Assembly (NCBI GenBank): GCA_017643395.1
Contig: JAEPNP010000001.1
Location: 186,001 to 250,000, forward strand
Length of the DNA: 64,000 nucleotides
Source of the DNA: Rhodothermales bacterium
GTDB lineage: Bacteria > Bacteroidota > Rhodothermia > Rhodothermales > UBA10348
Reading direction: 5' to 3'
Below, in pieces: positions 1 to 64,000 of this stretch; within the stretch, counting starts at the first letter, position 1; each line of letters opens with the position of its first letter. Under the pieces are notes generated by a model. It saw nothing but the letters and a program-made list of their open reading frames with translations, was not told the origin of the DNA and searched no databases. Position numbers and translations under genes: made by a program.

Positions 1-615
1 CGTCTGACCTGGCAGCAATCGGTGCTCGAGACATACCCACCGGACAGTCTGGTCCGACCTCAAGACCTTCAGGAGGCCGCGGCCATCCTGTTTCCGTCAG
101 AATCCAACCTCAACATCACCGTGATGGGGGCGGAGAACCTGACGAACTCACCGCTCAGGCGGCTGAAAGAAGCAAGAACGCCCACTGAGACCCGACGTGC
201 TGCTGTCGATTTCGGCCGGGGGGCCATCGACAAGCTGCCCATCATCATGTTCTTCATGTTGCCGGTCTTCGCGCTGCTCATGAAGCTCGTCTACATCCGA
301 CGAGACTGGTACTACAGCGAGCACCTGGTCTTTGGACTGCATAACCACGCCGTCGCCTTCCTCGCGTTCAGCATCATGGCGATTGCGTCGGCCGTGTCCG
401 GGGACAACCCCGAAAATGTCGGAGCAGTAGTCATCCTGAGCGTCACCCTGGATGTGCTGCTGATGCTGTACTTCTATGTGGCCCAGAAGAAGGTGTATGG
501 ACAGGGCTGGTTGAAAACAGGCGTCAAGTTTATGCTGGTCGCCTCCTTCTACTGGCTTGCGATACTGATTTTCGGCGTCTCAGGTGTGCTCCTGCTGGCA
601 GGGTTGTTCGGCTGA
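1..615 (+). CDS. DUF3667-like membrane protein, C-terminal part
   Basis: The frame is open from the first base of the window, so the gene is truncated upstream; the GTG at 22 is only an internal codon. The visible ~204 residues have a soluble stretch and then about four hydrophobic helices. The first helix is followed by KLVYIRRDWYYSEHLVFGLH, which matches the Tyr-Tyr-x-Glu-His-Leu-Val-Phe signature I associate with DUF3667 proteins of Bacteroidota. The function of that family is not established; it is an inner-membrane protein often carrying an N-terminal zinc ribbon, which would lie outside the window. The stop (613-615) abuts the stop of the convergent acylase gene with no spacer. Family call moderate, function unknown. 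Confidence 0.6.
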   Translation, partial: RLTWQQSVLETYPPDSLVRPQDLQEAAAILFPSESNLNITVMGAENLTNSPLRRLKEARTPTETRRAAVDFGRGAIDKLPIIMFFMLPVFALLMKLVYIRRDWYYSEHLVFGLHNHAVAFLAFSIMAIASAVSGDNPENVGAVVILSVTLDVLLMLYFYVAQKKVYGQGWLKTGVKFMLVASFYWLAILIFGVSGVLLLAGLFG

Positions 616-2862
616 TCAGCGCTGCCCCGGGTGGTAGACCTCCTCGGTGTGCTGCTCCAGCTGCTCCGGATAGTAGTACACCTCGCGCAGGTTGCCGTTG
701 GCGTAGCGCTCCGCCTGATCGTTGAAGTGAGGCGAGTCCGGATCGCTGGAGAGTCCGCCGGCGGTCACGGCCATCGCCCGCACGGAATCGCCGAAGGCCA
801 CCGCAGCCACAAAGCTGTTGCCGCTGGTCCCGTACCGACGCACCGTGCCCGGGTATGTACGCGCTCCGAAGGACGCCAGCGAGCCCCATCGCGCGGACGT
901 GAACCCTACCGGGATGCTCGGGCCGTCATCCGAGAATGGCTGCCGAATATCCCCGGTCAGGCGCTGAAAGCGATTCACCTCTCCCCAGGGTGTCTGCCAT
1001 GAGCCGAAGTGGGCGGCGAGGGTATCGACGGCCTCGGACAATCCCTTCAGCAGCAGCGGACGGGCGCCGGGTGAGGCCATGTAGGCTTCCAGCGACAGGC
1101 CTGCATCCCGCGCATTACGCATGGCGGACGGCCGGGTCTGCTCGGCCCAATAGACGGCGAGTGTAGTCGGTACTGACTCCTCGCCCCACATGTAGTCCCA
1201 CTCCCTCAGCGTTTGCAGCGGCTCCGCGACACGCTCCTTCAACGCAGAAGCCGCCGTGCGGTCGTACGCACTCACCAACACCGGAATCATCTCTGCGAAC
1301 GCGGAGAGGTACGGATCAAAAGCGGCGTCGGTGAGGGATTGCAGGGTGAACGCATCCTCCCGGCTCAGCACGCGAATGGCATTGATGCCACGCGCGTTTT
1401 CCCCACTCCGCTGCACATAGCGGGGATAGTCGTCCTGATCCGGGCTGAACTGCCCCGCTGCCGAAAACGGCCAGTTGTTGGTGTTCTGCAGCCAGCCATT
1501 GGGCGGGTTGAACACGTTCGGGGTCTCTTCAATGCTCAGCACGCCGTCCCAGTCGGTAGCCGGGTCGCTTCCGTCCACCGGACTGGTGAAGTCGAATCGG
1601 TTGTCGCGGCGCGGGATGAAGTTGGAGTGCCAGTACGCAATGTTGCCCTCTGAATCCGCGTAGACCGTGTTGTTAGATGAGTTGGTATGCATTTCCATGT
1701 TCTCGCGGTAGTCCGCAAGGTTGCGCGCCTTGGTGCGCCCGTAGGATTGCATGAGGGCCTGCATCGGCTCCTCCATCATGGCCACAGCCACCCACTCGCC
1801 ATCCAGGTCACGAACGATGGGCCCGTGATGCGTGCGAAACGTCTCGAAGGTGCGCTCCGCCATGCTGCCGTCTTCCGCCAGATAGGGTACCGTGATCTCC
1901 TTCACCTGCACCGGCCGGAGCTCATCGCCATAGCGATAGAACAGGGCGCCGTCCTGTTCTACCACGTCCTCAACAAACTCATCAATGTTGTCCACGCCTG
2001 AGGATGTATGCATCCAGCCTGCATCCTCATTGAATCCCTGGTAGACAAAGAACTGCCCCCAGGTGACGGCTCCGTACGCATCCAGCCCCTCGTCCGACTT
2101 CATGTGCAGTTCGGAGCGAAAGAAGAATGAGGTATGCGGGTTGATGAAGAGCAGGGCCTCGCCCGTTGCGCTCTTGTCGGGAGCAATGGCAAACCCGTTT
2201 GATCCGGTCGGCTCTGCGTGGAACTCCTCGTCCGGCACAAACACTTCGGCGATGGCAGCGCCGAGCGCAGTGGACGGCGGCCCCTCTTCGGGCGGCGTCA
2301 GACCCGCAGCCTCCCGGAGTGGCGCAGACACCATCGCCCGTGGGTCCCCGCCGTAGAACTCCTCAAGCCTGCCAATACTGACGCGCTCGATGTCACCGCC
2401 GATGGACCCCTCGCTGAAACTCAGGGCCATCCAGGGCTCAAATCGCGTAATCACGCGCGGCGTCACCTCGGGATGCGTGTGCAGGTAGTAGTTCAGTCCG
2501 TCGGCCCAGGCATCCATGAGCGCCACCAGCCATGCCGGGCTCTCATCGTACATCGCGCGCAGGCTGTCTGGATCAATGAACAGCTTCATGCGCAGGTCGC
2601 GGTAGATCTCGTCTTCCCCCTCTGCCTCTGCCAGGCGTCCCATGGCGTTGATGAAGTTGGTCTCGACGCGATTGAAGTCGTCCTCTGCCTGCGCGTAGAC
2701 CATGCCAAATACCGCGTCTGCGTCGGTGGGACCGTAGATGTGCGGTATGCCCCAGTCATCCCGGGTGATGGTTACCCGTTCGGCGGTTTCCTGCCAGCGG
2801 GCCAGCTCCGGATCAGTACAGCCAACGAGCAGGACAACGAGGAGAATCAGGGGGGCGCGCAT
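616..2862 (-). CDS. Penicillin acylase family (S45) lipoprotein
   Basis: An N-terminal-nucleophile amidohydrolase of the penicillin G acylase / acyl-homoserine-lactone acylase / aculeacin acylase superfamily, exported and probably lipid-anchored. The start at 2862 gives a compact signal peptide, MRAPLILL...LLVGC, with a lipobox Cys; an ATG at 2874 adds four residues and neither start has a good Shine-Dalgarno. The early motif DDWGIPHIYG is typical of the alpha chain. The precursor cleavage site is visible as TGSNGFAIAP: the Ser after Gly, about residue 221, would become the N-terminal nucleophile of the beta chain. Downstream blocks (NPHTSFFF, HHGPIVRD, SSNNTVYAD) also fit the family, as does the ~750-residue length. 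The substrate cannot be read from sequence: beta-lactam, acyl-homoserine lactone and other N-acyl amides are all possible. It converges with the DUF3667 gene. Confidence 0.88.
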   Translation of the reverse strand: MRAPLILLVVLLVGCTDPELARWQETAERVTITRDDWGIPHIYGPTDADAVFGMVYAQAEDDFNRVETNFINAMGRLAEAEGEDEIYRDLRMKLFIDPDSLRAMYDESPAWLVALMDAWADGLNYYLHTHPEVTPRVITRFEPWMALSFSEGSIGGDIERVSIGRLEEFYGGDPRAMVSAPLREAAGLTPPEEGPPSTALGAAIAEVFVPDEEFHAEPTGSNGFAIAPDKSATGEALLFINPHTSFFFRSELHMKSDEGLDAYGAVTWGQFFVYQGFNEDAGWMHTSSGVDNIDEFVEDVVEQDGALFYRYGDELRPVQVKEITVPYLAEDGSMAERTFETFRTHHGPIVRDLDGEWVAVAMMEEPMQALMQSYGRTKARNLADYRENMEMHTNSSNNTVYADSEGNIAYWHSNFIPRRDNRFDFTSPVDGSDPATDWDGVLSIEETPNVFNPPNGWLQNTNNWPFSAAGQFSPDQDDYPRYVQRSGENARGINAIRVLSREDAFTLQSLTDAAFDPYLSAFAEMIPVLVSAYDRTAASALKERVAEPLQTLREWDYMWGEESVPTTLAVYWAEQTRPSAMRNARDAGLSLEAYMASPGARPLLLKGLSEAVDTLAAHFGSWQTPWGEVNRFQRLTGDIRQPFSDDGPSIPVGFTSARWGSLASFGARTYPGTVRRYGTSGNSFVAAVAFGDSVRAMAVTAGGLSSDPDSPHFNDQAERYANGNLREVYYYPEQLEQHTEEVYHPGQR

Positions 2863-2957
2863 GACTTCAGGCATTGATTGGGCAGGTTCGAACTTAACTC
2901 CTCAAGGGTGATCGCCGATACCCGATACACGCTCCCTCATTTCCCTCGGTGTCTGGC

Positions 2958-3620
2958 GTGAAATCATCCCATTCTCTGGCGGCCCTGCTTGTCGCCGTAC
3001 TGCTTTCCGGCTGCGGCACCGTGTCGCTTGCCACCCTGGAAGAGCCGGTGCGCACACCGGTCGCCAAGCCCACGCAACCCGACGCCGAGGGCTGGATCTC
3101 CGTTCCGGAAGAACCGGACCAGCCCGCTCCGGAGGACCAACTCTCCCATCTTGAAGCTGAAATCCGCGGCTGGATGGGGACTCCGTATCGCTACGGGGGC
3201 AATGACAAGAGCGGCGTGGACTGCTCGGCCTTTGTGCAGAATGTCTTCGCGGAGGCCCTCGGTTTGGCCCTGCCGCGCACAACAGCGCAGCAGAAGGAAT
3301 CCGGCACCCGGGTCACTCGCGCAGCGCTCGAACCGGCGGATCTGGTCTTTTTCCACACGCCCAAACGCACTGACCACGTAGGTATCTACCTGGGCGATGG
3401 CCAGTTCGCACACGCATCGTCAAGCCGCGGAGTGATGGTCTCCAACCTGTCCGAACGGTATTGGGATGATGCGTTCGTCTTTGCGCGCAGGCCCGTAGAA
3501 TCGGCTCCCCGCGCAGTGCGCATGCTGGCCCAGGAACCCGTGCCCGTCGAGGTCTCCGAGCAGGCGCCCCGAAAGGCTCCATCCAAAAAGGCGAACTCGC
3601 GTCGACGCACGGGCTGGTAG
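2958..3620 (+). CDS. NlpC/P60 family cell-wall endopeptidase lipoprotein
   Basis: A secreted gamma-D-Glu-diamino-acid type peptidoglycan peptidase. Starting at GTG 2958 the protein begins MKSSHSLAALLVAVLLSGCG, a standard lipoprotein signal with lipobox LSGC. An upstream GTG at 2949 would add three residues. A Pro-rich linker follows, then the NlpC/P60 domain with GTPYRYGG and the catalytic Cys in VDCSAFV. The first His is in DHVGIYLG and the second polar position is in FAHASSS. The length (~220 aa) and the basic C-terminal tail (KAPSKKANSRRR) resemble Spr/MepS-like hydrolases, which cut cross-links or trim stem peptides during wall growth. Neighbouring genes do not suggest a more specific role. 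Confidence 0.9.
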   Translation: MKSSHSLAALLVAVLLSGCGTVSLATLEEPVRTPVAKPTQPDAEGWISVPEEPDQPAPEDQLSHLEAEIRGWMGTPYRYGGNDKSGVDCSAFVQNVFAEALGLALPRTTAQQKESGTRVTRAALEPADLVFFHTPKRTDHVGIYLGDGQFAHASSSRGVMVSNLSERYWDDAFVFARRPVESAPRAVRMLAQEPVPVEVSEQAPRKAPSKKANSRRRTGW

Positions 3621-3710
3621 CCTGCACGACGAGGAGCCCTGCCGGGCGCCTCCAATGCCGAAACTTCTGACACAGGCAGCGTAGGCTAGGCACCATTTAG
3701 CCTTCCTCCC

Positions 3711-5525
3711 GTGGCCGACCTCCCAGACAAGAAACCGAAAGCCAAAATCACTGCGGCCACCTGGCAGGCCGCACGGTCCCTGATGTGGGATCACCGCGGG
3801 AAACTGGCCTTGGGCATGGCCCTGATGGTGGTCAACCGTCTGAGCGGATTTGTGCTGCCGTGGGCATCGAAGTACCTGATCGATGACGTGGTCAATGCCG
3901 GACAGGGCGATCTGCTGCTTCCGCTGGCACTGGCCGTGGGAGCGGCGACCGTGGTGCAGGGCATCACGACGTTTTCGCTGTCCCAGGTGATCAGCGTGAC
4001 GGCACAGGGTGCCATCATGCAGATGCGTCGACGAGTCCAGGACCACGTCACGCGACTGCCCATCCGCTACTTCGACTCCACGAAGACCGGGGTGCTGATT
4101 TCGCGCATCATGACGGATGCCGAGGGAATCCGCAATCTGGTGGGCACCGGGATCATCCAACTGGTGGGAGGACTGTTCACGGCTGTGCTGGCCCTCGGCG
4201 TGCTGTTCTGGCTGAACTGGCAACTGACCGCGTTCACGCTGGCCCTGCTGCTGGTGTTTGGCGGCGGTATGGCGCTGGCGTTCAGCCGACTGCGCCCCAT
4301 CTTCCGTGAGCGCGGCGAAATCAACGCGGACGTCACCGGTCGTCTGAACGAAACGTTGAACGGCATTCGCATCGTGAAGGCCTACGGGGTAGAGGAGCGC
4401 GAGCAGAACGTGTTCTACGACGGCGTCAATCGCCTATTCCAGAACATCCGCCGGTCCATCACTGGTGTGTCGGCCATCTCCACCTTTGCCGGACTCGTGA
4501 TCGGAGGAGTCGGCATTATTCTGATTCTTGTGGGAGGCCGCTCGATCCTCGCCGGGGAGATGACTCTCGGCGATTTTGTGATGTACGTATTCCTGATCGG
4601 GCTGCTTGCGGCCCCCATCGTCCAGATTGCAAACATCGGTACACAGGTCTCCGAGGCCTTCGCCGGTCTGGACCGCATCCGGGAGCTCACGGCCAACCCA
4701 ACCGAGGATCAGGAGGACGAAAGCAAGGATCGCCTGGGCGAAGTGCGTGGCGACATACGCTTCGAGGACGTCACGTTTGCCTATGAGGAAGACGTGCCGG
4801 TCCTGCGGGGCGTCTCGCTGGAAGCCGCTGCCGGCACTACGACGGCCTTGGTGGGGTCAAGCGGTTCGGGCAAGAGCACTCTTGTCAGCCTGGTGATGGC
4901 ATTCAACCGTCCTGACTCCGGGCAGGTGCAGGTGGACGGCCGTGACCTCGCCAGCGTGCGCCTTAAAGACTACCGGAGCAACCTTGGCGTTGTCATGCAG
5001 GAGAACTTCCTGTTCGATGGCACCGTGGCCGACAACATTCGGTTCGCCCGTCCGGACGCCTCCGATGAAGAGGTTCGCCGCGTTGCCGCATTGGCCAATT
5101 GCGACGAGTTCGTTTCCGGATTCCCGGACGGATACGATACCGTAGTAGGAGAGCGGGGTGTCAAACTCTCCGGTGGGCAACGGCAGCGCATCGCCATCGC
5201 ACGCGCCATCCTTGCCGACCCGCGGATACTGATTCTGGATGAGGCGACCTCCAGCCTCGACTCGGAGAGTGAGGCCCTGATTCAGGAGGGCTTCCGAAGC
5301 CTTCGGGAAGGGCGTACCACGTTCGTCATTGCTCACCGTTTGTCCACGATTCGAAGTGCCGATCAGATTCTCGTCCTGGAAGAGGGCCGGATCGTGGAGC
5401 GCGGCACGCACGCCGAACTGATGGCCCTGGATGGGCGCTACCGCGAGTTGCACGACAAACAATACCGGTGGGAAGAGGACCTGTTTGTCAACCCGGGCGA
5501 GGACTATGCGACGCAGTCTCCCTGA
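3711..5525 (+). CDS. ABC transporter, fused permease/ATPase (MsbA-like)
   Basis: A half-size exporter that would work as a homodimer in the inner membrane. Residues ~25-320 form the six-helix transmembrane domain. Residues ~345-590 form the nucleotide-binding domain, with Walker A GSSGSGKST (382-390), Q-loop VMQENFLF, signature LSGGQ (486-490), Walker B ILILDE (506-511), D-loop SSLD and H-loop AHRLS. The overall type is that of MsbA/LmrA lipid or drug exporters. The length of 604 aa is normal. The start is a GTG at 3711. The substrate is not determinable; lipid A-core flipping is one possibility, but nothing next to the gene supports it. It stands alone, with 116 bp before the PadR gene. Confidence 0.92.
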   Translation: MADLPDKKPKAKITAATWQAARSLMWDHRGKLALGMALMVVNRLSGFVLPWASKYLIDDVVNAGQGDLLLPLALAVGAATVVQGITTFSLSQVISVTAQGAIMQMRRRVQDHVTRLPIRYFDSTKTGVLISRIMTDAEGIRNLVGTGIIQLVGGLFTAVLALGVLFWLNWQLTAFTLALLLVFGGGMALAFSRLRPIFRERGEINADVTGRLNETLNGIRIVKAYGVEEREQNVFYDGVNRLFQNIRRSITGVSAISTFAGLVIGGVGIILILVGGRSILAGEMTLGDFVMYVFLIGLLAAPIVQIANIGTQVSEAFAGLDRIRELTANPTEDQEDESKDRLGEVRGDIRFEDVTFAYEEDVPVLRGVSLEAAAGTTTALVGSSGSGKSTLVSLVMAFNRPDSGQVQVDGRDLASVRLKDYRSNLGVVMQENFLFDGTVADNIRFARPDASDEEVRRVAALANCDEFVSGFPDGYDTVVGERGVKLSGGQRQRIAIARAILADPRILILDEATSSLDSESEALIQEGFRSLREGRTTFVIAHRLSTIRSADQILVLEEGRIVERGTHAELMALDGRYRELHDKQYRWEEDLFVNPGEDYATQSP

Positions 5526-5600
5526 GGGCCGCCCGGCGGTGTAGCCCGGGGCCTGCGCCGGTCATTCGGAAGGGCATTCCTGAGGGCCCGCGCAACCATT

Positions 5601-5640
5601 AGTTATACTTTTGCATATACTCCCGCAAATCGACGGGAGT
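5601..5640 (+). promoter_or_regulatory. Promoter/operator and SD-hairpin ahead of padR
   Basis: TACTTTTG at 5606-5613 matches the Bacteroidota -7 box TAnnTTTG. It lies inside an imperfect dyad, AGTTATA (5601-5607) and TATACT (5616-5621), a size and AT-richness typical of PadR operators. Immediately downstream, ACTCCCG (5619-5625) can pair with CGGGAGT (5634-5640). The right arm contains the GGGAG Shine-Dalgarno for the ATG at 5642, so the stem would hide it. Autoregulation is inferred. Confidence 0.45.
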
Positions 5641-5641
5641 C

Positions 5642-5980
5642 ATGGCGCGAAGTGGACTTGGTGAGTTTGAGGAACTGGTACTGCTGGCTGTAGCGGCGCT
5701 CGGTGACCAGGCCTACGGATTGGGAGTACGGGACATGCTGCACACCGAGGCCGGTCGTAGCGTATCCCTCGGCGCCGTGCATGCGGCGCTGTACCGTCTG
5801 GAGGACAAGGGGCTGCTGGGGTCCGAACTCGGCGGGGCCACCGAGCAGCGGGGAGGCCGCCGAAAGCGCCTGTTTCGCGTGACCGGCAGTGGTGCCCGCG
5901 CGCTTGAGTCTGCCCGCGTGGCCCGTGAACGCCTGCGCACGCTGGCCCAGCCGGCACTCCAGCTGCAGTTCGGCGCATGA
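5642..5980 (+). CDS. PadR family transcriptional regulator
   Basis: A small (112 aa) winged-helix repressor. The N-terminal stretch, LGEFEELVLLAVAALGDQAYG, then SLGAVHAALYRLEDKGLLG and the wing RRKRLFRVTGSGARAL are the usual PadR helix-turn-helix landmarks. The C-terminus is short, as in PadR subfamily 2. It overlaps the downstream permease by ATGA (5977-5980), so the two are translationally coupled. PadR proteins of this class are commonly paired with prefix-domain MacB-like permeases, so it probably controls that gene and itself through the dyad at 5601-5621. The inducer is unknown. Confidence 0.92.
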   Translation: MARSGLGEFEELVLLAVAALGDQAYGLGVRDMLHTEAGRSVSLGAVHAALYRLEDKGLLGSELGGATEQRGGRRKRLFRVTGSGARALESARVARERLRTLAQPALQLQFGA

Positions 5981-8565
5981 GAGATGCTCGAGCACCTGGA
6001 CTGGCGCGCTGGCTCCTGGAGCTGTACTGCCGCGACGAACTCCTCGAAGAGATCCTTGGCGATCTCGATGAGGCCTGGCACGCAGACCTCCGGCGGCACG
6101 GATTGCGACGGGCGCGTCGGCGCTACTGGAAGGAAGTCCTCCTGTTCGTTCGCCCACACACACTGCGCAGACGCCGCGGGCGCATCGCGGCACCCATCAT
6201 GCTGAAGAATCACCTACGCGTCGCCGGCCGATTCATGCTCCGGCACAAAACGTACTCGGCCATCAACCTGTTTGGCCTCGCTACTGGACTCACGGCGGCG
6301 CTGCTGATCAGCCTGTTCGTGCTGGACGAGCGCTCATACGACACCTACATCCCGGACGTCGACCGCATCTACCGCATCGTGGCGGGGCACAGCGATGCGA
6401 ACTTCGATGGCATTGCCAAGGTGAACGGGCCGTACGGGCCCACGGCAGCTCGCGAACTGCCGCAGGTGGAGGCGTCGGCACGGTTCGTCTTTTTCGGGTC
6501 CACGACGATCGAGATCGACGGAGTGCAGCAGCAGTTGCAGAGCGGTTTCTACGCGGACTCCACCAGCTTTGAAGTCTTTCCCTGGCCGCTGATTTCCGGC
6601 GACGCGGATGAAGCCCTTCGCACTCCGGGAGGCATGATCCTCTCCGAGTCCCTCGCGGGCACGCTGTTTGGGGCGGGCCAGCCCCTGGGACGCACGTTTG
6701 CGGTTGGCGATCGGCAGTTCACGGTTACCGCGGTCATGGCGGACGTTCCGACGAACACCCACTTCCGTCCCGAATTCCTGGCCTCCATGGTGTCTTATGC
6801 CAACCCAAGCCACGACGATTGGGTCAGGTGGAATCAGTACTACACATACCTCAAGCTGCGCCCGAATGCAGACGCCACCCTGGTGGCCGGGGCCATCACG
6901 GATCTCGTCAGGAGTCGCCTTGGTGCTGAGGCCGAGCGCTTCGGTCCGCTCAGCCTTCAGCCGGTACAGGACATCTACCTGCGCTCCTCCATGTTCAGGG
7001 AGATTGCCGTGATGGGTAGCGCCGAGACCGTGCGCATGATGTCCTGGATCGCTGCCTTCATCCTGCTGCTGGCATCGTTCAATTTCGTGAATCTGGCAAC
7101 GGCAAGAGCCGCCCTGCGTGCCCGGGAGGTCGGTGTGCGCAAGAGTCTGGGCGCGCGGCGTGGCGCCATCGCCCGTCAGTTCCTGGTCGAGTCCGGGACG
7201 AACGTGGTGCTGGCCGCTGCCCTGGCCGTGCTCCTTGCCCTTCTGCTGCTGCCCTTCTTCAACGAGCTTGCTTTCAAGTCCTTTGCACCTGCCGACCTGA
7301 TCCGACCCGAGGTCCTGACGGTATTCGGGTCCATGCTGCTGGTGATGAGTGTGCTCGGCGGCGCGTATCCGGCATTCGTGCTTTCCGGATTCCGACCTGC
7401 CGTGGTCATGCGGGGCCGAGGCGAGCTCGGCAACCGCGGCGGTGTGCGTCGTGGTCTTGTGCTGGCCCAGTTCGTGATTTCCACCACGCTGCTGATGGCG
7501 ACGGGCATCGTCTCCGACCAGCTGACCTACGTCACCGAGAAGCCGGCCGGTTTTGAGCGGGACCGACTGGTCTCCGTCTCGCTGCAAGACCCCTCCATGG
7601 CGCCTCGTCTCGAGGAACTGCGCAACCAGATGGCGGGCCTGCCCGGGGTCGAGTCCGTCGCGCTCGCGGCGAACCAGCCCGGCGGTGGTGATTGGGGCAT
7701 TCCCATACAGATTCCGGGGTTTACGGACGAGACGCGGCCGGCCGTGCGCATGCTCGTCGGCGATCCCTCCTACACGGCCACGCTGGGGCTTTCTGTGGTG
7801 CAGGGCCGGCTGCACGATCCGGATCGTACCAACGAAGCGGAAGCTCTGGTGATCAATGAGGAGTTTGCGCGTCAAACCGGCTGGCAGGAGCCCATCGGAA
7901 AAATCGTGCAGATGCCGGCCTTCGAGCGGGAATTCACGGTCGTTGGAGTGGTCGAGGACTTCCACTTTCGCTCCGCGCGCGAGGCCATCTCTCCCATCAT
8001 GATCTTTACCGCGCCCGCGCCGGGCTGGTATGGCTCCGTGCTCGTGCGGGTTGAGGATGGCGGCGCGGCGCAGGCTCTGGCCGGCCTGCAGGACGTGTAT
8101 GCGCGGTTCGATGCGGAGAATCCGTTTTCGGCGCATCCGGTGGACGAGCGCTTCCAACAACTCTATGCCACAGACGAACGCACGGGGGAACTGCTCCGAC
8201 TTGCGACGCTCATGGCATTCCTGGTCGCTTGCCTCGGCCTGTTCGGGCTTGCCAGTCATGCGGCTGAACGTCGTACCCGCGAAATCGGTGTACGCAAGGC
8301 CATCGGTGCCTCTTCGGCGGGCATTGTCGGCTTGCTGACCCGGGAGACGGTGTGGCTCACGGGGGCGGCTGTGGTCGGCGCGGTGCCCATCGCCGTACTG
8401 TTTGGCTCACGATGGCTGGAAGGTTTTGCGTACCACACCAGCATTGAGGCAAGCACGCTCTTGGTCGCCGGCCTGGGGGCCCTGGCACTTGCGGTTGCGA
8501 CGACCGGGCTTCAGGCCTGGCGGGCCGCCCGCATGAGTCCGGTCAAGGCGCTGCGGACAGAGTAG
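5977..8565 (+). CDS. MacB/FtsX-type ABC permease with N-terminal prefix domain
   Basis: An 862-aa duplicated permease of the orphan MacB-like type. The first ~70 residues (WLLELYCRDELLEEILGDLD...RYWKEVLLFVRPH) are the basic/acidic permease prefix domain typically found in PadR-linked genes. They are followed by the first TM helix and a MacB periplasmic domain starting at FMLRHKTYSAINLFG. Two FtsX-like blocks follow: residues ~340-470 with VGVRKSLGARR, and the C-terminal block with EIGVRKAIGAS and a last helix before MSPVKALRTE. No ATPase is adjacent. The related BceB/MacB permeases work in antibiotic or peptide efflux and envelope sensing; that role here is inference. Translation is coupled to padR by ATGA. 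Confidence 0.9.
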   Translation: MRDARAPGLARWLLELYCRDELLEEILGDLDEAWHADLRRHGLRRARRRYWKEVLLFVRPHTLRRRRGRIAAPIMLKNHLRVAGRFMLRHKTYSAINLFGLATGLTAALLISLFVLDERSYDTYIPDVDRIYRIVAGHSDANFDGIAKVNGPYGPTAARELPQVEASARFVFFGSTTIEIDGVQQQLQSGFYADSTSFEVFPWPLISGDADEALRTPGGMILSESLAGTLFGAGQPLGRTFAVGDRQFTVTAVMADVPTNTHFRPEFLASMVSYANPSHDDWVRWNQYYTYLKLRPNADATLVAGAITDLVRSRLGAEAERFGPLSLQPVQDIYLRSSMFREIAVMGSAETVRMMSWIAAFILLLASFNFVNLATARAALRAREVGVRKSLGARRGAIARQFLVESGTNVVLAAALAVLLALLLLPFFNELAFKSFAPADLIRPEVLTVFGSMLLVMSVLGGAYPAFVLSGFRPAVVMRGRGELGNRGGVRRGLVLAQFVISTTLLMATGIVSDQLTYVTEKPAGFERDRLVSVSLQDPSMAPRLEELRNQMAGLPGVESVALAANQPGGGDWGIPIQIPGFTDETRPAVRMLVGDPSYTATLGLSVVQGRLHDPDRTNEAEALVINEEFARQTGWQEPIGKIVQMPAFEREFTVVGVVEDFHFRSAREAISPIMIFTAPAPGWYGSVLVRVEDGGAAQALAGLQDVYARFDAENPFSAHPVDERFQQLYATDERTGELLRLATLMAFLVACLGLFGLASHAAERRTREIGVRKAIGASSAGIVGLLTRETVWLTGAAVVGAVPIAVLFGSRWLEGFAYHTSIEASTLLVAGLGALALAVATTGLQAWRAARMSPVKALRTE

Positions 8566-8576
8566 TTGTGGTCGCG

Positions 8577-8705
8577 GCCGGACGGCCCGGACGACGCGGA
8601 TGGTCTCGCGCCTGCCGCGTACGGACGGCGCGGACGATGCCGGTGGTCTCGCGCCTGCCGCCGGCGACCGGCCGGGACGATGCGGTTGGTCTCACCCCCG
8701 CCGCG
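8577..8705. repeat. Three tandem 43-bp GC-rich imperfect repeats
   Basis: Units at 8577-8619, 8620-8662 and 8663-8705 share a core containing GGACGATGC and TGGTCTC, followed by CCTGCCGC or close variants. They fill the intergenic gap between the permease stop and the mhq-like operon. The downstream flavin reductase frame reads open through them, but no start, SD or domain supports translation there. They resemble in style the other GC-rich intergenic repeat blocks of this window. Confidence 0.75.
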
Positions 8706-8734
8706 GCGGCCGCAGGAGGAACCCGTGGATTTAT

Positions 8735-8763
8735 TTGTCGTAACAACTATCAGTGTTCGACAA
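8735..8763. promoter_or_regulatory. Inverted repeat upstream of quinone-detox-like operon
   Basis: TTGTCG (8735-8740) and CGACAA (8758-8763) form perfect 6-bp arms 17 bases apart, ending 9 bases before the ATG at 8773. A nested TTGT-N4-ACAA overlaps the left arm. Position and symmetry suit an operator for a thiol or redox repressor such as a MarR/DUF24-type MhqR analogue. No such regulator is encoded nearby, so this is an inference. Confidence 0.35.
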
Positions 8764-8772
8764 CCCACGGTC

Positions 8773-9330
8773 ATGACAATTCTCACCATTTCTGGCAGCC
8801 TGCGGGACGGCTCGTTCAACACCGCTCTCCTGGATGCCGCCGCAGAGGAACTGGGCCATGAGGCTCGCTTCACGCGCTTCGATCCGGGCTCGCTCCCACT
8901 GTACAACGGCGATCTGGACTCGGACGAGCATCGTCCAGAATCGGTACTGGCCCTCGGCGATGCGATCCGGGAAGCCGACGCAGTCCTGTTTGCCACTCCC
9001 GAGTACAATCACGTGATCCCGGGCGTGTTGGCCAATCTCCTGGATTGGGCCTCCCGGCCGCTTGGCGGTACCCCGCCGCTCCGGAACAAGCCGGTGGCCG
9101 TGATCGGCGCATCGCCCGGTTTGGTCGGCACGGCGCGGGCGCAGGATCACCTGAAGTTTGTGCTCATGACCATTGGCGCACGGCCCCTGGGCGGTGCAGG
9201 ACTTCTTGTGGGCGGCGCGCTGTCCAAGTTTGAGGAGGGCAAACTCGTCGATCCCGAAACACGGCGCCGGCTACGCGAGCTCGTGGATCGTCTGATCCGT
9301 CAGGCCCAGGCCAGGCTGGAGGCGGCGTGA
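8773..9330 (+). CDS. NADPH-dependent FMN reductase / quinone reductase family
   Basis: A 185-aa flavodoxin-fold oxidoreductase beginning MTILTISGSLRDGSFN. GSLRxGSxN is the FMN phosphate-binding loop, and ATPEYNHVIPGVLANLLDWA is the second FMN-contacting loop seen in YieF/ChrR-like quinone and chromate reductases. The ATG at 8773 is chosen because the upstream open frame runs through the tandem repeats and encodes no domain. It is the first gene of a four-gene set with a VOC dioxygenase, a carboxylesterase and DoxX. The next gene starts in the TGATG overlap at its stop. A two-electron reduction of quinones, avoiding redox cycling, is the likely job in that context. Confidence 0.88.
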   Translation: MTILTISGSLRDGSFNTALLDAAAEELGHEARFTRFDPGSLPLYNGDLDSDEHRPESVLALGDAIREADAVLFATPEYNHVIPGVLANLLDWASRPLGGTPPLRNKPVAVIGASPGLVGTARAQDHLKFVLMTIGARPLGGAGLLVGGALSKFEEGKLVDPETRRRLRELVDRLIRQAQARLEAA

Positions 9331-10235
9331 TGCGTATTTCAGGCATCCATCACGTGACGGGGATTGCGGGGCCAGCGGCGAAGAATGTCGCTTTCTACAC
9401 GCATGTGCTGGGGCTCAGGCTTGTCAAGCGAACCATTAATTTTGACGACCCCGGCACGTGGCACCTGTACTACGGCAGTGAGACCGGAGAGCCCGGCACC
9501 ATCCTGACCTTCTTCCCCTACGAGCAGGCCAGGCAGGGAAGAGCGGGCAACGGCAATGTTGCTGAAACGTCGATCTCCGTTCAGGACGACGCGCTGGACA
9601 CCTGGTTGGAACGCTTCGCCGAGGTGCGAGGCGCGGGACAACACGGACCGTTTGATTTCCGCCCGATCACGGAGCGATTCGGGGATCGGGTATTGCGTTT
9701 CCGCGATCCCAATGGATTGAATCTTGCGCTGGTCGGCCGATCATCCACACCGGCCCTGGGCTCGTTCGATGGCGTGACCCTGCAGGTATCTGAGACCGAA
9801 CCGACGGCTCGCCTGCTTGAGGAGGTTTTGGGTCTTGAACGAGGCGCCGAGGAAGGCGCCCGGACGCGCTTTCTGACCGGGAATGGCAGTCGCGTTGATC
9901 TCGAAACCGGTACGGACCTTCCCCGCATGGGAGCGGGCACGATCCATCACGTGGCGTTTCGCGTGGCGAACGATGAGGAGCAGCTGGCCTGGCGGGAGCG
10001 CGTGATCTCGGCCGGCATCCCCGTTACCGAAGTGAAGGACCGCAACTACTTTCGAAGCATCTATTTCAGGGAGCCGGGTGGCGTGTTGTTCGAGATCGCC
10101 ACGGACCCTCCTGGATTCACGGTGGACGAGTCCGTACAATCTCTCGGGCAAACGCTGAAACTGCCTGATTGGCTGGAGCCACACCGCTCCCGCATCGAGC
10201 AGCGACTCCCCTCCCTGGACAGCGTGCCTGCCTGA
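9330..10235 (+). CDS. Ring-cleaving dioxygenase of the VOC superfamily (MhqO/MhqE-like)
   Basis: A 301-aa protein with two tandem glyoxalase/bleomycin-resistance (VOC) modules. The first starts ISGIHHVTGIAG and the second GTIHHVAFRVAND. The metal ligands are expected to be the His of IHHVTG/IHHVAF and the Glu in YFREPGGVLFEIATD. This layout matches the MhqA/MhqO/MhqE group, Fe(II)-dependent extradiol-type enzymes that act on hydroquinones. The ATG at 9330 overlaps the upstream TGA (TGATG); a GTG at 9327 is also possible. Family assignment is strong, while the exact substrate (methylhydroquinone, catechol-like) is inferred from the neighbours. Confidence 0.88.
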   Translation: MRISGIHHVTGIAGPAAKNVAFYTHVLGLRLVKRTINFDDPGTWHLYYGSETGEPGTILTFFPYEQARQGRAGNGNVAETSISVQDDALDTWLERFAEVRGAGQHGPFDFRPITERFGDRVLRFRDPNGLNLALVGRSSTPALGSFDGVTLQVSETEPTARLLEEVLGLERGAEEGARTRFLTGNGSRVDLETGTDLPRMGAGTIHHVAFRVANDEEQLAWRERVISAGIPVTEVKDRNYFRSIYFREPGGVLFEIATDPPGFTVDESVQSLGQTLKLPDWLEPHRSRIEQRLPSLDSVPA

Positions 10236-10262
10236 TTACCGCCGTCCAGCCCCCCGGACTGC

Positions 10263-10964
10263 ATGCTGACGACAGATTCGCTTCCACACAGGGCGAGCCC
10301 GATCAGGAGGTCGGGCCCGCCGGTGGCGGCTGCAGAAGCAGCCGTCATTCTATTGCATGGGCGTGGGGCGACGGCAGAGTCCATGTTCGAGTTCGAGCGC
10401 CTTCTGGACCTTGACGACAAGGTGGCCTGGATTGCGCCGCAGGCTGATCAAAACACCTGGTACCCCAATTCCTTCCTGGCACCGCTGAGCCACAATCAGC
10501 CATACCTGGCAGGGGCCCTTGCGCGCATCGACGAGGTCGTGGAAAGCGTGCTTGTGGAAGGCGTGGCCGCGGAGCGCATCGCCCTCCTGGGGTTCTCACA
10601 GGGCGCCTGCCTGGCGCTGGAGTACGCGGCGCGGTTCGGCAGAAACCTCGGCGCCGTAATCGCCCTGAGTGGCGGGCTCATCGGCACGGTGCAGAAGCGC
10701 GATGTCCGCCCGCCTGACGACAAAGAGTTTCAGTATCCGGGACGGCTCGACGGCGTGCCGTTCTTCCTTGGGTGCAGTGATGTTGATGCCCACATCCCGC
10801 TGGCCCGAGTGGAAAGGTCGGCTGCAGTCCTCAAGGACCTGGGGGCGGAGGTGGAGGCCAGAATCTATCCGGGGATGGGACACACGGTGAACGCCGACGA
10901 GATTCGCATGGCGCGGGATCTTCTGGCGCGTTGTTGTGCGAAGGGTGCGAACGGGTTACAATGA
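10263..10964 (+). CDS. Phospholipase/carboxylesterase family hydrolase (MhqD-like)
   Basis: An alpha/beta hydrolase of 233 aa. AAVILLHGRGATAESM supplies the oxyanion-hole HGRG, LLGFSQGACLALEYA the nucleophile elbow G-F-S-Q-G, and YPGMGHTV the catalytic His; the acid is probably the Asp in GCSDVDAHIPL. It belongs to the YtaP/MhqD type of predicted carboxylesterases. In Bacillus mhqD sits beside an mhqE dioxygenase, the same pairing as here, so it may hydrolyse ring-cleavage products or quinone esters. The first ~22 residues are not part of the fold, so the start could be slightly downstream. Confidence 0.85.
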   Translation: MLTTDSLPHRASPIRRSGPPVAAAEAAVILLHGRGATAESMFEFERLLDLDDKVAWIAPQADQNTWYPNSFLAPLSHNQPYLAGALARIDEVVESVLVEGVAAERIALLGFSQGACLALEYAARFGRNLGAVIALSGGLIGTVQKRDVRPPDDKEFQYPGRLDGVPFFLGCSDVDAHIPLARVERSAAVLKDLGAEVEARIYPGMGHTVNADEIRMARDLLARCCAKGANGLQ

Positions 10965-11022
10965 GGAAGCACGGCGTCCCCGGCCGTTCTTTCCCGTCTG
11001 AACCCAACCGACACCCGTCGCC

Positions 11023-11442
11023 ATGAAACACTTGCCAGTGATCGGCCGGGTCCTGTTTTCAGTTCCATTCATCCTGATGGGGCTGAATCACCTGGTCAAC
11101 GCATACCTGCTCACCAACGCGGTTCCTTCTTTCCTGCCCGCGGAGATGCTTGTGGTGAGAGCGACGGGAATATTGCTTCTGCTCGGTGGCCTCGCCATTC
11201 TGGCGGGCTATCGGGCTCACCTGGCAGCACTGATTCTGGGCATCTTCCTCATGATGACGGCCCTTCTGGTGCACCTTCCCGAGTACCTGGGCTCCGAAAC
11301 GGCCGTCATGGGCATCAACCCGTTCCTGCACATGGTGAAGGATTTCGGGTTGGGAGGGGCTGCCTTCTTCCTCTACACGATCTGGGTCACCCAGCCGTCC
11401 AAGGCTGTGGTTGCCGGCACTGCTACCCCGGCTACGGCTTGA
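11023..11442 (+). CDS. DoxX family membrane protein (MhqP-like)
   Basis: A 139-aa polytopic protein with four predicted helices. It begins HLPVIGRVLFSVPFILMGLNHL, the typical DoxX opening. DoxX/MhqP proteins are small membrane oxidoreductase-associated components linked to thiosulfate or quinone metabolism; in Bacillus mhqP is the third gene of mhqNOP. Here it closes an operon with a flavin reductase, an MhqO-like dioxygenase and an MhqD-like esterase, which makes a quinone-stress role likely. The stop abuts the stop of the convergent GMC oxidoreductase. Confidence 0.85.
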   Translation: MKHLPVIGRVLFSVPFILMGLNHLVNAYLLTNAVPSFLPAEMLVVRATGILLLLGGLAILAGYRAHLAALILGIFLMMTALLVHLPEYLGSETAVMGINPFLHMVKDFGLGGAAFFLYTIWVTQPSKAVVAGTATPATA

Positions 11443-13149
11443 TCAGATCCTGATGTCTCCCCGGCGCAGGGCCGTGACCGCGTGGTCCACGGCCCTCGCC
11501 GTGAGGGCCATGTAAGTGATCGATGGGTTCTGCACGGCGCTTGACGTCATGCAGGCACCGTCGGTGACGAACAGGTTCGGCACCTCGTGTGCCTGATTCC
11601 ATCCGTTCAGCACGGACGTGCGCGGATCCCGACCCATGCGCGCGGTGCCCATTTCGTGTATGGCGAAGCCTTGTGGGTTGTCGTCGATGTAGTCCTCGGA
11701 AGAGACGTCGTCGAAGCCGCACGCGTTGAGCATTTCCTCAGCGGATGAGGCCATCTCGGAGCGCATCGCCCGTTCATTGGGTCCCCAGTCGGCATCCATG
11801 ACCAGGACGGGCAGGCCCCATTGGTCCTCCTCACTGGAGAGGTAGACCCGGTTGGTGTGGTCCGGCAGACACTCGCCGTAGCCCCACAGCACCATGTGCC
11901 AGCGACCCGGAGTGCGCAGTCCGTGCTTGAATGCCTCTCCGACGCCGGCCTGCGACATGCCGCGGCCCCAATCGTCGCGGTACGAACTGCCCTGGTAGGC
12001 GTATCCTCGCACAAACTCGTCGGTTCGTGAAGCCGCATCCAGGTTTCGCCAGCGCGGGATGTAGATGCCGTTGGGCCGCACACCTTCATAGTAGGAGTCG
12101 GCGAAGTCGTCGGATGAGGCGTAGCCATGCACGCCCATGTGGTGATCCATCAGGTTGTGACCCAATTCTCCACTGCCGTTGGCGATGCCGTCCGGGAAAC
12201 GGTTGGAGGTGGAGTTGAGCATGACCTGCGTCGACGCCAGAGCCGACGCGCAGAGAAAGACCACACCGCCATAAACCTCGCGCATCTGGCCGGTCTCCTT
12301 GTCCACGACGCGTACACCCGAGACACGGTCGCGCTCGGAGTCGTATATCAGACTGTGGACCAGGCTGTCGGCCTCCAGCGTCAGGTTGCCAGTGCGCATG
12401 GCGGCCGGAAGCGTGACACTGAGGCTCGAGAAGTAGGAGGCGCTGGAGCAGCCGCGCTCGCACGTTCCGCAGTAGTGACAGGCGGCCCGGCCGTTGAGAG
12501 GTTCGGTCAGCACCGCGCTGCGCCCGATGGTGAGCAGTCGCTCGGGAAACGCCTGGGAGATGCGCGCGCGGGCGTGCTTCTCCATGGCCGTCAGCTCCAT
12601 CGGCTTCTGGAATACGCCGTCCGGCAGCTGCGGAAGGCCTTCTGCCTGGCCAGAGACTCCGACGAAGCGCTCCACGTAGTCGTACCAGGGGGCGATGTCG
12701 TTGTAGCGGATCGGCCAATCCACGCCGTGCCCATCCTTCAGATTGGCCTCGAAATCCAGGTCACTCCAGCGGTAGACCTGACGGGCCCAAAGCAGAGACC
12801 GGCCACCCACCTGATCGCCGCGGATCCATCGGTACGGGCGATCGGCGCGATAGGGGTTCTCCCTGTCATTGATGAAGAACTGTTTGGTGGCCTCCGAAAA
12901 CAGGTACACGTCCTTGCCGACCGCGTATTCGGTCTCGGCCTCGATCTGGTTGACCCGGCCCCGAAGGGGAAGCTCCCAGGGACGCTTGTGCTCCGTGACG
13001 TAGTCGCGGATGTGTTCGATGCTGCGACCGCGCTCCAGAACCAGCGTCTTCAGGCCCTTCTCGCAAAGCTCCTTGGCGGCCCAGCCGCCTGTCATGCCGG
13101 AGCCGACCACGATGGCATCGTACTCATTGCGGGTGTGCACTGCCGTCAT
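11443..13149 (-). CDS. GMC family oxidoreductase (gluconate 2-dehydrogenase alpha-like)
   Basis: An FAD-dependent dehydrogenase of 568 aa. The dinucleotide-binding loop DAIVVGSGMTGGWAAKEL is near the N-terminus, followed by VLERG. RGDQVGGRSLLWARQ is the GMC signature 1 region. CHYCGTCERGCS is the Cys-rich insertion seen in the gluconate/2-keto-dehydrogenase branch. The C-terminal IHEMGTARMGRDPRTSVLN and NPSITYMAL blocks carry the expected catalytic His. The ATG at 13149 overlaps the upstream stop by ATGA, which favours it over a GTG six bases earlier. It is co-translated with the small-subunit gene. It probably oxidises a sugar or alcohol in the periplasm and passes electrons to a cytochrome c not encoded here. 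The substrate is unknown. Confidence 0.92.
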   Translation of the reverse strand: MTAVHTRNEYDAIVVGSGMTGGWAAKELCEKGLKTLVLERGRSIEHIRDYVTEHKRPWELPLRGRVNQIEAETEYAVGKDVYLFSEATKQFFINDRENPYRADRPYRWIRGDQVGGRSLLWARQVYRWSDLDFEANLKDGHGVDWPIRYNDIAPWYDYVERFVGVSGQAEGLPQLPDGVFQKPMELTAMEKHARARISQAFPERLLTIGRSAVLTEPLNGRAACHYCGTCERGCSSASYFSSLSVTLPAAMRTGNLTLEADSLVHSLIYDSERDRVSGVRVVDKETGQMREVYGGVVFLCASALASTQVMLNSTSNRFPDGIANGSGELGHNLMDHHMGVHGYASSDDFADSYYEGVRPNGIYIPRWRNLDAASRTDEFVRGYAYQGSSYRDDWGRGMSQAGVGEAFKHGLRTPGRWHMVLWGYGECLPDHTNRVYLSSEEDQWGLPVLVMDADWGPNERAMRSEMASSAEEMLNACGFDDVSSEDYIDDNPQGFAIHEMGTARMGRDPRTSVLNGWNQAHEVPNLFVTDGACMTSSAVQNPSITYMALTARAVDHAVTALRRGDIRI

Positions 13150-13697
13150 GCCCACGTCCTCCCTTCGAGAGGGATGTCGCCGCGATACTGTCCCATGGGC
13201 GTCGGTCGAAGCTCCTCCGACTCGGCGATCTGTGACGTGTAGTATCCCGCCACGACCAACTCCTTGACGCGTCTGTAGGCCTGAATGTCGCTGAAATCCG
13301 CCCCCATTTCCCGCGGCCCCGGATCCTGTTCGAAGGCCTGGGAGTCGAGAGTCACCAGGCTGGGCATGTCGATGAGACCCTGCTCATCTTCCAGGCGCCG
13401 CCGAAGCGGCGGCACTGCACTTCGAAATGCATTTAACTCTGGTGTCGGGTAGTATCCGACCAGCATGGCGTCTATGAACTCGTCGACGCCCGCGGCCAGG
13501 GCTCCCGCAGTGTCCGTTTGTGGAATGATGGCCTCCGCCAGCCGGCCCATAAATCGATATTCGTCCGTTGCCAGCGCGCGAGGCTGATAGCTCCCGCCAC
13601 CGGCACGGCATCCCGCCAGCAGGCCTGCGGCCGTAGGGGCCGATATCGCTGCGCCAAGCAACAGCGAAATCCGGCGAAGTGCGTCTCTGCGATCCAT
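13146..13697 (-). CDS. Gluconate 2-dehydrogenase subunit 3 family protein
   Basis: A 183-aa exported partner of the GMC oxidoreductase. It starts MDRRDALRRISLLLGAAISA, with twin arginines and a hydrophobic core as in Tat signals, and a lipobox-like LLAGC follows. The motif RFMGRLAEAIIPQTDTAGALAAGVDEFIDAML is diagnostic of the gluconate_2-dh3 family, as is the C-terminal YRRVKELVVAGYYTS. The folded holo-flavoprotein is thought to be exported through this subunit's Tat signal. The two genes overlap by 4 bp and form the operon. The GC-rich repeat block begins just upstream of the start codon. Confidence 0.9.
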   Translation of the reverse strand: MDRRDALRRISLLLGAAISAPTAAGLLAGCRAGGGSYQPRALATDEYRFMGRLAEAIIPQTDTAGALAAGVDEFIDAMLVGYYPTPELNAFRSAVPPLRRRLEDEQGLIDMPSLVTLDSQAFEQDPGPREMGADFSDIQAYRRVKELVVAGYYTSQIAESEELRPTPMGQYRGDIPLEGRTWA

Positions 13698-13714
13698 TAC
13701 GAAAGCTAGCGGCA

Positions 13715-14010
13715 GGTGCCGGCGGGGGCAAGGGCGCTGGCCGCAGGCGGGTGGGCGGGGGCGGTCCTCGGCGGCAGCGGCGGTTCTGGGCGGCGGTCCC
13801 CGGCGGCAGCGGCGGCGGTCCTCGCCGGCAGCGGCGGCGGTCCTCGCCGGCCGGCTCCAGCCTCGGCGACCGCGGCGGCGGCGGCGGTCACCGGCGGTCC
13901 TCGGCGGCCGCGGCGGCGGCGGCGGTCACCGGCGGTCCTCGGCGGCCGCGGCCCCAGCACCGGCAGCCGTCCTCGGCGGCTCCGGCCCCAGCACCAGCCT
14001 CGGCAACCGC
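13715..14010. repeat. GC-rich low-complexity tandem repeat block A
   Basis: First part of an ~815-bp gene-free gap. It contains a perfect 22-bp tandem pair (13805-13826 and 13827-13848) and a longer repeat of 38-bp period around 13870-13945, built from GGCGG, CCTCGGCGG and GTCACCGG blocks. Open frames cross it on both strands (13679-14644 plus, 13706-14197 minus), but they encode only Arg/Ala/Pro/Gly low complexity and have no domain, so I do not call genes. No promoter or RNA is recognisable. Confidence 0.7.
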
Positions 14011-14035
14011 GGCGGCAGCACCTGCCGTCTCCCAC

Positions 14036-14164
14036 ATGGAATACCACTGGCCGATTCCACCTAAGGCCCCATCGACACCCGAGCCGAGTCGAAAAGCACC
14101 ACGCAATTCCATGTCGCGCCGGGCTGAGCTCCGCGCCGAGTGGAAGCGGGCCCGAGGATTCCAC
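14036..14164. repeat. Three 25-bp palindromes at exact 52-bp spacing (array 1)
   Basis: Copies at 14036-14060, 14088-14112 and 14140-14164. The consensus is GTGGAAT, 11 variable bases, ATTCCAC. The first copy has left arm ATGGAAT, the second is decayed (GTCGAAA ... ATTCCAT), and in the third only the last base of the left arm differs (GTGGAAG). The two 27-bp inter-repeats differ mostly but both end in GCCGA. The same element occurs at 34021-34148. It is not CRISPR, because the palindromes vary and the spacers are partly alike. Confidence 0.8.
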
Positions 14165-14190
14165 GTCCGGCCGGGTGCGGCAACCCACCA

Positions 14191-14407
14191 GGCCCACCCC
14201 GCATGCCGGCCGCTAGCGCCGACAACGCGCCCGGAAAGCGCCGCGAAAGCCCCTCACACGCCGGCCGCGCAAGACCGTCCCCAACCAGGCCCAGCCCGCA
14301 TGCCCGCCGCTGGCGCCGACAACGCGCCCGCACAGAGCCGCGAGAGCCGCGAGAGCCGCGAGCGCCGCGAGAGCCCTCACCCGCCGGCCGCACAAGACCG
14401 CCCCCAC
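14191..14407. repeat. Duplicated ~100-bp GC-rich segment with GAGCCGC microrepeats
   Basis: Two imperfect direct copies, about 14191-14283 and 14289-14407. Each runs from GCCCA(C/G)CCCGCATGC through CGCCGACAACGCGCCCG to CGCCGGCCG and CAAGACCG. The second copy is longer because it contains four GAGAGCCGC-like microrepeats (14335-14375). The segment ends ~100 bp before the lipoprotein gene at 14515. No coding evidence was seen. Confidence 0.65.
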
Positions 14408-14514
14408 CCCCAACCCGGAAAATCCAAAACCGCCGAGCGACCGGTCGCCTCGGGCCTCGTACCGTTCGGAAACCACGGTGGAGGCGGCTCAGCACCCGCG
14501 CCTAGATTCCGGCC

Positions 14515-15441
14515 ATGGCACGTCTGGCGCTCTTGCTACTCGTTCTGCTGTCGACGACCGGCTGCTCGGACACCGCGTTCGATCCGTTCGACAACGACCA
14601 GAGGTACTTCACGATCTACGGGTTCCTCGACCAGCTTGAGGTGAACCACTCTGTCCGGGTGATCGCTGTCACACGGAATGCTGAGAACATCCTCACGCCC
14701 ACGGAGGACAACCGCATCGACGCGCGAGTCTTCTCGACGGATCTGACCACGGGCGACGTTCGGGAATGGACGCATGACTTTCAGAGGCTGGAGGACGGCA
14801 CCTACGGTCACGTTTTCCGATCGCGATTCATCGTGCAGCCAGGACGGCGTTACAGGCTTGAAGTGGTGCGACAGGACGAGAAGATGGCCTGGGCAGAAAC
14901 CCAGGTTCCGACCATACCGGACGCAGCGCTGGTCCAGCGCAACGAGCCCGTTTTCAACGCGGACTCTACACAGGCAAACATGCGCCTCACCATTCCGCGC
15001 ATCGCCTCGCCCTGGGACATCAACGCCATCTACCTGATGCACAACCAGAACAACGGCTCCAGACCTGGAGGGGGCGCGCTGCAGGCCTACATGCTGGTCC
15101 CCTACGGCCGTTCGGGATCACGCATGCCGGACGGCAGCTGGGAGGTGGTGTTCGACCTGACAAAGGACACGCGCGAAATCCGCCAGCGCGTAGCAGATTT
15201 TCGGGCCGCGGGCGCGTACGACAACACACCGGAGACGGCCACTGCGATGGGCATTCAGGTGCGCATCCTGGACCAGTGGTGGGATCCGCCCGAAGGCAAC
15301 TTCGACCCGGAAGTCCTGGCCCAGCCGGGTACCATGAGCAACGTGGTCCAGGGATATGGACTGTGGGGGTCCATCGGCATCTATCGGCAGGAGTGGGCCG
15401 TTCCGCGCGAACTCGCCCGTGCCCTGGGATATGAGTGGTAG
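14515..15441 (+). CDS. DUF4249-like lipoprotein
   Basis: A 308-aa exported lipoprotein starting MARLALLLLVLLSTTGCSD (lipobox TTGC). Its plan follows DUF4249 of Bacteroidota: an early IYGFLDQ strand, a mid section with RYRLEVVRQDEKMAWAETQVP, and a C-terminal LWGSIGIYRQEWAVP. DUF4249 proteins normally sit next to TonB-dependent receptors as outer-membrane accessory lipoproteins. Here there is no receptor beside it, only the repeat block upstream and another lipoprotein downstream, so it is either an orphan or a distant relative. Function unknown. The ATG at 14515 is chosen because it gives a clean signal peptide. Confidence 0.6.
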   Translation: MARLALLLLVLLSTTGCSDTAFDPFDNDQRYFTIYGFLDQLEVNHSVRVIAVTRNAENILTPTEDNRIDARVFSTDLTTGDVREWTHDFQRLEDGTYGHVFRSRFIVQPGRRYRLEVVRQDEKMAWAETQVPTIPDAALVQRNEPVFNADSTQANMRLTIPRIASPWDINAIYLMHNQNNGSRPGGGALQAYMLVPYGRSGSRMPDGSWEVVFDLTKDTREIRQRVADFRAAGAYDNTPETATAMGIQVRILDQWWDPPEGNFDPEVLAQPGTMSNVVQGYGLWGSIGIYRQEWAVPRELARALGYEW

Positions 15442-15636
15442 CGTGCGGTAAGCGGCTGCACGTTTAGGCATCTCCCTGATTGCCGGAGCCCGAGGAACGA
15501 CCATATGTTGATCCATCCGCGCTGCCGCCCGCCACCGATCCGTTGCCGGTTGCCCCTCGAACCGCCACGCCGCGCTGGAACAAGACGGACCCCATCGGCG
15601 GGCCGAGCGCTCCCTCAACACCGAATCTCACAGAAC

Positions 15637-16212
15637 ATGTCGTCGCGACTACTACTTACCGCTTTCCTCCTCCTCGGCCTGACCGCCTGCCAGGGCGCTG
15701 ATGACGCCGATACGTCGGCCGAGGCGCCGGCCACTGAAGAAGCCGCTCCGGCGGAAGCACCCACGCCACAGATTGCCCTCAACCTTTCCGGAGAGGGTCT
15801 GCAGGTCGTCGTCCTGCAGAACGCCAGCACGCGGGACATCAACTTCGGGGCCAGCAGCTCTCAGCTGTTGACCGTCGTGGAAACCAACTTCGGGCCGGCT
15901 GCGGAGGACATGATGAATGACGAGTGTGGTCTCCGGGTGATGCGTTGGGATTCGGGCCTGACACTCTATTTCTCCGATGACGCATTCGCGGGATGGTCCG
16001 CCCGGGACACGGACGGCTCCCTGACGACCATGGCCGGCATTGGCCCCGGCTCAACCCGAGCGGAACTGAGCGATGCACTCGCTGCCGAATTCCAGGACAG
16101 CAGCGTCGGCCCCATGTTCATGGCCGGAGGCCTGAATGGCACGCTGACCGGCGACACCGATGAGGATACCGTCGACGTCCTCTTCGCCGGTTCGACCTGC
16201 GTCGCCACCTGA
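15637..16212 (+). CDS. Hypothetical lipoprotein
   Basis: 191 aa from the ATG at 15637, with signal peptide SRLLLTAFLLLGLTAC and then an Ala/Glu/Pro-rich linker (residues ~25-50). The remaining ~140 residues have a compact look: SGEGLQVVVLQNASTRDINFG, a single Cys in NDECGLRVM and a second near the C-terminus (GSTCVAT), which could form a disulfide. IGPGSTRAELSDAL is reminiscent of SmpA/PepSY-style start motifs, but I do not assign a family. The longer open frame from 15505 lacks a signal peptide and is not used. Function unknown. Confidence 0.7.
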   Translation: MSSRLLLTAFLLLGLTACQGADDADTSAEAPATEEAAPAEAPTPQIALNLSGEGLQVVVLQNASTRDINFGASSSQLLTVVETNFGPAAEDMMNDECGLRVMRWDSGLTLYFSDDAFAGWSARDTDGSLTTMAGIGPGSTRAELSDALAAEFQDSSVGPMFMAGGLNGTLTGDTDEDTVDVLFAGSTCVAT

Positions 16213-16263
16213 TGTCGTAGCGGTCAGCCCGCCCGCGCGCACAGGCCGCGGGCGGGCGACCGG

Positions 16264-18432
16264 TTACCCTAGTCCAAGGGCCAGGCCACCCTGATAGATG
16301 GCCAGCGAAAAGAGATAGGCCAGCCCGAACATGTAGACCCACATGACGACGGGCCAGAACCAGGAGTTCAGCTCCCTTCTGGCGATGGCCAATGTGCTCA
16401 TGCACTGGAGCGCAAACACAAAAAAGACCATCAGACTGACGGCCACCAGCGGTGTAAAGACCGGCGTGCCGTCGGGATAGGTGTCCGCCTTGATGGCGTC
16501 TCGTAGGGCCAGGCTTTCTTCGTCCGCATCGGCCCCCGCACTGTAGATGGTCGCGAGCGCACTCACGATGACTTCCCGGGCCGCAAAGGAAGCCACGATG
16601 CCGGCCGAAATCTTCCAGTCGAAGCCCAGTGGAGCCATGACGGGCTCGAGCGCCCGGCCAAACCGGCCGATGTACGACTGACTGGTGCGCCAGGCGGAAG
16701 CTTCGTTCTGCAGAGTCTCCACCTGCTCGGCCGTGGTCGCCGCCGCCATCCTGGCCTCGAGATCTGCGGGCAAGTCAGATTTCGGGTATGCAGCCAGTAT
16801 CCAGAGCAGGATGCTCAAGCCGAAAATGATGCGTCCGGCACGCACCACGAAGACTTTGGAGCGGTCTACCATGCGGCGCAACACCATCTTGATCTGAGGC
16901 AGACGGTATGGTGGCAGCTCCATGACAAAGCTGGAGCCCTCGCCCTTGAAGACGAACCTGCTCAGCACCCAGGCCGCTACGAATGCCATGCCGGTGCCCA
17001 GGAAGTAGAGCGACGTCATGGCCAGACTTTGATAGCCGATCACACCGAAATAGGTACCGGCAGGAATAAAGGCACCGATGAACAAGACGTACACCGGGAG
17101 CCTCGCCGAGCAGCCCTGAAGCGGCACCACCATGATCGTAATGATGCGATCGCGCTCCTCAGGTAGCGTCCGGGCTGCCATTATGCCGGGCACGGCGCAC
17201 GCGTATGCGGAAAGCATGGGGACCACTGACGCGCCGCTGAGCCCGAACCGGCGCATCGCCCGATCCATGATAAACGCGCTTCTCGCCATATATCCCGTGT
17301 CTTCCATTAGCCCGAGGAAGAAGAACAGGATCAGGATCTGGGGGAGAAAGATGATGACGTTGCCCACACCTGTAAGCGCACCCTCCACCATCACGTCTTC
17401 GAGGATGCCGTCCGGCATGACCGCCCGAATCCCCGCGCCGGTTTCGTTGACTGCCCACTCGATGAAGTCCATGGCCGGCACGGCCCAGGTAAACACGGCC
17501 TGGAAAATCACGACAAGCAGCGCGGCAAACAGGACCGGCCCCCAAATGCGGTGGATCAGTACCGCATCCAGCTTGTCGGACAGGGACCGCTCACCCACCT
17601 TCTTCCTGGTAGTGATGACACGATGAGCCAGTGGAGAAACCCAACCGTAGCGCCCCATGGTCTCCGCCATCTGGTAGGGCACCGAGTAGGCATTCATCCG
17701 GTGCCGCGCATCCTGCACGGCTGCATGGAATTCCGGCGCTCGTTCCTGCCACGTTTCCAGCAGCACGTCGCTCACCAGGGCCGCGAACACCTCGAAGCGG
17801 CGGCGGCGGTCGGACAGCTCCGGCCGCTCGGCGGACAGCACCGCGCTCAGTTTCGCCACCTCCTCTTCAACATCCTCCCGGACAGGCCAGTCGATGGGCG
17901 GCGCGACGACGGCGCGCTCCAGGGCGGCCTCGCGTACGTCGGCGATGCCCCGCCCCAGTCGGGCAGCCAGGGGAATCACCGGAATACCGAGCGCTTCAGA
18001 CAGCGCTGCGATGTCAATTTCGATGCCCGCTGCCTCGGCCGCATCGGTCATGTTGAGGGCCAGCACGCACGGCAAACCCAGGTCCAGCACCTGCGTCACC
18101 AGGTACAGATTGCGCTCCAGATTGGTCGCGTCCACAACGCAGACCACAGCATCCGGAGGAGCCTCCCCGGGCATCGCTCCGACCAGGACATCATGGGCGA
18201 TGCGCTCGTCAATGGATCGGGGGTTCAGACTGTAGCAGCCTGGTAGATCAATGATCTCGACGGGCTGCCCCCCCTGTCCAGAATCCTTGAGGCGTCCCGA
18301 CTTGCGCTCTACGGTGACCCCCGGATAGTTCGCGACCTTCTGGTTGGCGCCCGTGAGCGCGTTGAAGAGCACCGTCTTCCCGACGTTCGGGTTGCCGGCG
18401 AGCGCAATTTTGCGCACGGCAACTGCTTGCAT
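16264..18432 (-). CDS. feoB: Ferrous iron transporter B
   Basis: A 722-aa Fe(II) permease with an N-terminal GTPase. G1 is GNPNVGKT (residues ~13-20), G2 lies in YPGVTVE, G3 is DLPG and G4 is NMTD. The membrane part carries the two Gate repeats, including GLMEDTGYMARSAFIMDR and SVVPMLSAYACAVPGIMAAR, then PLQGCSARLPVYVLF with the conserved Cys, and finally the C-terminal gate region. The ATG at 18432 overlaps the feoA stop as TGATG; the frame also reads eight codons further up, but that start is less likely. It forms an operon with two feoA genes. An iron-responsive operator candidate lies upstream of the first one. Confidence 0.97.
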   Translation of the reverse strand: MQAVAVRKIALAGNPNVGKTVLFNALTGANQKVANYPGVTVERKSGRLKDSGQGGQPVEIIDLPGCYSLNPRSIDERIAHDVLVGAMPGEAPPDAVVCVVDATNLERNLYLVTQVLDLGLPCVLALNMTDAAEAAGIEIDIAALSEALGIPVIPLAARLGRGIADVREAALERAVVAPPIDWPVREDVEEEVAKLSAVLSAERPELSDRRRRFEVFAALVSDVLLETWQERAPEFHAAVQDARHRMNAYSVPYQMAETMGRYGWVSPLAHRVITTRKKVGERSLSDKLDAVLIHRIWGPVLFAALLVVIFQAVFTWAVPAMDFIEWAVNETGAGIRAVMPDGILEDVMVEGALTGVGNVIIFLPQILILFFFLGLMEDTGYMARSAFIMDRAMRRFGLSGASVVPMLSAYACAVPGIMAARTLPEERDRIITIMVVPLQGCSARLPVYVLFIGAFIPAGTYFGVIGYQSLAMTSLYFLGTGMAFVAAWVLSRFVFKGEGSSFVMELPPYRLPQIKMVLRRMVDRSKVFVVRAGRIIFGLSILLWILAAYPKSDLPADLEARMAAATTAEQVETLQNEASAWRTSQSYIGRFGRALEPVMAPLGFDWKISAGIVASFAAREVIVSALATIYSAGADADEESLALRDAIKADTYPDGTPVFTPLVAVSLMVFFVFALQCMSTLAIARRELNSWFWPVVMWVYMFGLAYLFSLAIYQGGLALGLG

Positions 18433-18659
18433 CACGCTCGACTGACCAGGATGCATGCAGCCTCCGACTTGCGAAGAGACACGTGAAATCCTCTCACCTT
18501 CAGGTCCATTGGATCACCGAGCGGTGCCAGCCTGACCACCTCAACCTGTGTCCCCGGAAGCAGGCCCAACTCCAGCAGGCGCACAGAGGGCGACGCATCC
18601 GTGAATCCGTCGATGCGTCCGGTCTCTCCGGGTTTGAGTTGGTCCAGCTTCAGGCTCAC
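18432..18659 (-). CDS. feoA: FeoA family protein (second copy)
   Basis: A 75-aa SH3-like cytoplasmic protein: MSLKLDQLKPGETGRIDGF ... RLLELGLLPGTQVEVVRLAPLGDPMDLKVRG. The L-x-E-L-G-L-x-P-G-x motif and the following small beta barrel define FeoA, which is thought to modulate FeoB. It overlaps the preceding feoA by 4 bp (ATGA) and feoB by 1 bp (TGATG), so the three genes are tightly coupled. Confidence 0.95.
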   Translation of the reverse strand: MSLKLDQLKPGETGRIDGFTDASPSVRLLELGLLPGTQVEVVRLAPLGDPMDLKVRGFHVSLRKSEAACILVSRA

Positions 18660-18898
18660 CGACCAGAGACGGAGCAGCCCATCAGGCCCATGGCAACTTC
18701 ACGTCTGAGCGCGATTCGACATTCACCAACGGCCAGAACGCACTTGTCGCCCGTACTCATGACGCGTGCACAGCAGCCTTCCCGCAGACCCAAGCTGCGA
18801 AGGCGGTCGGCAAGCTTGTCGCCCACTCCCAGCACGTGGATTTCCACGGAGTCACCCTCGGGGAATGACGTCAGGGGGGCTATGTCCATCGGGATCAC
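18656..18898 (-). CDS. feoA: FeoA family protein (first copy)
   Basis: An 80-aa FeoA-domain protein and the first gene of the feo operon. DKLADRLRSLGLREGCCARVMSTG matches the L-x-x-L-G-L-x-x-G core, and the C-terminus is ALRREVAMGLMGCSV. It differs clearly from the second copy and contains three Cys residues (a CC pair and a C-terminal Cys), which could bind metal or respond to redox; that is inference. Duplicate feoA genes ahead of feoB also occur in other bacteria. Confidence 0.92.
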   Translation of the reverse strand: MIPMDIAPLTSFPEGDSVEIHVLGVGDKLADRLRSLGLREGCCARVMSTGDKCVLAVGECRIALRREVAMGLMGCSVSGR

Positions 18899-18926
18899 GG
18901 GGGTTCTGCCGGGTTCGCAGGCGAAC

Positions 18927-18949
18927 TTATTTAGAATGAGTCCAAATAA
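18927..18949 (-). promoter_or_regulatory. Operator-like dyad upstream of the feo operon
   Basis: A 23-bp dyad, arms TTATTTAGA and TCCAAATAA around ATGAG, with 8 of 9 arm positions complementary. It lies 28 bp ahead of the first feoA start, in AT-rich sequence that stands out from the GC-rich surroundings. Size, symmetry and position suit an iron regulator of the Fur or DtxR/IdeR type. The sequence alone does not decide which. Confidence 0.6.
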
Positions 18950-19075
18950 CCAATCCGGTCACGGATAGTTCATCGTGACCAGCCCATCGCCCGGAACGGA
19001 CCTTCCTGCCGGCACGCAGCGTATTATTGTGCTGTCTCCCCCGCGAGGCATTGTTCCACCACCGAATCCCACTGA

Positions 19076-19297
19076 ATGGCCAAGCAAGAACCCATCAAGC
19101 AGGAAGGCGTCGTGACTGAGGCGCTCCCGAATGCTCAGTTCCGCGTTGAACTCAGCAATGGACACAGCATCCTCGGTTTGCTGTCCGGAAAGATGCGTAA
19201 GTACTTCATCCGCATCCTGCCCGGAGACCGCGTAGACGTAGAGATGTCGCCCTACGACATGACCAAGGGACGCATCGTATACCGCTACAAAAACTAG
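19076..19297 (+). CDS. infA: Translation initiation factor IF-1
   Basis: 73 aa, the normal length: [26 protein letters not shown], the S1-like OB fold, with [25 protein letters not shown] and the end [11 protein letters not shown]-1 binds the ribosomal A site and assists IF-2 and IF-3. Here it stands alone rather than in the usual secY-infA-rpmJ-rpsM cluster. A TATTATTG box at 19022-19029 is close to the TAnnTTTG -7 consensus and may be its promoter. A strong terminator follows directly. Confidence 0.97.
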
Positions 19298-19335
19298 AAG
19301 CCCGACCGCTCCCCCCAATGAGCGGCCGGGCTTTT
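19298..19335 (+). terminator. Rho-independent terminator after infA
   Basis: AAGCCCGACCGCTC pairs with GAGCGGCCGGGCTT (one mismatch) around a short CCCCCAAT-type loop, and a TTTT run follows. The infA stop lies at its base. The symmetric stem could also serve the convergent lipoprotein gene at 19412. Confidence 0.9.
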
Positions 19336-19411
19336 CCTCGCCTTGTAATCCACGGCGAGGAGTATTCCCGCTACGGCTGAAAAGATGTGCTCCGTGCGGG
19401 CGTTAGATCTG

Positions 19412-20686
19412 TCAGGAGCCAGAGGCCAGAACCAGAACCTTGGCTCCAAAATTGGCTTTGGCGCTGGTTGAGAGCGCTGCGGCCATCGTGGACTCGGCAG
19501 CCGAGTAGTAGGCCGCCTTGGCATTGACCAGCGCATCGACCGTCGTCGCAATCAGCAGGTCAGCCACCAGTTTGGCCTCCACCGAATTCGCCGAAGTGAT
19601 GGCTGCGTCTATCAGCGTGGAAGACACTGACAACTCCGCTGCCACGGCAGCCTTGATGTCGGAGCGGAACTCATCCCAGGCCGCCTCAATCTGTGACTCG
19701 GATCCGGCTGAGCGAACCTGAGCCTCAAGGCTGGCAGCAGCCTGCGAGACCGTCGAGGTCTGTGACGAGCCCTCTGCCTGGAACTCTGCTTCGATGGCAG
19801 CACCAGAAGCTATCGCGCTCATCAATTCGGCCTTCTTGCGAAGATGGAAGCGCACCGTGGCGTCCATATTTGCGGTAAAGGACTGCATGGCGGTCTTGGA
19901 AGCGCCGCGAGCCTTGGCCTGGGCCGTGGCCGACGCGCCGGCGGTGGCATGAGCGCGGGCTACTGCACGCTCCAGGGCGACACGCGCGTTGACAGCAGCT
20001 GAAGCACTGACCTGGCCGCGCATGGAGCTCTGGTAGTCACGATAGGTGCGCTCGTCCTCCTCTTTTGCCCGGTCGAAGTCTTCGTCGTCGAATCCTTCAT
20101 TCTCCTCCGCGTACTCCTCCTCGGCCTCGGCCGAATTGGCAATGGCCACGGCCACTCGGGCGGCGGTTTCGGAGCCGGAACGGATGCGAGCTGCGATCTC
20201 GGCGTCAACAAAGGCTGCAACGTCGGCTGCGGTTACCTCCTCTTCATTCTGTCGCTGCGCCTCCACGTAGACTTCCGCTTCCGCGTAGGTCTCAGAGGTC
20301 ATGGCAGGAGTCTCGGTAGATGTCGAGCCCGTTGCATCGACCAGGATGCTGGACTCAAAGTCGCCCTTGGTGGCCGTAACCACCATCAGGTCTGAATCTG
20401 CCGAGGTCTCGAGGACAAAGCGGCCGGAAGCATCCGTGGTGGCATCACCTTCGGCCTGCGACAGGCGGCCCTGTGCATTGAGTTCGGCTGCGGTCACGAC
20501 CGCGCCTTCAATTGTGCCAGCAGACTTGCCTGCTGCGGCGTCGTCTGTGACGAATCCACTTACAGTACGGTCACCATTGGTATTGCCCGGTCCCGAAACA
20601 TTGGAATCCGAGTCACAACCGGTGAACAGGAGACCAGCCGCAACAAGGGCCGGTCCGACTAGTGAACGATGGGTTTTGATACGCAT
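19412..20686 (-). CDS. Ala/Glu-rich lipoprotein with Ig-like N-domain
   Basis: 424 aa with signal MRIKTHRSLVGPALVAAGLLFTGCDSD (lipobox FTGC). Residues ~40-130 look like a carboxypeptidase-regulatory/Ig-like module (RTVSGFVTDD ... TDASGRFVLETSADSDLMVVTATKGDFES). The remaining ~290 residues are helix-forming and dominated by Ala, Glu and Ser, with a charged stretch EEEYAEENEGFDDEDFDRAKEEDERTY and long Ala-rich heptad-like segments. That suggests an extended coiled-coil or helical-bundle stalk. Surface-exposed and structural is the best guess; I do not recognise a family. It has a short convergent gap with infA. Confidence 0.75.
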   Translation of the reverse strand: MRIKTHRSLVGPALVAAGLLFTGCDSDSNVSGPGNTNGDRTVSGFVTDDAAAGKSAGTIEGAVVTAAELNAQGRLSQAEGDATTDASGRFVLETSADSDLMVVTATKGDFESSILVDATGSTSTETPAMTSETYAEAEVYVEAQRQNEEEVTAADVAAFVDAEIAARIRSGSETAARVAVAIANSAEAEEEYAEENEGFDDEDFDRAKEEDERTYRDYQSSMRGQVSASAAVNARVALERAVARAHATAGASATAQAKARGASKTAMQSFTANMDATVRFHLRKKAELMSAIASGAAIEAEFQAEGSSQTSTVSQAAASLEAQVRSAGSESQIEAAWDEFRSDIKAAVAAELSVSSTLIDAAITSANSVEAKLVADLLIATTVDALVNAKAAYYSAAESTMAAALSTSAKANFGAKVLVLASGS

Positions 20687-20862
20687 TATGGGGAAAAGAA
20701 TGTTTGACTGACTACACCGGAATGATCCGGAGAAGGCATCGCCTGAGGGGCGCGATCAGCCTCGTTGCAACAGTACGCAGTGATCCCACGGACCGGATAT
20801 AGGATGCGCGGACTAAGAGGGGTAGGAGTGCTCCGAATGGAGCGTAGGAAGTCTCCTACGTA

Positions 20863-21498
20863 TCAGACGATAATGTCGTTTTCGAGCGCGTAACGCACGA
20901 TTTCTGCGTTCGAAGACAGGTTCAGCTTTGCCAGAACCCGGGACCGGTAGGTGCTGATGGTCTTGACGCTGAGCGACAATTTGTCCGCAATCCCGGACGG
21001 CGTATTTCCTCGGGCCAACTCCTGGAAGACCTGGAATTCCCGGTCGGACAGGCTTTCGTGCGGAGCCTCCGGGGCAGGAGACTCCATGTGCTCCAGCAGG
21101 GCCTCGGCCAGTGCCGCCGAAACGTAGCGGCGTCCTCGGATGATGTGCCGGATAGCCTCGACCAGCTTGTCCGGCGCCGAGTTCTTGGCGAGGAAGCCGG
21201 CCGCGCCTGCCTTCAGGATGCGTACCCCGTACTGCTCTTCGTCGTGCATGGTGAGCACGAGGATCGGCAGCTTGGGATGTTCTGCACGAAGTTGACTCAG
21301 CACGGCCAGACCTCCGGGACCCGGCATGTTCAGGTCAAGAATGAAGATGTCGGCTTCGTGCTCCCGGGCAAGGTCGATGGCGCCATTGCCTGTATCGGCC
21401 TCGCCGACAAGGACCATGTCCGGCTCTTCAGAAAAGATCTGAATGACCCCTCTTCGGACGATGGCGTGATCGTCAGCTATGAGTACGCGGATGGGCAT
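20863..21498 (-). CDS. NarL/FixJ-type response regulator
   Basis: 211 aa. The receiver domain has the acidic pair DD (9-10), phospho-acceptor Asp55 in FILDLNMPG, the Thr in VLTMHD and Lys in FLAKNSAP. After a linker comes a LuxR-type HTH: LSDREFQVFQELARGNTPSGIADKLSLSVKTISTYRSRVLAKLNLSSNAEIV. Its start lies 26 bp inside the upstream histidine kinase gene, so they are co-translated and almost certainly cognate. Targets are unknown. Confidence 0.93.
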   Translation of the reverse strand: MPIRVLIADDHAIVRRGVIQIFSEEPDMVLVGEADTGNGAIDLAREHEADIFILDLNMPGPGGLAVLSQLRAEHPKLPILVLTMHDEEQYGVRILKAGAAGFLAKNSAPDKLVEAIRHIIRGRRYVSAALAEALLEHMESPAPEAPHESLSDREFQVFQELARGNTPSGIADKLSLSVKTISTYRSRVLAKLNLSSNAEIVRYALENDIIV

Positions 21499-23617
21499 CG
21501 TTGAGGGGTAATGTAGCTACGGCGACCGTTCCGCGTGGCTCGTTCTCGCGGAGTTCAAAGGTACCCCCCCAGGGTTGGAGACGCTCCCGGATTCCGAGCA
21601 ATCCGAGAGAGACCCGCTCCGTCTCCGAGTCCGATCCAAGGTCCAGTCCCTTTCCGTCATCGGCGACCCTGAGGAGCAGTTTTTCGTCGGTTTTGCTCAG
21701 GGACACCCACATTTTGGACGCCTTGGCGTGCCGGGCCACGTTGGTCATCATTTCCTGGCAAACCCGGAAGAGCGCAGTGGACCGCTCCGGGTCGCTCTGC
21801 AGGGCATGCTCGATGTCCAGTTCCACCTCGATGCCGGAACGGTTGCCCAGGGCCTTGGCCTGCCACTCCACCGCCGCCGCAATACCCAGATCGTCCAGAA
21901 TTCCCGGGCGGAGTTCCGCCGAGATTCTCCTGACGTCATCGATGATGGCATCGATAGCACCATTGGCCTCGACAATGTGACTCTCGTACTCAGGCCCCAC
22001 CTGTCGACCCAGCCGTGAGATGTCGAAACGAAGCCCTGTGAGCGCCTGTCCGAGTACATCGTGCACCTCTCGGGAGATGCGGGCCCGCTCCTTTTCAATT
22101 GCGGACTGTCGATAGGATCCGAGCTTTCTGATCAGCGCCTCCTGCGCCTTGCGCTTGGAGATGTCGCGAACGTGCAGGAGCAGCGCGGACTGCTCGCCAT
22201 AGACGGTGCGGCCCACACTGAATTCGATCGGCACCGACTTGCCATCCTTTCGCATGCTGAAGCCTTCGCCCCGGGTCAGCGAGCCCTCCACCAATTGGCG
22301 GAAGCTGATCCCGACCTCCCGCCTGAAACGGGGCGGTACAAGCTCCTCCACCGAACGCCCCACCAGCCACTCTCGCTCAGCGCCGTGCAACTCGCAGGCC
22401 GCCGGGTTGGCATCCAACACGATTCCCTCTTCCGACTCCACGAAGATGGCGTCCGGCGATGCTTCGAAGAGGCTACGAAACCGGATTTCGCTGAGCCGCA
22501 CCTGCTCGAGTGCTTTCATGCGATCCGTGATGTCGCGCTGCACGCTCAAGACCAGCTCGGAATCGAAGGGCACGATGCGTGCCTCCCGGAAACGCGTGGA
22601 GCCGTTGACATCAATCGAATAGTCGAAAACCGTGGCCACACCCGTCTTGAGCACCTGCTGAACCGCCTGGTGGGCGCGCTCCGCGAGTGGCATCGGCAAC
22701 GCCTCGCGCACGCTCTGCCCAATCAGTTCGGCAGCCGACTGAGCCGATGGGTATCCGCTCGGAATGTGCACGTCCCGATACGTTCCCTCACGATCAACCA
22801 GCACGTACGCATCGGGAATGGCATCCAGAAGCGCCGCCAGGCGGCCCCGGCTCGCGCGCAGGGAATCCTCGGACTGCTGCCGCTCGGTGGTGTCCCGCGA
22901 GACCACCACAATGCTCTGCACCGCCATGTCGTGCAGCAGGTTTACCGCTTTCGACTCAACTACCCGCCAGCCACCGTCCTTGTGTTTGAACCGATACTGC
23001 GTGCTGGCGCGCATCGATGGAATTTCCCGCCCTTCCGCAATCAGCTGCAGGATGCGGGGAACGTCTGCCGGATGCACGAACTCGATGGCATTCCGGCCCA
23101 GCATCTCCTTCGGCTCCCAACCAAATACGTCCGTGACCGATGGGCTCTGATGCAGAATCACGCCAAAGCCGTCCAGCAGCGTTACCACGTCCAGGAGATT
23201 CTCCACCATGGCGCGGTATCGAAGGTCCTCCTTTCGGATGCGGTTCATGGCGCGTCGTCGCGCCCGGGCGCGCTCTGCGCATTGAGGAACACGGACCGGC
23301 AGATCCTCAGTCAGAAACAGACACGCATCCGCTCCCTGGCCCAGCCACCGGCACTCTTCCTCCAGGTCATACTCAGGCATGGCCACCACCACGGGAAAGC
23401 TCGGCCTCGAGGCCAGCACCGCGTCGGCGTGACGGTGATCCACGACTGCGGGTGCCTGGGTCCCCTGTTCGGGGGGAGCGTCCAGCAACCGTACGCCGGG
23501 CACGGTCAGCAGGAGCTGGCGCCAGTCCTCCCGGACGTAAACGAGTATCTGTTCGTGGCTGAGAATGGTGCGTTTCCTGCCAGTGGTGGACTGTAATAAA
23601 TACGGTCTCTTCCTCAT
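21473..23617 (-). CDS. PAS-domain histidine kinase (HisKA_3 type)
   Basis: About 714 aa, with no clear transmembrane helix, so probably cytosolic. An N-terminal ~120-residue region resembles a degenerate receiver fold (ILVYVREDWRQLLLTVPGVRLL). Three PAS modules follow (residues ~135-250, 255-365 and 370-495), with DGFGVILHQSPSVTDVFGWEPKEMLG and LDANPAACELHGAEREWLVGRS as landmarks. The dimerisation/phospho-acceptor motif EKERARISREVHDVLGQALTGL has its His near residue 520, and a HATPase_c domain with VARHAKASKMWVSL and DDGKGLD follows. The ATG at 23617 is preferred over a GTG at 23626. Partner of the NarL-type regulator. The signal is not evident; PAS domains may bind haem, flavin or small ligands. 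Confidence 0.9.
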   Translation of the reverse strand: MRKRPYLLQSTTGRKRTILSHEQILVYVREDWRQLLLTVPGVRLLDAPPEQGTQAPAVVDHRHADAVLASRPSFPVVVAMPEYDLEEECRWLGQGADACLFLTEDLPVRVPQCAERARARRRAMNRIRKEDLRYRAMVENLLDVVTLLDGFGVILHQSPSVTDVFGWEPKEMLGRNAIEFVHPADVPRILQLIAEGREIPSMRASTQYRFKHKDGGWRVVESKAVNLLHDMAVQSIVVVSRDTTERQQSEDSLRASRGRLAALLDAIPDAYVLVDREGTYRDVHIPSGYPSAQSAAELIGQSVREALPMPLAERAHQAVQQVLKTGVATVFDYSIDVNGSTRFREARIVPFDSELVLSVQRDITDRMKALEQVRLSEIRFRSLFEASPDAIFVESEEGIVLDANPAACELHGAEREWLVGRSVEELVPPRFRREVGISFRQLVEGSLTRGEGFSMRKDGKSVPIEFSVGRTVYGEQSALLLHVRDISKRKAQEALIRKLGSYRQSAIEKERARISREVHDVLGQALTGLRFDISRLGRQVGPEYESHIVEANGAIDAIIDDVRRISAELRPGILDDLGIAAAVEWQAKALGNRSGIEVELDIEHALQSDPERSTALFRVCQEMMTNVARHAKASKMWVSLSKTDEKLLLRVADDGKGLDLGSDSETERVSLGLLGIRERLQPWGGTFELRENEPRGTVAVATLPLNDAHPRTHS

Positions 23618-23672
23618 TCGATCCACGGTGAGTCTCCCGCGCCGGTATCTTCATCCAGCAATCACCACGGCC

Positions 23673-24728
23673 ATGGGCTTCTATCTCCGGAAACGCTCTT
23701 CCCAAACGGGCCTGGCACCCGGCACCATCGTATATGGAGGCGTGCCCAGGACGGAGGCGCCAACGCTCCAGCTGATTACCTACGACCTCGAGAATCTCGA
23801 GGAGCGCCGCATCGAGGACCTGGATGACATCCACCACACCCCGGGAAAGGTGATGTGGTTGAACGTGAACGGCGTGCATGACGAGGCGCTGTTGACCCGG
23901 ATCGGCCAGCGATTTGGCCTTCACGCGCTGGGACTGGAGGATATCGCATCGACCTTGCAGCGGGCCAAAGTGGACGAGTACACCGACCACCTGTTCATCA
24001 CCCTGCGCATGCTGGGAGACGGCGAGTCCAGGGTGGCCTTTTCCGAGCAGGTGACACTGGCCGTCGGCAGCAACTTCGTCGTGTCGTTCCAGGAAATGGA
24101 GGGCGATGTGTTCGAAGCCGTGCGTCGGCGATTGCGAGAGAGCATCGGGCGCATCCGCGGGGCAGGACCTGACTACCTGGCCTATGCCCTGATGGACGTC
24201 ATTGTGGATGACTACTTCCGCGCCCTGGAGGGAATCTCCGATGACCTGGAGGCCCTGGAAGACTCGGTGCAGGAGCGCCCCCCGGAGGACACGCTTCCGC
24301 GGCTGCGGCGACTGCGGTCAAAGCTCATCATGATGCGCCGCGTGGCCTGGCCGCTTCGCGAGGCGGCATCCCGCATGCTGTCCGGAGATCTGGCGCTTAT
24401 GCAGCGTGAGACCCAGCCGTACATTCGCGACCTGTACGATCACATCGTGCAGATCATCGATGTGATCGAGTCCCTGCGCGAGGTCGGCGGCTCCATCCAC
24501 GATCTGTACATGGCGGCGATCTCGAACAAAATGAATGAGATCATGAAGGTGCTGACCATCATAGGCACCATCTTCATTCCGCTGACATTCATTGCCGGTA
24601 TCTACGGCATGAACTTCGTCAACATGCCCGAGCTGCAGTGGCCCTACGGCTACCCTGTCGCGATGGGCGTAATGGCGGCCATGGCGGTACTGCTGGTGCT
24701 GTTCTTCCGGCGTAAGGGCTGGCTCTAG
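23673..24728 (+). CDS. corA: Magnesium/cobalt transporter CorA
   Basis: 351 aa from the ATG at 23673; the longer open frame upstream has no domain and overlaps the divergent kinase. The cytosolic domain (residues ~1-285) includes VMWLNVNGVHDEALLTRIGQRFGLHALGLEDI and the long stalk helix. Two C-terminal transmembrane helices follow, with the signature YGMNFVNMPE loop between them (GMN selectivity motif) and a basic C-terminus FFRRKGWL. CorA forms homopentameric Mg2+ channels; Co2+ and Ni2+ can also pass. The TauE gene follows after 10 bp, suggesting one transcript. Confidence 0.95.
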   Translation: MGFYLRKRSSQTGLAPGTIVYGGVPRTEAPTLQLITYDLENLEERRIEDLDDIHHTPGKVMWLNVNGVHDEALLTRIGQRFGLHALGLEDIASTLQRAKVDEYTDHLFITLRMLGDGESRVAFSEQVTLAVGSNFVVSFQEMEGDVFEAVRRRLRESIGRIRGAGPDYLAYALMDVIVDDYFRALEGISDDLEALEDSVQERPPEDTLPRLRRLRSKLIMMRRVAWPLREAASRMLSGDLALMQRETQPYIRDLYDHIVQIIDVIESLREVGGSIHDLYMAAISNKMNEIMKVLTIIGTIFIPLTFIAGIYGMNFVNMPELQWPYGYPVAMGVMAAMAVLLVLFFRRKGWL

Positions 24729-24738
24729 CGGGACACAC

Positions 24739-25506
24739 ATGAACGTCGATCTGTCGCTGCTGGATTGGGTGCTCTTTGCCGTGGCCGGAGTGGGTACGGG
24801 CGTCATCAACACCCTGGCAGGGAGTGGGTCGCTGATCACGCTTCCCATCTTCATCTTTGTGTGTGGACTCCCCGCCCCGGTCGCGAACGGCACGAACCGC
24901 ATCGGCGTGATGGTGCAAAGCATGGTGGGCATGAGTGAGATGTCCCGCCGAGGCATCACGGAGTTCGCGGGGTCATGGTGGGTGGTGCTGCCGGCAGTGA
25001 TCGGGGCAGCCGTTGGATCACGCATTGCAGTCGGCATCGACGAGCAGACCATGAACTACACCATTGGCGGGTTGATGGTCTTCATGCTCATTGTCCTGCT
25101 GGTCAACCCGAAACGGTGGTTGATCCCGCACGGAGAAGTCCTCTCCGGCCGCGCCCGATGGTTGGCCGCACCCGTGTTCTTTGCCATCGGAGTCTACGGC
25201 GGCTTCATCCAGGCGGGCGTCGGCGTTTTTCTCCTGGCGGGCCTCGTCCTGATTGGGCGCTTTACGCTTTCCGCCGCCAACGGAATCAAGCTGCTGGTAG
25301 TCGCCGCCTATGGGCTTCCAACCCTGCTCATTTTCTTCCTGCAGGATCAGGTGCACTGGGGCTACGGGCTGGCCATGGCCGTCTTTCAGAGCATCGGCGC
25401 GTGGCTGGCCGTGCGGTTCGTTGCTCAGGTCCCCGACGCCGACCGCTGGATCCATCGTCTGCTCATTCTGACCGTGGCCGGATCGGCCGTGCTCTTCTTC
25501 GTCTAA
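24739..25506 (+). CDS. TauE/SafE family sulfite/anion exporter
   Basis: A 255-aa inner-membrane protein with about eight helices in two repeats. The first repeat opens VLFAVAGVGTGVINTLAGSGSLITLPIFIF and the second VFFAIGVYGGFIQAGVGVFLLAGLVL. These paired G-x-x-x-G-rich segments define TauE/SafE (DUF81). Members are implicated in export of sulfite, sulfoacetate and other sulfur-containing anions, but the substrate here is unknown. It lies 10 bp after corA. Confidence 0.9.
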   Translation: MNVDLSLLDWVLFAVAGVGTGVINTLAGSGSLITLPIFIFVCGLPAPVANGTNRIGVMVQSMVGMSEMSRRGITEFAGSWWVVLPAVIGAAVGSRIAVGIDEQTMNYTIGGLMVFMLIVLLVNPKRWLIPHGEVLSGRARWLAAPVFFAIGVYGGFIQAGVGVFLLAGLVLIGRFTLSAANGIKLLVVAAYGLPTLLIFFLQDQVHWGYGLAMAVFQSIGAWLAVRFVAQVPDADRWIHRLLILTVAGSAVLFFV

Positions 25507-25544
25507 ATCACGCCATACGGGTTCCCGCGCTCGGGATCACGCAG

Positions 25545-25552
25545 TAGATTTG
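25545..25552 (+). promoter_or_regulatory. Putative -7 promoter box of the polyamine operon
   Basis: TAGATTTG is an exact match to the Bacteroidota -7 consensus TAnnTTTG. It lies 25 bp before the ATG at 25577 and just after the TauE gene. The -33 region has no clear TTG. If used, transcription would start near 25559, which favours the ATG at 25577 over the earlier TTG at 25556 as the start of the acidic protein. Confidence 0.4.
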
Positions 25553-25576
25553 TAGTTGAAGCTCACCCTAGCAGCC

Positions 25577-25861
25577 ATGGATATGCCTGTCCTTGACCCT
25601 GCCCTGACTACGTTGCCCTCCCTTCCGCCGGTGCTGATGATGTCCATCGATGATGACGAAGACTGGATGGAGGATCCCGAAAATTGGGACAAGCCATGGG
25701 ACGATGAGGAGGACGACGAAGAAGAAGACGATGATGAGTGGGAAGACGATGACGACGACTGGGATGATGACGACGAGGAAGCCGACGAGGACGATTCGGA
25801 AGATGACGACTGGTCCGGCGATGAAGACACGGAAGAGTGGTCGGATGATGAAGACGACTGA
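25577..25861 (+). CDS. Extremely acidic Asp/Glu/Trp protein
   Basis: 94 aa from the ATG at 25577 (a TTG at 25556 would add seven). After a neutral N-terminus (MDMPVLDPALTTLPSLPPVL) the last ~70 residues contain about 52 Asp/Glu, interrupted at intervals by seven Trp. There are no cysteines and only one Lys. No family is recognised. It ends 12 bp before the deoxyhypusine-synthase-like gene and appears to be the first gene of the polyamine operon. A polyanionic protein beside polycation synthesis could bind or sense polyamines, or its translation could serve as an attenuation leader; both are inference. The antisense frame is Ser-rich and has no support. Confidence 0.6.
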   Translation: MDMPVLDPALTTLPSLPPVLMMSIDDDEDWMEDPENWDKPWDDEEDDEEEDDDEWEDDDDDWDDDDEEADEDDSEDDDWSGDEDTEEWSDDEDD

Positions 25862-25873
25862 GGTTTCCGCACG

Positions 25874-26887
25874 ATGAGCGTGCGGCGGTTTATGGAGCAC
25901 CACTATCGCCACTTCAACGCGGCGGCGATGGTGGATGCGGCCCAGGCCTATGTGCACCACCTGGAGGCAGGTGGCCGCATGATGGTCACGCTTGCTGGCG
26001 CCATGAGCACGGCCGAGTTGGGACTCTCCCTGGCCGACATGATCCGTAGCGGCAAGGTGCACGCCATCAGCTGCACCGGGGCCAACCTGGAAGAGGACCT
26101 GTTCAACCTGGTCGCACATGACCACTATGTGCGCGTCCCCCACTATCGCGATCTCACAAAAGCAGACGAACAGGCCCTTCTGGAGCGCCATCTGAATCGG
26201 GTCACCGACACCTGCATTCCCGAAGAGGAGGCCATTCGCCGCATCGAGCACGCTGTGCTGGATCTGTGGCAGAAGGCAGACCGCACCGGGGCACGGCGCT
26301 TTCCACACGAATTCCTGTTCGAGCTTCTGCTCAGCGGCGCACTCGAGCACGCCTACCAGATTGACCCGGCCGACAGCTGGCTCATGGCTGCGGCCGAAAA
26401 GAACCTGCCTATGGTCGTCCCGGGCTGGGAGGACTCGACGCTCGGCAACATCTTCGCTGCCCACTGCATCAAGGGCGACATCGCGGATCCCCGCACGATG
26501 AAGTCGGGCATCGAATACATGATGAGTCTGGCGACCTGGTACCGGGATCAGGAGCAGCCCATCGGCTTCTTCCAGATCGGAGGCGGCATTGCGGGGGATT
26601 TTCCGATTTGTGTGGTCCCCATGCTGGAGCAGGACCTCCAGGAAGACACGGCCCTTTGGGCGTACTTCTGCCAGATCTCGGACTCTACCACGTCCTACGG
26701 AAGCTACTCCGGGGCCGTGCCCAATGAGAAAATCACCTGGGGCAAGCTCGCGGTCGACACGCCGTCTTTCATCGTGGAGTCGGACGCGACCATTGTGGCT
26801 CCCATGATCTTCGCCTACATCCTCGAGTCTGACCCGGCCCTGAACTGGCAGGCCGACGGCCGGGTCGCGGCCGCATCGCGCGCATGA
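25874..26887 (+). CDS. Deoxyhypusine synthase family protein (probable homospermidine-type synthase)
   Basis: 337 aa with the deoxyhypusine synthase fold. MMVTLAGAMSTAELGLSLADMIRSGKVHAISCTGANLEEDLFN is the NAD-binding start. FQIGGGIAGDF and SYGSYSGAVPNEKITWGKL follow, with Lys291 at the position of the enzyme-imine lysine in eukaryotic DHS (WGK). Bacteria lack eIF5A, so hypusination is not expected. Family members in bacteria are thought to move the aminobutyl group of spermidine or putrescine onto another amine, giving homospermidine or a related product. The gene is translationally coupled (ATGA at 26884) to speA and followed by aguB and aguA, which supports a role in polyamine synthesis downstream of putrescine. 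The product is unproven. Confidence 0.85.
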   Translation: MSVRRFMEHHYRHFNAAAMVDAAQAYVHHLEAGGRMMVTLAGAMSTAELGLSLADMIRSGKVHAISCTGANLEEDLFNLVAHDHYVRVPHYRDLTKADEQALLERHLNRVTDTCIPEEEAIRRIEHAVLDLWQKADRTGARRFPHEFLFELLLSGALEHAYQIDPADSWLMAAAEKNLPMVVPGWEDSTLGNIFAAHCIKGDIADPRTMKSGIEYMMSLATWYRDQEQPIGFFQIGGGIAGDFPICVVPMLEQDLQEDTALWAYFCQISDSTTSYGSYSGAVPNEKITWGKLAVDTPSFIVESDATIVAPMIFAYILESDPALNWQADGRVAAASRA

Positions 26888-28881
26888 GCCCGCGGACTCC
26901 GGATACGCTCCCCGACTGGAGCGTGAAGGACGCGGCCGAGCTCTACCATCTACCCGGGTGGAGTGATGGCTATTTCGATGTGGCCGACGACGGCCGCATG
27001 GTGGCCGATGTGCATCGCGACGGCACTCAGCGCATCGCCATTCAGGATGTCGTGGAGCGCCTGCTGGAGGATGGCCTGCGCACTCCGGTGGTCATTCGGT
27101 TCCAGGACATCATCAAGAGCCGCGTCGAACAGGTGAACGCCGCCTTCAACGCCGCGCGCGAGGAGTTCGGCTACCAGCCGGCCTACCGGGGCGTGTACCC
27201 CATCAAGGTCAACCAGCTCCACGAGGTGGTGGACGAGATCCTTGAGGCAGGCAGGCCGCACGGCATGGGCCTCGAGTGCGGGTCCAAGGCCGAGTTGGTG
27301 GCCGCCATGCCCTACCTGGATGACGAGACATTCCTCATCTGCAACGGCTACAAGGACGAGGCAATGTTCGACCTCATCCTGACCGGTCAGCAGCTGGGTC
27401 GCACCGTCATCCCGGTGATCGAGAAGTTCGACGAATTCGAGCGGCTGCTGGAGGGTGCGGCCAGGCGCGGAATCCGACCGGAATTTGGCGTCCGTATTCG
27501 CCTCACCGCCGCCGGCTCCGGCAAATGGGCCGAGTCAGGCGGCGACCTCTCCAAGTTCGGTGTTTCGATTCCGGAGCTGCTGCGCATCCTAGATCGGCTG
27601 CGGCGCGATGGGCTCGAAGCCGGGTTCTCCCTCCTGCACTTCCATCTGGGTAGCCAGATTTCGCGCATCCAGTCGCTGCGGGCCGGAATCAAGGAGATCA
27701 CCCGCATCTACACGCTGCTCGCGGCCCGCGGTCTGTCCATCCGTTTTCTGGATGTCGGGGGCGGACTCGGCGTGAACTATGAGGCCGAAAGCGGCGCCTC
27801 GAAAGAGGGCATGAACTACTCCCTTCAGGAGTATGCCAACGCGGTCGTCTCCATCGTGCAGGAGATTTGCCGCGCTGAGGACGTAGCGCCGCCGGTTCTG
27901 ATCAGCGAGAGTGGTCGGGCCCTTGCGGCACACCACTCGGTGCTTGTGGTCGATGTGCTCTCCGCCTATCGCAAGGACGTCGCTCGAGAGGACGTATCCC
28001 CGGGCGATGCGGCCCACCCCGCCGTGAAGGCACTTGCCGAGACGCTGGCCTGGGTGCAGGACAACATGCTGAAACCCGGCGAACTGCTGGAGGCCTTCCA
28101 CGACGCCGCGGCCAAGCGGCAGGAAACCGAAACCCTGTTCGGCTTTGGATACCTGCCCCTGGAGCAAAAGGGACTGGCCGAGGAACTCTACTGGACGGTG
28201 TGCGCGGAGATCATCCGGTGCGTTCATGCGGCGGGCGCCGAATGGGTGCCGGCGGAGCTGGAGGCATTGGATCAACGCCTGGTCGACCAGTATCTCTGCG
28301 ACTTTTCCGTATTCCAGTCCATCCTGGATCACTGGGCCTTCGGGCAGCGCTTCCCGATCATGCCGCTGACCCGGCTGGATGAAGCACCCACTCGGCGTGG
28401 GGTGCTGGTGGACCTGACCTGTGATTCGGACGGCAAGGTGTCGCGCTACGTGACCTCACACGACGACAAACGCTTCCTGCATCTGCATCCGCTCAAGGAG
28501 GACGAACCGTATCGTCTGGGCTTCTTCCTGATGGGCGCGTACCAGGACATCATGGGCGACATGCACAATCTGTTCGGCAGGGTGGCGGAGGTGCACGTGT
28601 ACGCGGACTCCGACGAGCCGCAAGGCTTCTACATAGAGAAGGCCATCCCGGGCACCACGGTGCAGCAGATGCTGGCCCTGGTTCAGTACTTCCCGGAGGA
28701 CCTTCGGAAGCGCCTGGAGAAGATGATGATGCGGGAGGTGCGACGAGGCCGGCTCCGCCGGGTGGAAGCGGTGCGGCTCCTGGCTCAGTACGAGGCGATG
28801 TTCGCAGACAGCACCTATCTGGATCCGGCAGCGGCCGGGGCACGCCGGGAGCTCGACCCTGTAGCGGAGGCTGCGCAATGA
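26884..28881 (+). CDS. speA: Biosynthetic arginine decarboxylase
   Basis: 665 aa, typical for SpeA. It converts arginine to agmatine with PLP. The PLP lysine is Lys108 in GVYPIKVNQ. Other blocks are LECGSKAELVAAM, FHLGSQISRIQ, FLDVGGGLGVNY and the C-terminal Cys region (YLCDFSVFQSILDHWAFGQRFPIMPL). The alanine-racemase-like barrel and the SpeA-specific helical insert and C-terminal domain are all present. It overlaps the DHS-like gene and aguB by 4 bp each (ATGA), so one operon runs from arginine to putrescine. Confidence 0.97.
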   Translation: MSPRTPDTLPDWSVKDAAELYHLPGWSDGYFDVADDGRMVADVHRDGTQRIAIQDVVERLLEDGLRTPVVIRFQDIIKSRVEQVNAAFNAAREEFGYQPAYRGVYPIKVNQLHEVVDEILEAGRPHGMGLECGSKAELVAAMPYLDDETFLICNGYKDEAMFDLILTGQQLGRTVIPVIEKFDEFERLLEGAARRGIRPEFGVRIRLTAAGSGKWAESGGDLSKFGVSIPELLRILDRLRRDGLEAGFSLLHFHLGSQISRIQSLRAGIKEITRIYTLLAARGLSIRFLDVGGGLGVNYEAESGASKEGMNYSLQEYANAVVSIVQEICRAEDVAPPVLISESGRALAAHHSVLVVDVLSAYRKDVAREDVSPGDAAHPAVKALAETLAWVQDNMLKPGELLEAFHDAAAKRQETETLFGFGYLPLEQKGLAEELYWTVCAEIIRCVHAAGAEWVPAELEALDQRLVDQYLCDFSVFQSILDHWAFGQRFPIMPLTRLDEAPTRRGVLVDLTCDSDGKVSRYVTSHDDKRFLHLHPLKEDEPYRLGFFLMGAYQDIMGDMHNLFGRVAEVHVYADSDEPQGFYIEKAIPGTTVQQMLALVQYFPEDLRKRLEKMMMREVRRGRLRRVEAVRLLAQYEAMFADSTYLDPAAAGARRELDPVAEAAQ

Positions 28882-29765
28882 GCATAGTCCGCATCGGCCT
28901 TGTACAGCTCCAGATGAGCGACGACGTAGAGGCCAATCTGGATCAGGCGGAGGCGCTGACGCGTCAGGCTGCAGAGGCCGGCGCGCAGGTAGTTTGCCTG
29001 CCGGAGCTGTTTGCGAGCCGCTACTTCTGTCAGACCGAGGACCCCGAATACTTCAAGCTTGCGGAGCCGGTGCCGGGCCCGACTACGGATCGGTTTGAGC
29101 GCATCGCGGCGGAATTCGATGTCACGATGGTACTGAGTCTGTTTGAGGCGCGGGCGCCTGGACTCTACCACAATACCGCTGCGGTCGTGGACGGCAGGGC
29201 GGGCTATCTCGGCAAGTATCGCAAGATGCATATCCCCGACGACCCCCGGTACTACGAGAAGTACTACTTCACTCCCGGGGACCTCGGCTATCGCGTGTTC
29301 GATACCCGACACGGTCGCATCGGCGTGCTCATCTGCTGGGACCAGTGGTATCCGGAGGCCGCCCGTCTCACGGCGCTGCAGGGCGCGGATATCCTGTTCT
29401 ACCCGACCGCAATCGGCTGGCATCCTGACGAACGGGATTCTCACGGCGCGCAGCAACACGGCGCCTGGGAGGTGATTCAGCGCTCGCATGCCGTGGCCAA
29501 CGGCTGTTTCGTGGCCGCTGTGAACCGCACTGGCTTCGAGCCGGACCCGACCGCCCCTGCGGAGGGCATCCAGTTCTGGGGCCAGTCGTTTCTGGCGGGT
29601 CCGGACGGATCCATTGTGGAGAAGCTGCCCGTCGACGAGCCGTCGGTTCGTGTGGTCGAGATTGACCGAGGGCGAATTGCCGAGCAGCGACACGGCTGGC
29701 CCTTTCTGCGGGATCGCCGCATCGACAGTTATTCGCCACTGAATCGTCGCTTCCTGGATGACTGA
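28878..29765 (+). CDS. aguB: N-carbamoylputrescine amidohydrolase
   Basis: A 295-aa nitrilase-superfamily enzyme giving putrescine, CO2 and ammonia. The Glu-Lys-Cys triad is visible: Glu43 in CLPELFASRYFCQ, Lys116 in GKYRKMHIPDDP and Cys153 in LICWDQWYPEAAR. The FASRYFCQTED and HIPDDPRYYEKYYF segments are typical of the plant and bacterial AguB group. It overlaps speA by ATGA and aguA by 8 bp. Confidence 0.96.
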   Translation: MSIVRIGLVQLQMSDDVEANLDQAEALTRQAAEAGAQVVCLPELFASRYFCQTEDPEYFKLAEPVPGPTTDRFERIAAEFDVTMVLSLFEARAPGLYHNTAAVVDGRAGYLGKYRKMHIPDDPRYYEKYYFTPGDLGYRVFDTRHGRIGVLICWDQWYPEAARLTALQGADILFYPTAIGWHPDERDSHGAQQHGAWEVIQRSHAVANGCFVAAVNRTGFEPDPTAPAEGIQFWGQSFLAGPDGSIVEKLPVDEPSVRVVEIDRGRIAEQRHGWPFLRDRRIDSYSPLNRRFLDD

Positions 29766-30774
29766 GTCCCGTTTCCGCATGCCGGCGGAATGGGAGCCGC
29801 AGCAGGCGGTGTGGGTGTCCTGGCCCCACAACCGTGAAACCTGGCCCGGCGCGTTCGCCTGGGTCGAGCCGGCTTTCGCGGCAATCGTAGACGCCCTGAG
29901 CTCCGGGCAGACCGTGCATGTCAACGTGCTCGGCGGTGACCATGAGCGTCACGTGCGCGGGTTGTTGCGGCCGTCGGAGAACGTGGTCTTTCACCACATT
30001 CCGACCAACGACGCCTGGTGCCGCGACCACGGCGCCACCCTGGTGTATGGGACCGACGGGCTGGTGGCCATCGACTTCGACTACAACGCGTGGGGCGGCA
30101 AATATCCGCCGTTTGACCTGGACGCTGCCGTGGCCGGGCGGATGGCTGAGGCGCTTGGGGTGCCCGTGCACAAGGCCGGCCTCACCCTCGAAGGGGGCGC
30201 CATCGACGTGAACGGCTCGGGCGTTCTGTTGACCACGGAATCCTGCGTATTGAACCGCAACCGCAACCCGGGCCTTACCCGGGCCGAGGCCGAAGCCAGG
30301 CTGAATGCGCTGCTTGGCACTGAGACCGTGCTCTGGGTGGAAGGCCACATCGAGGGCGACGACACCGACGGGCACATCGACAACCTGGCCCGTTTCGTCT
30401 CTCCGAGGGACATCGTCATGAGCGTTCCCGGGACGAATCCCGACCCTGCACACGCGCATTTGGAACAGGCTTTTGTCTCGCTCCGGGAGCAGGCCGCCGA
30501 ACATGGGCTACGTGTCCATCGGCTGCCACTTCCTGCCCCGACCTGGCACACTACGGAGAACGGCGAGCGCTATCGGCTTCCGGCCTCCTATGCCAATTTC
30601 CTGATCAGCAATGAGAGCGTGCTGATCCCCGCGTATGGAGGATCGTCGGACGCGCAGGCGGCCCAGATTCTGGCGCCATTTTTCCCGGACCGGGAGGTTG
30701 TACTTCTGGACTGCCGGCCGCTGGTCTGGGGCCTCGGCGCCATTCACTGTCTGACGCAGCAGGTGCCCGCGTAG
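29758..30774 (+). CDS. aguA: Agmatine deiminase
   Basis: 338 aa, a guanidino-group-modifying enzyme that converts agmatine to N-carbamoylputrescine. MPAEWEPQQAVWVSWPH is the family start. NDAWCRDHGATLVYG and FDYNAWGGKYPPFDLD line the active site, and EGHIEGDDTDGHIDNLARF carries the catalytic His. The nucleophile is Cys331 in GAIHCLTQQVPA, eight residues from the end. Last gene of the polyamine operon; a two-component pair starts 52 bp later on the same strand. Confidence 0.96.
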   Translation: MTESRFRMPAEWEPQQAVWVSWPHNRETWPGAFAWVEPAFAAIVDALSSGQTVHVNVLGGDHERHVRGLLRPSENVVFHHIPTNDAWCRDHGATLVYGTDGLVAIDFDYNAWGGKYPPFDLDAAVAGRMAEALGVPVHKAGLTLEGGAIDVNGSGVLLTTESCVLNRNRNPGLTRAEAEARLNALLGTETVLWVEGHIEGDDTDGHIDNLARFVSPRDIVMSVPGTNPDPAHAHLEQAFVSLREQAAEHGLRVHRLPLPAPTWHTTENGERYRLPASYANFLISNESVLIPAYGGSSDAQAAQILAPFFPDREVVLLDCRPLVWGLGAIHCLTQQVPA

Positions 30775-30826
30775 GACCCTCTCCGGCCGGCGTGCCGTTT
30801 ATCGAGCCCAACCAGGCTGGCGAGAC

Positions 30827-32428
30827 GTGCGGCTTCGCGGACAACTGACTCTTCTCATCATGGCGGCCCTGCTGCTGCCACTTGCCCTGCTGCTCGGCGC
30901 TGTCCGGGTTGAGGTGCGCGGCCAACTCACCGATGAGTATCGCGATCGCGTACGCTCGCTCGTGGAGACGGCCGAATCCCGCCTCGAAGGTGAACGGCGC
31001 CTGCTGTTGGCAGCCGCTGAGTCGGCTGCACAAGACCTTGCGACGCAGCCGGGACTCGTGCGCTTCCTGCGCGGAGACAGTGCCTGGCTGTCGGCGGTGC
31101 CCGGCTTGCTGGACCGGACTGCGGCACGCACCGGCATGAACCGGCTGCAGGTGCGGCTCGATGAGGGCCGGGTCCTGGGCGATGAGGTCCTGCCGCATCC
31201 CGAAGCAGGCACCGATCCTCAGTTTTTTGTGACGGAGGAAGGAACGTGGCTGGTGGTAGCCACACCCGCGGAGCTGGCTGATCGAGGTACCGCGTTGATC
31301 GGCGCGCGTAAGGTGGGCTCCGACTTCTGGCGCTCGCTTGCTCCCGACTCGATGCTCGTCGCGGGCCTCATCAGTCAGAATCTGCTGAGAGCCGGCGAGT
31401 CCCGTTCAGGTCTGTCGGCGGAGATGGCTGTGCGCGTCTCCGATGGGGAGCGCTGGCGGGACGGCGTGGTCCGCATCACGCACAGCCTCGGTCCGCTGGA
31501 TCAGGTACTCGGAGCGCTGGACCGGTGGCTGTTGCTGGCGCTGTTGGTCGTCGCCGTCAGCGCCGTTGGTATATCGTGGTGGGCATCCCATCGGTTCACC
31601 CGGCCGATTCGCGAGCTGCGGGAAACGTACAGCCGCACCAATCTCGACAGCACGACTTCCGCGCCCAGATTCCTGGCGCAGCGCCGCGACGAAATTGGCG
31701 GGCTCAGCCGATCTCTGGAAGGCATGTTGAGGCGATTTCGCGGGCAGGCCTCCCGGCTGCGGCAAACAGAGCGGCGCGCCGCCCTGGGCGACTTTGCCCG
31801 ACAGGCCAATCACGACATCAAGAACGGCCTCACCCCGGTGCGCAATGTCATGCGCCATCTGGACGAAGTCTCGAACGACCCCGCGGAGCTGGGTCGTGTG
31901 TTTGCCGATCGCCGGTCCACGCTGGAGTCCGGCATGGACTATTTACAGTCACTGGCGACGGCATATGCTCGACTCGCCGCCAGTCCTCGGCTGGAGTCCG
32001 TCAATCTTTCGGCGGAGGTGCGGGGGATTGTTGCCGCCTTGGCTGACGATCGGGTGCACTGTGCTGCTTCGGGAGAGATCCGGGCCAATGTGGACCGCCT
32101 GGCGCTGAGGCGCGTCCTGGAGAATCTGATCGCGAACGGGCTGGACAGCTTGCCCGAGGGCGGTGGCAGCGTGCAGGTTCGGGCGGCATCCGATCATGGG
32201 AAAGCGGTTCTGGAGGTCCGCGACACCGGCAGCGGCATGCCCGAGGAGGTGCGCGCGCGGGTCTTTGAGGACTTCTTTACTACCAAGTCCACCGGAGCCG
32301 GACTGGGCCTCTCCATTGTCCGGCGTCTCGTGTCTGATATGGACGGTTCGATTGACGTAGACTCCACCCCCGGAGAAGGGACCTGCTTCGTGATCCAACT
32401 CCCCCTCGCTTCCGCCCATCGCGACTGA
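30827..32428 (+). CDS. Membrane sensor histidine kinase (NtrY/NtrB-like)
   Basis: 533 aa from a GTG at 30827. TM1 is residues ~7-27 and TM2 ~233-253, enclosing a ~200-residue periplasmic sensor with no family I recognise. A HAMP region follows (~254-306), then the phospho-acceptor helix RAALGDFARQANHDIKNGLTPVRN with His329, and a HATPase_c domain with N-box ENLIANGLDSLP, G1 DTGSGMP and the STGAGLGLSIV lid. The response regulator begins one base after its stop. H-D-I-K-N is typical of the NtrY-like kinases that drive sigma-54 activators. Confidence 0.92.
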   Translation: MRLRGQLTLLIMAALLLPLALLLGAVRVEVRGQLTDEYRDRVRSLVETAESRLEGERRLLLAAAESAAQDLATQPGLVRFLRGDSAWLSAVPGLLDRTAARTGMNRLQVRLDEGRVLGDEVLPHPEAGTDPQFFVTEEGTWLVVATPAELADRGTALIGARKVGSDFWRSLAPDSMLVAGLISQNLLRAGESRSGLSAEMAVRVSDGERWRDGVVRITHSLGPLDQVLGALDRWLLLALLVVAVSAVGISWWASHRFTRPIRELRETYSRTNLDSTTSAPRFLAQRRDEIGGLSRSLEGMLRRFRGQASRLRQTERRAALGDFARQANHDIKNGLTPVRNVMRHLDEVSNDPAELGRVFADRRSTLESGMDYLQSLATAYARLAASPRLESVNLSAEVRGIVAALADDRVHCAASGEIRANVDRLALRRVLENLIANGLDSLPEGGGSVQVRAASDHGKAVLEVRDTGSGMPEEVRARVFEDFFTTKSTGAGLGLSIVRRLVSDMDGSIDVDSTPGEGTCFVIQLPLASAHRD

Positions 32429-32429
32429 C

Positions 32430-33764
32430 ATGGCGCACATCCTGATTGTCGACGACGTGGCCGCTCTGGCGGAGCAGTACGCATATGATCTGCGGCGTCT
32501 GGCGGACCACGAGACCACCGTGGCAACATCCGGCGCGGAAGCACTGGAGCAGGTCGCGGAGGTGCCGGCGGACTGCATCATCCTGGACCTGGAAATGCCG
32601 GGCATGGACGGCTTCGCCGTGCTTCGTGCGCTCGAGGAGGCCGGGGTTTCGATTCCTGTGATCGTGTACACCGGAACCGGTGACTTCGACCGCTGCATGC
32701 GCGCCGTTCGGCTGGGAGCGTTCAGCTTCATCGACAAGTCCGAGCCCATGCAACGCGTGGTGCGCGAGGTCGAAATGGCTCTCGAACACGGCAGCCTCAG
32801 GGAAGAGGTCGCCACCTTGCGGGCTCGGCTGCGCGGTCCCGAGCTGCTGGGCACCTCCGCCGTCATGCAGACCCTGCGCGATCAGATCGCGCGCCTCGCA
32901 CCCATTCCCAGCAGCGTGCTGATTCTGGGCGAGAGCGGTTCCGGCAAGGAGTTGGTGGCTCGTGCCCTGCATGAGCAGTCGGACCGGGACGGTCCCTTTG
33001 TGGCGATCAACGCGGGTGCACTCCCGGACTCGCTGGTCGAAAGCGAGCTGTTCGGACACGAGCGTGGCGCCTTTACCGGCGCGGACAAGGTCCACCGCGG
33101 GGCCTTTGAGCGGGCGGCAGGAGGCACCCTGTTTCTGGACGAAATCGGGGAGCTGGAATCCGGCATACAGGCACGCCTTCTCCGAGCCCTCGAGGCTCGG
33201 GAAGTCACACGCCTCGGAGGCGAAAAGCCGATTTCAGTCACCGCGCGCGTGGTGGCTGCGACCCACCGGGACCTCGACCAGGATGCTCAAGACGGCCGCT
33301 TCCGCACCGACCTGCTGTACCGTTTGAACACCCACGTCCTGCGCGTGCCGCCTCTGCGGGATCGGAAGAGCGACATTCCGGAGTTGGCCGCGGCCTTGCT
33401 CGGCGGGATCTGCAAAAGTTTCGGCATGAAGGCGCGACGGCTTTCGGACGATGCGCTCGCGGCCCTCATGAACGCCGAGTGGCGCCGAAACAACGTGCGT
33501 GAACTGCGCACCGTGCTCGAACGCATGGTCATCGCGTCGGACGATGCCGTGATCGATGTGGACGCCCTTCCCGCGGAGTTCGAAGTCCCGGTCTCAGGCG
33601 GATCGTCCTTTGCAGAGCAGAAGGTCGAGGCCGAACGGGGCATTGTCCTGCGCGCGCTGGAAGCCCACGACTGGCGCATTACGGAGACCGCGGCCTCGCT
33701 GGGCCTGGCCGACCACGCGAGCCTGCTGAAGATCATGCGCCGGCTGGGAATCCAGCGGGGGTAG
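32430..33764 (+). CDS. Sigma-54-dependent response regulator (NtrC family)
   Basis: 444 aa. The receiver has phospho-acceptor Asp53 in IILDLEMPGMD. The AAA+ domain has Walker A GESGSGKE (167-174), the sigma-54 contact loop GAFTGA (213-218), Walker B GTLFLDEIGEL and the arginine finger region FRTDLLYRLN. The C-terminal Fis-type HTH is short: VLRALEAHDWRITETAASLGLADHASLLKIMRRLGI. The intact GAFTGA means it should activate sigma-54 promoters. Targets are unknown; the polyamine operon directly upstream is one candidate. Its stop codon runs into a 12-G tract. Confidence 0.94.
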   Translation: MAHILIVDDVAALAEQYAYDLRRLADHETTVATSGAEALEQVAEVPADCIILDLEMPGMDGFAVLRALEEAGVSIPVIVYTGTGDFDRCMRAVRLGAFSFIDKSEPMQRVVREVEMALEHGSLREEVATLRARLRGPELLGTSAVMQTLRDQIARLAPIPSSVLILGESGSGKELVARALHEQSDRDGPFVAINAGALPDSLVESELFGHERGAFTGADKVHRGAFERAAGGTLFLDEIGELESGIQARLLRALEAREVTRLGGEKPISVTARVVAATHRDLDQDAQDGRFRTDLLYRLNTHVLRVPPLRDRKSDIPELAAALLGGICKSFGMKARRLSDDALAALMNAEWRRNNVRELRTVLERMVIASDDAVIDVDALPAEFEVPVSGGSSFAEQKVEAERGIVLRALEAHDWRITETAASLGLADHASLLKIMRRLGIQRG

Positions 33765-34015
33765 GGGGGGGGGGGCGCGGCGGGCTCGGCGCGGCCTTGG
33801 CGCGGCGGTGGGCTCGGCCCGGCCGGCGGGGCGGTGGGCTCGGCGCGGGCGGTGGCGGTCGGCCCGGGCGGCAGCGCGACTCGGCGGCGCGGCCCCGCGG
33901 CGCGGCCCGGCGGCGCGGCGGCGGCATCCCGCGGCGCGGCGCGGCGGGGCGCTCGGCGCGGCCTTGGCGCGGCGGTGCGGGGCGGCGGCACCCCTCGGCG
34001 GCCAGCAAAAAGCCC
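33764..34015. repeat. Poly-G tract and GC-rich low-complexity block B
   Basis: Start of a ~910-bp gap without convincing genes. A run of 12 G (33764-33775) begins at the last base of the regulator's stop codon. A block of GGCGCGG/CGGCGG repeats follows. A 27-bp segment beginning GCTCGGCGCGGCC occurs twice (from about 33785 and from 33951). Similar GC repeats continue at 34165-34260 (GGCACCCGCAGCGGC twice). Open frames crossing it are low complexity. Confidence 0.65.
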
Positions 34016-34020
34016 CGAAA

Positions 34021-34148
34021 GTGGAATCACGCCCCCGCATCCCACAAAAGACCCCTCGGCGAGGCCGCCGATGTGGAATACGGCCGCTGATTGCATGTCG
34101 GGGCCCGAGCATCGGGGTCCGATGTGGAATCAGGGCCCCCGATTACAC
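34021..34148. repeat. Three 24-25-bp palindromes at 52/51-bp spacing (array 2)
   Basis: Copies at 34021-34045, 34073-34096 and 34124-34148 with left arm GTGGAAT in all three and right arms ATCCCAC, ATTGCAT and ATTACAC. The inter-repeats are 27 bp and both end in CCGAT. This is the same element and the same period as at 14036-14164, here in the opposite side of the window. The arms are more symmetric at the left, suggesting decay on the right. Confidence 0.8.
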
Positions 34149-34268
34149 CTGCACCCGAGGCGGCCAGCGGCTCGGGCGTCCCGCGGCGGCGCAGCGGCAC
34201 GGGCATCCCGCGGCACCCGCAGCGGCGGCACCCGCAGCGGCCGCACCCCGCGGCGGGGTAGCGACTGC

Positions 34269-34421
34269 GCGCTTCCGGCTCCAATAGGTTCACAAACACC
34301 CCCGGATGCAACCTTAGTAGCGGTTTCGAGCCCAAATAGGTTTAAAAACACCCCCGATGGAACCTTAGCAGCGGATTCGAGCGCAAATAGGTTCAAAAAC
34401 CCCTCCGGATGAAACCTTAGC
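34269..34421. repeat. Three tandem 51-bp repeats
   Basis: Units at 34269-34319, 34320-34370 and 34371-34421. Each has a GCG-TTC-GAGC-like head, then AATAGGTT, an A-rich/C-rich middle (AAAAACACCCCC) and AACCTTAG. AGGTT and AACCT form a 5-bp stem over a ~19-base loop in every unit. 51 bp equals 17 codons, so both strands read as 17-residue repeats within longer low-complexity frames (33834-34412 plus, 34130-34681 minus). I do not see enough to call a gene. Confidence 0.8.
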
Positions 34422-34480
34422 GACAAATCGAACCCCGGGGCGGCCGCTCGCGCCGGAATCGCGGCCGGCGCCGGTGCCCC

Positions 34481-34530
34481 GTGTCCAGGCGGACACGTGA
34501 CGCCTCCCGCGCTCGTGTCCCAACGGACAC
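34481..34530. promoter_or_regulatory. Twin perfect palindromes GTGTCC-N4-GGACAC
   Basis: Two copies, 34481-34496 and 34515-34530, with starts 34 bp apart (about three helical turns). The first extends to 7-bp arms (CGTGTCC/GGACACG). They lie 146-195 bp before the ATG of the TPR lipoprotein gene. The spacing and identical arms suggest a paired operator; the regulator is unknown. Confidence 0.45.
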
Positions 34531-34675
34531 AGCGCGCCCGCGCGGTCCGCAGGCAAAAGACCCCTAACCCACTGCCGCCCAATCGCTTACAAACCCCATC
34601 GCCCGTACCTGGCATGCCTTGGCATCGCGCTTGGGTGGGCATTGCACGGCACTCGCAACCAAGACCTTCGAGACC

Positions 34676-35674
34676 ATGCATAGCAAAAGCCTTCCTCTAT
34701 CCGAACTAGTGACGCTGGTTTACATGACCGCGCTCGTTCTCACCCTCGCCCTGGTCGGCTGCCGGCCGGATAGCGAACCCACTGCCGCCGACACCGCCCC
34801 TGAGGTGACCGAGCGCGTGAGTCCTGCCCCGGCACCTGTGGTGCTTCCGGTCGTGGAGCCCGTGCAACCCCCGGCACCGACCGTGGTGACGCCGGTCACC
34901 TACGAAGAGGCGGAAGCCGCCTGGAACGAGCGCGACTATGTGCGCGCCACCGAGCTCTTCACCCGGTACATCGATCAGAAGCCGGAGAACCCGTGGGGCC
35001 ACTACATGCTCGGCCTCTCTGCACGCAAAGCCGGCGAACTGGAAATCGCCGAACTCGCCTTCCGCGAAACACTGATGCTCGACGACACCCACGTCAAGTC
35101 GTGGCAGAATCTGGCCCGTACGCTGCTGGACGGCGGTCGCTCGGACGATGCGCTCTCGGTCCTCATCGAGGCTGATTCGCTGTCGCCGGAAAACGGCATC
35201 AATCACAGACTTCGCGGTCGTGCCCTGCACCAGGCCGGCGAACTGATCAGCGCTGCGGATGCGTATCGCGAAGCGATTCTGATCAACGAATCAGACGCGT
35301 GGGCGATCAACAACCTGGCCCTCGTGCTGGTGGATGACAAGCGGTACGAGCAGGCACTGACCGCGCTCGCCCAGGCGGTATCGATTGCACCTGATAACGC
35401 CACGTTCCAGAACAACCTGGGCATGGCACTGGAACTGCGAGGATTCTTCCGCGCCGCCGAGTTGGCCTACGGCCGGGCGGTGGACCTGAACATCGACTAC
35501 GAGCGCGCACAGTCCAATCTGGATCGAGTCGTAGCGGTCGAGGGCATTGACCCCTCGGAAATCTCCATCGAGACCCTGGCGCAGGCCTTCATCGACGAGG
35601 TCAACACATGGCGCGACGAATACGTGGCCCGCGAATTGGGACCGGCCCCGGAACTCACCGACGTGGATTCCTGA
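34676..35674 (+). CDS. TPR-repeat lipoprotein
   Basis: 332 aa from the ATG at 34676. The signal core VYMTALVLTLALVGC ends in lipobox LVGC; an ATG at 34724 is an alternative start. A Pro/Val-rich linker (~residues 35-75) precedes about five tetratricopeptide repeats: EAEAAWNERDYVRATELF, WGHYMLGLSARKAGELEIAELAF, SWQNLARTLLDGGRSDDAL, NHRLRGRALHQAGELISAADAY, AINNLALVLVDDKRYEQAL and FQNNLGMALELRGFFRAAELAY. It probably serves as a scaffold at the outer membrane or periplasm. Upstream lie the paired palindromes and the repeat block, downstream strong hairpins. Confidence 0.88.
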   Translation: MHSKSLPLSELVTLVYMTALVLTLALVGCRPDSEPTAADTAPEVTERVSPAPAPVVLPVVEPVQPPAPTVVTPVTYEEAEAAWNERDYVRATELFTRYIDQKPENPWGHYMLGLSARKAGELEIAELAFRETLMLDDTHVKSWQNLARTLLDGGRSDDALSVLIEADSLSPENGINHRLRGRALHQAGELISAADAYREAILINESDAWAINNLALVLVDDKRYEQALTALAQAVSIAPDNATFQNNLGMALELRGFFRAAELAYGRAVDLNIDYERAQSNLDRVVAVEGIDPSEISIETLAQAFIDEVNTWRDEYVARELGPAPELTDVDS

Positions 35675-35680
35675 GCCGTG

Positions 35681-35707
35681 TTGGGGGGCGGAAAGTCCGC
35701 TCCCCAA
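35681..35707 (+). terminator. Strong hairpin after the TPR gene (no U-tract)
   Basis: TTGGGGGGCGGA and TCCGCTCCCCAA pair over an AAG loop, one mismatch in 12, starting 6 bp after the stop. No T-run follows. A second long stem, AGGCCCC...GGGGCCT (35766-35796), lies 59 bp on, and TCGCTGCG/CGCAGCGA forms a third between them. They separate the TPR gene from the convergent DUF4249 gene. The ~250-bp gap also contains a ~34-bp GC tandem duplication (35795-35850). Confidence 0.5.
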
Positions 35708-35925
35708 CTACCTCCCCCGCCATCGCTGCGGACGGCTGATTGGGGGGACATCGCAGCGAAACGGAAGGCCCCACTCGCCGACGGCGGGTGGGGCCTGGCG
35801 GTTTGCGGCCAGCGCGCCCCGTCCCCGGCCTGGCGGTTGCGCCCGCGCGCCCCATCCGGCCGAGAGCCCAGCCCCAGACGGCCTCAGCCAACCCCGGCCG
35901 GCCACCAGCAGCCAGCCCGCACCCA

Positions 35926-36822
35926 TCACCCCGAATCCAGCGGAAACACAAAGGGCATGGGCTCGGACCGATTCATGGCAGAAAACACGCCGATCAACCC
36001 ATGCACTCCGGTCTCCAAGAAGACAGGTTCGATGAAGGGATTGACGTTGGCCTCTCGCTGCCTGTCCAGGCGCTCGTAAAACTCGGCGGCCTCGCGGTCC
36101 AGGCTCTGGATGTAGACTAGGGCCTTGTCGTCCTTGTAGTTCGTGTGGGCCGGCTCGACCACAAAGCGCACCGGGGCGCCGTCCAGCCGGTCATCGAAGT
36201 ACACGAAGCGACCTACGTCGGTTTGCCACACCTTCTCATCTTCAGCCAGACAGGGACTGCGATATTCCCGGTCGTCCACGGTCTCATGCCGAGTGTCGAG
36301 CTCGCGCACCATTTCGAAGCGGTACTGATCGGACCGTCCGGGGATGTCGTCGAAATTCACCACGACCCCCTCGTGTCCACCATAAATGTCGACAAAGGTC
36401 TCCACGTAGGAAACGTCGCTGATTGTGGCAGCCGGCACATTGGTCGTCGCTTCGGCCGTGTACGACTGCCCCCGCCGGGTCAGCGACAGGGTGTATGTGG
36501 CGTTCTCCCGGATCTGGATGGACCCGGCGTAGAAGGGCTCCCATCGGCACCACCAGCGGCTGTAGGTGGAATCAACCACCAGTTGATCCAGACCGTCCGG
36601 CCCCAGAATGTTGACGACCGCATCGTCCACAAACAGCTGCGACGGAGTCAGCCGCGACGAGAAGAAGGGCACGGTCTCGTTCAGGTAGATGCGCGGTGTT
36701 TCGCCCGGCATGAGCAGGCCTTCGATCGCCATGGTCGGCCGATAGGGTTGCTCGGTGATGCCAATGGTCTTCTTGCAGCCCAGCAGGCTGAGCGCAGCCA
36801 ATACAAGCAGAGTTGCTCTCAT
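35926..36822 (-). CDS. DUF4249 lipoprotein
   Basis: 298 aa with signal MRATLLVLAALSLLGC and lipobox LLGC. The DUF4249 plan is clear: PTMAIEGLLMPGETPRIYLNETVPF, VDDAVVNILGPDG, ENATYTLSLTRRGQSYTAEATTNVP and VVVNFDDIPGRSDQYRFEM. Members are outer-membrane lipoproteins that accompany TonB-dependent receptors, possibly as substrate-capturing or capping partners. Its ATG overlaps the upstream receptor stop by one base (TGATG), so the pair is co-translated. Substrate unknown. Confidence 0.88.
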   Translation of the reverse strand: MRATLLVLAALSLLGCKKTIGITEQPYRPTMAIEGLLMPGETPRIYLNETVPFFSSRLTPSQLFVDDAVVNILGPDGLDQLVVDSTYSRWWCRWEPFYAGSIQIRENATYTLSLTRRGQSYTAEATTNVPAATISDVSYVETFVDIYGGHEGVVVNFDDIPGRSDQYRFEMVRELDTRHETVDDREYRSPCLAEDEKVWQTDVGRFVYFDDRLDGAPVRFVVEPAHTNYKDDKALVYIQSLDREAAEFYERLDRQREANVNPFIEPVFLETGVHGLIGVFSAMNRSEPMPFVFPLDSG

Positions 36823-39104
36823 CAGAATCGCACGTTGTAGGAGATGCTGGGCACGATGGGCAGCAGAGCGACCTGTTTGGCCACGGGCTCGCCGGTCTTG
36901 ATGTCCAGATCCAGGTAGACGTAGTAGGGATTCAGGCGGCTGTAGGCGTTGTAGGCGCCAATCACAAGCTCGCCCTCGTCAAACCAGCGGGGACTCGCGA
37001 TCGTGCGCGTGGCCGAGACGTCCAGCCGGTGGTAGTTGGGCATGCGGAAGTTGTTGACCTGCTCGTAGTCGTAGAACAGGCCTTCGTAGAGCTCCCCGCC
37101 CAGGCTGACATGCACGCGGCCAACGGGCAGCGTGGCCGCCGGCCCACTCTGGAAAACGAACGCGCCCGAAAGTGACCACTTGCCCGGCAACTCGTACGTC
37201 GCAGCAGCAGACACATTGTGCCGCCGGTCATATCGGAAGGGAAAGACCTCCCCGCGATTGAGCGCTGGAAACCGCTGGCGCGTCCAACTCAGCGTGTAGC
37301 TGAGCCACCCCGAAAGCTTGCCCGCCCGGCGTTTTACAAACAGCTCCGCCCCGTAGGACCAGCCCCGTCCAAACGTGAGCTGACGGTCGATGTCCTGGTA
37401 GGCGAGAATCTGGGTCCCCTCACGGAACAGGACCTGGTTGCGCATTTCCTTGTAGTACCCCTCCAGGCTGGCCTCATAGCGCCCTTCCCGGAAATTCCGG
37501 AAGTAGCCAAACGCGTATTGCGTGGCCTCCTGGGGCCTGGCCGCCCGACTCGCCGGGGTCCAGATATCGGTCGGGAGCGATGCGGTCGTGCTCGGAACCA
37601 GATGCACGAACTGATTCATCCGTGTAAAGCTGGCCTTGAAGGAAGACCGCTCGGTCAGACTCAGGCGCACCGCAAGTCGGGGCTCAATCGCTGAATAGGT
37701 GGTGTCGTCACCGCTGTACCATGGAATCCTCAGGCCGGCACTCAGGCCAAACCGCCCGTTGGAGTCCCAGTCGTCCTGAATGAACACGGCAGACTCGTGC
37801 ACTTTCCGCTCGGGAATCTGGCCGGCGTCGATTCCGGCGACCACGTGCCCCGTCGGGAGCTGTCCGCCGGTCCCGGTGGACATGAACACATGACGCGTCG
37901 TCGTGCCACCGATCCGGATGTTGTGGCGGGGCGCCGGGTAGAATTCCAGCACCGCCTTTGCCGTCAGATCGTTGATGCCAGAGTAGTTCTGGGAGTAGAA
38001 CTGCCCCTGGATGGTGTTCACCCGGATGAAGTACTCGTTGCTGACCAGCGAGACGTTGGAGAACAACCGGGGCCCGAAAATGTGATTCCAGCGCAGCGTG
38101 CCGGTGGAGTTGCCGAAGCGAATGCCGTAGCCGGTTCCGGAAGCGTCGAGGTACTCCGCGTGATCCCGGCCGCGGAAGCCGCTCAGGTAGATCCGGTCAT
38201 TCTCTCCGGCACTGTAGTTCAGCTTGCCGTTGAGGTCGTAGAAGTAGTAGACCCGGTCCTTCTGAAAGGGCCGAATCAACAGGTCCAGGTAGCTCCGCCG
38301 GCCGGAGAGGATGTAGGACGCCTTGCCCTTTGCCAGCGGCCCCTCGATGGTGGCGTGCGACGATACGATGCCGACACCCGCCTGGCCTTCAAACTCCTGC
38401 CGGTTGCCATCCCTCATGGAGACGCGCAGGATGGACGAAAGTCGGCCGCCGTACTGGGCGGGAAAACCACCCTTCACCAACTCCACGTTGTTCAGGGCAC
38501 GCGAATTGAACGCGCTGAACAATCCGAACAGGTGGCTTGGGTTGTAGACCGTGGCTTCGTCCAGTTCGACCAGGTTCTGGTCGGCGTTGCCACCACGCAC
38601 GTGGTATCCGGTGGTGCCCTCCTGCGCCTGCTGCACGCCGGGAAGTAGTTGGATCACCTTGAGCACGTCCTGCTCGCCCAGCAGTGCAGGCAACTGCTCC
38701 ACATATCGAATGGGAACGTCCACGACACTCATGCGCGTCGTGCGCACGTTGTCCTCCACCAGGGCCTCAGCCGAGACGACTACCTCATCAAGCAGACCTG
38801 CGCCGGGCTGGAGAGCGACGTTCAGCCGGACGTCCCGATTCAGATAGACCTTTTTGACCTGAGGTTCGAACCCTACAAACGTGAAAGCCAGCGTCGTCGA
38901 GTCCGCTGCGTCCAGGGTCAGCGAGTAGAATCCGTAGGCATTGGCGGCCGTGCCGGTCCCGGCGGTCACGGCGTGCACATTCGCCCCGATCAGGGTCTCG
39001 CCATTGGTGGCATCCGTAATGACGCCGCTGATCGTGAAGCGCTGGGCCTGGACGTTCGAGCCGAACGCAACCATGCAGACGATGAAAACGATCAGGGTGC
39101 GCAT
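36822..39104 (-). CDS. TonB-dependent receptor with carboxypeptidase-like N-domain
   Basis: 760 aa. The signal peptide MRTLIVFIVCMVAFGSNVQAQ is followed by a CarboxypepD_reg-like domain (FTISGVITDATNGETLIGANVHAV, residues ~22-105). The plug follows, with VVDVPIRYVEQLPALLGEQDVLKVIQLLPGVQ, GYHVRGGNADQNLVELDEATVYNPSHLFG and ELVKGGFPAQYGGRLSSIL. A 22-strand-type beta barrel ends in the aromatic VPSISYNVRF. It imports an unidentified ligand using TonB energy. It is 70 bp downstream of an STN-type receptor in what is probably one long operon with the ECF sigma/FecR pair. Confidence 0.93.
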   Translation of the reverse strand: MRTLIVFIVCMVAFGSNVQAQRFTISGVITDATNGETLIGANVHAVTAGTGTAANAYGFYSLTLDAADSTTLAFTFVGFEPQVKKVYLNRDVRLNVALQPGAGLLDEVVVSAEALVEDNVRTTRMSVVDVPIRYVEQLPALLGEQDVLKVIQLLPGVQQAQEGTTGYHVRGGNADQNLVELDEATVYNPSHLFGLFSAFNSRALNNVELVKGGFPAQYGGRLSSILRVSMRDGNRQEFEGQAGVGIVSSHATIEGPLAKGKASYILSGRRSYLDLLIRPFQKDRVYYFYDLNGKLNYSAGENDRIYLSGFRGRDHAEYLDASGTGYGIRFGNSTGTLRWNHIFGPRLFSNVSLVSNEYFIRVNTIQGQFYSQNYSGINDLTAKAVLEFYPAPRHNIRIGGTTTRHVFMSTGTGGQLPTGHVVAGIDAGQIPERKVHESAVFIQDDWDSNGRFGLSAGLRIPWYSGDDTTYSAIEPRLAVRLSLTERSSFKASFTRMNQFVHLVPSTTASLPTDIWTPASRAARPQEATQYAFGYFRNFREGRYEASLEGYYKEMRNQVLFREGTQILAYQDIDRQLTFGRGWSYGAELFVKRRAGKLSGWLSYTLSWTRQRFPALNRGEVFPFRYDRRHNVSAAATYELPGKWSLSGAFVFQSGPAATLPVGRVHVSLGGELYEGLFYDYEQVNNFRMPNYHRLDVSATRTIASPRWFDEGELVIGAYNAYSRLNPYYVYLDLDIKTGEPVAKQVALLPIVPSISYNVRF

Positions 39105-39174
39105 GCCGCCAGTCGGGTTGGTTACCCTTTGGACACGCGGCGACTTCGCAACGCGTAAGTCCCATCGCCCGAAT

Positions 39175-41712
39175 TCAGAGGTGCACGCGCACGGAACAAA
39201 TCAGCACGCGGGGCAGGCCGTGAATGGCGTATCTCCCGTCGGCGTCCAGTCGATACTCCACCACATTGTTTCGTGCCGTCACGTTGATGGCGTCAAGCCG
39301 CAAGGTGACTGGAAGTGCACTTCGCGACATGGTGTAGGAAAGGGCGGCGTCGAGCTGCGCGTAGAGCGGCAGCCGATCCTCATCGGGGCGTGCGACCTCG
39401 CCGGGCAGATACGCATAGTAGGCGCGACGCATACCCCAGGATCGCCCTCGCACCAGTTCACCACTCATCGACAGATACCATGCCGGTGCGGGGCGCCAGA
39501 TCGCGCCACCGGCGACACGCAACGGTTGCTCCCAGGGCGAGCGAATTTCGGCGCCTCCATAGCGACCTGGCACGGTCCTTCGCGAGCGAGACAATTCCAG
39601 CGCTCCCTGCACTTCCAGGCTGCCTGGACGCCAATCGACCTCCAGTGAAGCGCCGGAAGCCGTTCCGGACGCCTCCCCAACACTCGGCCCTCCGGACTGG
39701 AGAGCGACGTCATGCAGGCGCAGAAACTCCTTGCGATAGGCGCGGCTGGTTACGGTGAGGTCCGGCGCACCCTGCCAGGCGGCCTCCAGCACCGCGTGTG
39801 CGGCGGTCGCCGGCCGCTGGTCGGCCGTCAGAGGCAGCCAGACCCGAAACGTCGGCAGTACGGCCGACAGGCTCCAGCTCGCCAGATCAAACTGGTTGAG
39901 GTATTGCCGATAGAGTCCGACTGCTGCCCGACCGGAGGTCCGTCCCCGCTCCAGGTGCACAGCCGCCCGCGGCTCCGCATACAGAGTTCGACGGGCGTGC
40001 ACCCACACCAGCCGTGATCCTCCGGTCACCTTGACGGCCGAACCGAGGTACCAGTCTGAATCCAGGGCAGCTTCAGCGAGCCAGCGCGCCTCCGGGGTTT
40101 CGGGAGGCAACAGTTCCCGGGTTGGGTCGCGAGGGTCGACACCCATGCGCGAGTCTGTGTCCACGTTTCGCACTCTCAGATCCAGGTTCATCGAGACACG
40201 AGGACGCAGACTTGTCTGCAGCACTGCGTAGACGCCTTCCGAAACGACTTCGTTGAATTCCGACCCCTGGGCGCCCCGTGGAGCCTGCGGCGACTCGGCA
40301 AACGGGTGGTTCAGAAGAAACGAGGATGTCCACACACCTGCCGACATGAGCGTACGCGTGCCGGGCAACCAGCTGTACCGGGCCTGGAAGGCGCGATTGC
40401 GCCAGACGTACTCATCCGACACGGCATCCAGCTCAAACGGCGGAGACTCAAGCGCGGGAGTACCGAACCGGTTGTCGCCCAAATAGGCGGAGGCATACAG
40501 CCAGCCGGCCGCCCCGACGGTCCGCTTGACCGCGGCGTGGGCATCGGCATAGCTCATGATCACCGGCTGCTGCTGCAGCGCGGCCCCCAGTTGCTCAAGT
40601 TCGGTTGCGTCTGATTCGAACAGCCGGGAGGCGAGCCATGGGTCCGGCCGGCTCCACTGGCGGATTCTTCGGTCCAGCGCATTCGGCCGAAGGTGTCGCC
40701 CCAGTTCGCTGCGAGCGGCCAACATCATCTCCCACTTATCCCGGCGACCTGAAACGCGTGCGTCCGCCGCGAGCGGCGACACCTGCACCACGGCGGCGCG
40801 ACCGCCAGGGCCATCGTGCAGGGAGTGCTCCGCATGAATGCTCCCCGCAAGCCCCGAGTTCGACCGCACTGACGATCCGGCTCGGTGCACCATCATGTCG
40901 CGAACGGCCAGCGGGCTGAAAGGGCTGAACACCCCACCATTCGGCAGCGGCACAAAAATGGGCGTGCCGTCCAGGAAGAGACCGTGTTCTCCAGGTGCAC
41001 TGCCCTCCAGGAGCACACCGGCCCCGCCGGGATCCACACGAACCCCGGATACTCGGGCCGCCCCTCCGACGCCGCCCGTGGTGAGAGCGCGCACGTCATC
41101 GACAAGGCCCCGAACCGCCGAGGTGCCTTCCTCCAGGCTCCGGGCCTTCAACCCGGAGACGAGCACAGCCTGCCCCTGAACGATGCGTTGCTGCAGGGGA
41201 ATGGACCGGGCCGCTCGCGCCGTCCATACGGTGTCGATCCGGGTCTCGTAGGCGACATGGGTGATGCGAACCGGGTGCGGGCCGGGTCGCACCATGCCGA
41301 GCAGAAATCGACCTTCCTCGTCAGTGAGCGTTCCTGTACCGGCGGACACATCCTGCACGTGAGCATGGCGCACCGGCTGGCCGGAGACCGCATCGACCAC
41401 ACGCCCGACAATGGAGGCCAACTCCGGACGGCGCTCAGGGGCTCCAATCACCACGTGCACACCGGACGAGAGGGTCACATAGTCCAGCCCGGTGTGATCG
41501 AGAATGCACCGGAGAGCCGCCACCGCATCCTGTGTGCGAATCCGGCAGGTGGTCCGCCTTCCGTCGACCAGTGCCGATTCATACAGCAACTCGATTTTCG
41601 ACCGCGCCACCAGTAGCCGTAGGGCCTCGGCCACCGGCGCATCAATAGCCTGGATCTCGATAACGCGGGTCTCCTGCGCCTGGAGTTCAGGCGGGTGCAG
41701 AAGTCCCAGCAA
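39175..41712 (-). CDS. STN-domain TonB-dependent receptor (FecA-like transducer)
   Basis: At least 845 aa. Residues ~15-90 are a secretin/TonB N-terminal (STN) domain: VIEIQAIDAPVAEALRLLVARSKIELLYES. A CarboxypepD_reg-like domain follows (ASIVGRVVDAVSGQPVRHAHVQDV), then plug and barrel (ISGV-type VRVDPGGAGVLLEGSAPGEHGLFLDGTPIF). The STN domain normally signals to the FecR-type anti-sigma encoded just upstream. The annotated TTG start cuts the signal peptide: in the same frame, AAFRHTLVLVVAL precedes it, but no ATG/GTG/TTG exists before the upstream in-frame stop (TGA at 41767-41765). Translation may begin at a rare codon (ATA, ATC or CTG), or there may be a sequence error. Confidence 0.85.
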   Translation of the reverse strand: MLGLLHPPELQAQETRVIEIQAIDAPVAEALRLLVARSKIELLYESALVDGRRTTCRIRTQDAVAALRCILDHTGLDYVTLSSGVHVVIGAPERRPELASIVGRVVDAVSGQPVRHAHVQDVSAGTGTLTDEEGRFLLGMVRPGPHPVRITHVAYETRIDTVWTARAARSIPLQQRIVQGQAVLVSGLKARSLEEGTSAVRGLVDDVRALTTGGVGGAARVSGVRVDPGGAGVLLEGSAPGEHGLFLDGTPIFVPLPNGGVFSPFSPLAVRDMMVHRAGSSVRSNSGLAGSIHAEHSLHDGPGGRAAVVQVSPLAADARVSGRRDKWEMMLAARSELGRHLRPNALDRRIRQWSRPDPWLASRLFESDATELEQLGAALQQQPVIMSYADAHAAVKRTVGAAGWLYASAYLGDNRFGTPALESPPFELDAVSDEYVWRNRAFQARYSWLPGTRTLMSAGVWTSSFLLNHPFAESPQAPRGAQGSEFNEVVSEGVYAVLQTSLRPRVSMNLDLRVRNVDTDSRMGVDPRDPTRELLPPETPEARWLAEAALDSDWYLGSAVKVTGGSRLVWVHARRTLYAEPRAAVHLERGRTSGRAAVGLYRQYLNQFDLASWSLSAVLPTFRVWLPLTADQRPATAAHAVLEAAWQGAPDLTVTSRAYRKEFLRLHDVALQSGGPSVGEASGTASGASLEVDWRPGSLEVQGALELSRSRRTVPGRYGGAEIRSPWEQPLRVAGGAIWRPAPAWYLSMSGELVRGRSWGMRRAYYAYLPGEVARPDEDRLPLYAQLDAALSYTMSRSALPVTLRLDAINVTARNNVVEYRLDADGRYAIHGLPRVLICSVRVHL

Positions 41713-41755
41713 CGCGACAACCAGGACCAGTGTATGCCGAAACGCAGCTATCGGA

Positions 41756-42646
41756 TCAACGATCGGTCACTTCAAAGCCGTCGGACGTGGGGGAGTAGGT
41801 CAGAGCCAGCATCAAGGAAAGGTCTCCCAGTACCTCCTCAGCCGAGGCGGGACCACGAAATGCTCCGTTCACAAGACGCCCCTGCATTTCCGACGTGCGA
41901 TTTTCGATGCGGACCCCGAACCGGCGCTCGATGTCCTGGAGGACAGCAGAGAACGGGGCGTCCACAAAGACGAAATCGCCGTTGGTCCAGTCAAGCGCGA
42001 CGTCGACACCAAACTCGGGCGCGTCCAGGATGCGGCCTGCCTGGATCCGGCGCGAGCTGCCGGCCTCAATGCGTTCGGCGGCAACAGCCGACTCGAGTCG
42101 CACACTGCCCTCTTCAAGATGCACAGCGGTACCTGCCTCCCCCGGCCAGGCACGCACGACGAACCGGGTTCCAAGCACCGTGACCCGCGCGTCCCCGGTA
42201 TGGACACGAAAGACCCGCTGCGACGGAACCACGTCGAAGCGCGCCTCACCCCGAAGATGCACGGGCGCGGACCGGCGCAGCGGCCCCGGCATGTCAAGCT
42301 CACTGCCGGGGTGTAAAAGCACGGTGGAACCATCCCGCAACGTGACCAGCTGGGTATTTCCCGCCGGGGCGACCAGTGTAGACCCGGACCAGCCAAGAGC
42401 GACGGCGACGAGGAGCACCGCAGCGGCAGCAGCCCCCCATTTCCAGGGAAAGCGGCGCCCCGACGGCTGGGCGCCTGCAAGGATGTCCTGACGGAGTACC
42501 TCCGCCTCGGCTACACCCAGAGACGGCTCCGGTGCCACGGAGCCGGCGAGATCCCAGGCGCGCTTCAACGGCTCACGTTCCGCCGCCGGAAGACCACTGA
42601 GCAAAGCGTCGAGTTCGGTTTCGGGAGTCATTCCTGGGTCCATCAT
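41756..42646 (-). CDS. FecR family anti-sigma factor
   Basis: 296 aa. The cytosolic N-terminus (residues ~1-70, ELDALLSGLPAAEREPLKRAWDLAG) would bind the sigma factor. A single transmembrane helix is around 72-92 (WGAAAAAVLLVAVALGW). The periplasmic FecR domain (TQLVTLRDGSTVLLHPGSELDMP ... VTVLGTRFVV) and a C-terminal STN-contacting region (FVDAPFSAVLQDIERRFGVRIEN) follow. It overlaps the sigma gene by 4 bp (ATGA). Together with the STN receptor downstream it forms a cell-surface signalling cascade. Confidence 0.95.
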   Translation of the reverse strand: MMDPGMTPETELDALLSGLPAAEREPLKRAWDLAGSVAPEPSLGVAEAEVLRQDILAGAQPSGRRFPWKWGAAAAAVLLVAVALGWSGSTLVAPAGNTQLVTLRDGSTVLLHPGSELDMPGPLRRSAPVHLRGEARFDVVPSQRVFRVHTGDARVTVLGTRFVVRAWPGEAGTAVHLEEGSVRLESAVAAERIEAGSSRRIQAGRILDAPEFGVDVALDWTNGDFVFVDAPFSAVLQDIERRFGVRIENRTSEMQGRLVNGAFRGPASAEEVLGDLSLMLALTYSPTSDGFEVTDR

Positions 42647-43209
42647 GATCGTGCCTCTTCAGCATGCATGCCCGCCTCCCGATGCAGATCCAGATGCGCC
42701 CGCAGGTCGCGAAGGGCGTGCACGATGTGGGTCTGGACCGTTCGCACGGACAACCCCATAATCCGGGCGATCTGGTCATGGGTCAGCGCGTGGTAGCGAC
42801 TGAGCAGGAAAGCTTCCGAACGGCGTGGCGGCATCGCCCGAATGCCCTCGCGGACCAGTCTTTCGAGGTCCTGCGACGATTCCTGATCAGGCGCGCCGGG
42901 TTCCGGCAGTTCTCCGGGCAGCTCTACGCGCCGCAGCTTGCGGCGCATGTTCAGGGCGCGGTTCCGGGTCATGCGATACAGCAGGGCCTTCAGTGAGATG
43001 CGAATCGAGAGCGACTCACGCATTTCCCACAACTTCAGGAAGACGTCCTGAACGACATCGCCCGCCGATGCACTGCCCGCAATTCCCGCGGCGTACCGGT
43101 ACAAGGCGTCCTGGTACGCCGTCACGGCAGACTCAAAGGCCTCCCGGTCGGACTGCTGAATCCTTTCGGGCAGCGTTTTGGATGGCGATGGGGTCACGCG
43201 GTCGGTCAT
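42643..43209 (-). CDS. ECF RNA polymerase sigma factor (FecI-like)
   Basis: 188 aa. Region 2 is AYQDALYRYAAGIAGSASAGDVVQDVFLKLWE. Region 4 is MPPRRSEAFLLSRYHALTHDQIARIMGLSVRTVQTHIVHALRDL. This is the Bacteroidota FecI-like ECF type, held by the adjacent FecR until the receptor binds its ligand. It is the first gene of the operon sigma - FecR - STN receptor - TonB receptor - DUF4249. Metal or glycan uptake are the usual targets; the ligand is not inferable. Confidence 0.95.
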   Translation of the reverse strand: MTDRVTPSPSKTLPERIQQSDREAFESAVTAYQDALYRYAAGIAGSASAGDVVQDVFLKLWEMRESLSIRISLKALLYRMTRNRALNMRRKLRRVELPGELPEPGAPDQESSQDLERLVREGIRAMPPRRSEAFLLSRYHALTHDQIARIMGLSVRTVQTHIVHALRDLRAHLDLHREAGMHAEEARS

Positions 43210-43293
43210 CGGGTGTGGCCTGAAGACACACGACCCTGCGGCTACGCGTAATCGACGGCGCTGGTCCTCCCGAATCGGACCCCGCGCCCGGGC

Positions 43294-43686
43294 TCAGCTC
43301 CAGTTCACGATCGCAATGACGGCGAGAATCACCAGTCCGATGGCAAACAGGGTCCCCAGGAGATCGGCCGAAGCCTCTTCGCGGCGCGACTCTTCAGTCT
43401 CTTCCAGTCGGCGCTCGGTTTCCCACGCTTCGAACTCGCTGGCCAGTTGGTCGACCCGCAGCTGCAGATAGCGAGCGCCTGCGCGATCCCGGTCCCCGTC
43501 CGTGGCGGTCAGGGCCATGGCATACACGCCTCGTCGGGATCGACCCGACTCCAATTCCAGCGCGGCGCGATCGAAGAGCATTTCCTCGCGCACGTTCTCT
43601 TCCGCATCGTCCATCTCCAGAAAGAAGGACTCGACGGGAAGCTCATGTCGTGCCAGACGGCGCCGCCGTTCTACAAGTGTGGCCAT
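43294..43686 (-). CDS. Hypothetical tail-anchored membrane protein
   Basis: 130 aa, not recognised. An N-terminal basic patch (VERRRRLARHEL) is followed by a highly charged helical middle (ENVREEMLFDRAALELES, ASEFEAWETERRLEETEESRREE), probably coiled coil. A single C-terminal helix (DLLGTLFAIGLVILAVIAIV) ends two residues before the C-terminus, so it would be tail-anchored with the bulk in the cytoplasm. It lies divergently placed from nothing; the sigma operon starts 85 bp away on the same strand. Confidence 0.65.
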   Translation of the reverse strand: MATLVERRRRLARHELPVESFFLEMDDAEENVREEMLFDRAALELESGRSRRGVYAMALTATDGDRDRAGARYLQLRVDQLASEFEAWETERRLEETEESRREEASADLLGTLFAIGLVILAVIAIVNWS

Positions 43687-43788
43687 GACTCAGCAGTTGT
43701 TCACCCGCGGAAGGGCAAACGCTGGGCCAAGCCCGAATCGTAGCTGGAAGCCAGATTTCGCGACTCGCGGGGCGGAAGATTCGTCCCC

Positions 43789-44154
43789 TCAGGCGGCCTT
43801 CTGATCGCTCACGATGGGCAGTTTGGCTGTGACCATCGTTGCCGTGCTTGCCGCCGCGGCGAGCAGTCGCAACTCGACGGCATCGCGCGGCAAAAGGACA
43901 GACTCCACCCTCCAGGGGCTTTTTTCGGCACCGTGCCAGACCAGCAGGAAGGTGCGCTTTGTATCCATTTCCACGTGGTTCGGCACGCGAAGACAGACGG
44001 TGGTGTCCTTGAACACGGCTGCGTAGGAGGCCAGCAAACCATTGTCGCCGGCTCCTTCAATAAGGCTCGCTACAAACTTGCCCGCCATGGGGTGGGCAAG
44101 GATGATGCTAATGAGGTCGTCGTGGTCGATTGACCCGAGGCTCACTCGCTTCAT
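43789..44154 (-). CDS. Hypothetical protein
   Basis: 121 aa from the ATG at 44154 (MKRVSLGSIDHDDLISIILAHP); an earlier start at 44172 is possible. No signal peptide or transmembrane helix is evident. The sequence has alternating strands (TTVCLRVPNHVEMDTKRTFLLVWHG, WRVESVLLPRDAVELRLL), suggesting a small alpha/beta fold. No family recognised. It follows the cytochrome/TPR gene on the same strand after an 80-bp gap that contains a G-rich hairpin (GGAGGG/CCCTCC). Confidence 0.6.
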   Translation of the reverse strand: MKRVSLGSIDHDDLISIILAHPMAGKFVASLIEGAGDNGLLASYAAVFKDTTVCLRVPNHVEMDTKRTFLLVWHGAEKSPWRVESVLLPRDAVELRLLAAAASTATMVTAKLPIVSDQKAA

Positions 44155-44234
44155 GGCTATCGGTGAGTGCAAGTGGGGGGGAGGGCTGCCCCTCCGTTAT
44201 CGGCACCCGACAGCTGGTGATTAAGAGGAGCTTC

Positions 44235-46334
44235 TCAGTTGCGCGACTCGAGTTCTTCCTTGAGCGCGGTCGCGGCCGGATGACCCGGATTAGCCCGCAG
44301 ACCCGCGTTCAGCTGCGCCATGGCACTGATGGGGTCGCCTTTTCCGATGAATGCGCGGGCCAGAAGGACACGCATGTCCGTGTTGTCCGGGTTGGCTACC
44401 ACGACTCTGCCGATCATGTTGACGGCCTCCTCGTGGTTACCCGTCTGCAGGGCTACCAGCCCCAGGTTCAGCACCGGCGCCAGGTTGCCTTGCTCATACC
44501 CGAGCAGGGATGCCTTGCGCAGCACTTCCAGGCTCTCCTCGAGCTGGCCACTGCGCGCCAGGGCCGTACCCAGGTTGGTCAGGCCGTCCACGTAGTCCGG
44601 GTTCAGCGCCACCGCGTCGCGAGCCGCCGCGATGGACTCGTCCAGCCGACCTGCGGCCATGAGGGTAACCGCCAGTCCGTTGTGCGAGGCCGCGTCCCAG
44701 GGCTCCTCGGCAATCGCCTTCCGGTACGCTTCTTCGGCCTCCCCGAGTCGACTAAGCCGTTGCAGCAGATTGCCGTAGTCGGACAGAATGCGCACGGAAC
44801 CGGGCGTATAGGTCAGAGCGCGCTCGTAGAAGGACAACGCGGTGTCGAAGTCACCGTCTGCCTCCAGTGCGCGGGCCACACCATGCAATCGCTCGGCGTC
44901 CGTCGTGTCGGCGCGCGCCGCCGCCCGCATCGGCTCGACCGCCCCCTGCCGCCCCGCCAGCAGCAGCGCCTTTCCCCAGGTCAGCGCCGCCTCCGAGTTC
45001 TCTTCCTGCAGGAACCAGTCCCGCTCGCTTTCGGCCAGAATCAGGCCACGGGCGATGGCATCCATATCCCCGCGCCCGAATCCGTAGGTCAGATATGCCA
45101 GCGCCTCTTCTCCAGCAGAAGCCTCTCCTTCAAGCGGCTGCAGGACCACACCCTCCACGTTCTGGCCGGACACCGACTCCTCAACCGGGGCAGACGCACG
45201 AATGAAGTGATCCGTGAACGTGCTGTGCGGCGCGTTCTCCACTTCCCGCCGAGACATGTGGCAGTCCACGCATCCAACAGCCTCCTGGTGGGCACCCTGA
45301 AGCTCCGGCGCAACCTCCTGAGCCACCCCGGTGTGGCAGGACTGACAGGTGGCGTCAAAGTAGGCCGGCCCCTGATCACGGAATCCGTCGTGTGGATCAT
45401 GACACGTGGTACACTCCAGAGGGCGCTGCGTGCTTAGCGACTCCAGAAAGCAGGCACTTTGCTTGAGACGATCCGCGTGACTGACCACGCTGAAGCCCTG
45501 GTCATGCGCCGCTGCATACAGGACCTGGTGGTCGGAGAGCGCATCGCCCGGCCGAAACGAGTAAGGATCCTTCCCGTCGGGATACGTGACGACAGCCCCG
45601 TTCAGGTGACACTGCTGGCATACATCCAGGCGACGATCCATGGACAGCGACGCGAGCCGAACCAACGTCGGGTCACCTCCCTCCGGCGGGTTCGGCACCG
45701 CCCGTCGGGCCGCCACATGCTCCGAACCCGGACCGTGACAGCGCTCGCAGCTGATGGCCGCAGGCTGGGCACCGAACACATCGTCCAGCCCCTGCGCGCG
45801 GGGCGGCGCATCCGTGTGACAAGCCATGCATCGGGCGGTCACCTTACGATCAAATCGCTGATTCGCCTCGGCATAGCCCGGACTGAAGTCCCAGATTCCC
45901 TCCTGGGCGTACCACGTCAGTGGCAACTCGAAGTAGCGCCCGTTCACATGACTGACGTAGGTGCGCGCCGCCTGGGCACTGCCCACCACATGAGTGATCG
46001 GACGCACCAGACGATGCGTCTGGGTCCCGCGATCGTCCAGGCGGTACTCCTCCTGAAAAAACCGGTCTCCCTCGCGGAATGCCCTGTAGTAGAAATCGCT
46101 TTCCTCGTGGTAGACTGCCGGTCCCGGGAAGTCCTCGATCACTCGCTCCGGATGCATGGCATAGAACGAGTTGGCCATGCCGTGGGACTGGAAGGATGCG
46201 TACTGGTCCTCGTGGCAGGACGCACAGGCCGTGTCTCCGGTGTACGCCGCGGTTACCACGGGCACGTCGGACACCGACGGATCCGCCGGCGCACAGCCGA
46301 CCAGGAGCGCAACGAGAAAAAGCAGACGGGTCAT
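44235..46334 (-). CDS. Seven-haem c-type cytochrome fused to TPR repeats
   Basis: 699 aa with lipoprotein signal MTRLLFLVALLVGC. Seven CxxCH haem-binding motifs are visible: CASCH (37-41), CMACH (169-173), CERCH (196-200), CQQCH (239-243), CTTCH (308-312), CQSCH (330-334) and CVDCH (355-359). The order and the SCERCHGPGSEH segment resemble the cytochrome c554/NrfA-like multihaem superfamily. From about residue 440 to the end there are roughly seven TPRs (ERLHGVARALEADGDFDTALSFYERAL ... AMAQLNAGLRANPGHPAA). It would be exported and haem-loaded in the periplasm. An electron-transfer role or a scaffold is likely; the substrate is unknown. Confidence 0.9.
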   Translation of the reverse strand: MTRLLFLVALLVGCAPADPSVSDVPVVTAAYTGDTACASCHEDQYASFQSHGMANSFYAMHPERVIEDFPGPAVYHEESDFYYRAFREGDRFFQEEYRLDDRGTQTHRLVRPITHVVGSAQAARTYVSHVNGRYFELPLTWYAQEGIWDFSPGYAEANQRFDRKVTARCMACHTDAPPRAQGLDDVFGAQPAAISCERCHGPGSEHVAARRAVPNPPEGGDPTLVRLASLSMDRRLDVCQQCHLNGAVVTYPDGKDPYSFRPGDALSDHQVLYAAAHDQGFSVVSHADRLKQSACFLESLSTQRPLECTTCHDPHDGFRDQGPAYFDATCQSCHTGVAQEVAPELQGAHQEAVGCVDCHMSRREVENAPHSTFTDHFIRASAPVEESVSGQNVEGVVLQPLEGEASAGEEALAYLTYGFGRGDMDAIARGLILAESERDWFLQEENSEAALTWGKALLLAGRQGAVEPMRAAARADTTDAERLHGVARALEADGDFDTALSFYERALTYTPGSVRILSDYGNLLQRLSRLGEAEEAYRKAIAEEPWDAASHNGLAVTLMAAGRLDESIAAARDAVALNPDYVDGLTNLGTALARSGQLEESLEVLRKASLLGYEQGNLAPVLNLGLVALQTGNHEEAVNMIGRVVVANPDNTDMRVLLARAFIGKGDPISAMAQLNAGLRANPGHPAATALKEELESRN

Positions 46335-46397
46335 CAGCGGGTGGGGTAAGGGCGGCGTGTATCGCCTTCCGCGCTGAGGGTTTCCGTAATTTGGGCG

Positions 46398-46868
46398 ATG
46401 CCGTCTCTACTCGCCGTGGACCTCGGACTGCGAACCGGACTCGCCGCCTACGGGCCGGACGGTCGTCTGCTGTGGTACCGAAGCCGCAACTACGGATCGA
46501 GAAGCCGGCTGCGCAGCGCTGCGGCCTCTCTTCTGCGCGAATACCGGGAAACTACCCACCTGGTGGTCGAGGGCGGCGGGGACCTGGCCGTGCCGTGGCA
46601 AAAGGCGGCCGAGCGGGCCGGCGTGGTACCGCAGTTCCTGGATGCGCACACCTGGCGCACGGTGCTGCTGCTTCCCCGAGAGCAGCGAAGCGGGGCCCTG
46701 GCCAAGCAAGCGGCCGACAGGCTGGCACGAAAGGTGATCGCGTGGTCCGGGGCTACCAGACCTACATCATTGCGTCATGATGCCGCCGAGGCCATCCTCG
46801 TGGGCCTGTGGGCCGTGCTGGACCTTGGCTGGCTTTCACGCCTTCCGGCAGAGCTGGCACCAGGTTGA
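46398..46868 (+). CDS. Small RuvC/RNase H-like fold protein
   Basis: 156 aa. LLAVDLGLRTGLAAYGPDG is an RNase H-fold first strand with the catalytic-type Asp (Asp8) and a turn as in RuvC and YqgF. THLVVEGGGDLAVPW places an acidic residue (Glu58) at strand 4. RHDAAEAILVGLWAV gives His127-Asp128 and Glu131 in the last helix, the position of the final RuvC acidic residues. AHTWRTVLLLPREQRSGALAKQAADRLARKVI is a basic helix pair of the kind that holds DNA. All three acidic sites are kept, so a metal-dependent nuclease is plausible. I do not assign it to RuvC itself. It is flanked by genes on the opposite strand. Confidence 0.65.
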   Translation: MPSLLAVDLGLRTGLAAYGPDGRLLWYRSRNYGSRSRLRSAAASLLREYRETTHLVVEGGGDLAVPWQKAAERAGVVPQFLDAHTWRTVLLLPREQRSGALAKQAADRLARKVIAWSGATRPTSLRHDAAEAILVGLWAVLDLGWLSRLPAELAPG

Positions 46869-46900
46869 AGCGTTGGCCGCGAACCGGCCTCCCGCGATCC

Positions 46901-49900
46901 TTACCGCAGCACGGTCATGTGTCGCACGAGCGTGCGATTGGCTGCCTGCAGGCGGTACAGATACACGCCGCTGGCAAGCCGACTGGCATCGAACGGCACG
47001 TCATGGCGTCCCGCGGTCATGAACCCGTTCGCCAGCAGGCCGACCGAACGGCCAAGCATGTCGAACACCTCAAGCCGTACCGGCCCGTCTTCCGGCAGTC
47101 CGAATTCGATGCGCGTGTGCGGGTTGAACGGATTGGGGTAGTTCTGCTTCAACTCGTAGCTGTCCGGCGTCACGGCCAGAGGATCTCCCTCCGCGCCTCC
47201 GAATCGCAGTTCGCCCACGTTCAACTCGAACGGTGTGGACCGACCCTGCTCGCCAATCACGTAGAACGAGATCAGCAGCAGGTCAGACGGGTCGAGTGAG
47301 CCCGTTCCGTCCGGGCGCCGTAATTCGTCGAACCAGAGTCGATATGTTTGCGGTTGCCGTTCCAGTTTCACCACGGTCCCGTGGTGGTCCGAGGTGCGCA
47401 CCGACTCCTTCTCAAAGAGTACCCGAAGTTGCCCCGCGCCGGAGGCCGTAAACTCGACATACCGGTAGTCGGACAGGTCCATGGCGCGGCCGTTGGCCCG
47501 CAGATAGCGGAACAGAACCGCCCACGTGCGCACGCTGCCCGTCATATTGACGCTGCGTTCTATGCGATGCACACCGTCCTTGGCTGCGCCCTGGTCGGCC
47601 TCCACGCGAAAATCGTTCACGTCGGAGCCACCTTCACCGTCGTAGGTGTAGCTCCAGGCCCCATCGGCCAGGTAGACGACGTCCCGGTCACCGGCATCCG
47701 TTTCCACAAAAAATGAGGCGTCGAACAGCGGGCCGACCGGAATGCTTACCCGCGAGATCCCGTTTTCGTCCGGGCGCGGCACAGAGACCGATTCCTGGAA
47801 CGCCTGACGGTCCCCGAGTTCGGTGCGCTGGATGGTGCCGCCGGTGAGATGAATGCGACCGCGCGCCTTCGGATTGTAGAGCTCCAGTTCCAGCACGCCA
47901 CTGCTGTAGTTACCGGTCCGGATGTAGAGCTCCGGCGCCTGCGGCGGATTCGCCTCCGTATTAAGGAACGTGATCGGACCCATCTCGGCAAGACGTGCCA
48001 GTGAGGCCTCGACCATCATTCTTGTGTACGATGGACTCACCGACCAGACCTGCACATTGATGACGTCCTCTGCGTCTGCCGGCACGTCGTGCTCGTCCAG
48101 ACGGAATCGGCTGTCGACGGTCCACCCGGATCCGGTCCGGTAGGCCACGTAGGTCACGGCGTGATCGACCGCACCGTCCTCATGCACCAGGCGCGACAAC
48201 AGGAACGGTTGTCCGGCCGCCTGAATGGCCGCAACCGATGTGAGGTGCGCACCGCGCAGGCGATCGCACACGACTTTGGTGTGTTCGTACAGTTCGCCCG
48301 AAAGCGTCAACGTTGCAAACACGGCGCCAAGGCGCCGGCCATCGCGCATGCGCAGGTAGTCGGCAGCCACCACATCGGCAGCATTTGTCACGGGAAGGAT
48401 GTCCTCCGGCGAACTCTCGAAGGGCTCACTGCCGTCCGGTCCGGTGAGCGGTACCACGGCCCGCAGCGTCGGGTTGCTCAGCCCTGACTTGCCGGCACCG
48501 TCAAACTGGAATTTCGGCAGACCATCAATCCCTCCGGTCTGCGACGCTTCGAGTCGACGTGTGAACAGCACCCGGGCCAGTGTGCCCGCAAGCGAGCCGT
48601 CTGACTCCAGTCCTCCGCCGCCTCCGCCCGAGCCGCCGCTGGGCGTCACCGTGGCGTCATCCTGGTCGTCTTCGGTCGGCTGATTGTTGTTCGGCGTGGA
48701 ATCCACGTCCGTCTGATCCGCCGCGGTTACCTCTGCGGAATCCGTCGCCGGATCCGAGGTGGTCACCGTCGCCACGATGTCGAGTGTCGCGCCGCCCGAC
48801 ACGTTCACCGTACCGACGGTCCAGATCTCAGTGCCCGCATCGAACGAGCCCTGACTGGGCGTCGCAGACACAAAGGTGAGCGTGCCTGGCAGCGTATTCG
48901 TCACCTGAACATTGGTGGCCGTGTTCGGCCCCGCGTTGGCCAGTGTGATGGTGAATGTCACGTTGTCGCTGACATTCGGGCTCGGTTGATCGACGTCGAC
49001 TGTGAGCGACAGATCGATCGGACGGCGATACCCAAAGCGGTTTGCCGAGTCCGTATTGCCGAAGTCTGAGAATGAAGCCGTCTCCACGTTGTCCGTGGTC
49101 AGAACCGCATCGCCCGGGAGGTCTCCCGTATCGATGTCCATGACAAAGTTGCCTTCGGAGGCGACCACGAAGCTGAAATTGCCGCTGCCGTCGGTGTCCT
49201 GGGTCGCGACCTGGATGTCACCTCCATCAACGAGACCGTCTGCGTTTACGTCGCGGTAGAGCCTCACCGTAACACCGGAGGTGCCCGAGTCGGTGCCTCC
49301 CTCCCACGTGCCGTTCTCGTTCATGTCGAGAAAGACATTGCCCGAGATGGTGTTGACGCCGTCCACGAGACAGGAGACGGATTCGTGATCGGTGCCGGTG
49401 GTCAGGCTGCGCACGTGCGTCGCAACGCCGGTCGTCTTGTTGACCGTAAAGAAGGAGTTCCGGTTGGCACCGCCGCTGGTCCCGGTCGAACCGTAGAGTT
49501 CACCGTAGGCGTCGAACGCAAGGCCTTCCATGTCGTCCTGCCCCAGGGCACCGACACTGGTGACGCTGCCGTCGGTCTTGTTGATGGTCACCAGCACATC
49601 GGCCGTGGACGAGTTGTTGATGCCGTACAGGGTGCCGTTGTAGGCGTCGATGGCGATGTCGTCGATGTCGGGCAGACCGGTGACAGCCGTGGAAGCGATC
49701 ACCAGGTAGTCCACGCCTGCTCCGAACGCGTCCGGGATAAAGGCTCCGGTCGTCGTATTGATCTGGAACAGGAGGTCATCCAGGTTGGTGGCGCCCTCCC
49801 GGCGTTCGGTGGCCCAAAGGATGCCGGTCAGCGGGTCAAAGGCCAGCCCGTCCGCATCGTCCAGCGTCTGAAGTCCGTCGGCGCCGTCGCCCTGGCCGAT

Positions 49901-51391
49901 CGTTCCAATGGATGTGAAGACGCCGGTGCTTGTGTTCAGCGTGCCGAAGTCGCCGCCGTCCACCGCGTAGAGAATCTCCGTTTCCGGCCAGTAGGCCGAG
50001 GCTTCGATGACGGTGGTGCCGGTCGCACCTACGCTCTGCTCGGTCGATCCGCTGCGCGTGGTGCGCAGGAGCGTGTCCCCGGAGTCAGCCACCACGTAGC
50101 AGACCTGCCCTCCGATGGCAGTCGGAGTCAGGCTTTCCGAATCGTCGTCATCCTCGTTGGTGGAGGCGTTGTTCGGGGTGGAGTCGAGGTCGTTGAAGTC
50201 GTGGCTCTTGACTTCGAAGCTCTGCGTGACGGGATCAAACGTATCGACGGTTACCACTATGGACAGCGTGGCCGTGCCCGAAGCGGTCAACGTGCCGACA
50301 TTCCATTCGCCGGTCCCGGAATTGTAGGTGCCCTGACTTGGAGTCGAGGACTTGTAGGTCAGCCCTGAGTCGAGCGTGGCATTGACAATGACGCTCGTCG
50401 CGTTGTTGCCCGACTGCTCGTCCAGCGTCAGCGTCAGGGTCATGTCCGAACCGACGGGCGGCGTCAACGAAGAGGCGGACGATGCGAGTGCCAGGTCCAC
50501 GTCGACGGCCGGCGCTGTCCACGGGCTCTCGTCGGGCTCGGCGAGCGGCGTCGCGCCAAGCAGCAACATGGCAAGGACCACTACACCCGCGGGCATGGCG
50601 GAAAGGTTGCGGTCCTGACGACCCCGGTCCCGTTCCCAGCTCATTCCCCATGAGAACAGCGCGATGAATGCGAACACTTCGACCGGAAGGCCGAACAGAA
50701 TGAACAGAATCGGCATGTAGAGTAATCCGCCGTAGTACAGGACCACCCCGTGCACGGCATACTTGAGGGGAATCATGAAGAAGAGGTAGCCCATGCACAC
50801 CACCGTGATGGTCGCTTTTTGCCACCACCGGTAGTCCAGGATCCAGTGCGTGACCGCCAGGATGAGTGGCACCACCCCGATGAGTGTCATGCCTGCGCCG
50901 GTGAGGCCGGTCAGGTAGTCGCCGGCCGTGTACGGAAACGGCCAGGGCTGAATGGCGAAGAAGGCGACGGCAGAGCCCTGGATGAGGGCCGCCGCGCGGA
51001 GGAAATAGTTGGTCGGTGCCATCTTGGCCGGCAGCAGGTAGCTCAGGATGACCAGACACAGACACACCGTCCCGGTCACGATCAGATGCGCACGGGAGGG
51101 CTCGAACGAAGGCAGATCCAGTTTGGGCAGTACCAGCGCCAGGCGATCGCCGATCACGTAGTGAAGCGCTGTCGTGCCGCTGGCCATGCCGAGCGGTTCA
51201 CGCACGACATCGAGGATCCATACCCAGACCGAGCCGGTGAAGGGCAGAGTGGCTACCCACACGAGCGTGACCAGCAGGCCCAGCAGAGCCATCGGCACAA
51301 TGTGCGCGCGGGACTCCGTGCGTCGGATGCCGCGGTGCCGGTGCAGATACGTGGTCGCCCTGCCCGGATACTTCTTGCGCAAGTTCCTCAT
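46901..51391 (-). CDS. Giant hybrid: polytopic membrane domain + DUF11/SdrB-like domains + type IX sorting domain
   Basis: 1496 aa from the ATG at 51391, which overlaps the YaiO-like stop (ATGA); the frame opens further upstream. Residues ~30-250 contain about seven hydrophobic helices (IVPMALLGLLVTLVWVATLP, HLIVTGTVCLCLVILSYLL, ITVVCMGYLFFMIPL). Residues 250-285 look like a second secretion signal (MSWERDRGRQDRN then MPAGVVVLAMLLLGATPLA). A DUF11-like domain follows (~295-425), a propeller-like region (~430-675), an SdrD B-like domain (ISGNVFLDMNENGTWEGG), a second DUF11 (~790-915), Gly-rich linker and two beta-rich domains. The end is a type A sorting domain (NYPNPFNPHTRIEFGLPEDG ... SGVYLYRL). 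Inner-membrane helices and a type IX export signal are hard to reconcile in one chain. Confidence 0.85.
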   Translation of the reverse strand: MRNLRKKYPGRATTYLHRHRGIRRTESRAHIVPMALLGLLVTLVWVATLPFTGSVWVWILDVVREPLGMASGTTALHYVIGDRLALVLPKLDLPSFEPSRAHLIVTGTVCLCLVILSYLLPAKMAPTNYFLRAAALIQGSAVAFFAIQPWPFPYTAGDYLTGLTGAGMTLIGVVPLILAVTHWILDYRWWQKATITVVCMGYLFFMIPLKYAVHGVVLYYGGLLYMPILFILFGLPVEVFAFIALFSWGMSWERDRGRQDRNLSAMPAGVVVLAMLLLGATPLAEPDESPWTAPAVDVDLALASSASSLTPPVGSDMTLTLTLDEQSGNNATSVIVNATLDSGLTYKSSTPSQGTYNSGTGEWNVGTLTASGTATLSIVVTVDTFDPVTQSFEVKSHDFNDLDSTPNNASTNEDDDDSESLTPTAIGGQVCYVVADSGDTLLRTTRSGSTEQSVGATGTTVIEASAYWPETEILYAVDGGDFGTLNTSTGVFTSIGTIGQGDGADGLQTLDDADGLAFDPLTGILWATERREGATNLDDLLFQINTTTGAFIPDAFGAGVDYLVIASTAVTGLPDIDDIAIDAYNGTLYGINNSSTADVLVTINKTDGSVTSVGALGQDDMEGLAFDAYGELYGSTGTSGGANRNSFFTVNKTTGVATHVRSLTTGTDHESVSCLVDGVNTISGNVFLDMNENGTWEGGTDSGTSGVTVRLYRDVNADGLVDGGDIQVATQDTDGSGNFSFVVASEGNFVMDIDTGDLPGDAVLTTDNVETASFSDFGNTDSANRFGYRRPIDLSLTVDVDQPSPNVSDNVTFTITLANAGPNTATNVQVTNTLPGTLTFVSATPSQGSFDAGTEIWTVGTVNVSGGATLDIVATVTTSDPATDSAEVTAADQTDVDSTPNNNQPTEDDQDDATVTPSGGSGGGGGGLESDGSLAGTLARVLFTRRLEASQTGGIDGLPKFQFDGAGKSGLSNPTLRAVVPLTGPDGSEPFESSPEDILPVTNAADVVAADYLRMRDGRRLGAVFATLTLSGELYEHTKVVCDRLRGAHLTSVAAIQAAGQPFLLSRLVHEDGAVDHAVTYVAYRTGSGWTVDSRFRLDEHDVPADAEDVINVQVWSVSPSYTRMMVEASLARLAEMGPITFLNTEANPPQAPELYIRTGNYSSGVLELELYNPKARGRIHLTGGTIQRTELGDRQAFQESVSVPRPDENGISRVSIPVGPLFDASFFVETDAGDRDVVYLADGAWSYTYDGEGGSDVNDFRVEADQGAAKDGVHRIERSVNMTGSVRTWAVLFRYLRANGRAMDLSDYRYVEFTASGAGQLRVLFEKESVRTSDHHGTVVKLERQPQTYRLWFDELRRPDGTGSLDPSDLLLISFYVIGEQGRSTPFELNVGELRFGGAEGDPLAVTPDSYELKQNYPNPFNPHTRIEFGLPEDGPVRLEVFDMLGRSVGLLANGFMTAGRHDVPFDASRLASGVYLYRLQAANRTLVRHMTVLR

Positions 51392-52194
51392 CGGCGCCCC
51401 GCGGCGTTGAATCCAAAGAAGAGCGATACCTCCACCCCGGTCCGGGTGTAGTACGGGTTGTTGTACCAGGAGCCCGATACCTGAAGCCCGGAGGTCCGCG
51501 TCAACCACTGCCGCCAGGCCACGCGCCCCATGCGGCTGTCAAAGTTTGTGTAGATCACCAGCGGATCGATGATCTGATAGGCCTCAGAGCCCATCGCCGC
51601 ATGCAGTAGCAGCGTTGCCTTTCCGTGCCGGCCAATCGTAAGCGCGGCGTCGTGATAGCGTGACGTGGCCTCGCCCGGATTGCTTAGCTGAAACCGCACG
51701 CCGCCCTGCGCAATCAGCCATCGACTGAAGTAGACCTGCGCTTCCACGATAGCCGCCATGTCCTGATGCCCGTCGCGTACTTCCCGGAAGAAGCCGCTGA
51801 CAAGCAGCACCACCTTGCGACGCGGAGGCAGCTTGCGGCCGATGGTCACGTCCGCGCGATACTTCGGATTGTAGAACCCGCCGTTTGAGGTGCGTGCCGC
51901 CACCCGGGTGATCCACGCTCCCAGATTGGCCGTGTGCTGCAGTTTGTAGGCAAAGCTCGGCTCTCCGAAGCGATGCTCGGCCACGGCCTCGCCGTTCCAG
52001 ATCATCTTCGGGCCACGTACAAACTCCGTGCGCACCACGGCCCCGCGCCACGGGCTGATGCCCGCGTCAAAGCTGTAGTTCAGCCCACCGATTTCCACCC
52101 GATCGCGGGGCGGGGCGGTTTGCTGCAGTCCCTGCGCGTGCGCGGTCGTGGCGGCGCAGGTAATGATCGAGGCCAGAAACAGATGTCGGAGCAT
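51388..52194 (-). CDS. YaiO-family outer-membrane beta-barrel protein
   Basis: 268 aa from the ATG at 52194, which gives signal peptide MLRHLFLASIITCAATTAHAQ; a GTG at 52239 is also open. The rest is alternating amphipathic strands with aromatic ends (GLNYSFDAGISPWRGAVVRTEF, RWLIAQGGVRFQLSNPG, LQVSGSWYNNPYYTRTGVEVSLFFGF), fitting a small barrel of the YaiO type. In E. coli yaiO sits by the glycosyltransferase gene yaiP, and here too a GT2 enzyme is close by. It may form the outer-membrane exit or docking site for the glycan or for the coupled giant protein. Confidence 0.7.
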   Translation of the reverse strand: MLRHLFLASIITCAATTAHAQGLQQTAPPRDRVEIGGLNYSFDAGISPWRGAVVRTEFVRGPKMIWNGEAVAEHRFGEPSFAYKLQHTANLGAWITRVAARTSNGGFYNPKYRADVTIGRKLPPRRKVVLLVSGFFREVRDGHQDMAAIVEAQVYFSRWLIAQGGVRFQLSNPGEATSRYHDAALTIGRHGKATLLLHAAMGSEAYQIIDPLVIYTNFDSRMGRVAWRQWLTRTSGLQVSGSWYNNPYYTRTGVEVSLFFGFNAAGRR

Positions 52195-52290
52195 GGGCAC
52201 ACCGGCTTTGCCGCCGGCGCATGGCTGTGGTTCCTCCACGCGAGTGGCAAGCAGTGTGCCGTGCTCCTTTTCGGGCTTTTTGGCGTTTCA

Positions 52291-52329
52291 GGAGGGACTC
52301 CCTCCCTGCCCGACGGGCAAAACTTGCCC
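52291..52329 (-). promoter_or_regulatory. Stacked alternative hairpins in the wecB-yaiO gap
   Basis: The ~195-bp gap contains a perfect GGAGGGA/TCCCTCC palindrome (52291-52305). Next to it are two mutually exclusive stems sharing the centre GGGCA: TGCCC (52307-52311) with GGGCA (52315-52319), or GGGCAA (52315-52320) with TTGCCC (52324-52329). Shared-arm hairpins upstream of a gene suggest attenuation. I recognise no known riboswitch class. Confidence 0.35.
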
Positions 52330-52390
52330 TGACCCCTACCCCGTCTGCTTTTGTGTCGGCCGCCAGAGCCGGCCTCTCCGCCCCTTCTGA

Positions 52391-53575
52391 TCAGGCGGCG
52401 CGAATGACTCGCTGGGAGCCCGCCAGATCCTGGACCAGCACACGGGCGATGGCCTGTCCGGCATGCCCATCGCCGTAGGGATTCCTCACCGTGCGCATGC
52501 GGCTGTGCACGATAGGCTTCTCGAGCAGCGTCTCTACCCAGCGCCGGATCTTGCCGGGATCAGTGGCCACGAGGGCGCCGCCGCCGGCCTCGATGAGCTC
52601 CGGACGTTCGGTCGTCTTGCGCGTGACAAGCACGGGCACACGCAGTGCCGCGGCCTCCTCCTGGATGCCGCCGGAGTCCGTAATGGTCAGCCAGGCATTC
52701 CGCAGCGTCCACAGCATCTGCGGGTAGTTGAGCGGCCCCGTCAGCAGGACCCGCTCGTGCACATCGGGCGCAAGGTCTTTCATGACCCCGATCACCGTCT
52801 TGCGCACAACCGGATTCGCATGCACCGGCCACACGACGCGCAACTCGGGATGTGTCTCTGCCAATTCACGCACCGTGTGCGCGATACGAGCCAGGGGCGC
52901 CCCCCAGTTCTCGCGGCGATGGGCCGTGACGAGCACAATCTTGGAGCCTTCCGAGGCCTTTACGAACGGCGCCACGTCGCAGCCCTCGACTGCACCCCCG
53001 CCGGCGTAGTGCGAGATGGCGTAGTCCATGCCGAGTCGGGTCGCATCTACAATGGTATTGCCCACCATGTCGATGCCGTCTCGGGCAATGCCTTCCTCGG
53101 TGAGATTGTCCACCGCGCGCTCGGTCGGTGCGAAATGCCACCGCGCTATCTGTGCGAGCAGCACCCGGTTTTGCTCCTCGGGAAACGGATCGCTCATGTC
53201 GTGCGAGCGCAGGCCGGCCTCCACGTGGCCCACAGGGATCTGCGCGTACGATGCCGCCAGTCCCGCCATGAGCGCCGAGGAGGTATCGCCGTGGACCAGA
53301 ACGGCCTCAGCATCTTCGGAAGCGATGACCGCATCGACCCCGTCCATGAGTCTGCCACCCAGGTAACCCAGCGTTGACCGTTCACGCTTTAGCGTGATCA
53401 CGTGGGCCGGATCCATCTCGAAGAACTCGTAGACCGGCCATGCCATTTCCTCGTGCTGGCCCGTGTGCACCACGACGGGTGTCAGGGGACTGCCCTGGAG
53501 GGCATGGTAGACCGGAGCCATCTTGATGATCTCCGGACGCGTACCCATGCACAGCAGGATGCGCTTCTGGCTCAT
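52391..53575 (-). CDS. wecB: UDP-N-acetylglucosamine 2-epimerase (non-hydrolysing)
   Basis: 394 aa. It interconverts UDP-GlcNAc and UDP-ManNAc. The start ILLCMGTRPEIIKMAPV is diagnostic. VVHTGQHEEM, VHGDTSSALMAGLAA, GHVEAGLRSHDMSDPFPEEQNR, TAHRRENWG, PVHANPVV and ITDSGGIQEEA follow in the normal WecB order and include the catalytic Asp, Glu and His positions. The position between a GT2 synthase and an outer-membrane barrel suggests that ManNAc is part of a surface glycan. A small palindrome (AAGGCCA/TGGCCTT, 53644-53660) lies just upstream of its start. Confidence 0.95.
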   Translation of the reverse strand: MSQKRILLCMGTRPEIIKMAPVYHALQGSPLTPVVVHTGQHEEMAWPVYEFFEMDPAHVITLKRERSTLGYLGGRLMDGVDAVIASEDAEAVLVHGDTSSALMAGLAASYAQIPVGHVEAGLRSHDMSDPFPEEQNRVLLAQIARWHFAPTERAVDNLTEEGIARDGIDMVGNTIVDATRLGMDYAISHYAGGGAVEGCDVAPFVKASEGSKIVLVTAHRRENWGAPLARIAHTVRELAETHPELRVVWPVHANPVVRKTVIGVMKDLAPDVHERVLLTGPLNYPQMLWTLRNAWLTITDSGGIQEEAAALRVPVLVTRKTTERPELIEAGGGALVATDPGKIRRWVETLLEKPIVHSRMRTVRNPYGDGHAGQAIARVLVQDLAGSQRVIRAA

Positions 53576-53685
53576 GTGGAAAGAGGGGTGCGTCTTGTGG
53601 CGGTTCGCAACAAGAGCGGTATCGACCTCTTTCCGGCGCCCTCAAGGCCAATTTGGCCTTTATTCTGGCTCCGTCGACGTGGAAG

Positions 53686-54798
53686 TCAGGCGGCCATGCG
53701 GGAAACCGTGCGTAGCGCCACGCGGCCGGCCTCGACGGCCATCACAACTCCGTGGACGCGCGCTCCCTGCTCCATCAGTACCGTGTTTCCTGTGGCTGTC
53801 GATGGCGTCTCCGGTGTGCCGACCTCGGCACCCCATCGCACGGTCAACTGACCCTCCGAACCTGCGATGCCCGTGACTCGGGAGCCGGCTCGCAATTCGA
53901 GTGACGTGTTCGAGAACACCTCTCCTTCGACCGAGGCGCCGACCTCAAGCAGAATCGAGCCTTCGGCCTTGATGGAGCCCTCGACGCGGGCTCCGCGCCC
54001 AAGGCGGAGGTTGCCGAGTACAATGAGGTCTCCCCTCCAGACATGTTCGGGGGGAATTGTCAGGTTTCCGTCCACCTGATGCGCCTTGCCGTGTCTGGCA
54101 GCGCGTCCGTTGAGGCGGAAGAGCGGCGGAAGGTCCAGCGTGCGGTGCAGAGAGGGTACCTGCCCCTCCGGCCAATGCCACTCGTCTCCGAAGCGGATTT
54201 CCAGACTGGCGAGCCGCTCAAACTGGCAACCGGGCCACACCTGCAGCATGCGGTGGGCGGCGACGGAGCCGTTAAGTTCGCAGCCGGCCAATGCACGAAG
54301 CGTGCGGCGGGCGTGGATCCAGTCCCCGATCACGGTTTCGTCACCCAGAAATGCGTCTCCATCCACGAACAGTTTTTGGATCAGGCTGCCCTGGCCGGAC
54401 TCGAAGGCCCCGGAGATGTAGGTCTGCCGCAGCAGTCCGGCGCCGGCCGGCCATTGGGTGAGCGTGTTGCGCACCACCACCAGCGGCAGTACGCCGTTCT
54501 GGAAGTCGGGGGTGTCGGTGGAATGCGGGCCGATGACCTCGTAGAACTTTCGAAGCGCTTCGACGCCTCCGCCCGGCCGGCCCCCTGCGGCGAGGTAGTT
54601 GGAGACCGCTTCCTGCACATGCGTGGCGACCTCCTGTCCAAAGTTCTCGGCGACCAGGTGATGGTCGTCCGCGTAGGTGTCGGAAATGGTCAGGGGCAGC
54701 TTGTCCCGCCCTGTGCGCCATTCCGTGAGCGCCGGCCAGGCCGGGAGCAACAGGACAAGCGCTGCGGCAACGATCAGTATGACCACACCGATCGTCAT
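53686..54798 (-). CDS. Membrane-anchored polymer-forming (bactofilin-like) protein
   Basis: 370 aa. An N-terminal anchor (MTIGVVILIVAAALVLLLPAWPAL) is followed by an alpha/beta region (~30-230) with no recognised family. Then comes a right-handed beta-helix stretch of ~100 residues: GDLIVLGNLRLGRGARVEGSIKAEGSILLEVGASVEGEVFSNTSLELRAGSRVTG. Its regular G-x-[IVL] turns are those of bactofilins (DUF583). Bactofilins self-assemble into filaments that localise envelope enzymes. The ATG overlaps the GT2 stop (ATGA). It may position or cap the synthase; that is inference. Confidence 0.75.
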   Translation of the reverse strand: MTIGVVILIVAAALVLLLPAWPALTEWRTGRDKLPLTISDTYADDHHLVAENFGQEVATHVQEAVSNYLAAGGRPGGGVEALRKFYEVIGPHSTDTPDFQNGVLPLVVVRNTLTQWPAGAGLLRQTYISGAFESGQGSLIQKLFVDGDAFLGDETVIGDWIHARRTLRALAGCELNGSVAAHRMLQVWPGCQFERLASLEIRFGDEWHWPEGQVPSLHRTLDLPPLFRLNGRAARHGKAHQVDGNLTIPPEHVWRGDLIVLGNLRLGRGARVEGSIKAEGSILLEVGASVEGEVFSNTSLELRAGSRVTGIAGSEGQLTVRWGAEVGTPETPSTATGNTVLMEQGARVHGVVMAVEAGRVALRTVSRMAA

Positions 54799-56837
54799 GA
54801 CTGTTTCTTCGGGGAGGATGGGATGCGGTGGCCCACGGTGGGCGCCCTGCTGGCCACACGATCGGGTGCGGACGGTGGCCGACGGTCTCGTTTTCGGAGT
54901 TCGTCAGCCGGTCTCGGGCCGGATTGTGGGGGCTTCGGGGAAGGTTGTTGCGGGGCCGGGGCGGCTTGCTGCGGGGCCGGGGCGGCCTGCTGCTGCGGGG
55001 CCGGGGCGGCCTGCGGCGGGGCCGGGGCGGCCTGTTGCGGGGCCGGGGTCGACCGCTGAATCGGTGCCCATGCGGGCGGACGCGGTGCCGCTTCACGATT
55101 TGCGGCTCGATCCGGAGCAGGGGCGGGAGCAACCGCCGCAGGCCGCATCGGGCGCTGCGCGGGCGGTGCCATCGGCGCCGGTGCCATCGGCGCCGGGGCC
55201 GGAACCGGTTGCGGAACAGCCGGAATGGCATCCGCGCTGCGAATCGTCTCCTCTGCGCTAGCCGGCGTGCGGTACCTCTCCGTCTTGTCCCAGACCACCT
55301 CTTTGCGGCGACGCGGCCAGAGTTGGGTCATGACGGCCCGCGAGGTGGAGACCAGGCTGACCAGAAAACCGCCGAGGACCAGCGGGAGAATGCGAATGCG
55401 ACGCTCGGTTCCGTCCAGATGCGCGGCCGCGCCGATCTCAAAAAAGGCCGCGAAGTTGCCGATGGTGTTGTAGGCGGCCACCGAGAAAATGGCCACGGCC
55501 CCCAGGAACGGGTTCGCACCGAGATAGAAGGCCAGGATGGCCAGGAACCAGCCGATCAGCAGGATCGGCGACATCAAATAGGTGCCCAACAGAAGGGCGC
55601 CGTCCAGCCGTTCTCGAAACGTCAGCCGCGGTCTGGACCATAGTCCCGGCATGTAGCGCACGGCGGCGTCGGTGTGCCCGCGAGCCCATCGCATGATCTG
55701 CCGAATGCGGACGGGCCAGGTCTCCGGGACCTCCTCGTAGCACTCGTAACGATTCGAATAGGCGATCTTCCATCCGCCCAGGACCAGACGGAACGTGATA
55801 TCGGTGTCCTCAGCGAGTGAGTCCTCGCGCCAGCCGCCGACGGCTTTCAGCGCGGAAACGCGCACGCCGCCGACCGTACCGCCATATTGGGCGATCACCT
55901 TCAGATTCATGCGCGCCTGCTGGTCCACCTGATACCCACCGCAGCGCTCCAGATCGAGCAGCCGCGTGAGCAGATTCCGAGGCGTGTTCACGGGTACCAC
56001 GCGGCCCATGACGGCACCGACCTGCGGGTCCAGGAATGGTGCGGCCAGGCGCTTGATCAGGTCTCGGCCGGGCAGATAGTCGGCGTCAAATACGAGAATG
56101 ACGTCATCGGTCACGTCCGCGATCGCATCCTGCAGCGCGGCCGCCTTGCCCGGTGTACCACCCTCCCTGTGTAAGGGGAAGATGCGAGTTGCGTGGTTCG
56201 CCGCGTACCGGTCGATGATGTCCCGCGTCCCGTCGGTGGAGCGGTCGTTCACCGGCACAATGCGCATGCGATCAGCCGGGTAGTCCGCTGCGAGCAGTGC
56301 CTCCAGGATGGACGCGACCACGCGCTCCTCATTGTGGCAGGGGATCAGGACGGTCAGACTGGGCCAGTTGGCGACGTCAATCGGCAGGTAGGTATGCCGC
56401 TGCCTGCCATAAAGCCGGTTGTATGTAAAGGTGTAGTGCCGAACGCCGTACACGCAGATCAGCGCAACGATCGAGTACAGTACCCAGAGCACAGCCTTGA
56501 TCCAGGCTGCGCGGTCGCGATCCCAGGTCGTGCCATACCAATGCGGAGGCAAGTGACCCACCTCGACCCCGTCTGGCAGCGGAATCGGTGATTCAAGTTT
56601 CGCCAGCTGGGCATCATTTGCCGAGCCCGTAGCCGTTTTTGCCGTCGTTTCCACTGCGACGGCGCTGTCCAGAACCAGAGTGCCGGCGTCCTCGCCGTAG
56701 CGCGCACAGCCGCTCACTACGCTCAAAAGCAGCAGAAGCGTACAGAAACGCAGGATTCCAGATGTGGAAACCCGCCGAGATCGGCCTTGGGAAGCGACGT
56801 TGATCGGCATGAAGCAGATGGTGTGAGCCACCTGCAT
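54795..56837 (-). CDS. Processive GT2 glycosyltransferase with lipobox N-terminus and Pro/Ala/Gln tail
   Basis: 680 aa. The catalytic domain (~155-400) has VLIPCHNEERVV, VNDRSTDGT (Asp198), FDADY (Asp251/Asp253), AEDTD (344-346) and QIMRW (380-384): the D, DxD, TED-type and QxxRW motifs of cellulose/chitin/poly-GlcNAc synthases. One helix precedes it (~113-132) and about four follow (~410-520). Unusually, the N-terminus (FCTLLLLLSVVSGC) is a lipoprotein signal with Cys44. The last ~130 residues are Pro/Ala/Gln repeats ending in a basic stretch. GGAAGG sits just before the ATG at 56837; an ATG at 56810 is possible. Coupled to the bactofilin-like gene by ATGA. The donor sugar is unknown; UDP-GlcNAc or UDP-ManNAc fits wecB. 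Confidence 0.88.
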   Translation of the reverse strand: MQVAHTICFMPINVASQGRSRRVSTSGILRFCTLLLLLSVVSGCARYGEDAGTLVLDSAVAVETTAKTATGSANDAQLAKLESPIPLPDGVEVGHLPPHWYGTTWDRDRAAWIKAVLWVLYSIVALICVYGVRHYTFTYNRLYGRQRHTYLPIDVANWPSLTVLIPCHNEERVVASILEALLAADYPADRMRIVPVNDRSTDGTRDIIDRYAANHATRIFPLHREGGTPGKAAALQDAIADVTDDVILVFDADYLPGRDLIKRLAAPFLDPQVGAVMGRVVPVNTPRNLLTRLLDLERCGGYQVDQQARMNLKVIAQYGGTVGGVRVSALKAVGGWREDSLAEDTDITFRLVLGGWKIAYSNRYECYEEVPETWPVRIRQIMRWARGHTDAAVRYMPGLWSRPRLTFRERLDGALLLGTYLMSPILLIGWFLAILAFYLGANPFLGAVAIFSVAAYNTIGNFAAFFEIGAAAHLDGTERRIRILPLVLGGFLVSLVSTSRAVMTQLWPRRRKEVVWDKTERYRTPASAEETIRSADAIPAVPQPVPAPAPMAPAPMAPPAQRPMRPAAVAPAPAPDRAANREAAPRPPAWAPIQRSTPAPQQAAPAPPQAAPAPQQQAAPAPQQAAPAPQQPSPKPPQSGPRPADELRKRDRRPPSAPDRVASRAPTVGHRIPSSPKKQS

Positions 56838-56850
56838 GCACCTTCCGTGC

Positions 56851-57906
56851 CTAGTCGCGCGGAGCGACCACCGCGGAGATCGGCGGCGCCGCCCCCGTTA
56901 TAGTGAAGTCGAAGCCCATCAGCGCCGCAACGGTCGCCGCTACCTGCGCCTGGTCAAAACCGACGCCCCGCAGCTCGCCGCCGGCCGGGATCGATGGCCC
57001 GAGCGCGGCCAGCCAGATGTACTCCGAGCCCGCCCATTCTTCGCCCGTACCGTGGCCTACCCAGCCATCGCCCGACCCGCGACCGTGGTCCGTGGTGATG
57101 ATCAGCGAAGTGCGGCCCGCATATGCGGAATCCGTCTGGAGGAACGTCCAAAGCCCCTGCAGGAACGCGTCGGTATTGCGGGCGGCTCGGATGTAAGCAG
57201 GAAAGTTGTCGTTGTGCGCAAAGTCGTCCGTCTCGCCATACGAGATGTAGACGACTTCGGGCGATGCCCTCTTCATGTACTCCAGCGCGTAGTGATGCGT
57301 AAACGCGTCGAGGCGCACAGTGCCCCACGGGCTCGGGATCTGTGCCTGCAGCTCATTGAGGAATGACTCCCTCTCGGAACGTTCGGGGTCCAGCGAAGGC
57401 TCGAACCCGGCATTGACCGGGATACCGCTGCGCTCCTCGTTGATGATGTATGGGAATACATCCCAGGAGCCGAAAGCGGCGGCGCGAACTCCGGCTCGGG
57501 TTTGTAACCACTCCAGCACGGTGACATTGGGATTCGGCACCTTGTCGTTGGAGTCGATGCGCTCATCCACCCTGCCTGTCAGTATCTCATTGTAGCCCGG
57601 GTAGGAGAACACGTGGCCGTTGGTAACTCGGCCCGTGCTTCCCAGCTGACGATTGCCGAGCAGCACGCCTTGCGTGGCCAGGGTCCTCCACAACCAGGGC
57701 ATAAGGGTCGTGCGGCGCTCGGCCGCATCGCCCACGCCAAACTCGGCGAGCAGGGACTCATCCTCCGTCATGGACGGGTCCATGCCGCGGAAGACTTCCT
57801 CCCAGCGCAGACCGTCCAGTGTGACGAGGACAACGCGGGTTTCCTGGGCGTGAGAGGGCGCTGTGGCCAGGACGAGGAAAAGGACAAGGAGAGGCAGTAC
57901 ACGCAT
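56851..57906 (-). CDS. Alkaline phosphatase superfamily hydrolase
   Basis: 351 aa from the ATG at 57906 with signal peptide MRVLPLLVLFLVLATAPSHAQ; the open frame upstream overlaps the subtilase gene and is rejected. VVLVTLDGLRWEEVFRG carries the first metal-binding Asp. A Thr/Ser nucleophile is expected near GSTGRVTNGHVFSYPGYNEILTGR, and TDHGRGSGDGWVGHGTG supplies the Asp-His and distal His ligands. This pattern fits type I phosphodiesterase, sulfatase or phosphoglycerol transferase relatives. It ends only 13 bp before the GT2 start, so it may belong to that operon, perhaps modifying the glycan. Confidence 0.85.
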   Translation of the reverse strand: MRVLPLLVLFLVLATAPSHAQETRVVLVTLDGLRWEEVFRGMDPSMTEDESLLAEFGVGDAAERRTTLMPWLWRTLATQGVLLGNRQLGSTGRVTNGHVFSYPGYNEILTGRVDERIDSNDKVPNPNVTVLEWLQTRAGVRAAAFGSWDVFPYIINEERSGIPVNAGFEPSLDPERSERESFLNELQAQIPSPWGTVRLDAFTHHYALEYMKRASPEVVYISYGETDDFAHNDNFPAYIRAARNTDAFLQGLWTFLQTDSAYAGRTSLIITTDHGRGSGDGWVGHGTGEEWAGSEYIWLAALGPSIPAGGELRGVGFDQAQVAATVAALMGFDFTITGAAPPISAVVAPRD

Positions 57907-57918
57907 GCCCCAAACGTA

Positions 57919-57951
57919 AAGAGCCGCGGCGCTTGGTGCATCGCGGCTCTT
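57919..57951 (-). terminator. 10-bp hairpin after the subtilase gene
   Basis: AAGAGCCGCG (57919-57928) and CGCGGCTCTT (57942-57951) are perfectly complementary over a 13-base loop. On the minus strand the stem ends in CTCTTTACGTTT, a weak U-rich tail. It lies between the subtilase stop and the phosphatase start, so it may end the subtilase transcript or sit in the phosphatase leader. Confidence 0.5.
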
Positions 57952-57970
57952 GGTTGGGATAGGTCCGGAC

Positions 57971-59848
57971 TCAGTTGGCCGATCGCAAGCCGGGCGCGTT
58001 CGCCTCGATCTTGAGGTCGTCGACGAACAGATTGCCTTCACCTGAGTCGACGGCCGTGAATCGTAGCGAGGTGTTGTCGAGGAACCCGGAGATGTCGAAC
58101 TGCAGGTTCTGCTTTCCCTGCTTGCCGCTGAATTCGTGTAGCATGGTCCAGGAAGCACCACCGTCGCCGGAGATCTCCAGCCGGTGCTTGCCGCCGGAGT
58201 GCTTGGTATAGAGGGACAGGGTCGCGAACGTCGCGCCGGCCAGGTCGGCGGCGCGCGATACACTGCGGTTCTTGCCCGGGGCTCGTAGCCGCAAGCAGGA
58301 GCCCGAGGCGCAGCTGCCGCTACTCACCACCCTGAGCTTGCCCTTGTCGGTTCCGTTGGACTCGCCGTGCTCCACCCATTCGCCGGACCACGTGGCGGAG
58401 CCGTCAGAACCTGCAAAGCCGTCCTCAAAAGAGTCCATCAGGGTGTGGGTCGGAGCGTCGTTCGGGGTCGAGTCGCTCCCGTCAGCCCCCGCGCCGGATC
58501 CGGGGGGCGTGACCGAATCGTGCGAGGCCGTCTGGCCCGCTACATACAGCTCCATGGCCTCGGCCGCACCGTCGCCCACCCAGAGCCGGGGCAGGCCGGA
58601 GTCCAGTTCTTTCGCAGCGTCGATGAGAGCGCTCTTGAGGAGCATCGGCTCGACAGGACCCAGGTGGCTCAGCATGAGCGCGACTGCACCCGTGACGTGG
58701 GGAGCGGCGAACGAAGTGCCGTCCAGGAACGCGGCCTTGGCCATTCCGAGACCCTCCGCAGGTTCCACCAGGGAGTACACCGACTCGCCGGGTGCCCACA
58801 GGTCCACGCTCGGGCCATAGTTGGAAAAGCTGGATTCACGACGGCTTTTGGTGAACAGTCCTGATACCGAATAGCTGCCGACCGTGATGGCACCCTTGGC
58901 GTGTGCCGGCGTCACCGTGCGAGCGTCGATGCCTTCGTTCCCCGCGGCAACTACCACTGAGATGCCTGCGGCGACGGCAGCGTCCACGGCATCATCCAGC
59001 GCCGTGTACTGCTCCGAACCCACGTCTGCGCCCAAACTCAGGTTTACCACCGCGGGGGTGTCGCTCTGAGCCTGGAGCGCAATGACTCTTTCCATCGCCG
59101 CCACGACGGTAGCCAGATCGGCCGTGCCGTCATCGTCCAAAACTTTCATGGAGTGCACGCTCGCACCGGGAGCGATGCCGACGAGACCGGATGAATTGTC
59201 CTCGGCCGCGGCGATCATCGCGGCGGGGTAGCCGTGCATTTGGGCATCCAGACCATCCTGCGAGTTGCTCAGGTTGTCCGTTGCCACCTCGTTGAGGTCA
59301 TAGCCGTGAATGCCGGAGTCGACCACATACACGGTGACGCCCTCCACGGACCCTCGCCAGTCTCCGGATCGTGCGATACTTGAGTTGCCCCCGACATCGC
59401 TGATGTTCCAGGGCGACTGCTGGAATGCCACGGGGATCGGCAGCATGGTCTCCGGAGGATCGACCGGCAGGTCCGGCTCGACCGACAGGATGTCGGGATC
59501 TCCCGCCATCTCCTCGAGGAGATCTCGCAGCTCACCTTCCGGAACCCAGGCCGCCAGGCCCCAAAACGCGTATTCGTAGTGGTAGCGATCGACAAGCTTG
59601 TAGCGGTCCACCAGCTTGTACCTGTCCACAAGTTTCGAGGACTTGATGATGATACCGACCTCATCGCCCTCCTTGCCGGCCCGCCCGGAGCGGATGGCCT
59701 GATCAAACAGCTCCGCGTGGCGAATCTTGGGGTCCGGGGAAGAGGCCGCGGGCTCCGGAGAAAGCAGTTCGTTGGAACAGCCCGAGAGCAGTCCAAGGAT
59801 CAGGACGGGAGCGGCAAAACGGACGGCGGTCCGGAGAGACAAAATCAA
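57971..59848 (-). CDS. Subtilisin-like serine protease (S8) with KLVDRY repeats
   Basis: 625 aa from a TTG at 59848; signal RTAVRFAAPVLILGLLSGC with lipobox. The propeptide/inhibitor region contains KLVDRY three times in tandem (residues 72-89). The catalytic Asp177 (VVDSGI), His205 (MHGYPAAMIAA), oxyanion Asn303 (AAGNEG) and Ser379 (DGTSFAAPHVTG) are present. The His motif departs from the usual HGTHVAG: the second His is replaced. The C-terminal ~150 residues form a beta-sandwich of the adhesion or carbohydrate-binding type (SFEDGFAGSDGSATWSGEW ... NLFVDDLKIEA) after an Asp/Thr-rich linker. Surface protein processing or nutrient proteolysis are likely roles. Confidence 0.92.
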   Translation of the reverse strand: MILSLRTAVRFAAPVLILGLLSGCSNELLSPEPAASSPDPKIRHAELFDQAIRSGRAGKEGDEVGIIIKSSKLVDRYKLVDRYKLVDRYHYEYAFWGLAAWVPEGELRDLLEEMAGDPDILSVEPDLPVDPPETMLPIPVAFQQSPWNISDVGGNSSIARSGDWRGSVEGVTVYVVDSGIHGYDLNEVATDNLSNSQDGLDAQMHGYPAAMIAAAEDNSSGLVGIAPGASVHSMKVLDDDGTADLATVVAAMERVIALQAQSDTPAVVNLSLGADVGSEQYTALDDAVDAAVAAGISVVVAAGNEGIDARTVTPAHAKGAITVGSYSVSGLFTKSRRESSFSNYGPSVDLWAPGESVYSLVEPAEGLGMAKAAFLDGTSFAAPHVTGAVALMLSHLGPVEPMLLKSALIDAAKELDSGLPRLWVGDGAAEAMELYVAGQTASHDSVTPPGSGAGADGSDSTPNDAPTHTLMDSFEDGFAGSDGSATWSGEWVEHGESNGTDKGKLRVVSSGSCASGSCLRLRAPGKNRSVSRAADLAGATFATLSLYTKHSGGKHRLEISGDGGASWTMLHEFSGKQGKQNLQFDISGFLDNTSLRFTAVDSGEGNLFVDDLKIEANAPGLRSAN

Positions 59849-59970
59849 AGCTTGCAGGGGGCAAGTACAGGGAGTGCAAGCGGGGTATCGGCAATTTTGG
59901 CTGCGACTTAAGCGGTGTGCGCTGTGTCGACAGAATCAATCGTGAGGCTTCCTTGCGGACCGCGCGTCAC

Positions 59971-59999
59971 AAAAAAAACCGCGACACATCGTGCCGCGG
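59971..59999 (-). terminator. Terminator after tRNA-Ala
   Basis: On the minus strand CCGCGGCAC and GTGTCGCGG pair (one G-U) over a three-base loop and are followed by eight T. It begins nine bases after the mature tRNA 3' end. Confidence 0.9.
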
Positions 60000-60007
60000 C
60001 CTTCCTG

Positions 60008-60080
60008 TGGAGCTATGGAGAGTCGAACTCCAGACCTCTTGGGTGCGATCCAAGCGCTCTACCACCTGAGCTATAGCCCC
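60008..60080 (-). tRNA. tRNA-Ala (anticodon CGC)
   Basis: A 73-nt cloverleaf. The acceptor GGGGCTA pairs with TAGCTCC and contains the G3-U70 pair that identifies alanine. D stem GCTC/GAGC, anticodon stem CTTGG/CCAAG with loop ATCGCAC (anticodon CGC, reading GCG), T stem TGGAG/CTCCA with TTCGACT loop, discriminator A. The CCA tail is not encoded. It lies alone in a 400-bp gap. Confidence 0.95.
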
Positions 60081-60251
60081 TTGGCGGCGCAAACGAGAAT
60101 CCATCGCACGCTGTTCCTGTGAGACGCCCCCGGGCCGGTGCTCCGAGACCTGCGGTGGCCGTGCGGCTTCGTTGCCAATTCGCCCCCGGAATCGAACATT
60201 TTGCACCGTTTGCGGGTACTTTCAGTCTCCGCACACGAGAAGCAGACAAGC

Positions 60252-62969
<2,718 letters not shown>

Positions 62970-62992
62970 ACCCCACGGCCTGAAATGAGAAA

Positions 62993-63025
62993 GGGCGGCC
63001 TCCCAACCGGGGGCCGCCCTTTTTT
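62993..63025 (+). terminator. Rho-independent terminator after acnA
   Basis: GGGCGGCC (62993-63000) pairs with GGCCGCCC (63012-63019) and is followed by six T. The A-rich left side (GAAA) could let it act weakly on the convergent gene as well. Confidence 0.9.
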
Positions 63026-63040
63026 CTTGCCCTGATGCTC

Positions 63041-63724
63041 TCAGGCGTCGGCGGGCAGCTTGAACGTCACGGGCAGACTCATCTTGACGCGAACCTTCTG
63101 GCCACGCTGACGGCCGGGCTCGAACCGCATGGTTTGCAGGGCGCGCACAGACTCCTCGTCAGCTCCGGCCCCGATGCCACGTACCACGGTGATATCGGTC
63201 GGATAGCCCTCTTCATCGACCACAAACTGGAGGATCACGCGGCCCTCGATGCCCGCCTTCTTGGCGATGACCGGGTACCTGATCTCGGCTTGCAGCGCCC
63301 CGAGCCCCCCGATCAACTGCGGCATCTGCTCCACGACCACGAACTCCTCGCCGGTCGAGTTCATGCGTGGTGCCGGGGCCGCCCGCTCGTGTCTGGTCTG
63401 GCCCGCGGGACTCACGGCATGCGTGACGGACGCGTGGCCGGGGACCTGCACGGTTTCGGAGGAGACCAGCCCGCCCGCATGCGTGATGCGCACCAGGTAG
63501 GTACCCGCCGGGATGGCATGAATGGAGTAAAACCCGTCCGGTCCGGTCGCCGCTCCGTAGGGCGTGCCCTCCAGGGCCACGTTCGCGCCCACAAGCGGCA
63601 TGTCGAGTGCGGTGTCGGTCACCGTGCCCGAAAGCACGTAGAGTTCGCCGGACTGTTGCTCAACCTCTTGCGTGCAGGCCGTCAGTAGCATCAGGGCAAG
63701 CGCCGGAAGCAGGGATCGTTTCAT
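63041..63724 (-). CDS. Lipoprotein with TonB C-terminal domain
   Basis: 227 aa. [17 protein letters not shown] is a lipoprotein signal (Cys17). Residues ~30-105 are a CarboxypepD_reg/Ig-like module ([23 protein letters not shown] ... [25 protein letters not shown]). The C-terminal ~80 residues are a TonB_C domain: [32 protein letters not shown] ... [26 protein letters not shown] typical TonB has an inner-membrane helix and ExbBD partners; here it is replaced by a lipobox, and no exbBD lies nearby. It may bind TonB boxes from a fixed lipid anchor, or act as a periplasmic adaptor. Confidence 0.88.
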
Positions 63725-63792
63725 CGGAGCGTGTGGGTTTTCCTGTAAGACCCACTCTCACCGACAGAGTTGCTTATTCCGGAGTTCGGCGG

Positions 63793-64000
63793 CTACTGCA
63801 CCACCTCGATGAGGAGCATGCCGGAGTCGTCGGCCTCAAAGGATACCTCCCCGTAGCTGACCATCGTGATTTGGCCGGTGAGCACCTCTCGAACCACCGT
63901 GTCGTCGGGGAAGACAGACGCGACCTTGATGCGGGTTGCTCCCGAGGCTCCGGCCACGATCACCACCTCATCGGTCGAGTCCCTGTCCAGTCGCAGCCCG
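63793..64000 (-). CDS. Partial CDS, possible alpha-amylase C-terminal domain
   Basis: The frame is open from the window edge to a TAG at 63793-63795, giving 68 residues of the C-terminus. Strand-rich sequence such as FPDDTVVREVLTGQITMVSYGEV and a final GMLLIEVVQ is reminiscent of the C-terminal beta-sandwich of GH13 alpha-amylases, where a D-x-x-T-G-x turn and a final hydrophobic strand occur. This rests on a short fragment and is tentative. The coding density and codon use agree with a real gene. Confidence 0.5.
   Translation of the reverse strand, partial: GLRLDRDSTDEVVIVAGASGATRIKVASVFPDDTVVREVLTGQITMVSYGEVSFEADDSGMLLIEVVQ

Follow-up and report, generated by a model that had tools for sequence, protein, structure and literature searches.

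A conserved five-gene locus in three bacterial phyla encodes a candidate synthase-dependent exopolysaccharide system

The epimerase WecB makes UDP-ManNAc, and GT2 synthases with the QxxRW motif polymerise and extrude chains. In Salmonella Borreze O:54 a single synthase together with a WecB-type epimerase yields a ManNAc homopolymer. In E. coli the GT2 protein NfrB, the barrel NfrA and WecB are responsible for NGR, a putative ManNAc polymer, and wecB adjoins nfrB in some genomes (PMC8669469, PMC8669472). Organisation of an exopolysaccharide synthase by a cytoplasmic cytoskeleton, the cortical belt, is described for cellulose synthesis in Komagataeibacter (PMC7811197).

The locus reported here is found in a Rhodothermales genome. 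The window, i.e. the whole stretch of 64,000 nucleotides analysed, is part of a 2.09-Mb contig within a 4.5-Mb genome. A first-pass annotation, made from the sequence alone, had described six minus-strand genes, and a check of the window sequence shows that all six open reading frames are present. The features are:

56851..57906, minus strand: phosphatase-superfamily gene (Phosphodiest PF01663, 25.5 bits, cut-off 23)
54795..56837, minus strand: GT2 membrane synthase, 680 aa (PF13641, 110.9 bits)
53686..54798, minus strand: bactofilin-like protein, 370 aa (PF04519, 28.1 bits, cut-off 27.9)
52391..53575, minus strand: WecB, non-hydrolysing UDP-GlcNAc 2-epimerase, 394 aa (TIGR00236, 377 bits, cut-off 210)
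51388..52194, minus strand: YaiO-family outer-membrane beta-barrel, 268 aa (TIGR04390, ~104.6–104.9 bits, cut-off 32)
46901..51391, minus strand: giant open reading frame (MEM plus cargo), 1496 aa, its ATG overlapping the YaiO stop
50630..51391, minus strand: MEM, 6-TM domain, giant residues 1–254 (alignment of 29 homologues, AlphaFold model)
50549..50605, minus strand: seventh hydrophobic segment, signal-peptide-like, giant residues 263–281, at the MEM/cargo joint (hydropathy)
50156..50506 (approximate), minus strand: first DUF11 repeat, giant residues ~296–412 (PF01345; limits estimated from sequence)
48680..49015, minus strand: second DUF11 repeat, giant residues 793–904 (PF01345, best of two stretches)
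47669..48601, minus strand: N-terminal part of the conserved cargo module, giant residues 931–1241 (kept in 18 homologues; AlphaFold model)
47168..47668, minus strand: CBM11-like jelly roll, giant residues ~1242–1408 (fold match to CBM11 1v0a)
46901..47140, minus strand: T9SS type A C-terminal sorting domain and stop (TIGR04183, 34.7 bits, cut-off 23; PorU/PorZ fold match)

The 13-bp gap between the phosphatase-superfamily gene and the GT2 gene is exact, as are the ATGA overlaps at GT2/bactofilin-like and YaiO/giant. The tight coupling claimed for the set holds at these junctions, but two of the five junctions are loose (110 bp before WecB and ~196 bp before YaiO). Domain scans bear out the family labels given earlier, with the Bactofilin label marginal. 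The giant protein carries two DUF11 stretches and a T9SS type A sorting domain as had been proposed, but its N-terminal ~254 residues, which went unmentioned, form a 6-TM membrane domain, here termed MEM. The YaiO open reading frame opens at GTG 52239; its likely start is ATG 52194, and a signal peptide is present. A promoter scan, which is uninformative in this group, gave no sigma-70-type site.

A tblastn comparison of all loci shows genes for GT2, the bactofilin-like protein, WecB, YaiO and MEM together within 5–8 kb at 23 loci, one of them in the window, and these fall in Rhodothermales, Gemmatimonadota and Pseudomonadota. Two gene orders are present. GT2-bactofilin-WecB-YaiO-MEM is found in Rhodothermales, Burkholderiales and locus L026, and also at locus L030 with YaiO inverted. 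WecB-YaiO-MEM-GT2-bactofilin is found in Gemmatimonadota and in the Acidiferrobacter type. The two orders differ by an exchange of the blocks GT2-bactofilin and WecB-YaiO-MEM. The gene order, which the first-pass annotation had proposed to look for in related genomes, is conserved across phyla, so that its condition for refutation, an order kept in no relative, does not hold. Most incomplete loci sit on contigs that stop there, and YaiO was not detected by tblastn at L027 and L038.

MEM is encoded in 9 of 60 related genomes, the window's included. A cassette-type GT2 (62–88% identity) is present in eight of these nine and in none of the other 51, where the best GT2s show at most 34% identity; the Fisher p-value of 3.5e-9 is optimistic because related genomes are not independent. 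The MEM genome that has no cassette GT2 is 70% complete and its contig starts inside WecB. Cassette-type WecB is likewise restricted to MEM genomes among 41 genomes searched. The five proteins have strongly correlated pairwise distances (r = 0.89–0.96), in part because of a common genome history. The five genes travel together across three phyla, with an association far above chance. No description of such a five-gene locus was found in the open-licence literature around YaiO, bactofilin and the 2-epimerase.

MEM displays six hydrophobic helices and no Pfam or NCBIfam match, and none of the 29 homologues of the family has a Pfam match. Outside the window's genus MEM is a separate gene, of roughly 265–290 aa in most loci. 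A species-wide genome collection contains at least 27 MEM loci, a lower bound because the scan relied on one short peptide pattern; they are found in Rhodothermales, Gemmatimonadota, Burkholderiales and Rhodocyclales (Duganella, Pseudoduganella, Oryzomicrobium), Acidiferrobacter-type genomes and another gammaproteobacterium. Within the phylum MEM is rare (3/394 genomes). The AlphaFold model (pLDDT 86) shows six long helical TM stretches with a hairpin after the first. Against the PDB, no Foldseek match reached E ≤ 0.001 and no VIA-align match exceeded Z = 7.1, so that the model is assigned to no known fold, although this alone is no proof that the fold is new. The N- and C-termini both carry positive residues, which suggests a cytoplasmic location for each. 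A relationship to PgaD was ruled out by comparison.

The GT2 catalytic domain spans approximately residues 159–387 and is accompanied by a hydrophobic N-terminal segment, further TM helices and a Pro/Ala/Gln-rich tail. The processive motifs claimed earlier are seen in the sequence (VND, DAD, AED, QIMRW), and DxD, ED and QxxRW are kept in 23/23 cassette GT2s. These GT2s form one clade in the tree (support 91/97), where placement of NfrB, YaiP and PgaC is unreliable, their branches being very long. Within the clade the Gemmatimonadota GT2s cluster with those of the Acidiferrobacter type. The same pairing is seen in gene order, which suggests that the cassette moved between phyla as a block.

The Bactofilin model is matched at E ≤ 0.01 by 14 of 16 cassette homologues of the bactofilin-like protein, its pass in the window being marginal. 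Nearly all homologues show in the alignment a single N-terminal TM helix followed by positive residues; the C-terminal part, with a beta-helix predicted after the TM helix, would lie in the cytoplasm. WecB aligns over its full length with the E. coli enzyme structures 1vgv and 1f6d and has active-site segments in common with them. Its score against the wecB equivalog TIGR00236 agrees with the label given earlier and, by family, with a role in precursor supply. The YaiO label holds as well, since the TIGR04390 domain cut-off is passed and 13/13 cassette homologues match. No NfrA_C domain (PF13283) was found in the barrel by Pfam scan, and hhalign gave no signal between the YaiO profile and NfrA. 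No hhalign signal was found between cassette YaiO and the single E. coli YaiO sequence either, a test deemed weak because all members match the YaiO family model.

The preferred reading, given a probability of roughly 60%, is that the cassette is a synthase-dependent exopolysaccharide system. WecB would convert UDP-GlcNAc to UDP-ManNAc, and the membrane GT2 would polymerise UDP-ManNAc and extrude the chain across the inner membrane. Linkage and topology point to MEM as a possible partner of the synthase in the inner membrane. On the cytoplasmic side, the membrane-anchored bactofilin-like protein may serve as a scaffold that gathers synthases or sets their position, and the YaiO barrel, a putative polysaccharide pore in a family not proven as such, would pass the chain through the outer membrane. 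The first-pass proposal of an unfamiliar layout for making and exporting a glycan is well supported by the cross-phylum gene order and by the failure of the locus to fit pga, bcs or nfr. This support does not extend to the phosphatase gene as a component or to the giant as a plain T9SS cargo.

By analogy, the sugar donor is probably UDP-ManNAc and the polymer ManNAc-based. The top curated match of GT2 is PgaC/IcaA, with 130.3 bits, below the PgaC equivalog cut-off (TIGR03937, 422.3). E. coli PgaC is also the nearest of three reference synthases in BLAST (33% identity over 247 residues); YaiP is 25% identical over 227 residues, and the best NfrB match is not significant (28% over 72 residues, E = 0.026). 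The score being nearer to PgaC, which uses UDP-GlcNAc, than to NfrB weakens the case for ManNAc. It favors the strongest competing explanation, an appreciable though clearly less probable one, in which the export system is the same but GT2 uses UDP-GlcNAc (a PNAG- or chitin-like polymer) or another sugar, with WecB feeding a minor sugar or decoration. However, a dedicated WecB is kept in all five-gene loci, even though four more wecB-type matches occur in the window genome, and this retention is as expected were UDP-ManNAc the main donor.

At 7/8 relatives' loci in Rhodothermales, MEM is followed by a T9SS cargo or fused to one; none was found at the loci of Pseudomonadota and Gemmatimonadota. 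The window genome encodes T9SS machinery (PorU, 962.8 bits; SprA, 1975.6 bits). The last ~85 residues of the cargo match the C-terminal domains of PorU and PorZ in fold comparison. The C-terminal module is modeled with a pLDDT of 83, and its jelly roll matches CBM11 1v0a (Z = 12.5, 3.3 Å, 145 residues) but is equally near to the non-CBM protein 7zkq_A, a complex I assembly-intermediate chain (Z = 12.8), and it has no sequence match in Pfam. The module is not specific to the cassette. It also ends free-standing proteins in cassette-less Rhodothermales, some with open frames of 7,600–11,600 aa, and thus appears to be a general surface-protein module. The secreted DUF11 cargo with its CBM11-like domain probably binds the polymer and would act as a matrix protein or adhesin.

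The T9SS cargo assignment made on first pass agrees with the TIGR04183 sorting domain, but the giant is more than a cargo: within this genus a conserved membrane component is fused to a protein that other Rhodothermales encode in a gene of its own. The cargo signal peptide forms a separate N-terminus in homologues at L014, L017 and L018; the signal-peptide-like segment of the window is internal, behind MEM. Outside the genus, MEM and cargo each have their own gene, and an in-frame ATG (giant residue 266) precedes the signal-peptide-like segment. The fusion might therefore be an artefact of assembly or annotation, or that ATG might start a separate translation of the cargo. This is improbable. 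In three species of the genus, each with its own assembly, no stop codon separates the two frames; the third is cut by a contig end. Between the window and the genome G001, pS is 0.84 and pN 0.06 in alignment columns 236–262, upstream of the ATG, and 0.66 and 0.27 in columns 263–290. The large excess of synonymous differences indicates that the joint is translated and under purifying selection. In addition, the seventh hydrophobic segment is preceded by conserved Arg/Lys residues, which a signal segment needs before it and which lie upstream of ATG 266. For the fused protein, the six MEM helices would leave their C-terminus cytoplasmic and the seventh segment would be oriented to send the cargo to the periplasm, with release by signal peptidase predicted, followed by T9SS export.

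At Acidiferrobacter-type loci the cassette is found inside a fap operon, flanked on one side by FapC, FapD-type and FapE-like genes and across from them by a FapF-type gene (FapC, 229 bits, cut-off 195; the FapD, FapE and FapF matches are under their equivalog cut-offs), and a sigma-54 regulator with a VpsR domain adjoins the cassette. At L026 a neighboring gene gives a weak deacetylase-like match (17.6 bits). The fap amyloid setting and the CBM11-like T9SS cargo setting together point to a biofilm matrix. A further explanation is that the product of GT2 and its partners is no free polymer but a surface glycolipid, a modification of LPS or a glycan on protein. WecB also serves LPS- and ECA-type pathways, T9SS type A cargos in Porphyromonas are anchored to a special LPS, and the Acidiferrobacter-type and Burkholderiales loci, which need no T9SS, leave room for other acceptors. 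This explanation has a small probability, since the five-gene set includes no flippase, ligase, polymerase or undecaprenyl-phosphate transferase, and it does contain a dedicated outer-membrane barrel and a GT2 with the processive-type QxxRW motif.

The phosphatase-superfamily gene, listed earlier as a component, has no homologue at any relative's locus examined and is ruled out as a cassette member. That the genes are merely unrelated neighbors holds for this gene, but for the other five, linked across phyla in two orders, it is refuted and has a negligible probability.

A conserved five-gene surface-glycan locus is present in three phyla and matches no named system found, and the uncharacterised MEM family is a candidate synthase subunit. 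A broader picture is offered tentatively, at somewhat less than even odds: a cross-phylum class of exopolysaccharide machine, not described before, in which a bactofilin scaffolds a ManNAc-polymer synthase that has a 6-TM subunit of a new family and varied matrix partners (a CBM-bearing T9SS protein, Fap amyloid), in which the subunit-matrix fusion seen here would be a self-releasing polyprotein. With this locus, a connection of a bactofilin-type cytoskeletal protein to the synthesis of a polysaccharide can be tested, directly so in cultured carriers (Duganella, Pseudoduganella). If the polymer is ManNAc-based, this would be a second, distinct route to NGR-type glycans, which phages use as receptors.

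The layout had been described as unlike pga and bcs. Score and architecture agree with this, and nfr is excluded in addition. The pgaABCD (PNAG) system has a GT2 of the same broad type and exports through an outer-membrane barrel, but the cassette GT2 is far under the PgaC cut-off, the PgaA TPR barrel and PgaB are absent, and MEM is unrelated to PgaD. Membership in bcs is ruled out by the CelA equivalog score (TIGR03030, 68.4 bits against a cut-off of 699.1); Pfam and NCBIfam domain scans gave no PilZ match in GT2. The E. coli yaiS-yaiP-yaiX-yaiO region shares a GT2 and a YaiO barrel with the cassette, but also includes a deacetylase and a disrupted acyltransferase gene, and no WecB, bactofilin-like protein or MEM is found there. 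The Salmonella Borreze O:54 polymer is a plasmid-borne O-antigen whose system is not known to include a barrel, bactofilin or MEM. Komagataeibacter offers an analogy for cytoskeletal organisation of a synthase; the proteins differ, and the corresponding role of the bactofilin-like protein is a putative one. The features of the synthase-dependent exopolysaccharide class found here are a membrane GT2 with processive motifs and a YaiO-family outer-membrane barrel in the gene set. The closest likeness is to Nfr/NGR, which by analogy shares a GT2 synthase, an outer-membrane barrel and UDP-ManNAc made by WecB. However, a Pfam scan shows no MshEN (c-di-GMP) domain on the cassette GT2, there is no NfrA TPR barrel or YbcH, NfrB and NfrA have no significant similarity to the cassette GT2 and YaiO, and the cassette adds a bactofilin-like protein and MEM; membership in nfr is ruled out on the missing MshEN domain, TPR barrel and NfrA similarity. 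From sequence and analogy, the cassette is rated as a variant of synthase-dependent exopolysaccharide systems which would work like Nfr, yet is distinct from it.

The GT2 synthase gene of the window is separated by 13 bp from an alkaline-phosphatase-superfamily gene on its upstream side, and the latter is absent from every other cassette locus examined.

56851-57906, minus strand: alkaline-phosphatase-superfamily gene, with signal peptide
56650-56837, minus strand: GT2 N-terminus with lipobox-like sequence LSVVSGC
54795-55250, minus strand: Pro/Ala/Gln-rich low-complexity tail of GT2

In the window GT2 the lipobox-like sequence comes after the first hydrophobic segment; such a sequence is unusual at the N-terminus of a GT2 synthase. 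The tail is longer than that of most homologues.

Each of the three species in the window's genus has a gene for a multihaem cytochrome/TPR protein close to its cassette, with identities of 58% and 51%.

44235-46334, minus strand: window copy
L011:14159-16279 and L012:14219-14920: copies in the other two species

At the gammaproteobacterial locus L026, the bactofilin-like gene and WecB are set apart by the insertion of a gene for a weakly deacetylase-like protein (L026:6083-7939; 17.6 bits, below the cut-off). In Acidiferrobacter-type genomes (loci L039-L045) a fap functional-amyloid gene set encloses the cassette, e.g. L041:3634-5844, L041:6595-7416 and L045:13089-14165. The CBM11-like jelly roll and T9SS sorting module also terminates open frames of 7,600-11,600 aa in another Rhodothermales genus (genomes G029, G043 and G053; loci L061, L063, L067, L074 and L077).

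Follow-up and report, generated by a model that had tools for sequence, protein, structure and literature searches.

An in-frame fusion of a six-span membrane protein to a T9SS-type surface protein, with a signal-peptide-like segment at the joint

How can one bacterial polypeptide begin with a multi-pass inner-membrane domain and end with a signal for export by the type IX secretion system (T9SS)? The question is raised by a gene of a Rhodothermales bacterium, found in a stretch of 64,000 nucleotides that we refer to as the window. Here, we describe the gene, its relatives in other genomes and its neighborhood, and we weigh the ways in which its product could be made and processed. All positions are those of the window, and the features named lie on the minus strand unless stated otherwise.

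Results

The gene is a single unbroken minus-strand frame (46901-51391) that encodes 1,496 amino acids and ends with a stop codon. Its start, ATG at 51391, overlaps the stop codon of the upstream YaiO-family gene by 4 nt (ATGA/GTGA), and in two congeners (G001 and G002) the fused gene begins at the same position with the codon GTG; together, the overlap and the shared position support this start. In the predicted chain, six transmembrane helices are linked by a positively charged loop and an internal signal peptide to a surface protein, which contains DUF11 repeats and a predicted carbohydrate-binding fold and ends in a T9SS sorting signal of type A. On the full chain, the Pfam and NCBIfam matches above curated cut-offs were DUF11, in two stretches, and the T9SS type A sorting domain, and residues 1-287 had no match in either database. 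Just past the stop codon lies a plus-strand open reading frame of 156 amino acids (46398-46868), the start of which, on visual inspection, looks RuvC/RNase H-like.

Following a basic tail (residues 1-30; 51302-51391), the membrane domain occupies residues 31-256 (50624-51301). A preliminary description made from the sequence had placed about seven transmembrane helices at residues ~30-250. Hydropathy and an AlphaFold2 model both bear out a hydrophobic N-terminal part, but the number of helices has to be revised. At a threshold of 1.2, the hydropathy profile has seven peaks N-terminal to residue 250, two of them overlapping, and the model, which draws on 10 homologues and has a mean pLDDT of 69.7 (core, mostly 70-89), shows six membrane spans, a beta hairpin at residues 73-91 and a short helix at residues 268-277. 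We rejected the seven-span topology, since hydropathy overcounts where windows overlap (~195-230) and the model shows six spans. The charge distribution predicts that the six spans are N-in/C-in and that residues 263-281 form an in-to-out segment. Sequence matches to the six-span family were absent from Pfam, NCBIfam and the PDB, and Foldseek matched its fold to nothing within an E threshold of 0.001. In VIA-align all rows were under Z 8, a range common for helical models that neither names nor excludes a family.

The membrane domain is joined to the surface protein by a positively charged loop, M250-A265 (50597-50644), and a signal-peptide-like segment, residues 266-285 (50537-50596), with candidate cuts LLLG↓A and LLGA↓TP (arrows mark the cut). 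The second signal-like segment noted earlier near residues 250-285 is thus real: residues 263-281 have a mean hydropathy of 2.04, the loop ahead of them (247-262) holds four K/R residues, and an acidic stretch without K/R follows. Between species of the genus, pN/pS is 0.09, 0.15 and 0.15 at M250-A265, compared to 0.23, 0.22 and 0.12 in the membrane core for the same species comparisons. It rises to 0.30, 0.31 and 0.46 in the signal-like segment and to 0.81, 0.81 and 0.53 in the linker past it, which is the fastest-evolving part and has changed in length in G002. The low values at the junction (0.09-0.15) indicate that it is read in frame and kept. No stop codon separates the membrane and surface parts, and therefore the membrane protein could be freed only by proteolysis.

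The surface half contains a first DUF11-like domain at about residues 299-415 (50147-50497; Pfam DUF11, with the boundary from BLAST of the repeats) and a second DUF11 domain found by Pfam at residues 793-904 (48680-49015). The C-terminal type A sorting signal of the preliminary description was recovered by profile searches as a domain at residues 1418-1491 (46919-47140), scoring 31 bits with PF18962 (cut-off 27) and 34.8 with TIGR04183 (cut-off 23). Its motifs are kept in all three congeners, and its pN/pS between the window species and G001, the one pair compared, is 0.34 versus 0.29 for residues 916-1400, a similar degree of constraint. The genome also encodes the T9SS components PorU (963 bits, cut-off 420) and SprA (1,976 bits, cut-off 200). 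Residues 1242-1412 (47156-47668) had no Pfam match. By structure comparison they are predicted to adopt a carbohydrate-binding-module fold, a beta sandwich like those of CBM11/30/4/29 and CIA30-like proteins. The comparison with CBM11 (1v0a; Z 13.1, rmsd 3.6, 144 residues aligned) ties with that to a CIA30-like protein (7zkq; Z 13.8, rmsd 4.0, 154 residues aligned). Sugar binding is therefore not proved by the fold alone; the surface protein probably binds sugar polymers. Foldseek also aligned the surface region with large insecticidal proteins, at TM-scores of 0.1-0.2 and an rmsd near 20. These rows are probably due to beta-sandwich domains only and do not suggest a toxin.

Among 244 genomes of the class, 10 have the membrane domain, and in four of these it is fused: the window genome (G000) and two further species of its genus (G001 and G002), and a member of a distant family (G206). 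By the preliminary description, orthologues that are all one intact chain would have spoken against it. Instead, five genomes (G005, G010, G186, G194 and G032) have a separate membrane gene, with a T9SS-type surface gene with its own signal peptide directly downstream. In G010 the two genes share one frame, with a lone TGA between them. The sorting domain is above the Pfam cut-off in three of the five split surface genes; the contigs of the other two (G186 and G010) stop before the C-terminus. The tenth membrane protein, that of G028, has an unrelated C-terminal tail and lies on a short contig (L034:995-2140); its extension of ~120 residues is perhaps a coiled coil, and a T9SS sorting-domain remnant was observed upstream of YaiO in this genome. 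A stand-alone form occurs at seven further loci, six in Proteobacteria and one in an Acidobacterium. Stand-alone proteins stop shortly past a WGMS(W) motif, the point where the fusion joins.

Judged from these sequences, adjacent genes for a membrane protein and a surface protein have merged in frame. In a tree of 17 membrane domains, where the branch of one outgroup row (L049) is very long, explaining the fused state takes two changes, each of them imposed by well-supported branches, and an AU test rejects a single clade of the four fused rows (p 0.0001). On this tree the fusion arose at least twice. The earlier suggestion of a recent gene fusion is right about the fusion, as the split orthologues attest, but the event predates the genus and so is not very recent. 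The independent G206 fusion, in the distant family (L038:9826-14559), is known from one assembly without a close relative in the set. Its internal signal peptide is intact, as is the cleavage site there. Its sorting-domain match is weak (21.6 bits versus a cut-off of 27), and translation of its downstream gene might just as well begin at an ATG of that gene's own.

Upstream of the fused gene lie a YaiO-family outer-membrane beta-barrel gene (51388-52239; TIGR04390, 104.6 bits, cut-off 32), a WecB-type UDP-GlcNAc 2-epimerase (52391-53575; TIGR00236, 377 bits, cut-off 210), a bactofilin-like protein (53686-54798; PF04519, 28.1 bits, barely above the cut-off of 27.9) and a processive GT2 polysaccharide synthase with DxD, ED and QxxRW motifs (54795-56837; Pfam/NCBIfam and motifs). 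These four genes precede the fusion or the gene pair in the relatives with contigs that are long enough. The five-gene cassette formed with the six-span protein was found in the window (51388-56837) and at L030-L038 and L046-L052, with DxD and QxxRW in 15 of 15 synthases that have a GT match and ED in 14 (it was not found in L038). At all seven proteobacterial and acidobacterial loci the cassette occurs without the T9SS protein; the epimerase is placed differently in L047.

We also examined the likelihood of cleavage at the internal segment. The window genome encodes signal peptidase I (77 bits, cut-off 47) and has 136 sorting-domain matches, from which we examined 40 other frames, among the highest-scoring ones (L062-L101). 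Of these, 38 have a signal-peptide-like start and 30 an A-x-A↓Q type site, in agreement with the Q-rule reported for Bacteroidetes in a paper whose main text names neither Rhodothermus nor Salinibacter (PMC5837995). Clustered N-terminal spans were found in none of these 40 T9SS-type frames; one has three or more hydrophobic windows, which are scattered. No A-x-A↓Q site is present in the internal segment of the window species. We discarded an initial cleavage matrix, based on 13 signal peptides, because its best site had Glu at -1. A second was trained on 29 of these T9SS-type frames of the window genome, two visibly mis-picked sites being left in, and scores its training sites at a median of 6.9 (range 0.6-9.7). 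With this matrix the best internal sites score 3.4 in the window species and 3.6 in G001, compared to 4.1 for a control, a span end not expected to be cut. A strong internal site occurs in G002 alone (10.4). In G206 the site is textbook by motif, GTTAHA↓Q, yet scores only 4.1. Four of the five split orthologues have an A-x-A↓Q-type site, which has been lost in the window genus.

Discussion

The observations are best explained, with a probability that we put at roughly 0.6, by a gene fusion that yields one precursor, cleaved by signal peptidase I within its internal signal-peptide region so that the surface half can be exported by the T9SS. The whole chain would be translated as a single precursor, and its six spans would insert N-in/C-in. 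What was once the N-terminal signal peptide of the surface protein would, from its internal position, start a seventh, in-to-out translocation, and signal peptidase I would most likely cut near residues 274-286. This cut would leave the membrane protein in the inner membrane beside the polysaccharide synthase and free the surface half in the periplasm, from where the C-terminal sorting domain would direct it through the T9SS to the cell surface. There, the surface protein probably holds or organises the polymer made by the cassette; the CBM-like fold, as modelled, fits binding of this polymer. The sequences themselves show the fusion and its two origins, the translated junction, the pattern of topology and the split orthologues; cleavage, export and the role in the polymer matrix are steps that we infer. 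The preliminary description had called the locus a topology paradox. There is probably none: it largely dissolves because a precursor that is cut by signal peptidase requires just this topology, six spans with both ends inside and then an in-to-out signal peptide. Three considerations make cleavage likely, namely the topology, the retention of the sorting domain and the fact that the membrane protein has to be freed, yet the site itself predicts it weakly in the window species.

This weak site is one reason to consider an uncut chain, in which the surface half would be a large periplasmic domain tethered to the inner membrane, with its sorting signal unused, or would reach the outer membrane while tethered. 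The low scores in the window species and G001 would fit such a chain, as would the loss in their genus of the site type found in most split orthologues. We nevertheless consider it unlikely, given that the sorting domain is intact in three congeners and constrained in the one species pair, that G002 has a strong site, and that the linker after the signal segment evolves fastest (pN/pS 0.53-0.81) and has changed in length, as would be expected of a free mature N-terminus. It would be a long shot that a chain cut partly or not at all forms an envelope-spanning tether, with its spans beside the synthase and its carbohydrate-binding end placed outside by the T9SS. If true, polymer synthesis would be physically tied to polymer capture at the surface.

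Alternatively, translation of the surface protein could also, or mainly, begin internally, at M250 or M266, giving two products per frame. The preliminary description had proposed starts at ATG 50644 or 50596, and we retain the idea as a rival, albeit a rather improbable one that is not needed and has little support. M250-A265 would be an acceptable signal-peptide n-region, and the internal ATG of G206 opens a textbook signal peptide. Of 10 gene starts inspected in the window, only one has a Shine-Dalgarno-like site, so the lack of such a site does not rule out initiation. On the other hand, M250 does not vary among the 10 membrane domains, split ones included, and its conservation needs no start function; M266 would yield a signal peptide without positive charge; and neither start would free the membrane protein, as no stop codon lies ahead of the surface part. 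An assembly or sequencing error that joined two genes is scarcely credible. The genomes of the window species and its congeners are draft assemblies, and the fused gene of G002 spans two contigs, but the open junction recurs in two other, independently assembled species, with many synonymous (pS 0.6-1.0) and few non-synonymous differences. The junction is therefore no sequencing error, and we rejected an assembly error for the window genus; the G206 fusion stands on one assembly.

A precursor cut at its internal signal peptide would supply two proteins, one for the inner membrane and one for the cell surface, out of a single bacterial chain, an unusual, polyprotein-like form of gene expression. 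The fusion enforces equal synthesis of the two partners. In literature searches on T9SS cargo with membrane helices and on bacterial precursors with internal signal peptides, no pertinent case was found among the papers listed. The cassette is apparently an undescribed polysaccharide system, found in at least three phyla, that includes an unnamed six-span family. In a literature search on YaiO with exopolysaccharide, epimerase and bactofilin, YaiO did not occur among the papers listed.

The closest counterpart of the cassette is the Nfr system of E. coli (NfrB, NfrA and WecB), in which a GT2 synthase, WecB and an outer-membrane protein are reported to make a polymer proposed to contain ManNAc (PMC8669469, PMC8669472). 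Both have a processive GT2 synthase with QxxRW, a WecB-type epimerase and an outer-membrane barrel. In contrast to Nfr, the cassette lacks NfrA, and the Pfam matches of its synthase include no MshEN domain; we do not class it as Nfr. By analogy, the cassette probably works on the same principle, and the likeness points to a ManNAc-containing polymer.

The surface half resembles T9SS type A cargo in its sorting domain, which scores above curated cut-offs, and in the presence of the T9SS sortase and translocon in the genome, and the split orthologues, which begin with signal peptides, are cargo of the usual kind. An N-terminal Sec signal peptide is stated for all T9SS effectors in one account (PMC10202324). 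Unlike such cargo, the fused chain has its signal-like segment internally (residues 263-285), behind six spans. This suggests that a protein can be T9SS cargo without a signal peptide at its start; predictors that read only N-termini would therefore miss such cargo. Among precursors, the nearest parallel is FbcH of Bradyrhizobium, the cytochrome b/c1 precursor, which is cut at an internal signal peptide. As in FbcH, a polytopic membrane protein is followed in frame by an exported protein, the translated frame is continuous through the joint, and an in-to-out signal-peptide-like segment lies there. It differs from FbcH in the proteins joined, in a second product that would be bound for the cell surface via the T9SS, and in that cleavage is predicted. 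The fused precursor with its internal signal peptide is thus a variation on a known type of precursor, in a new form.
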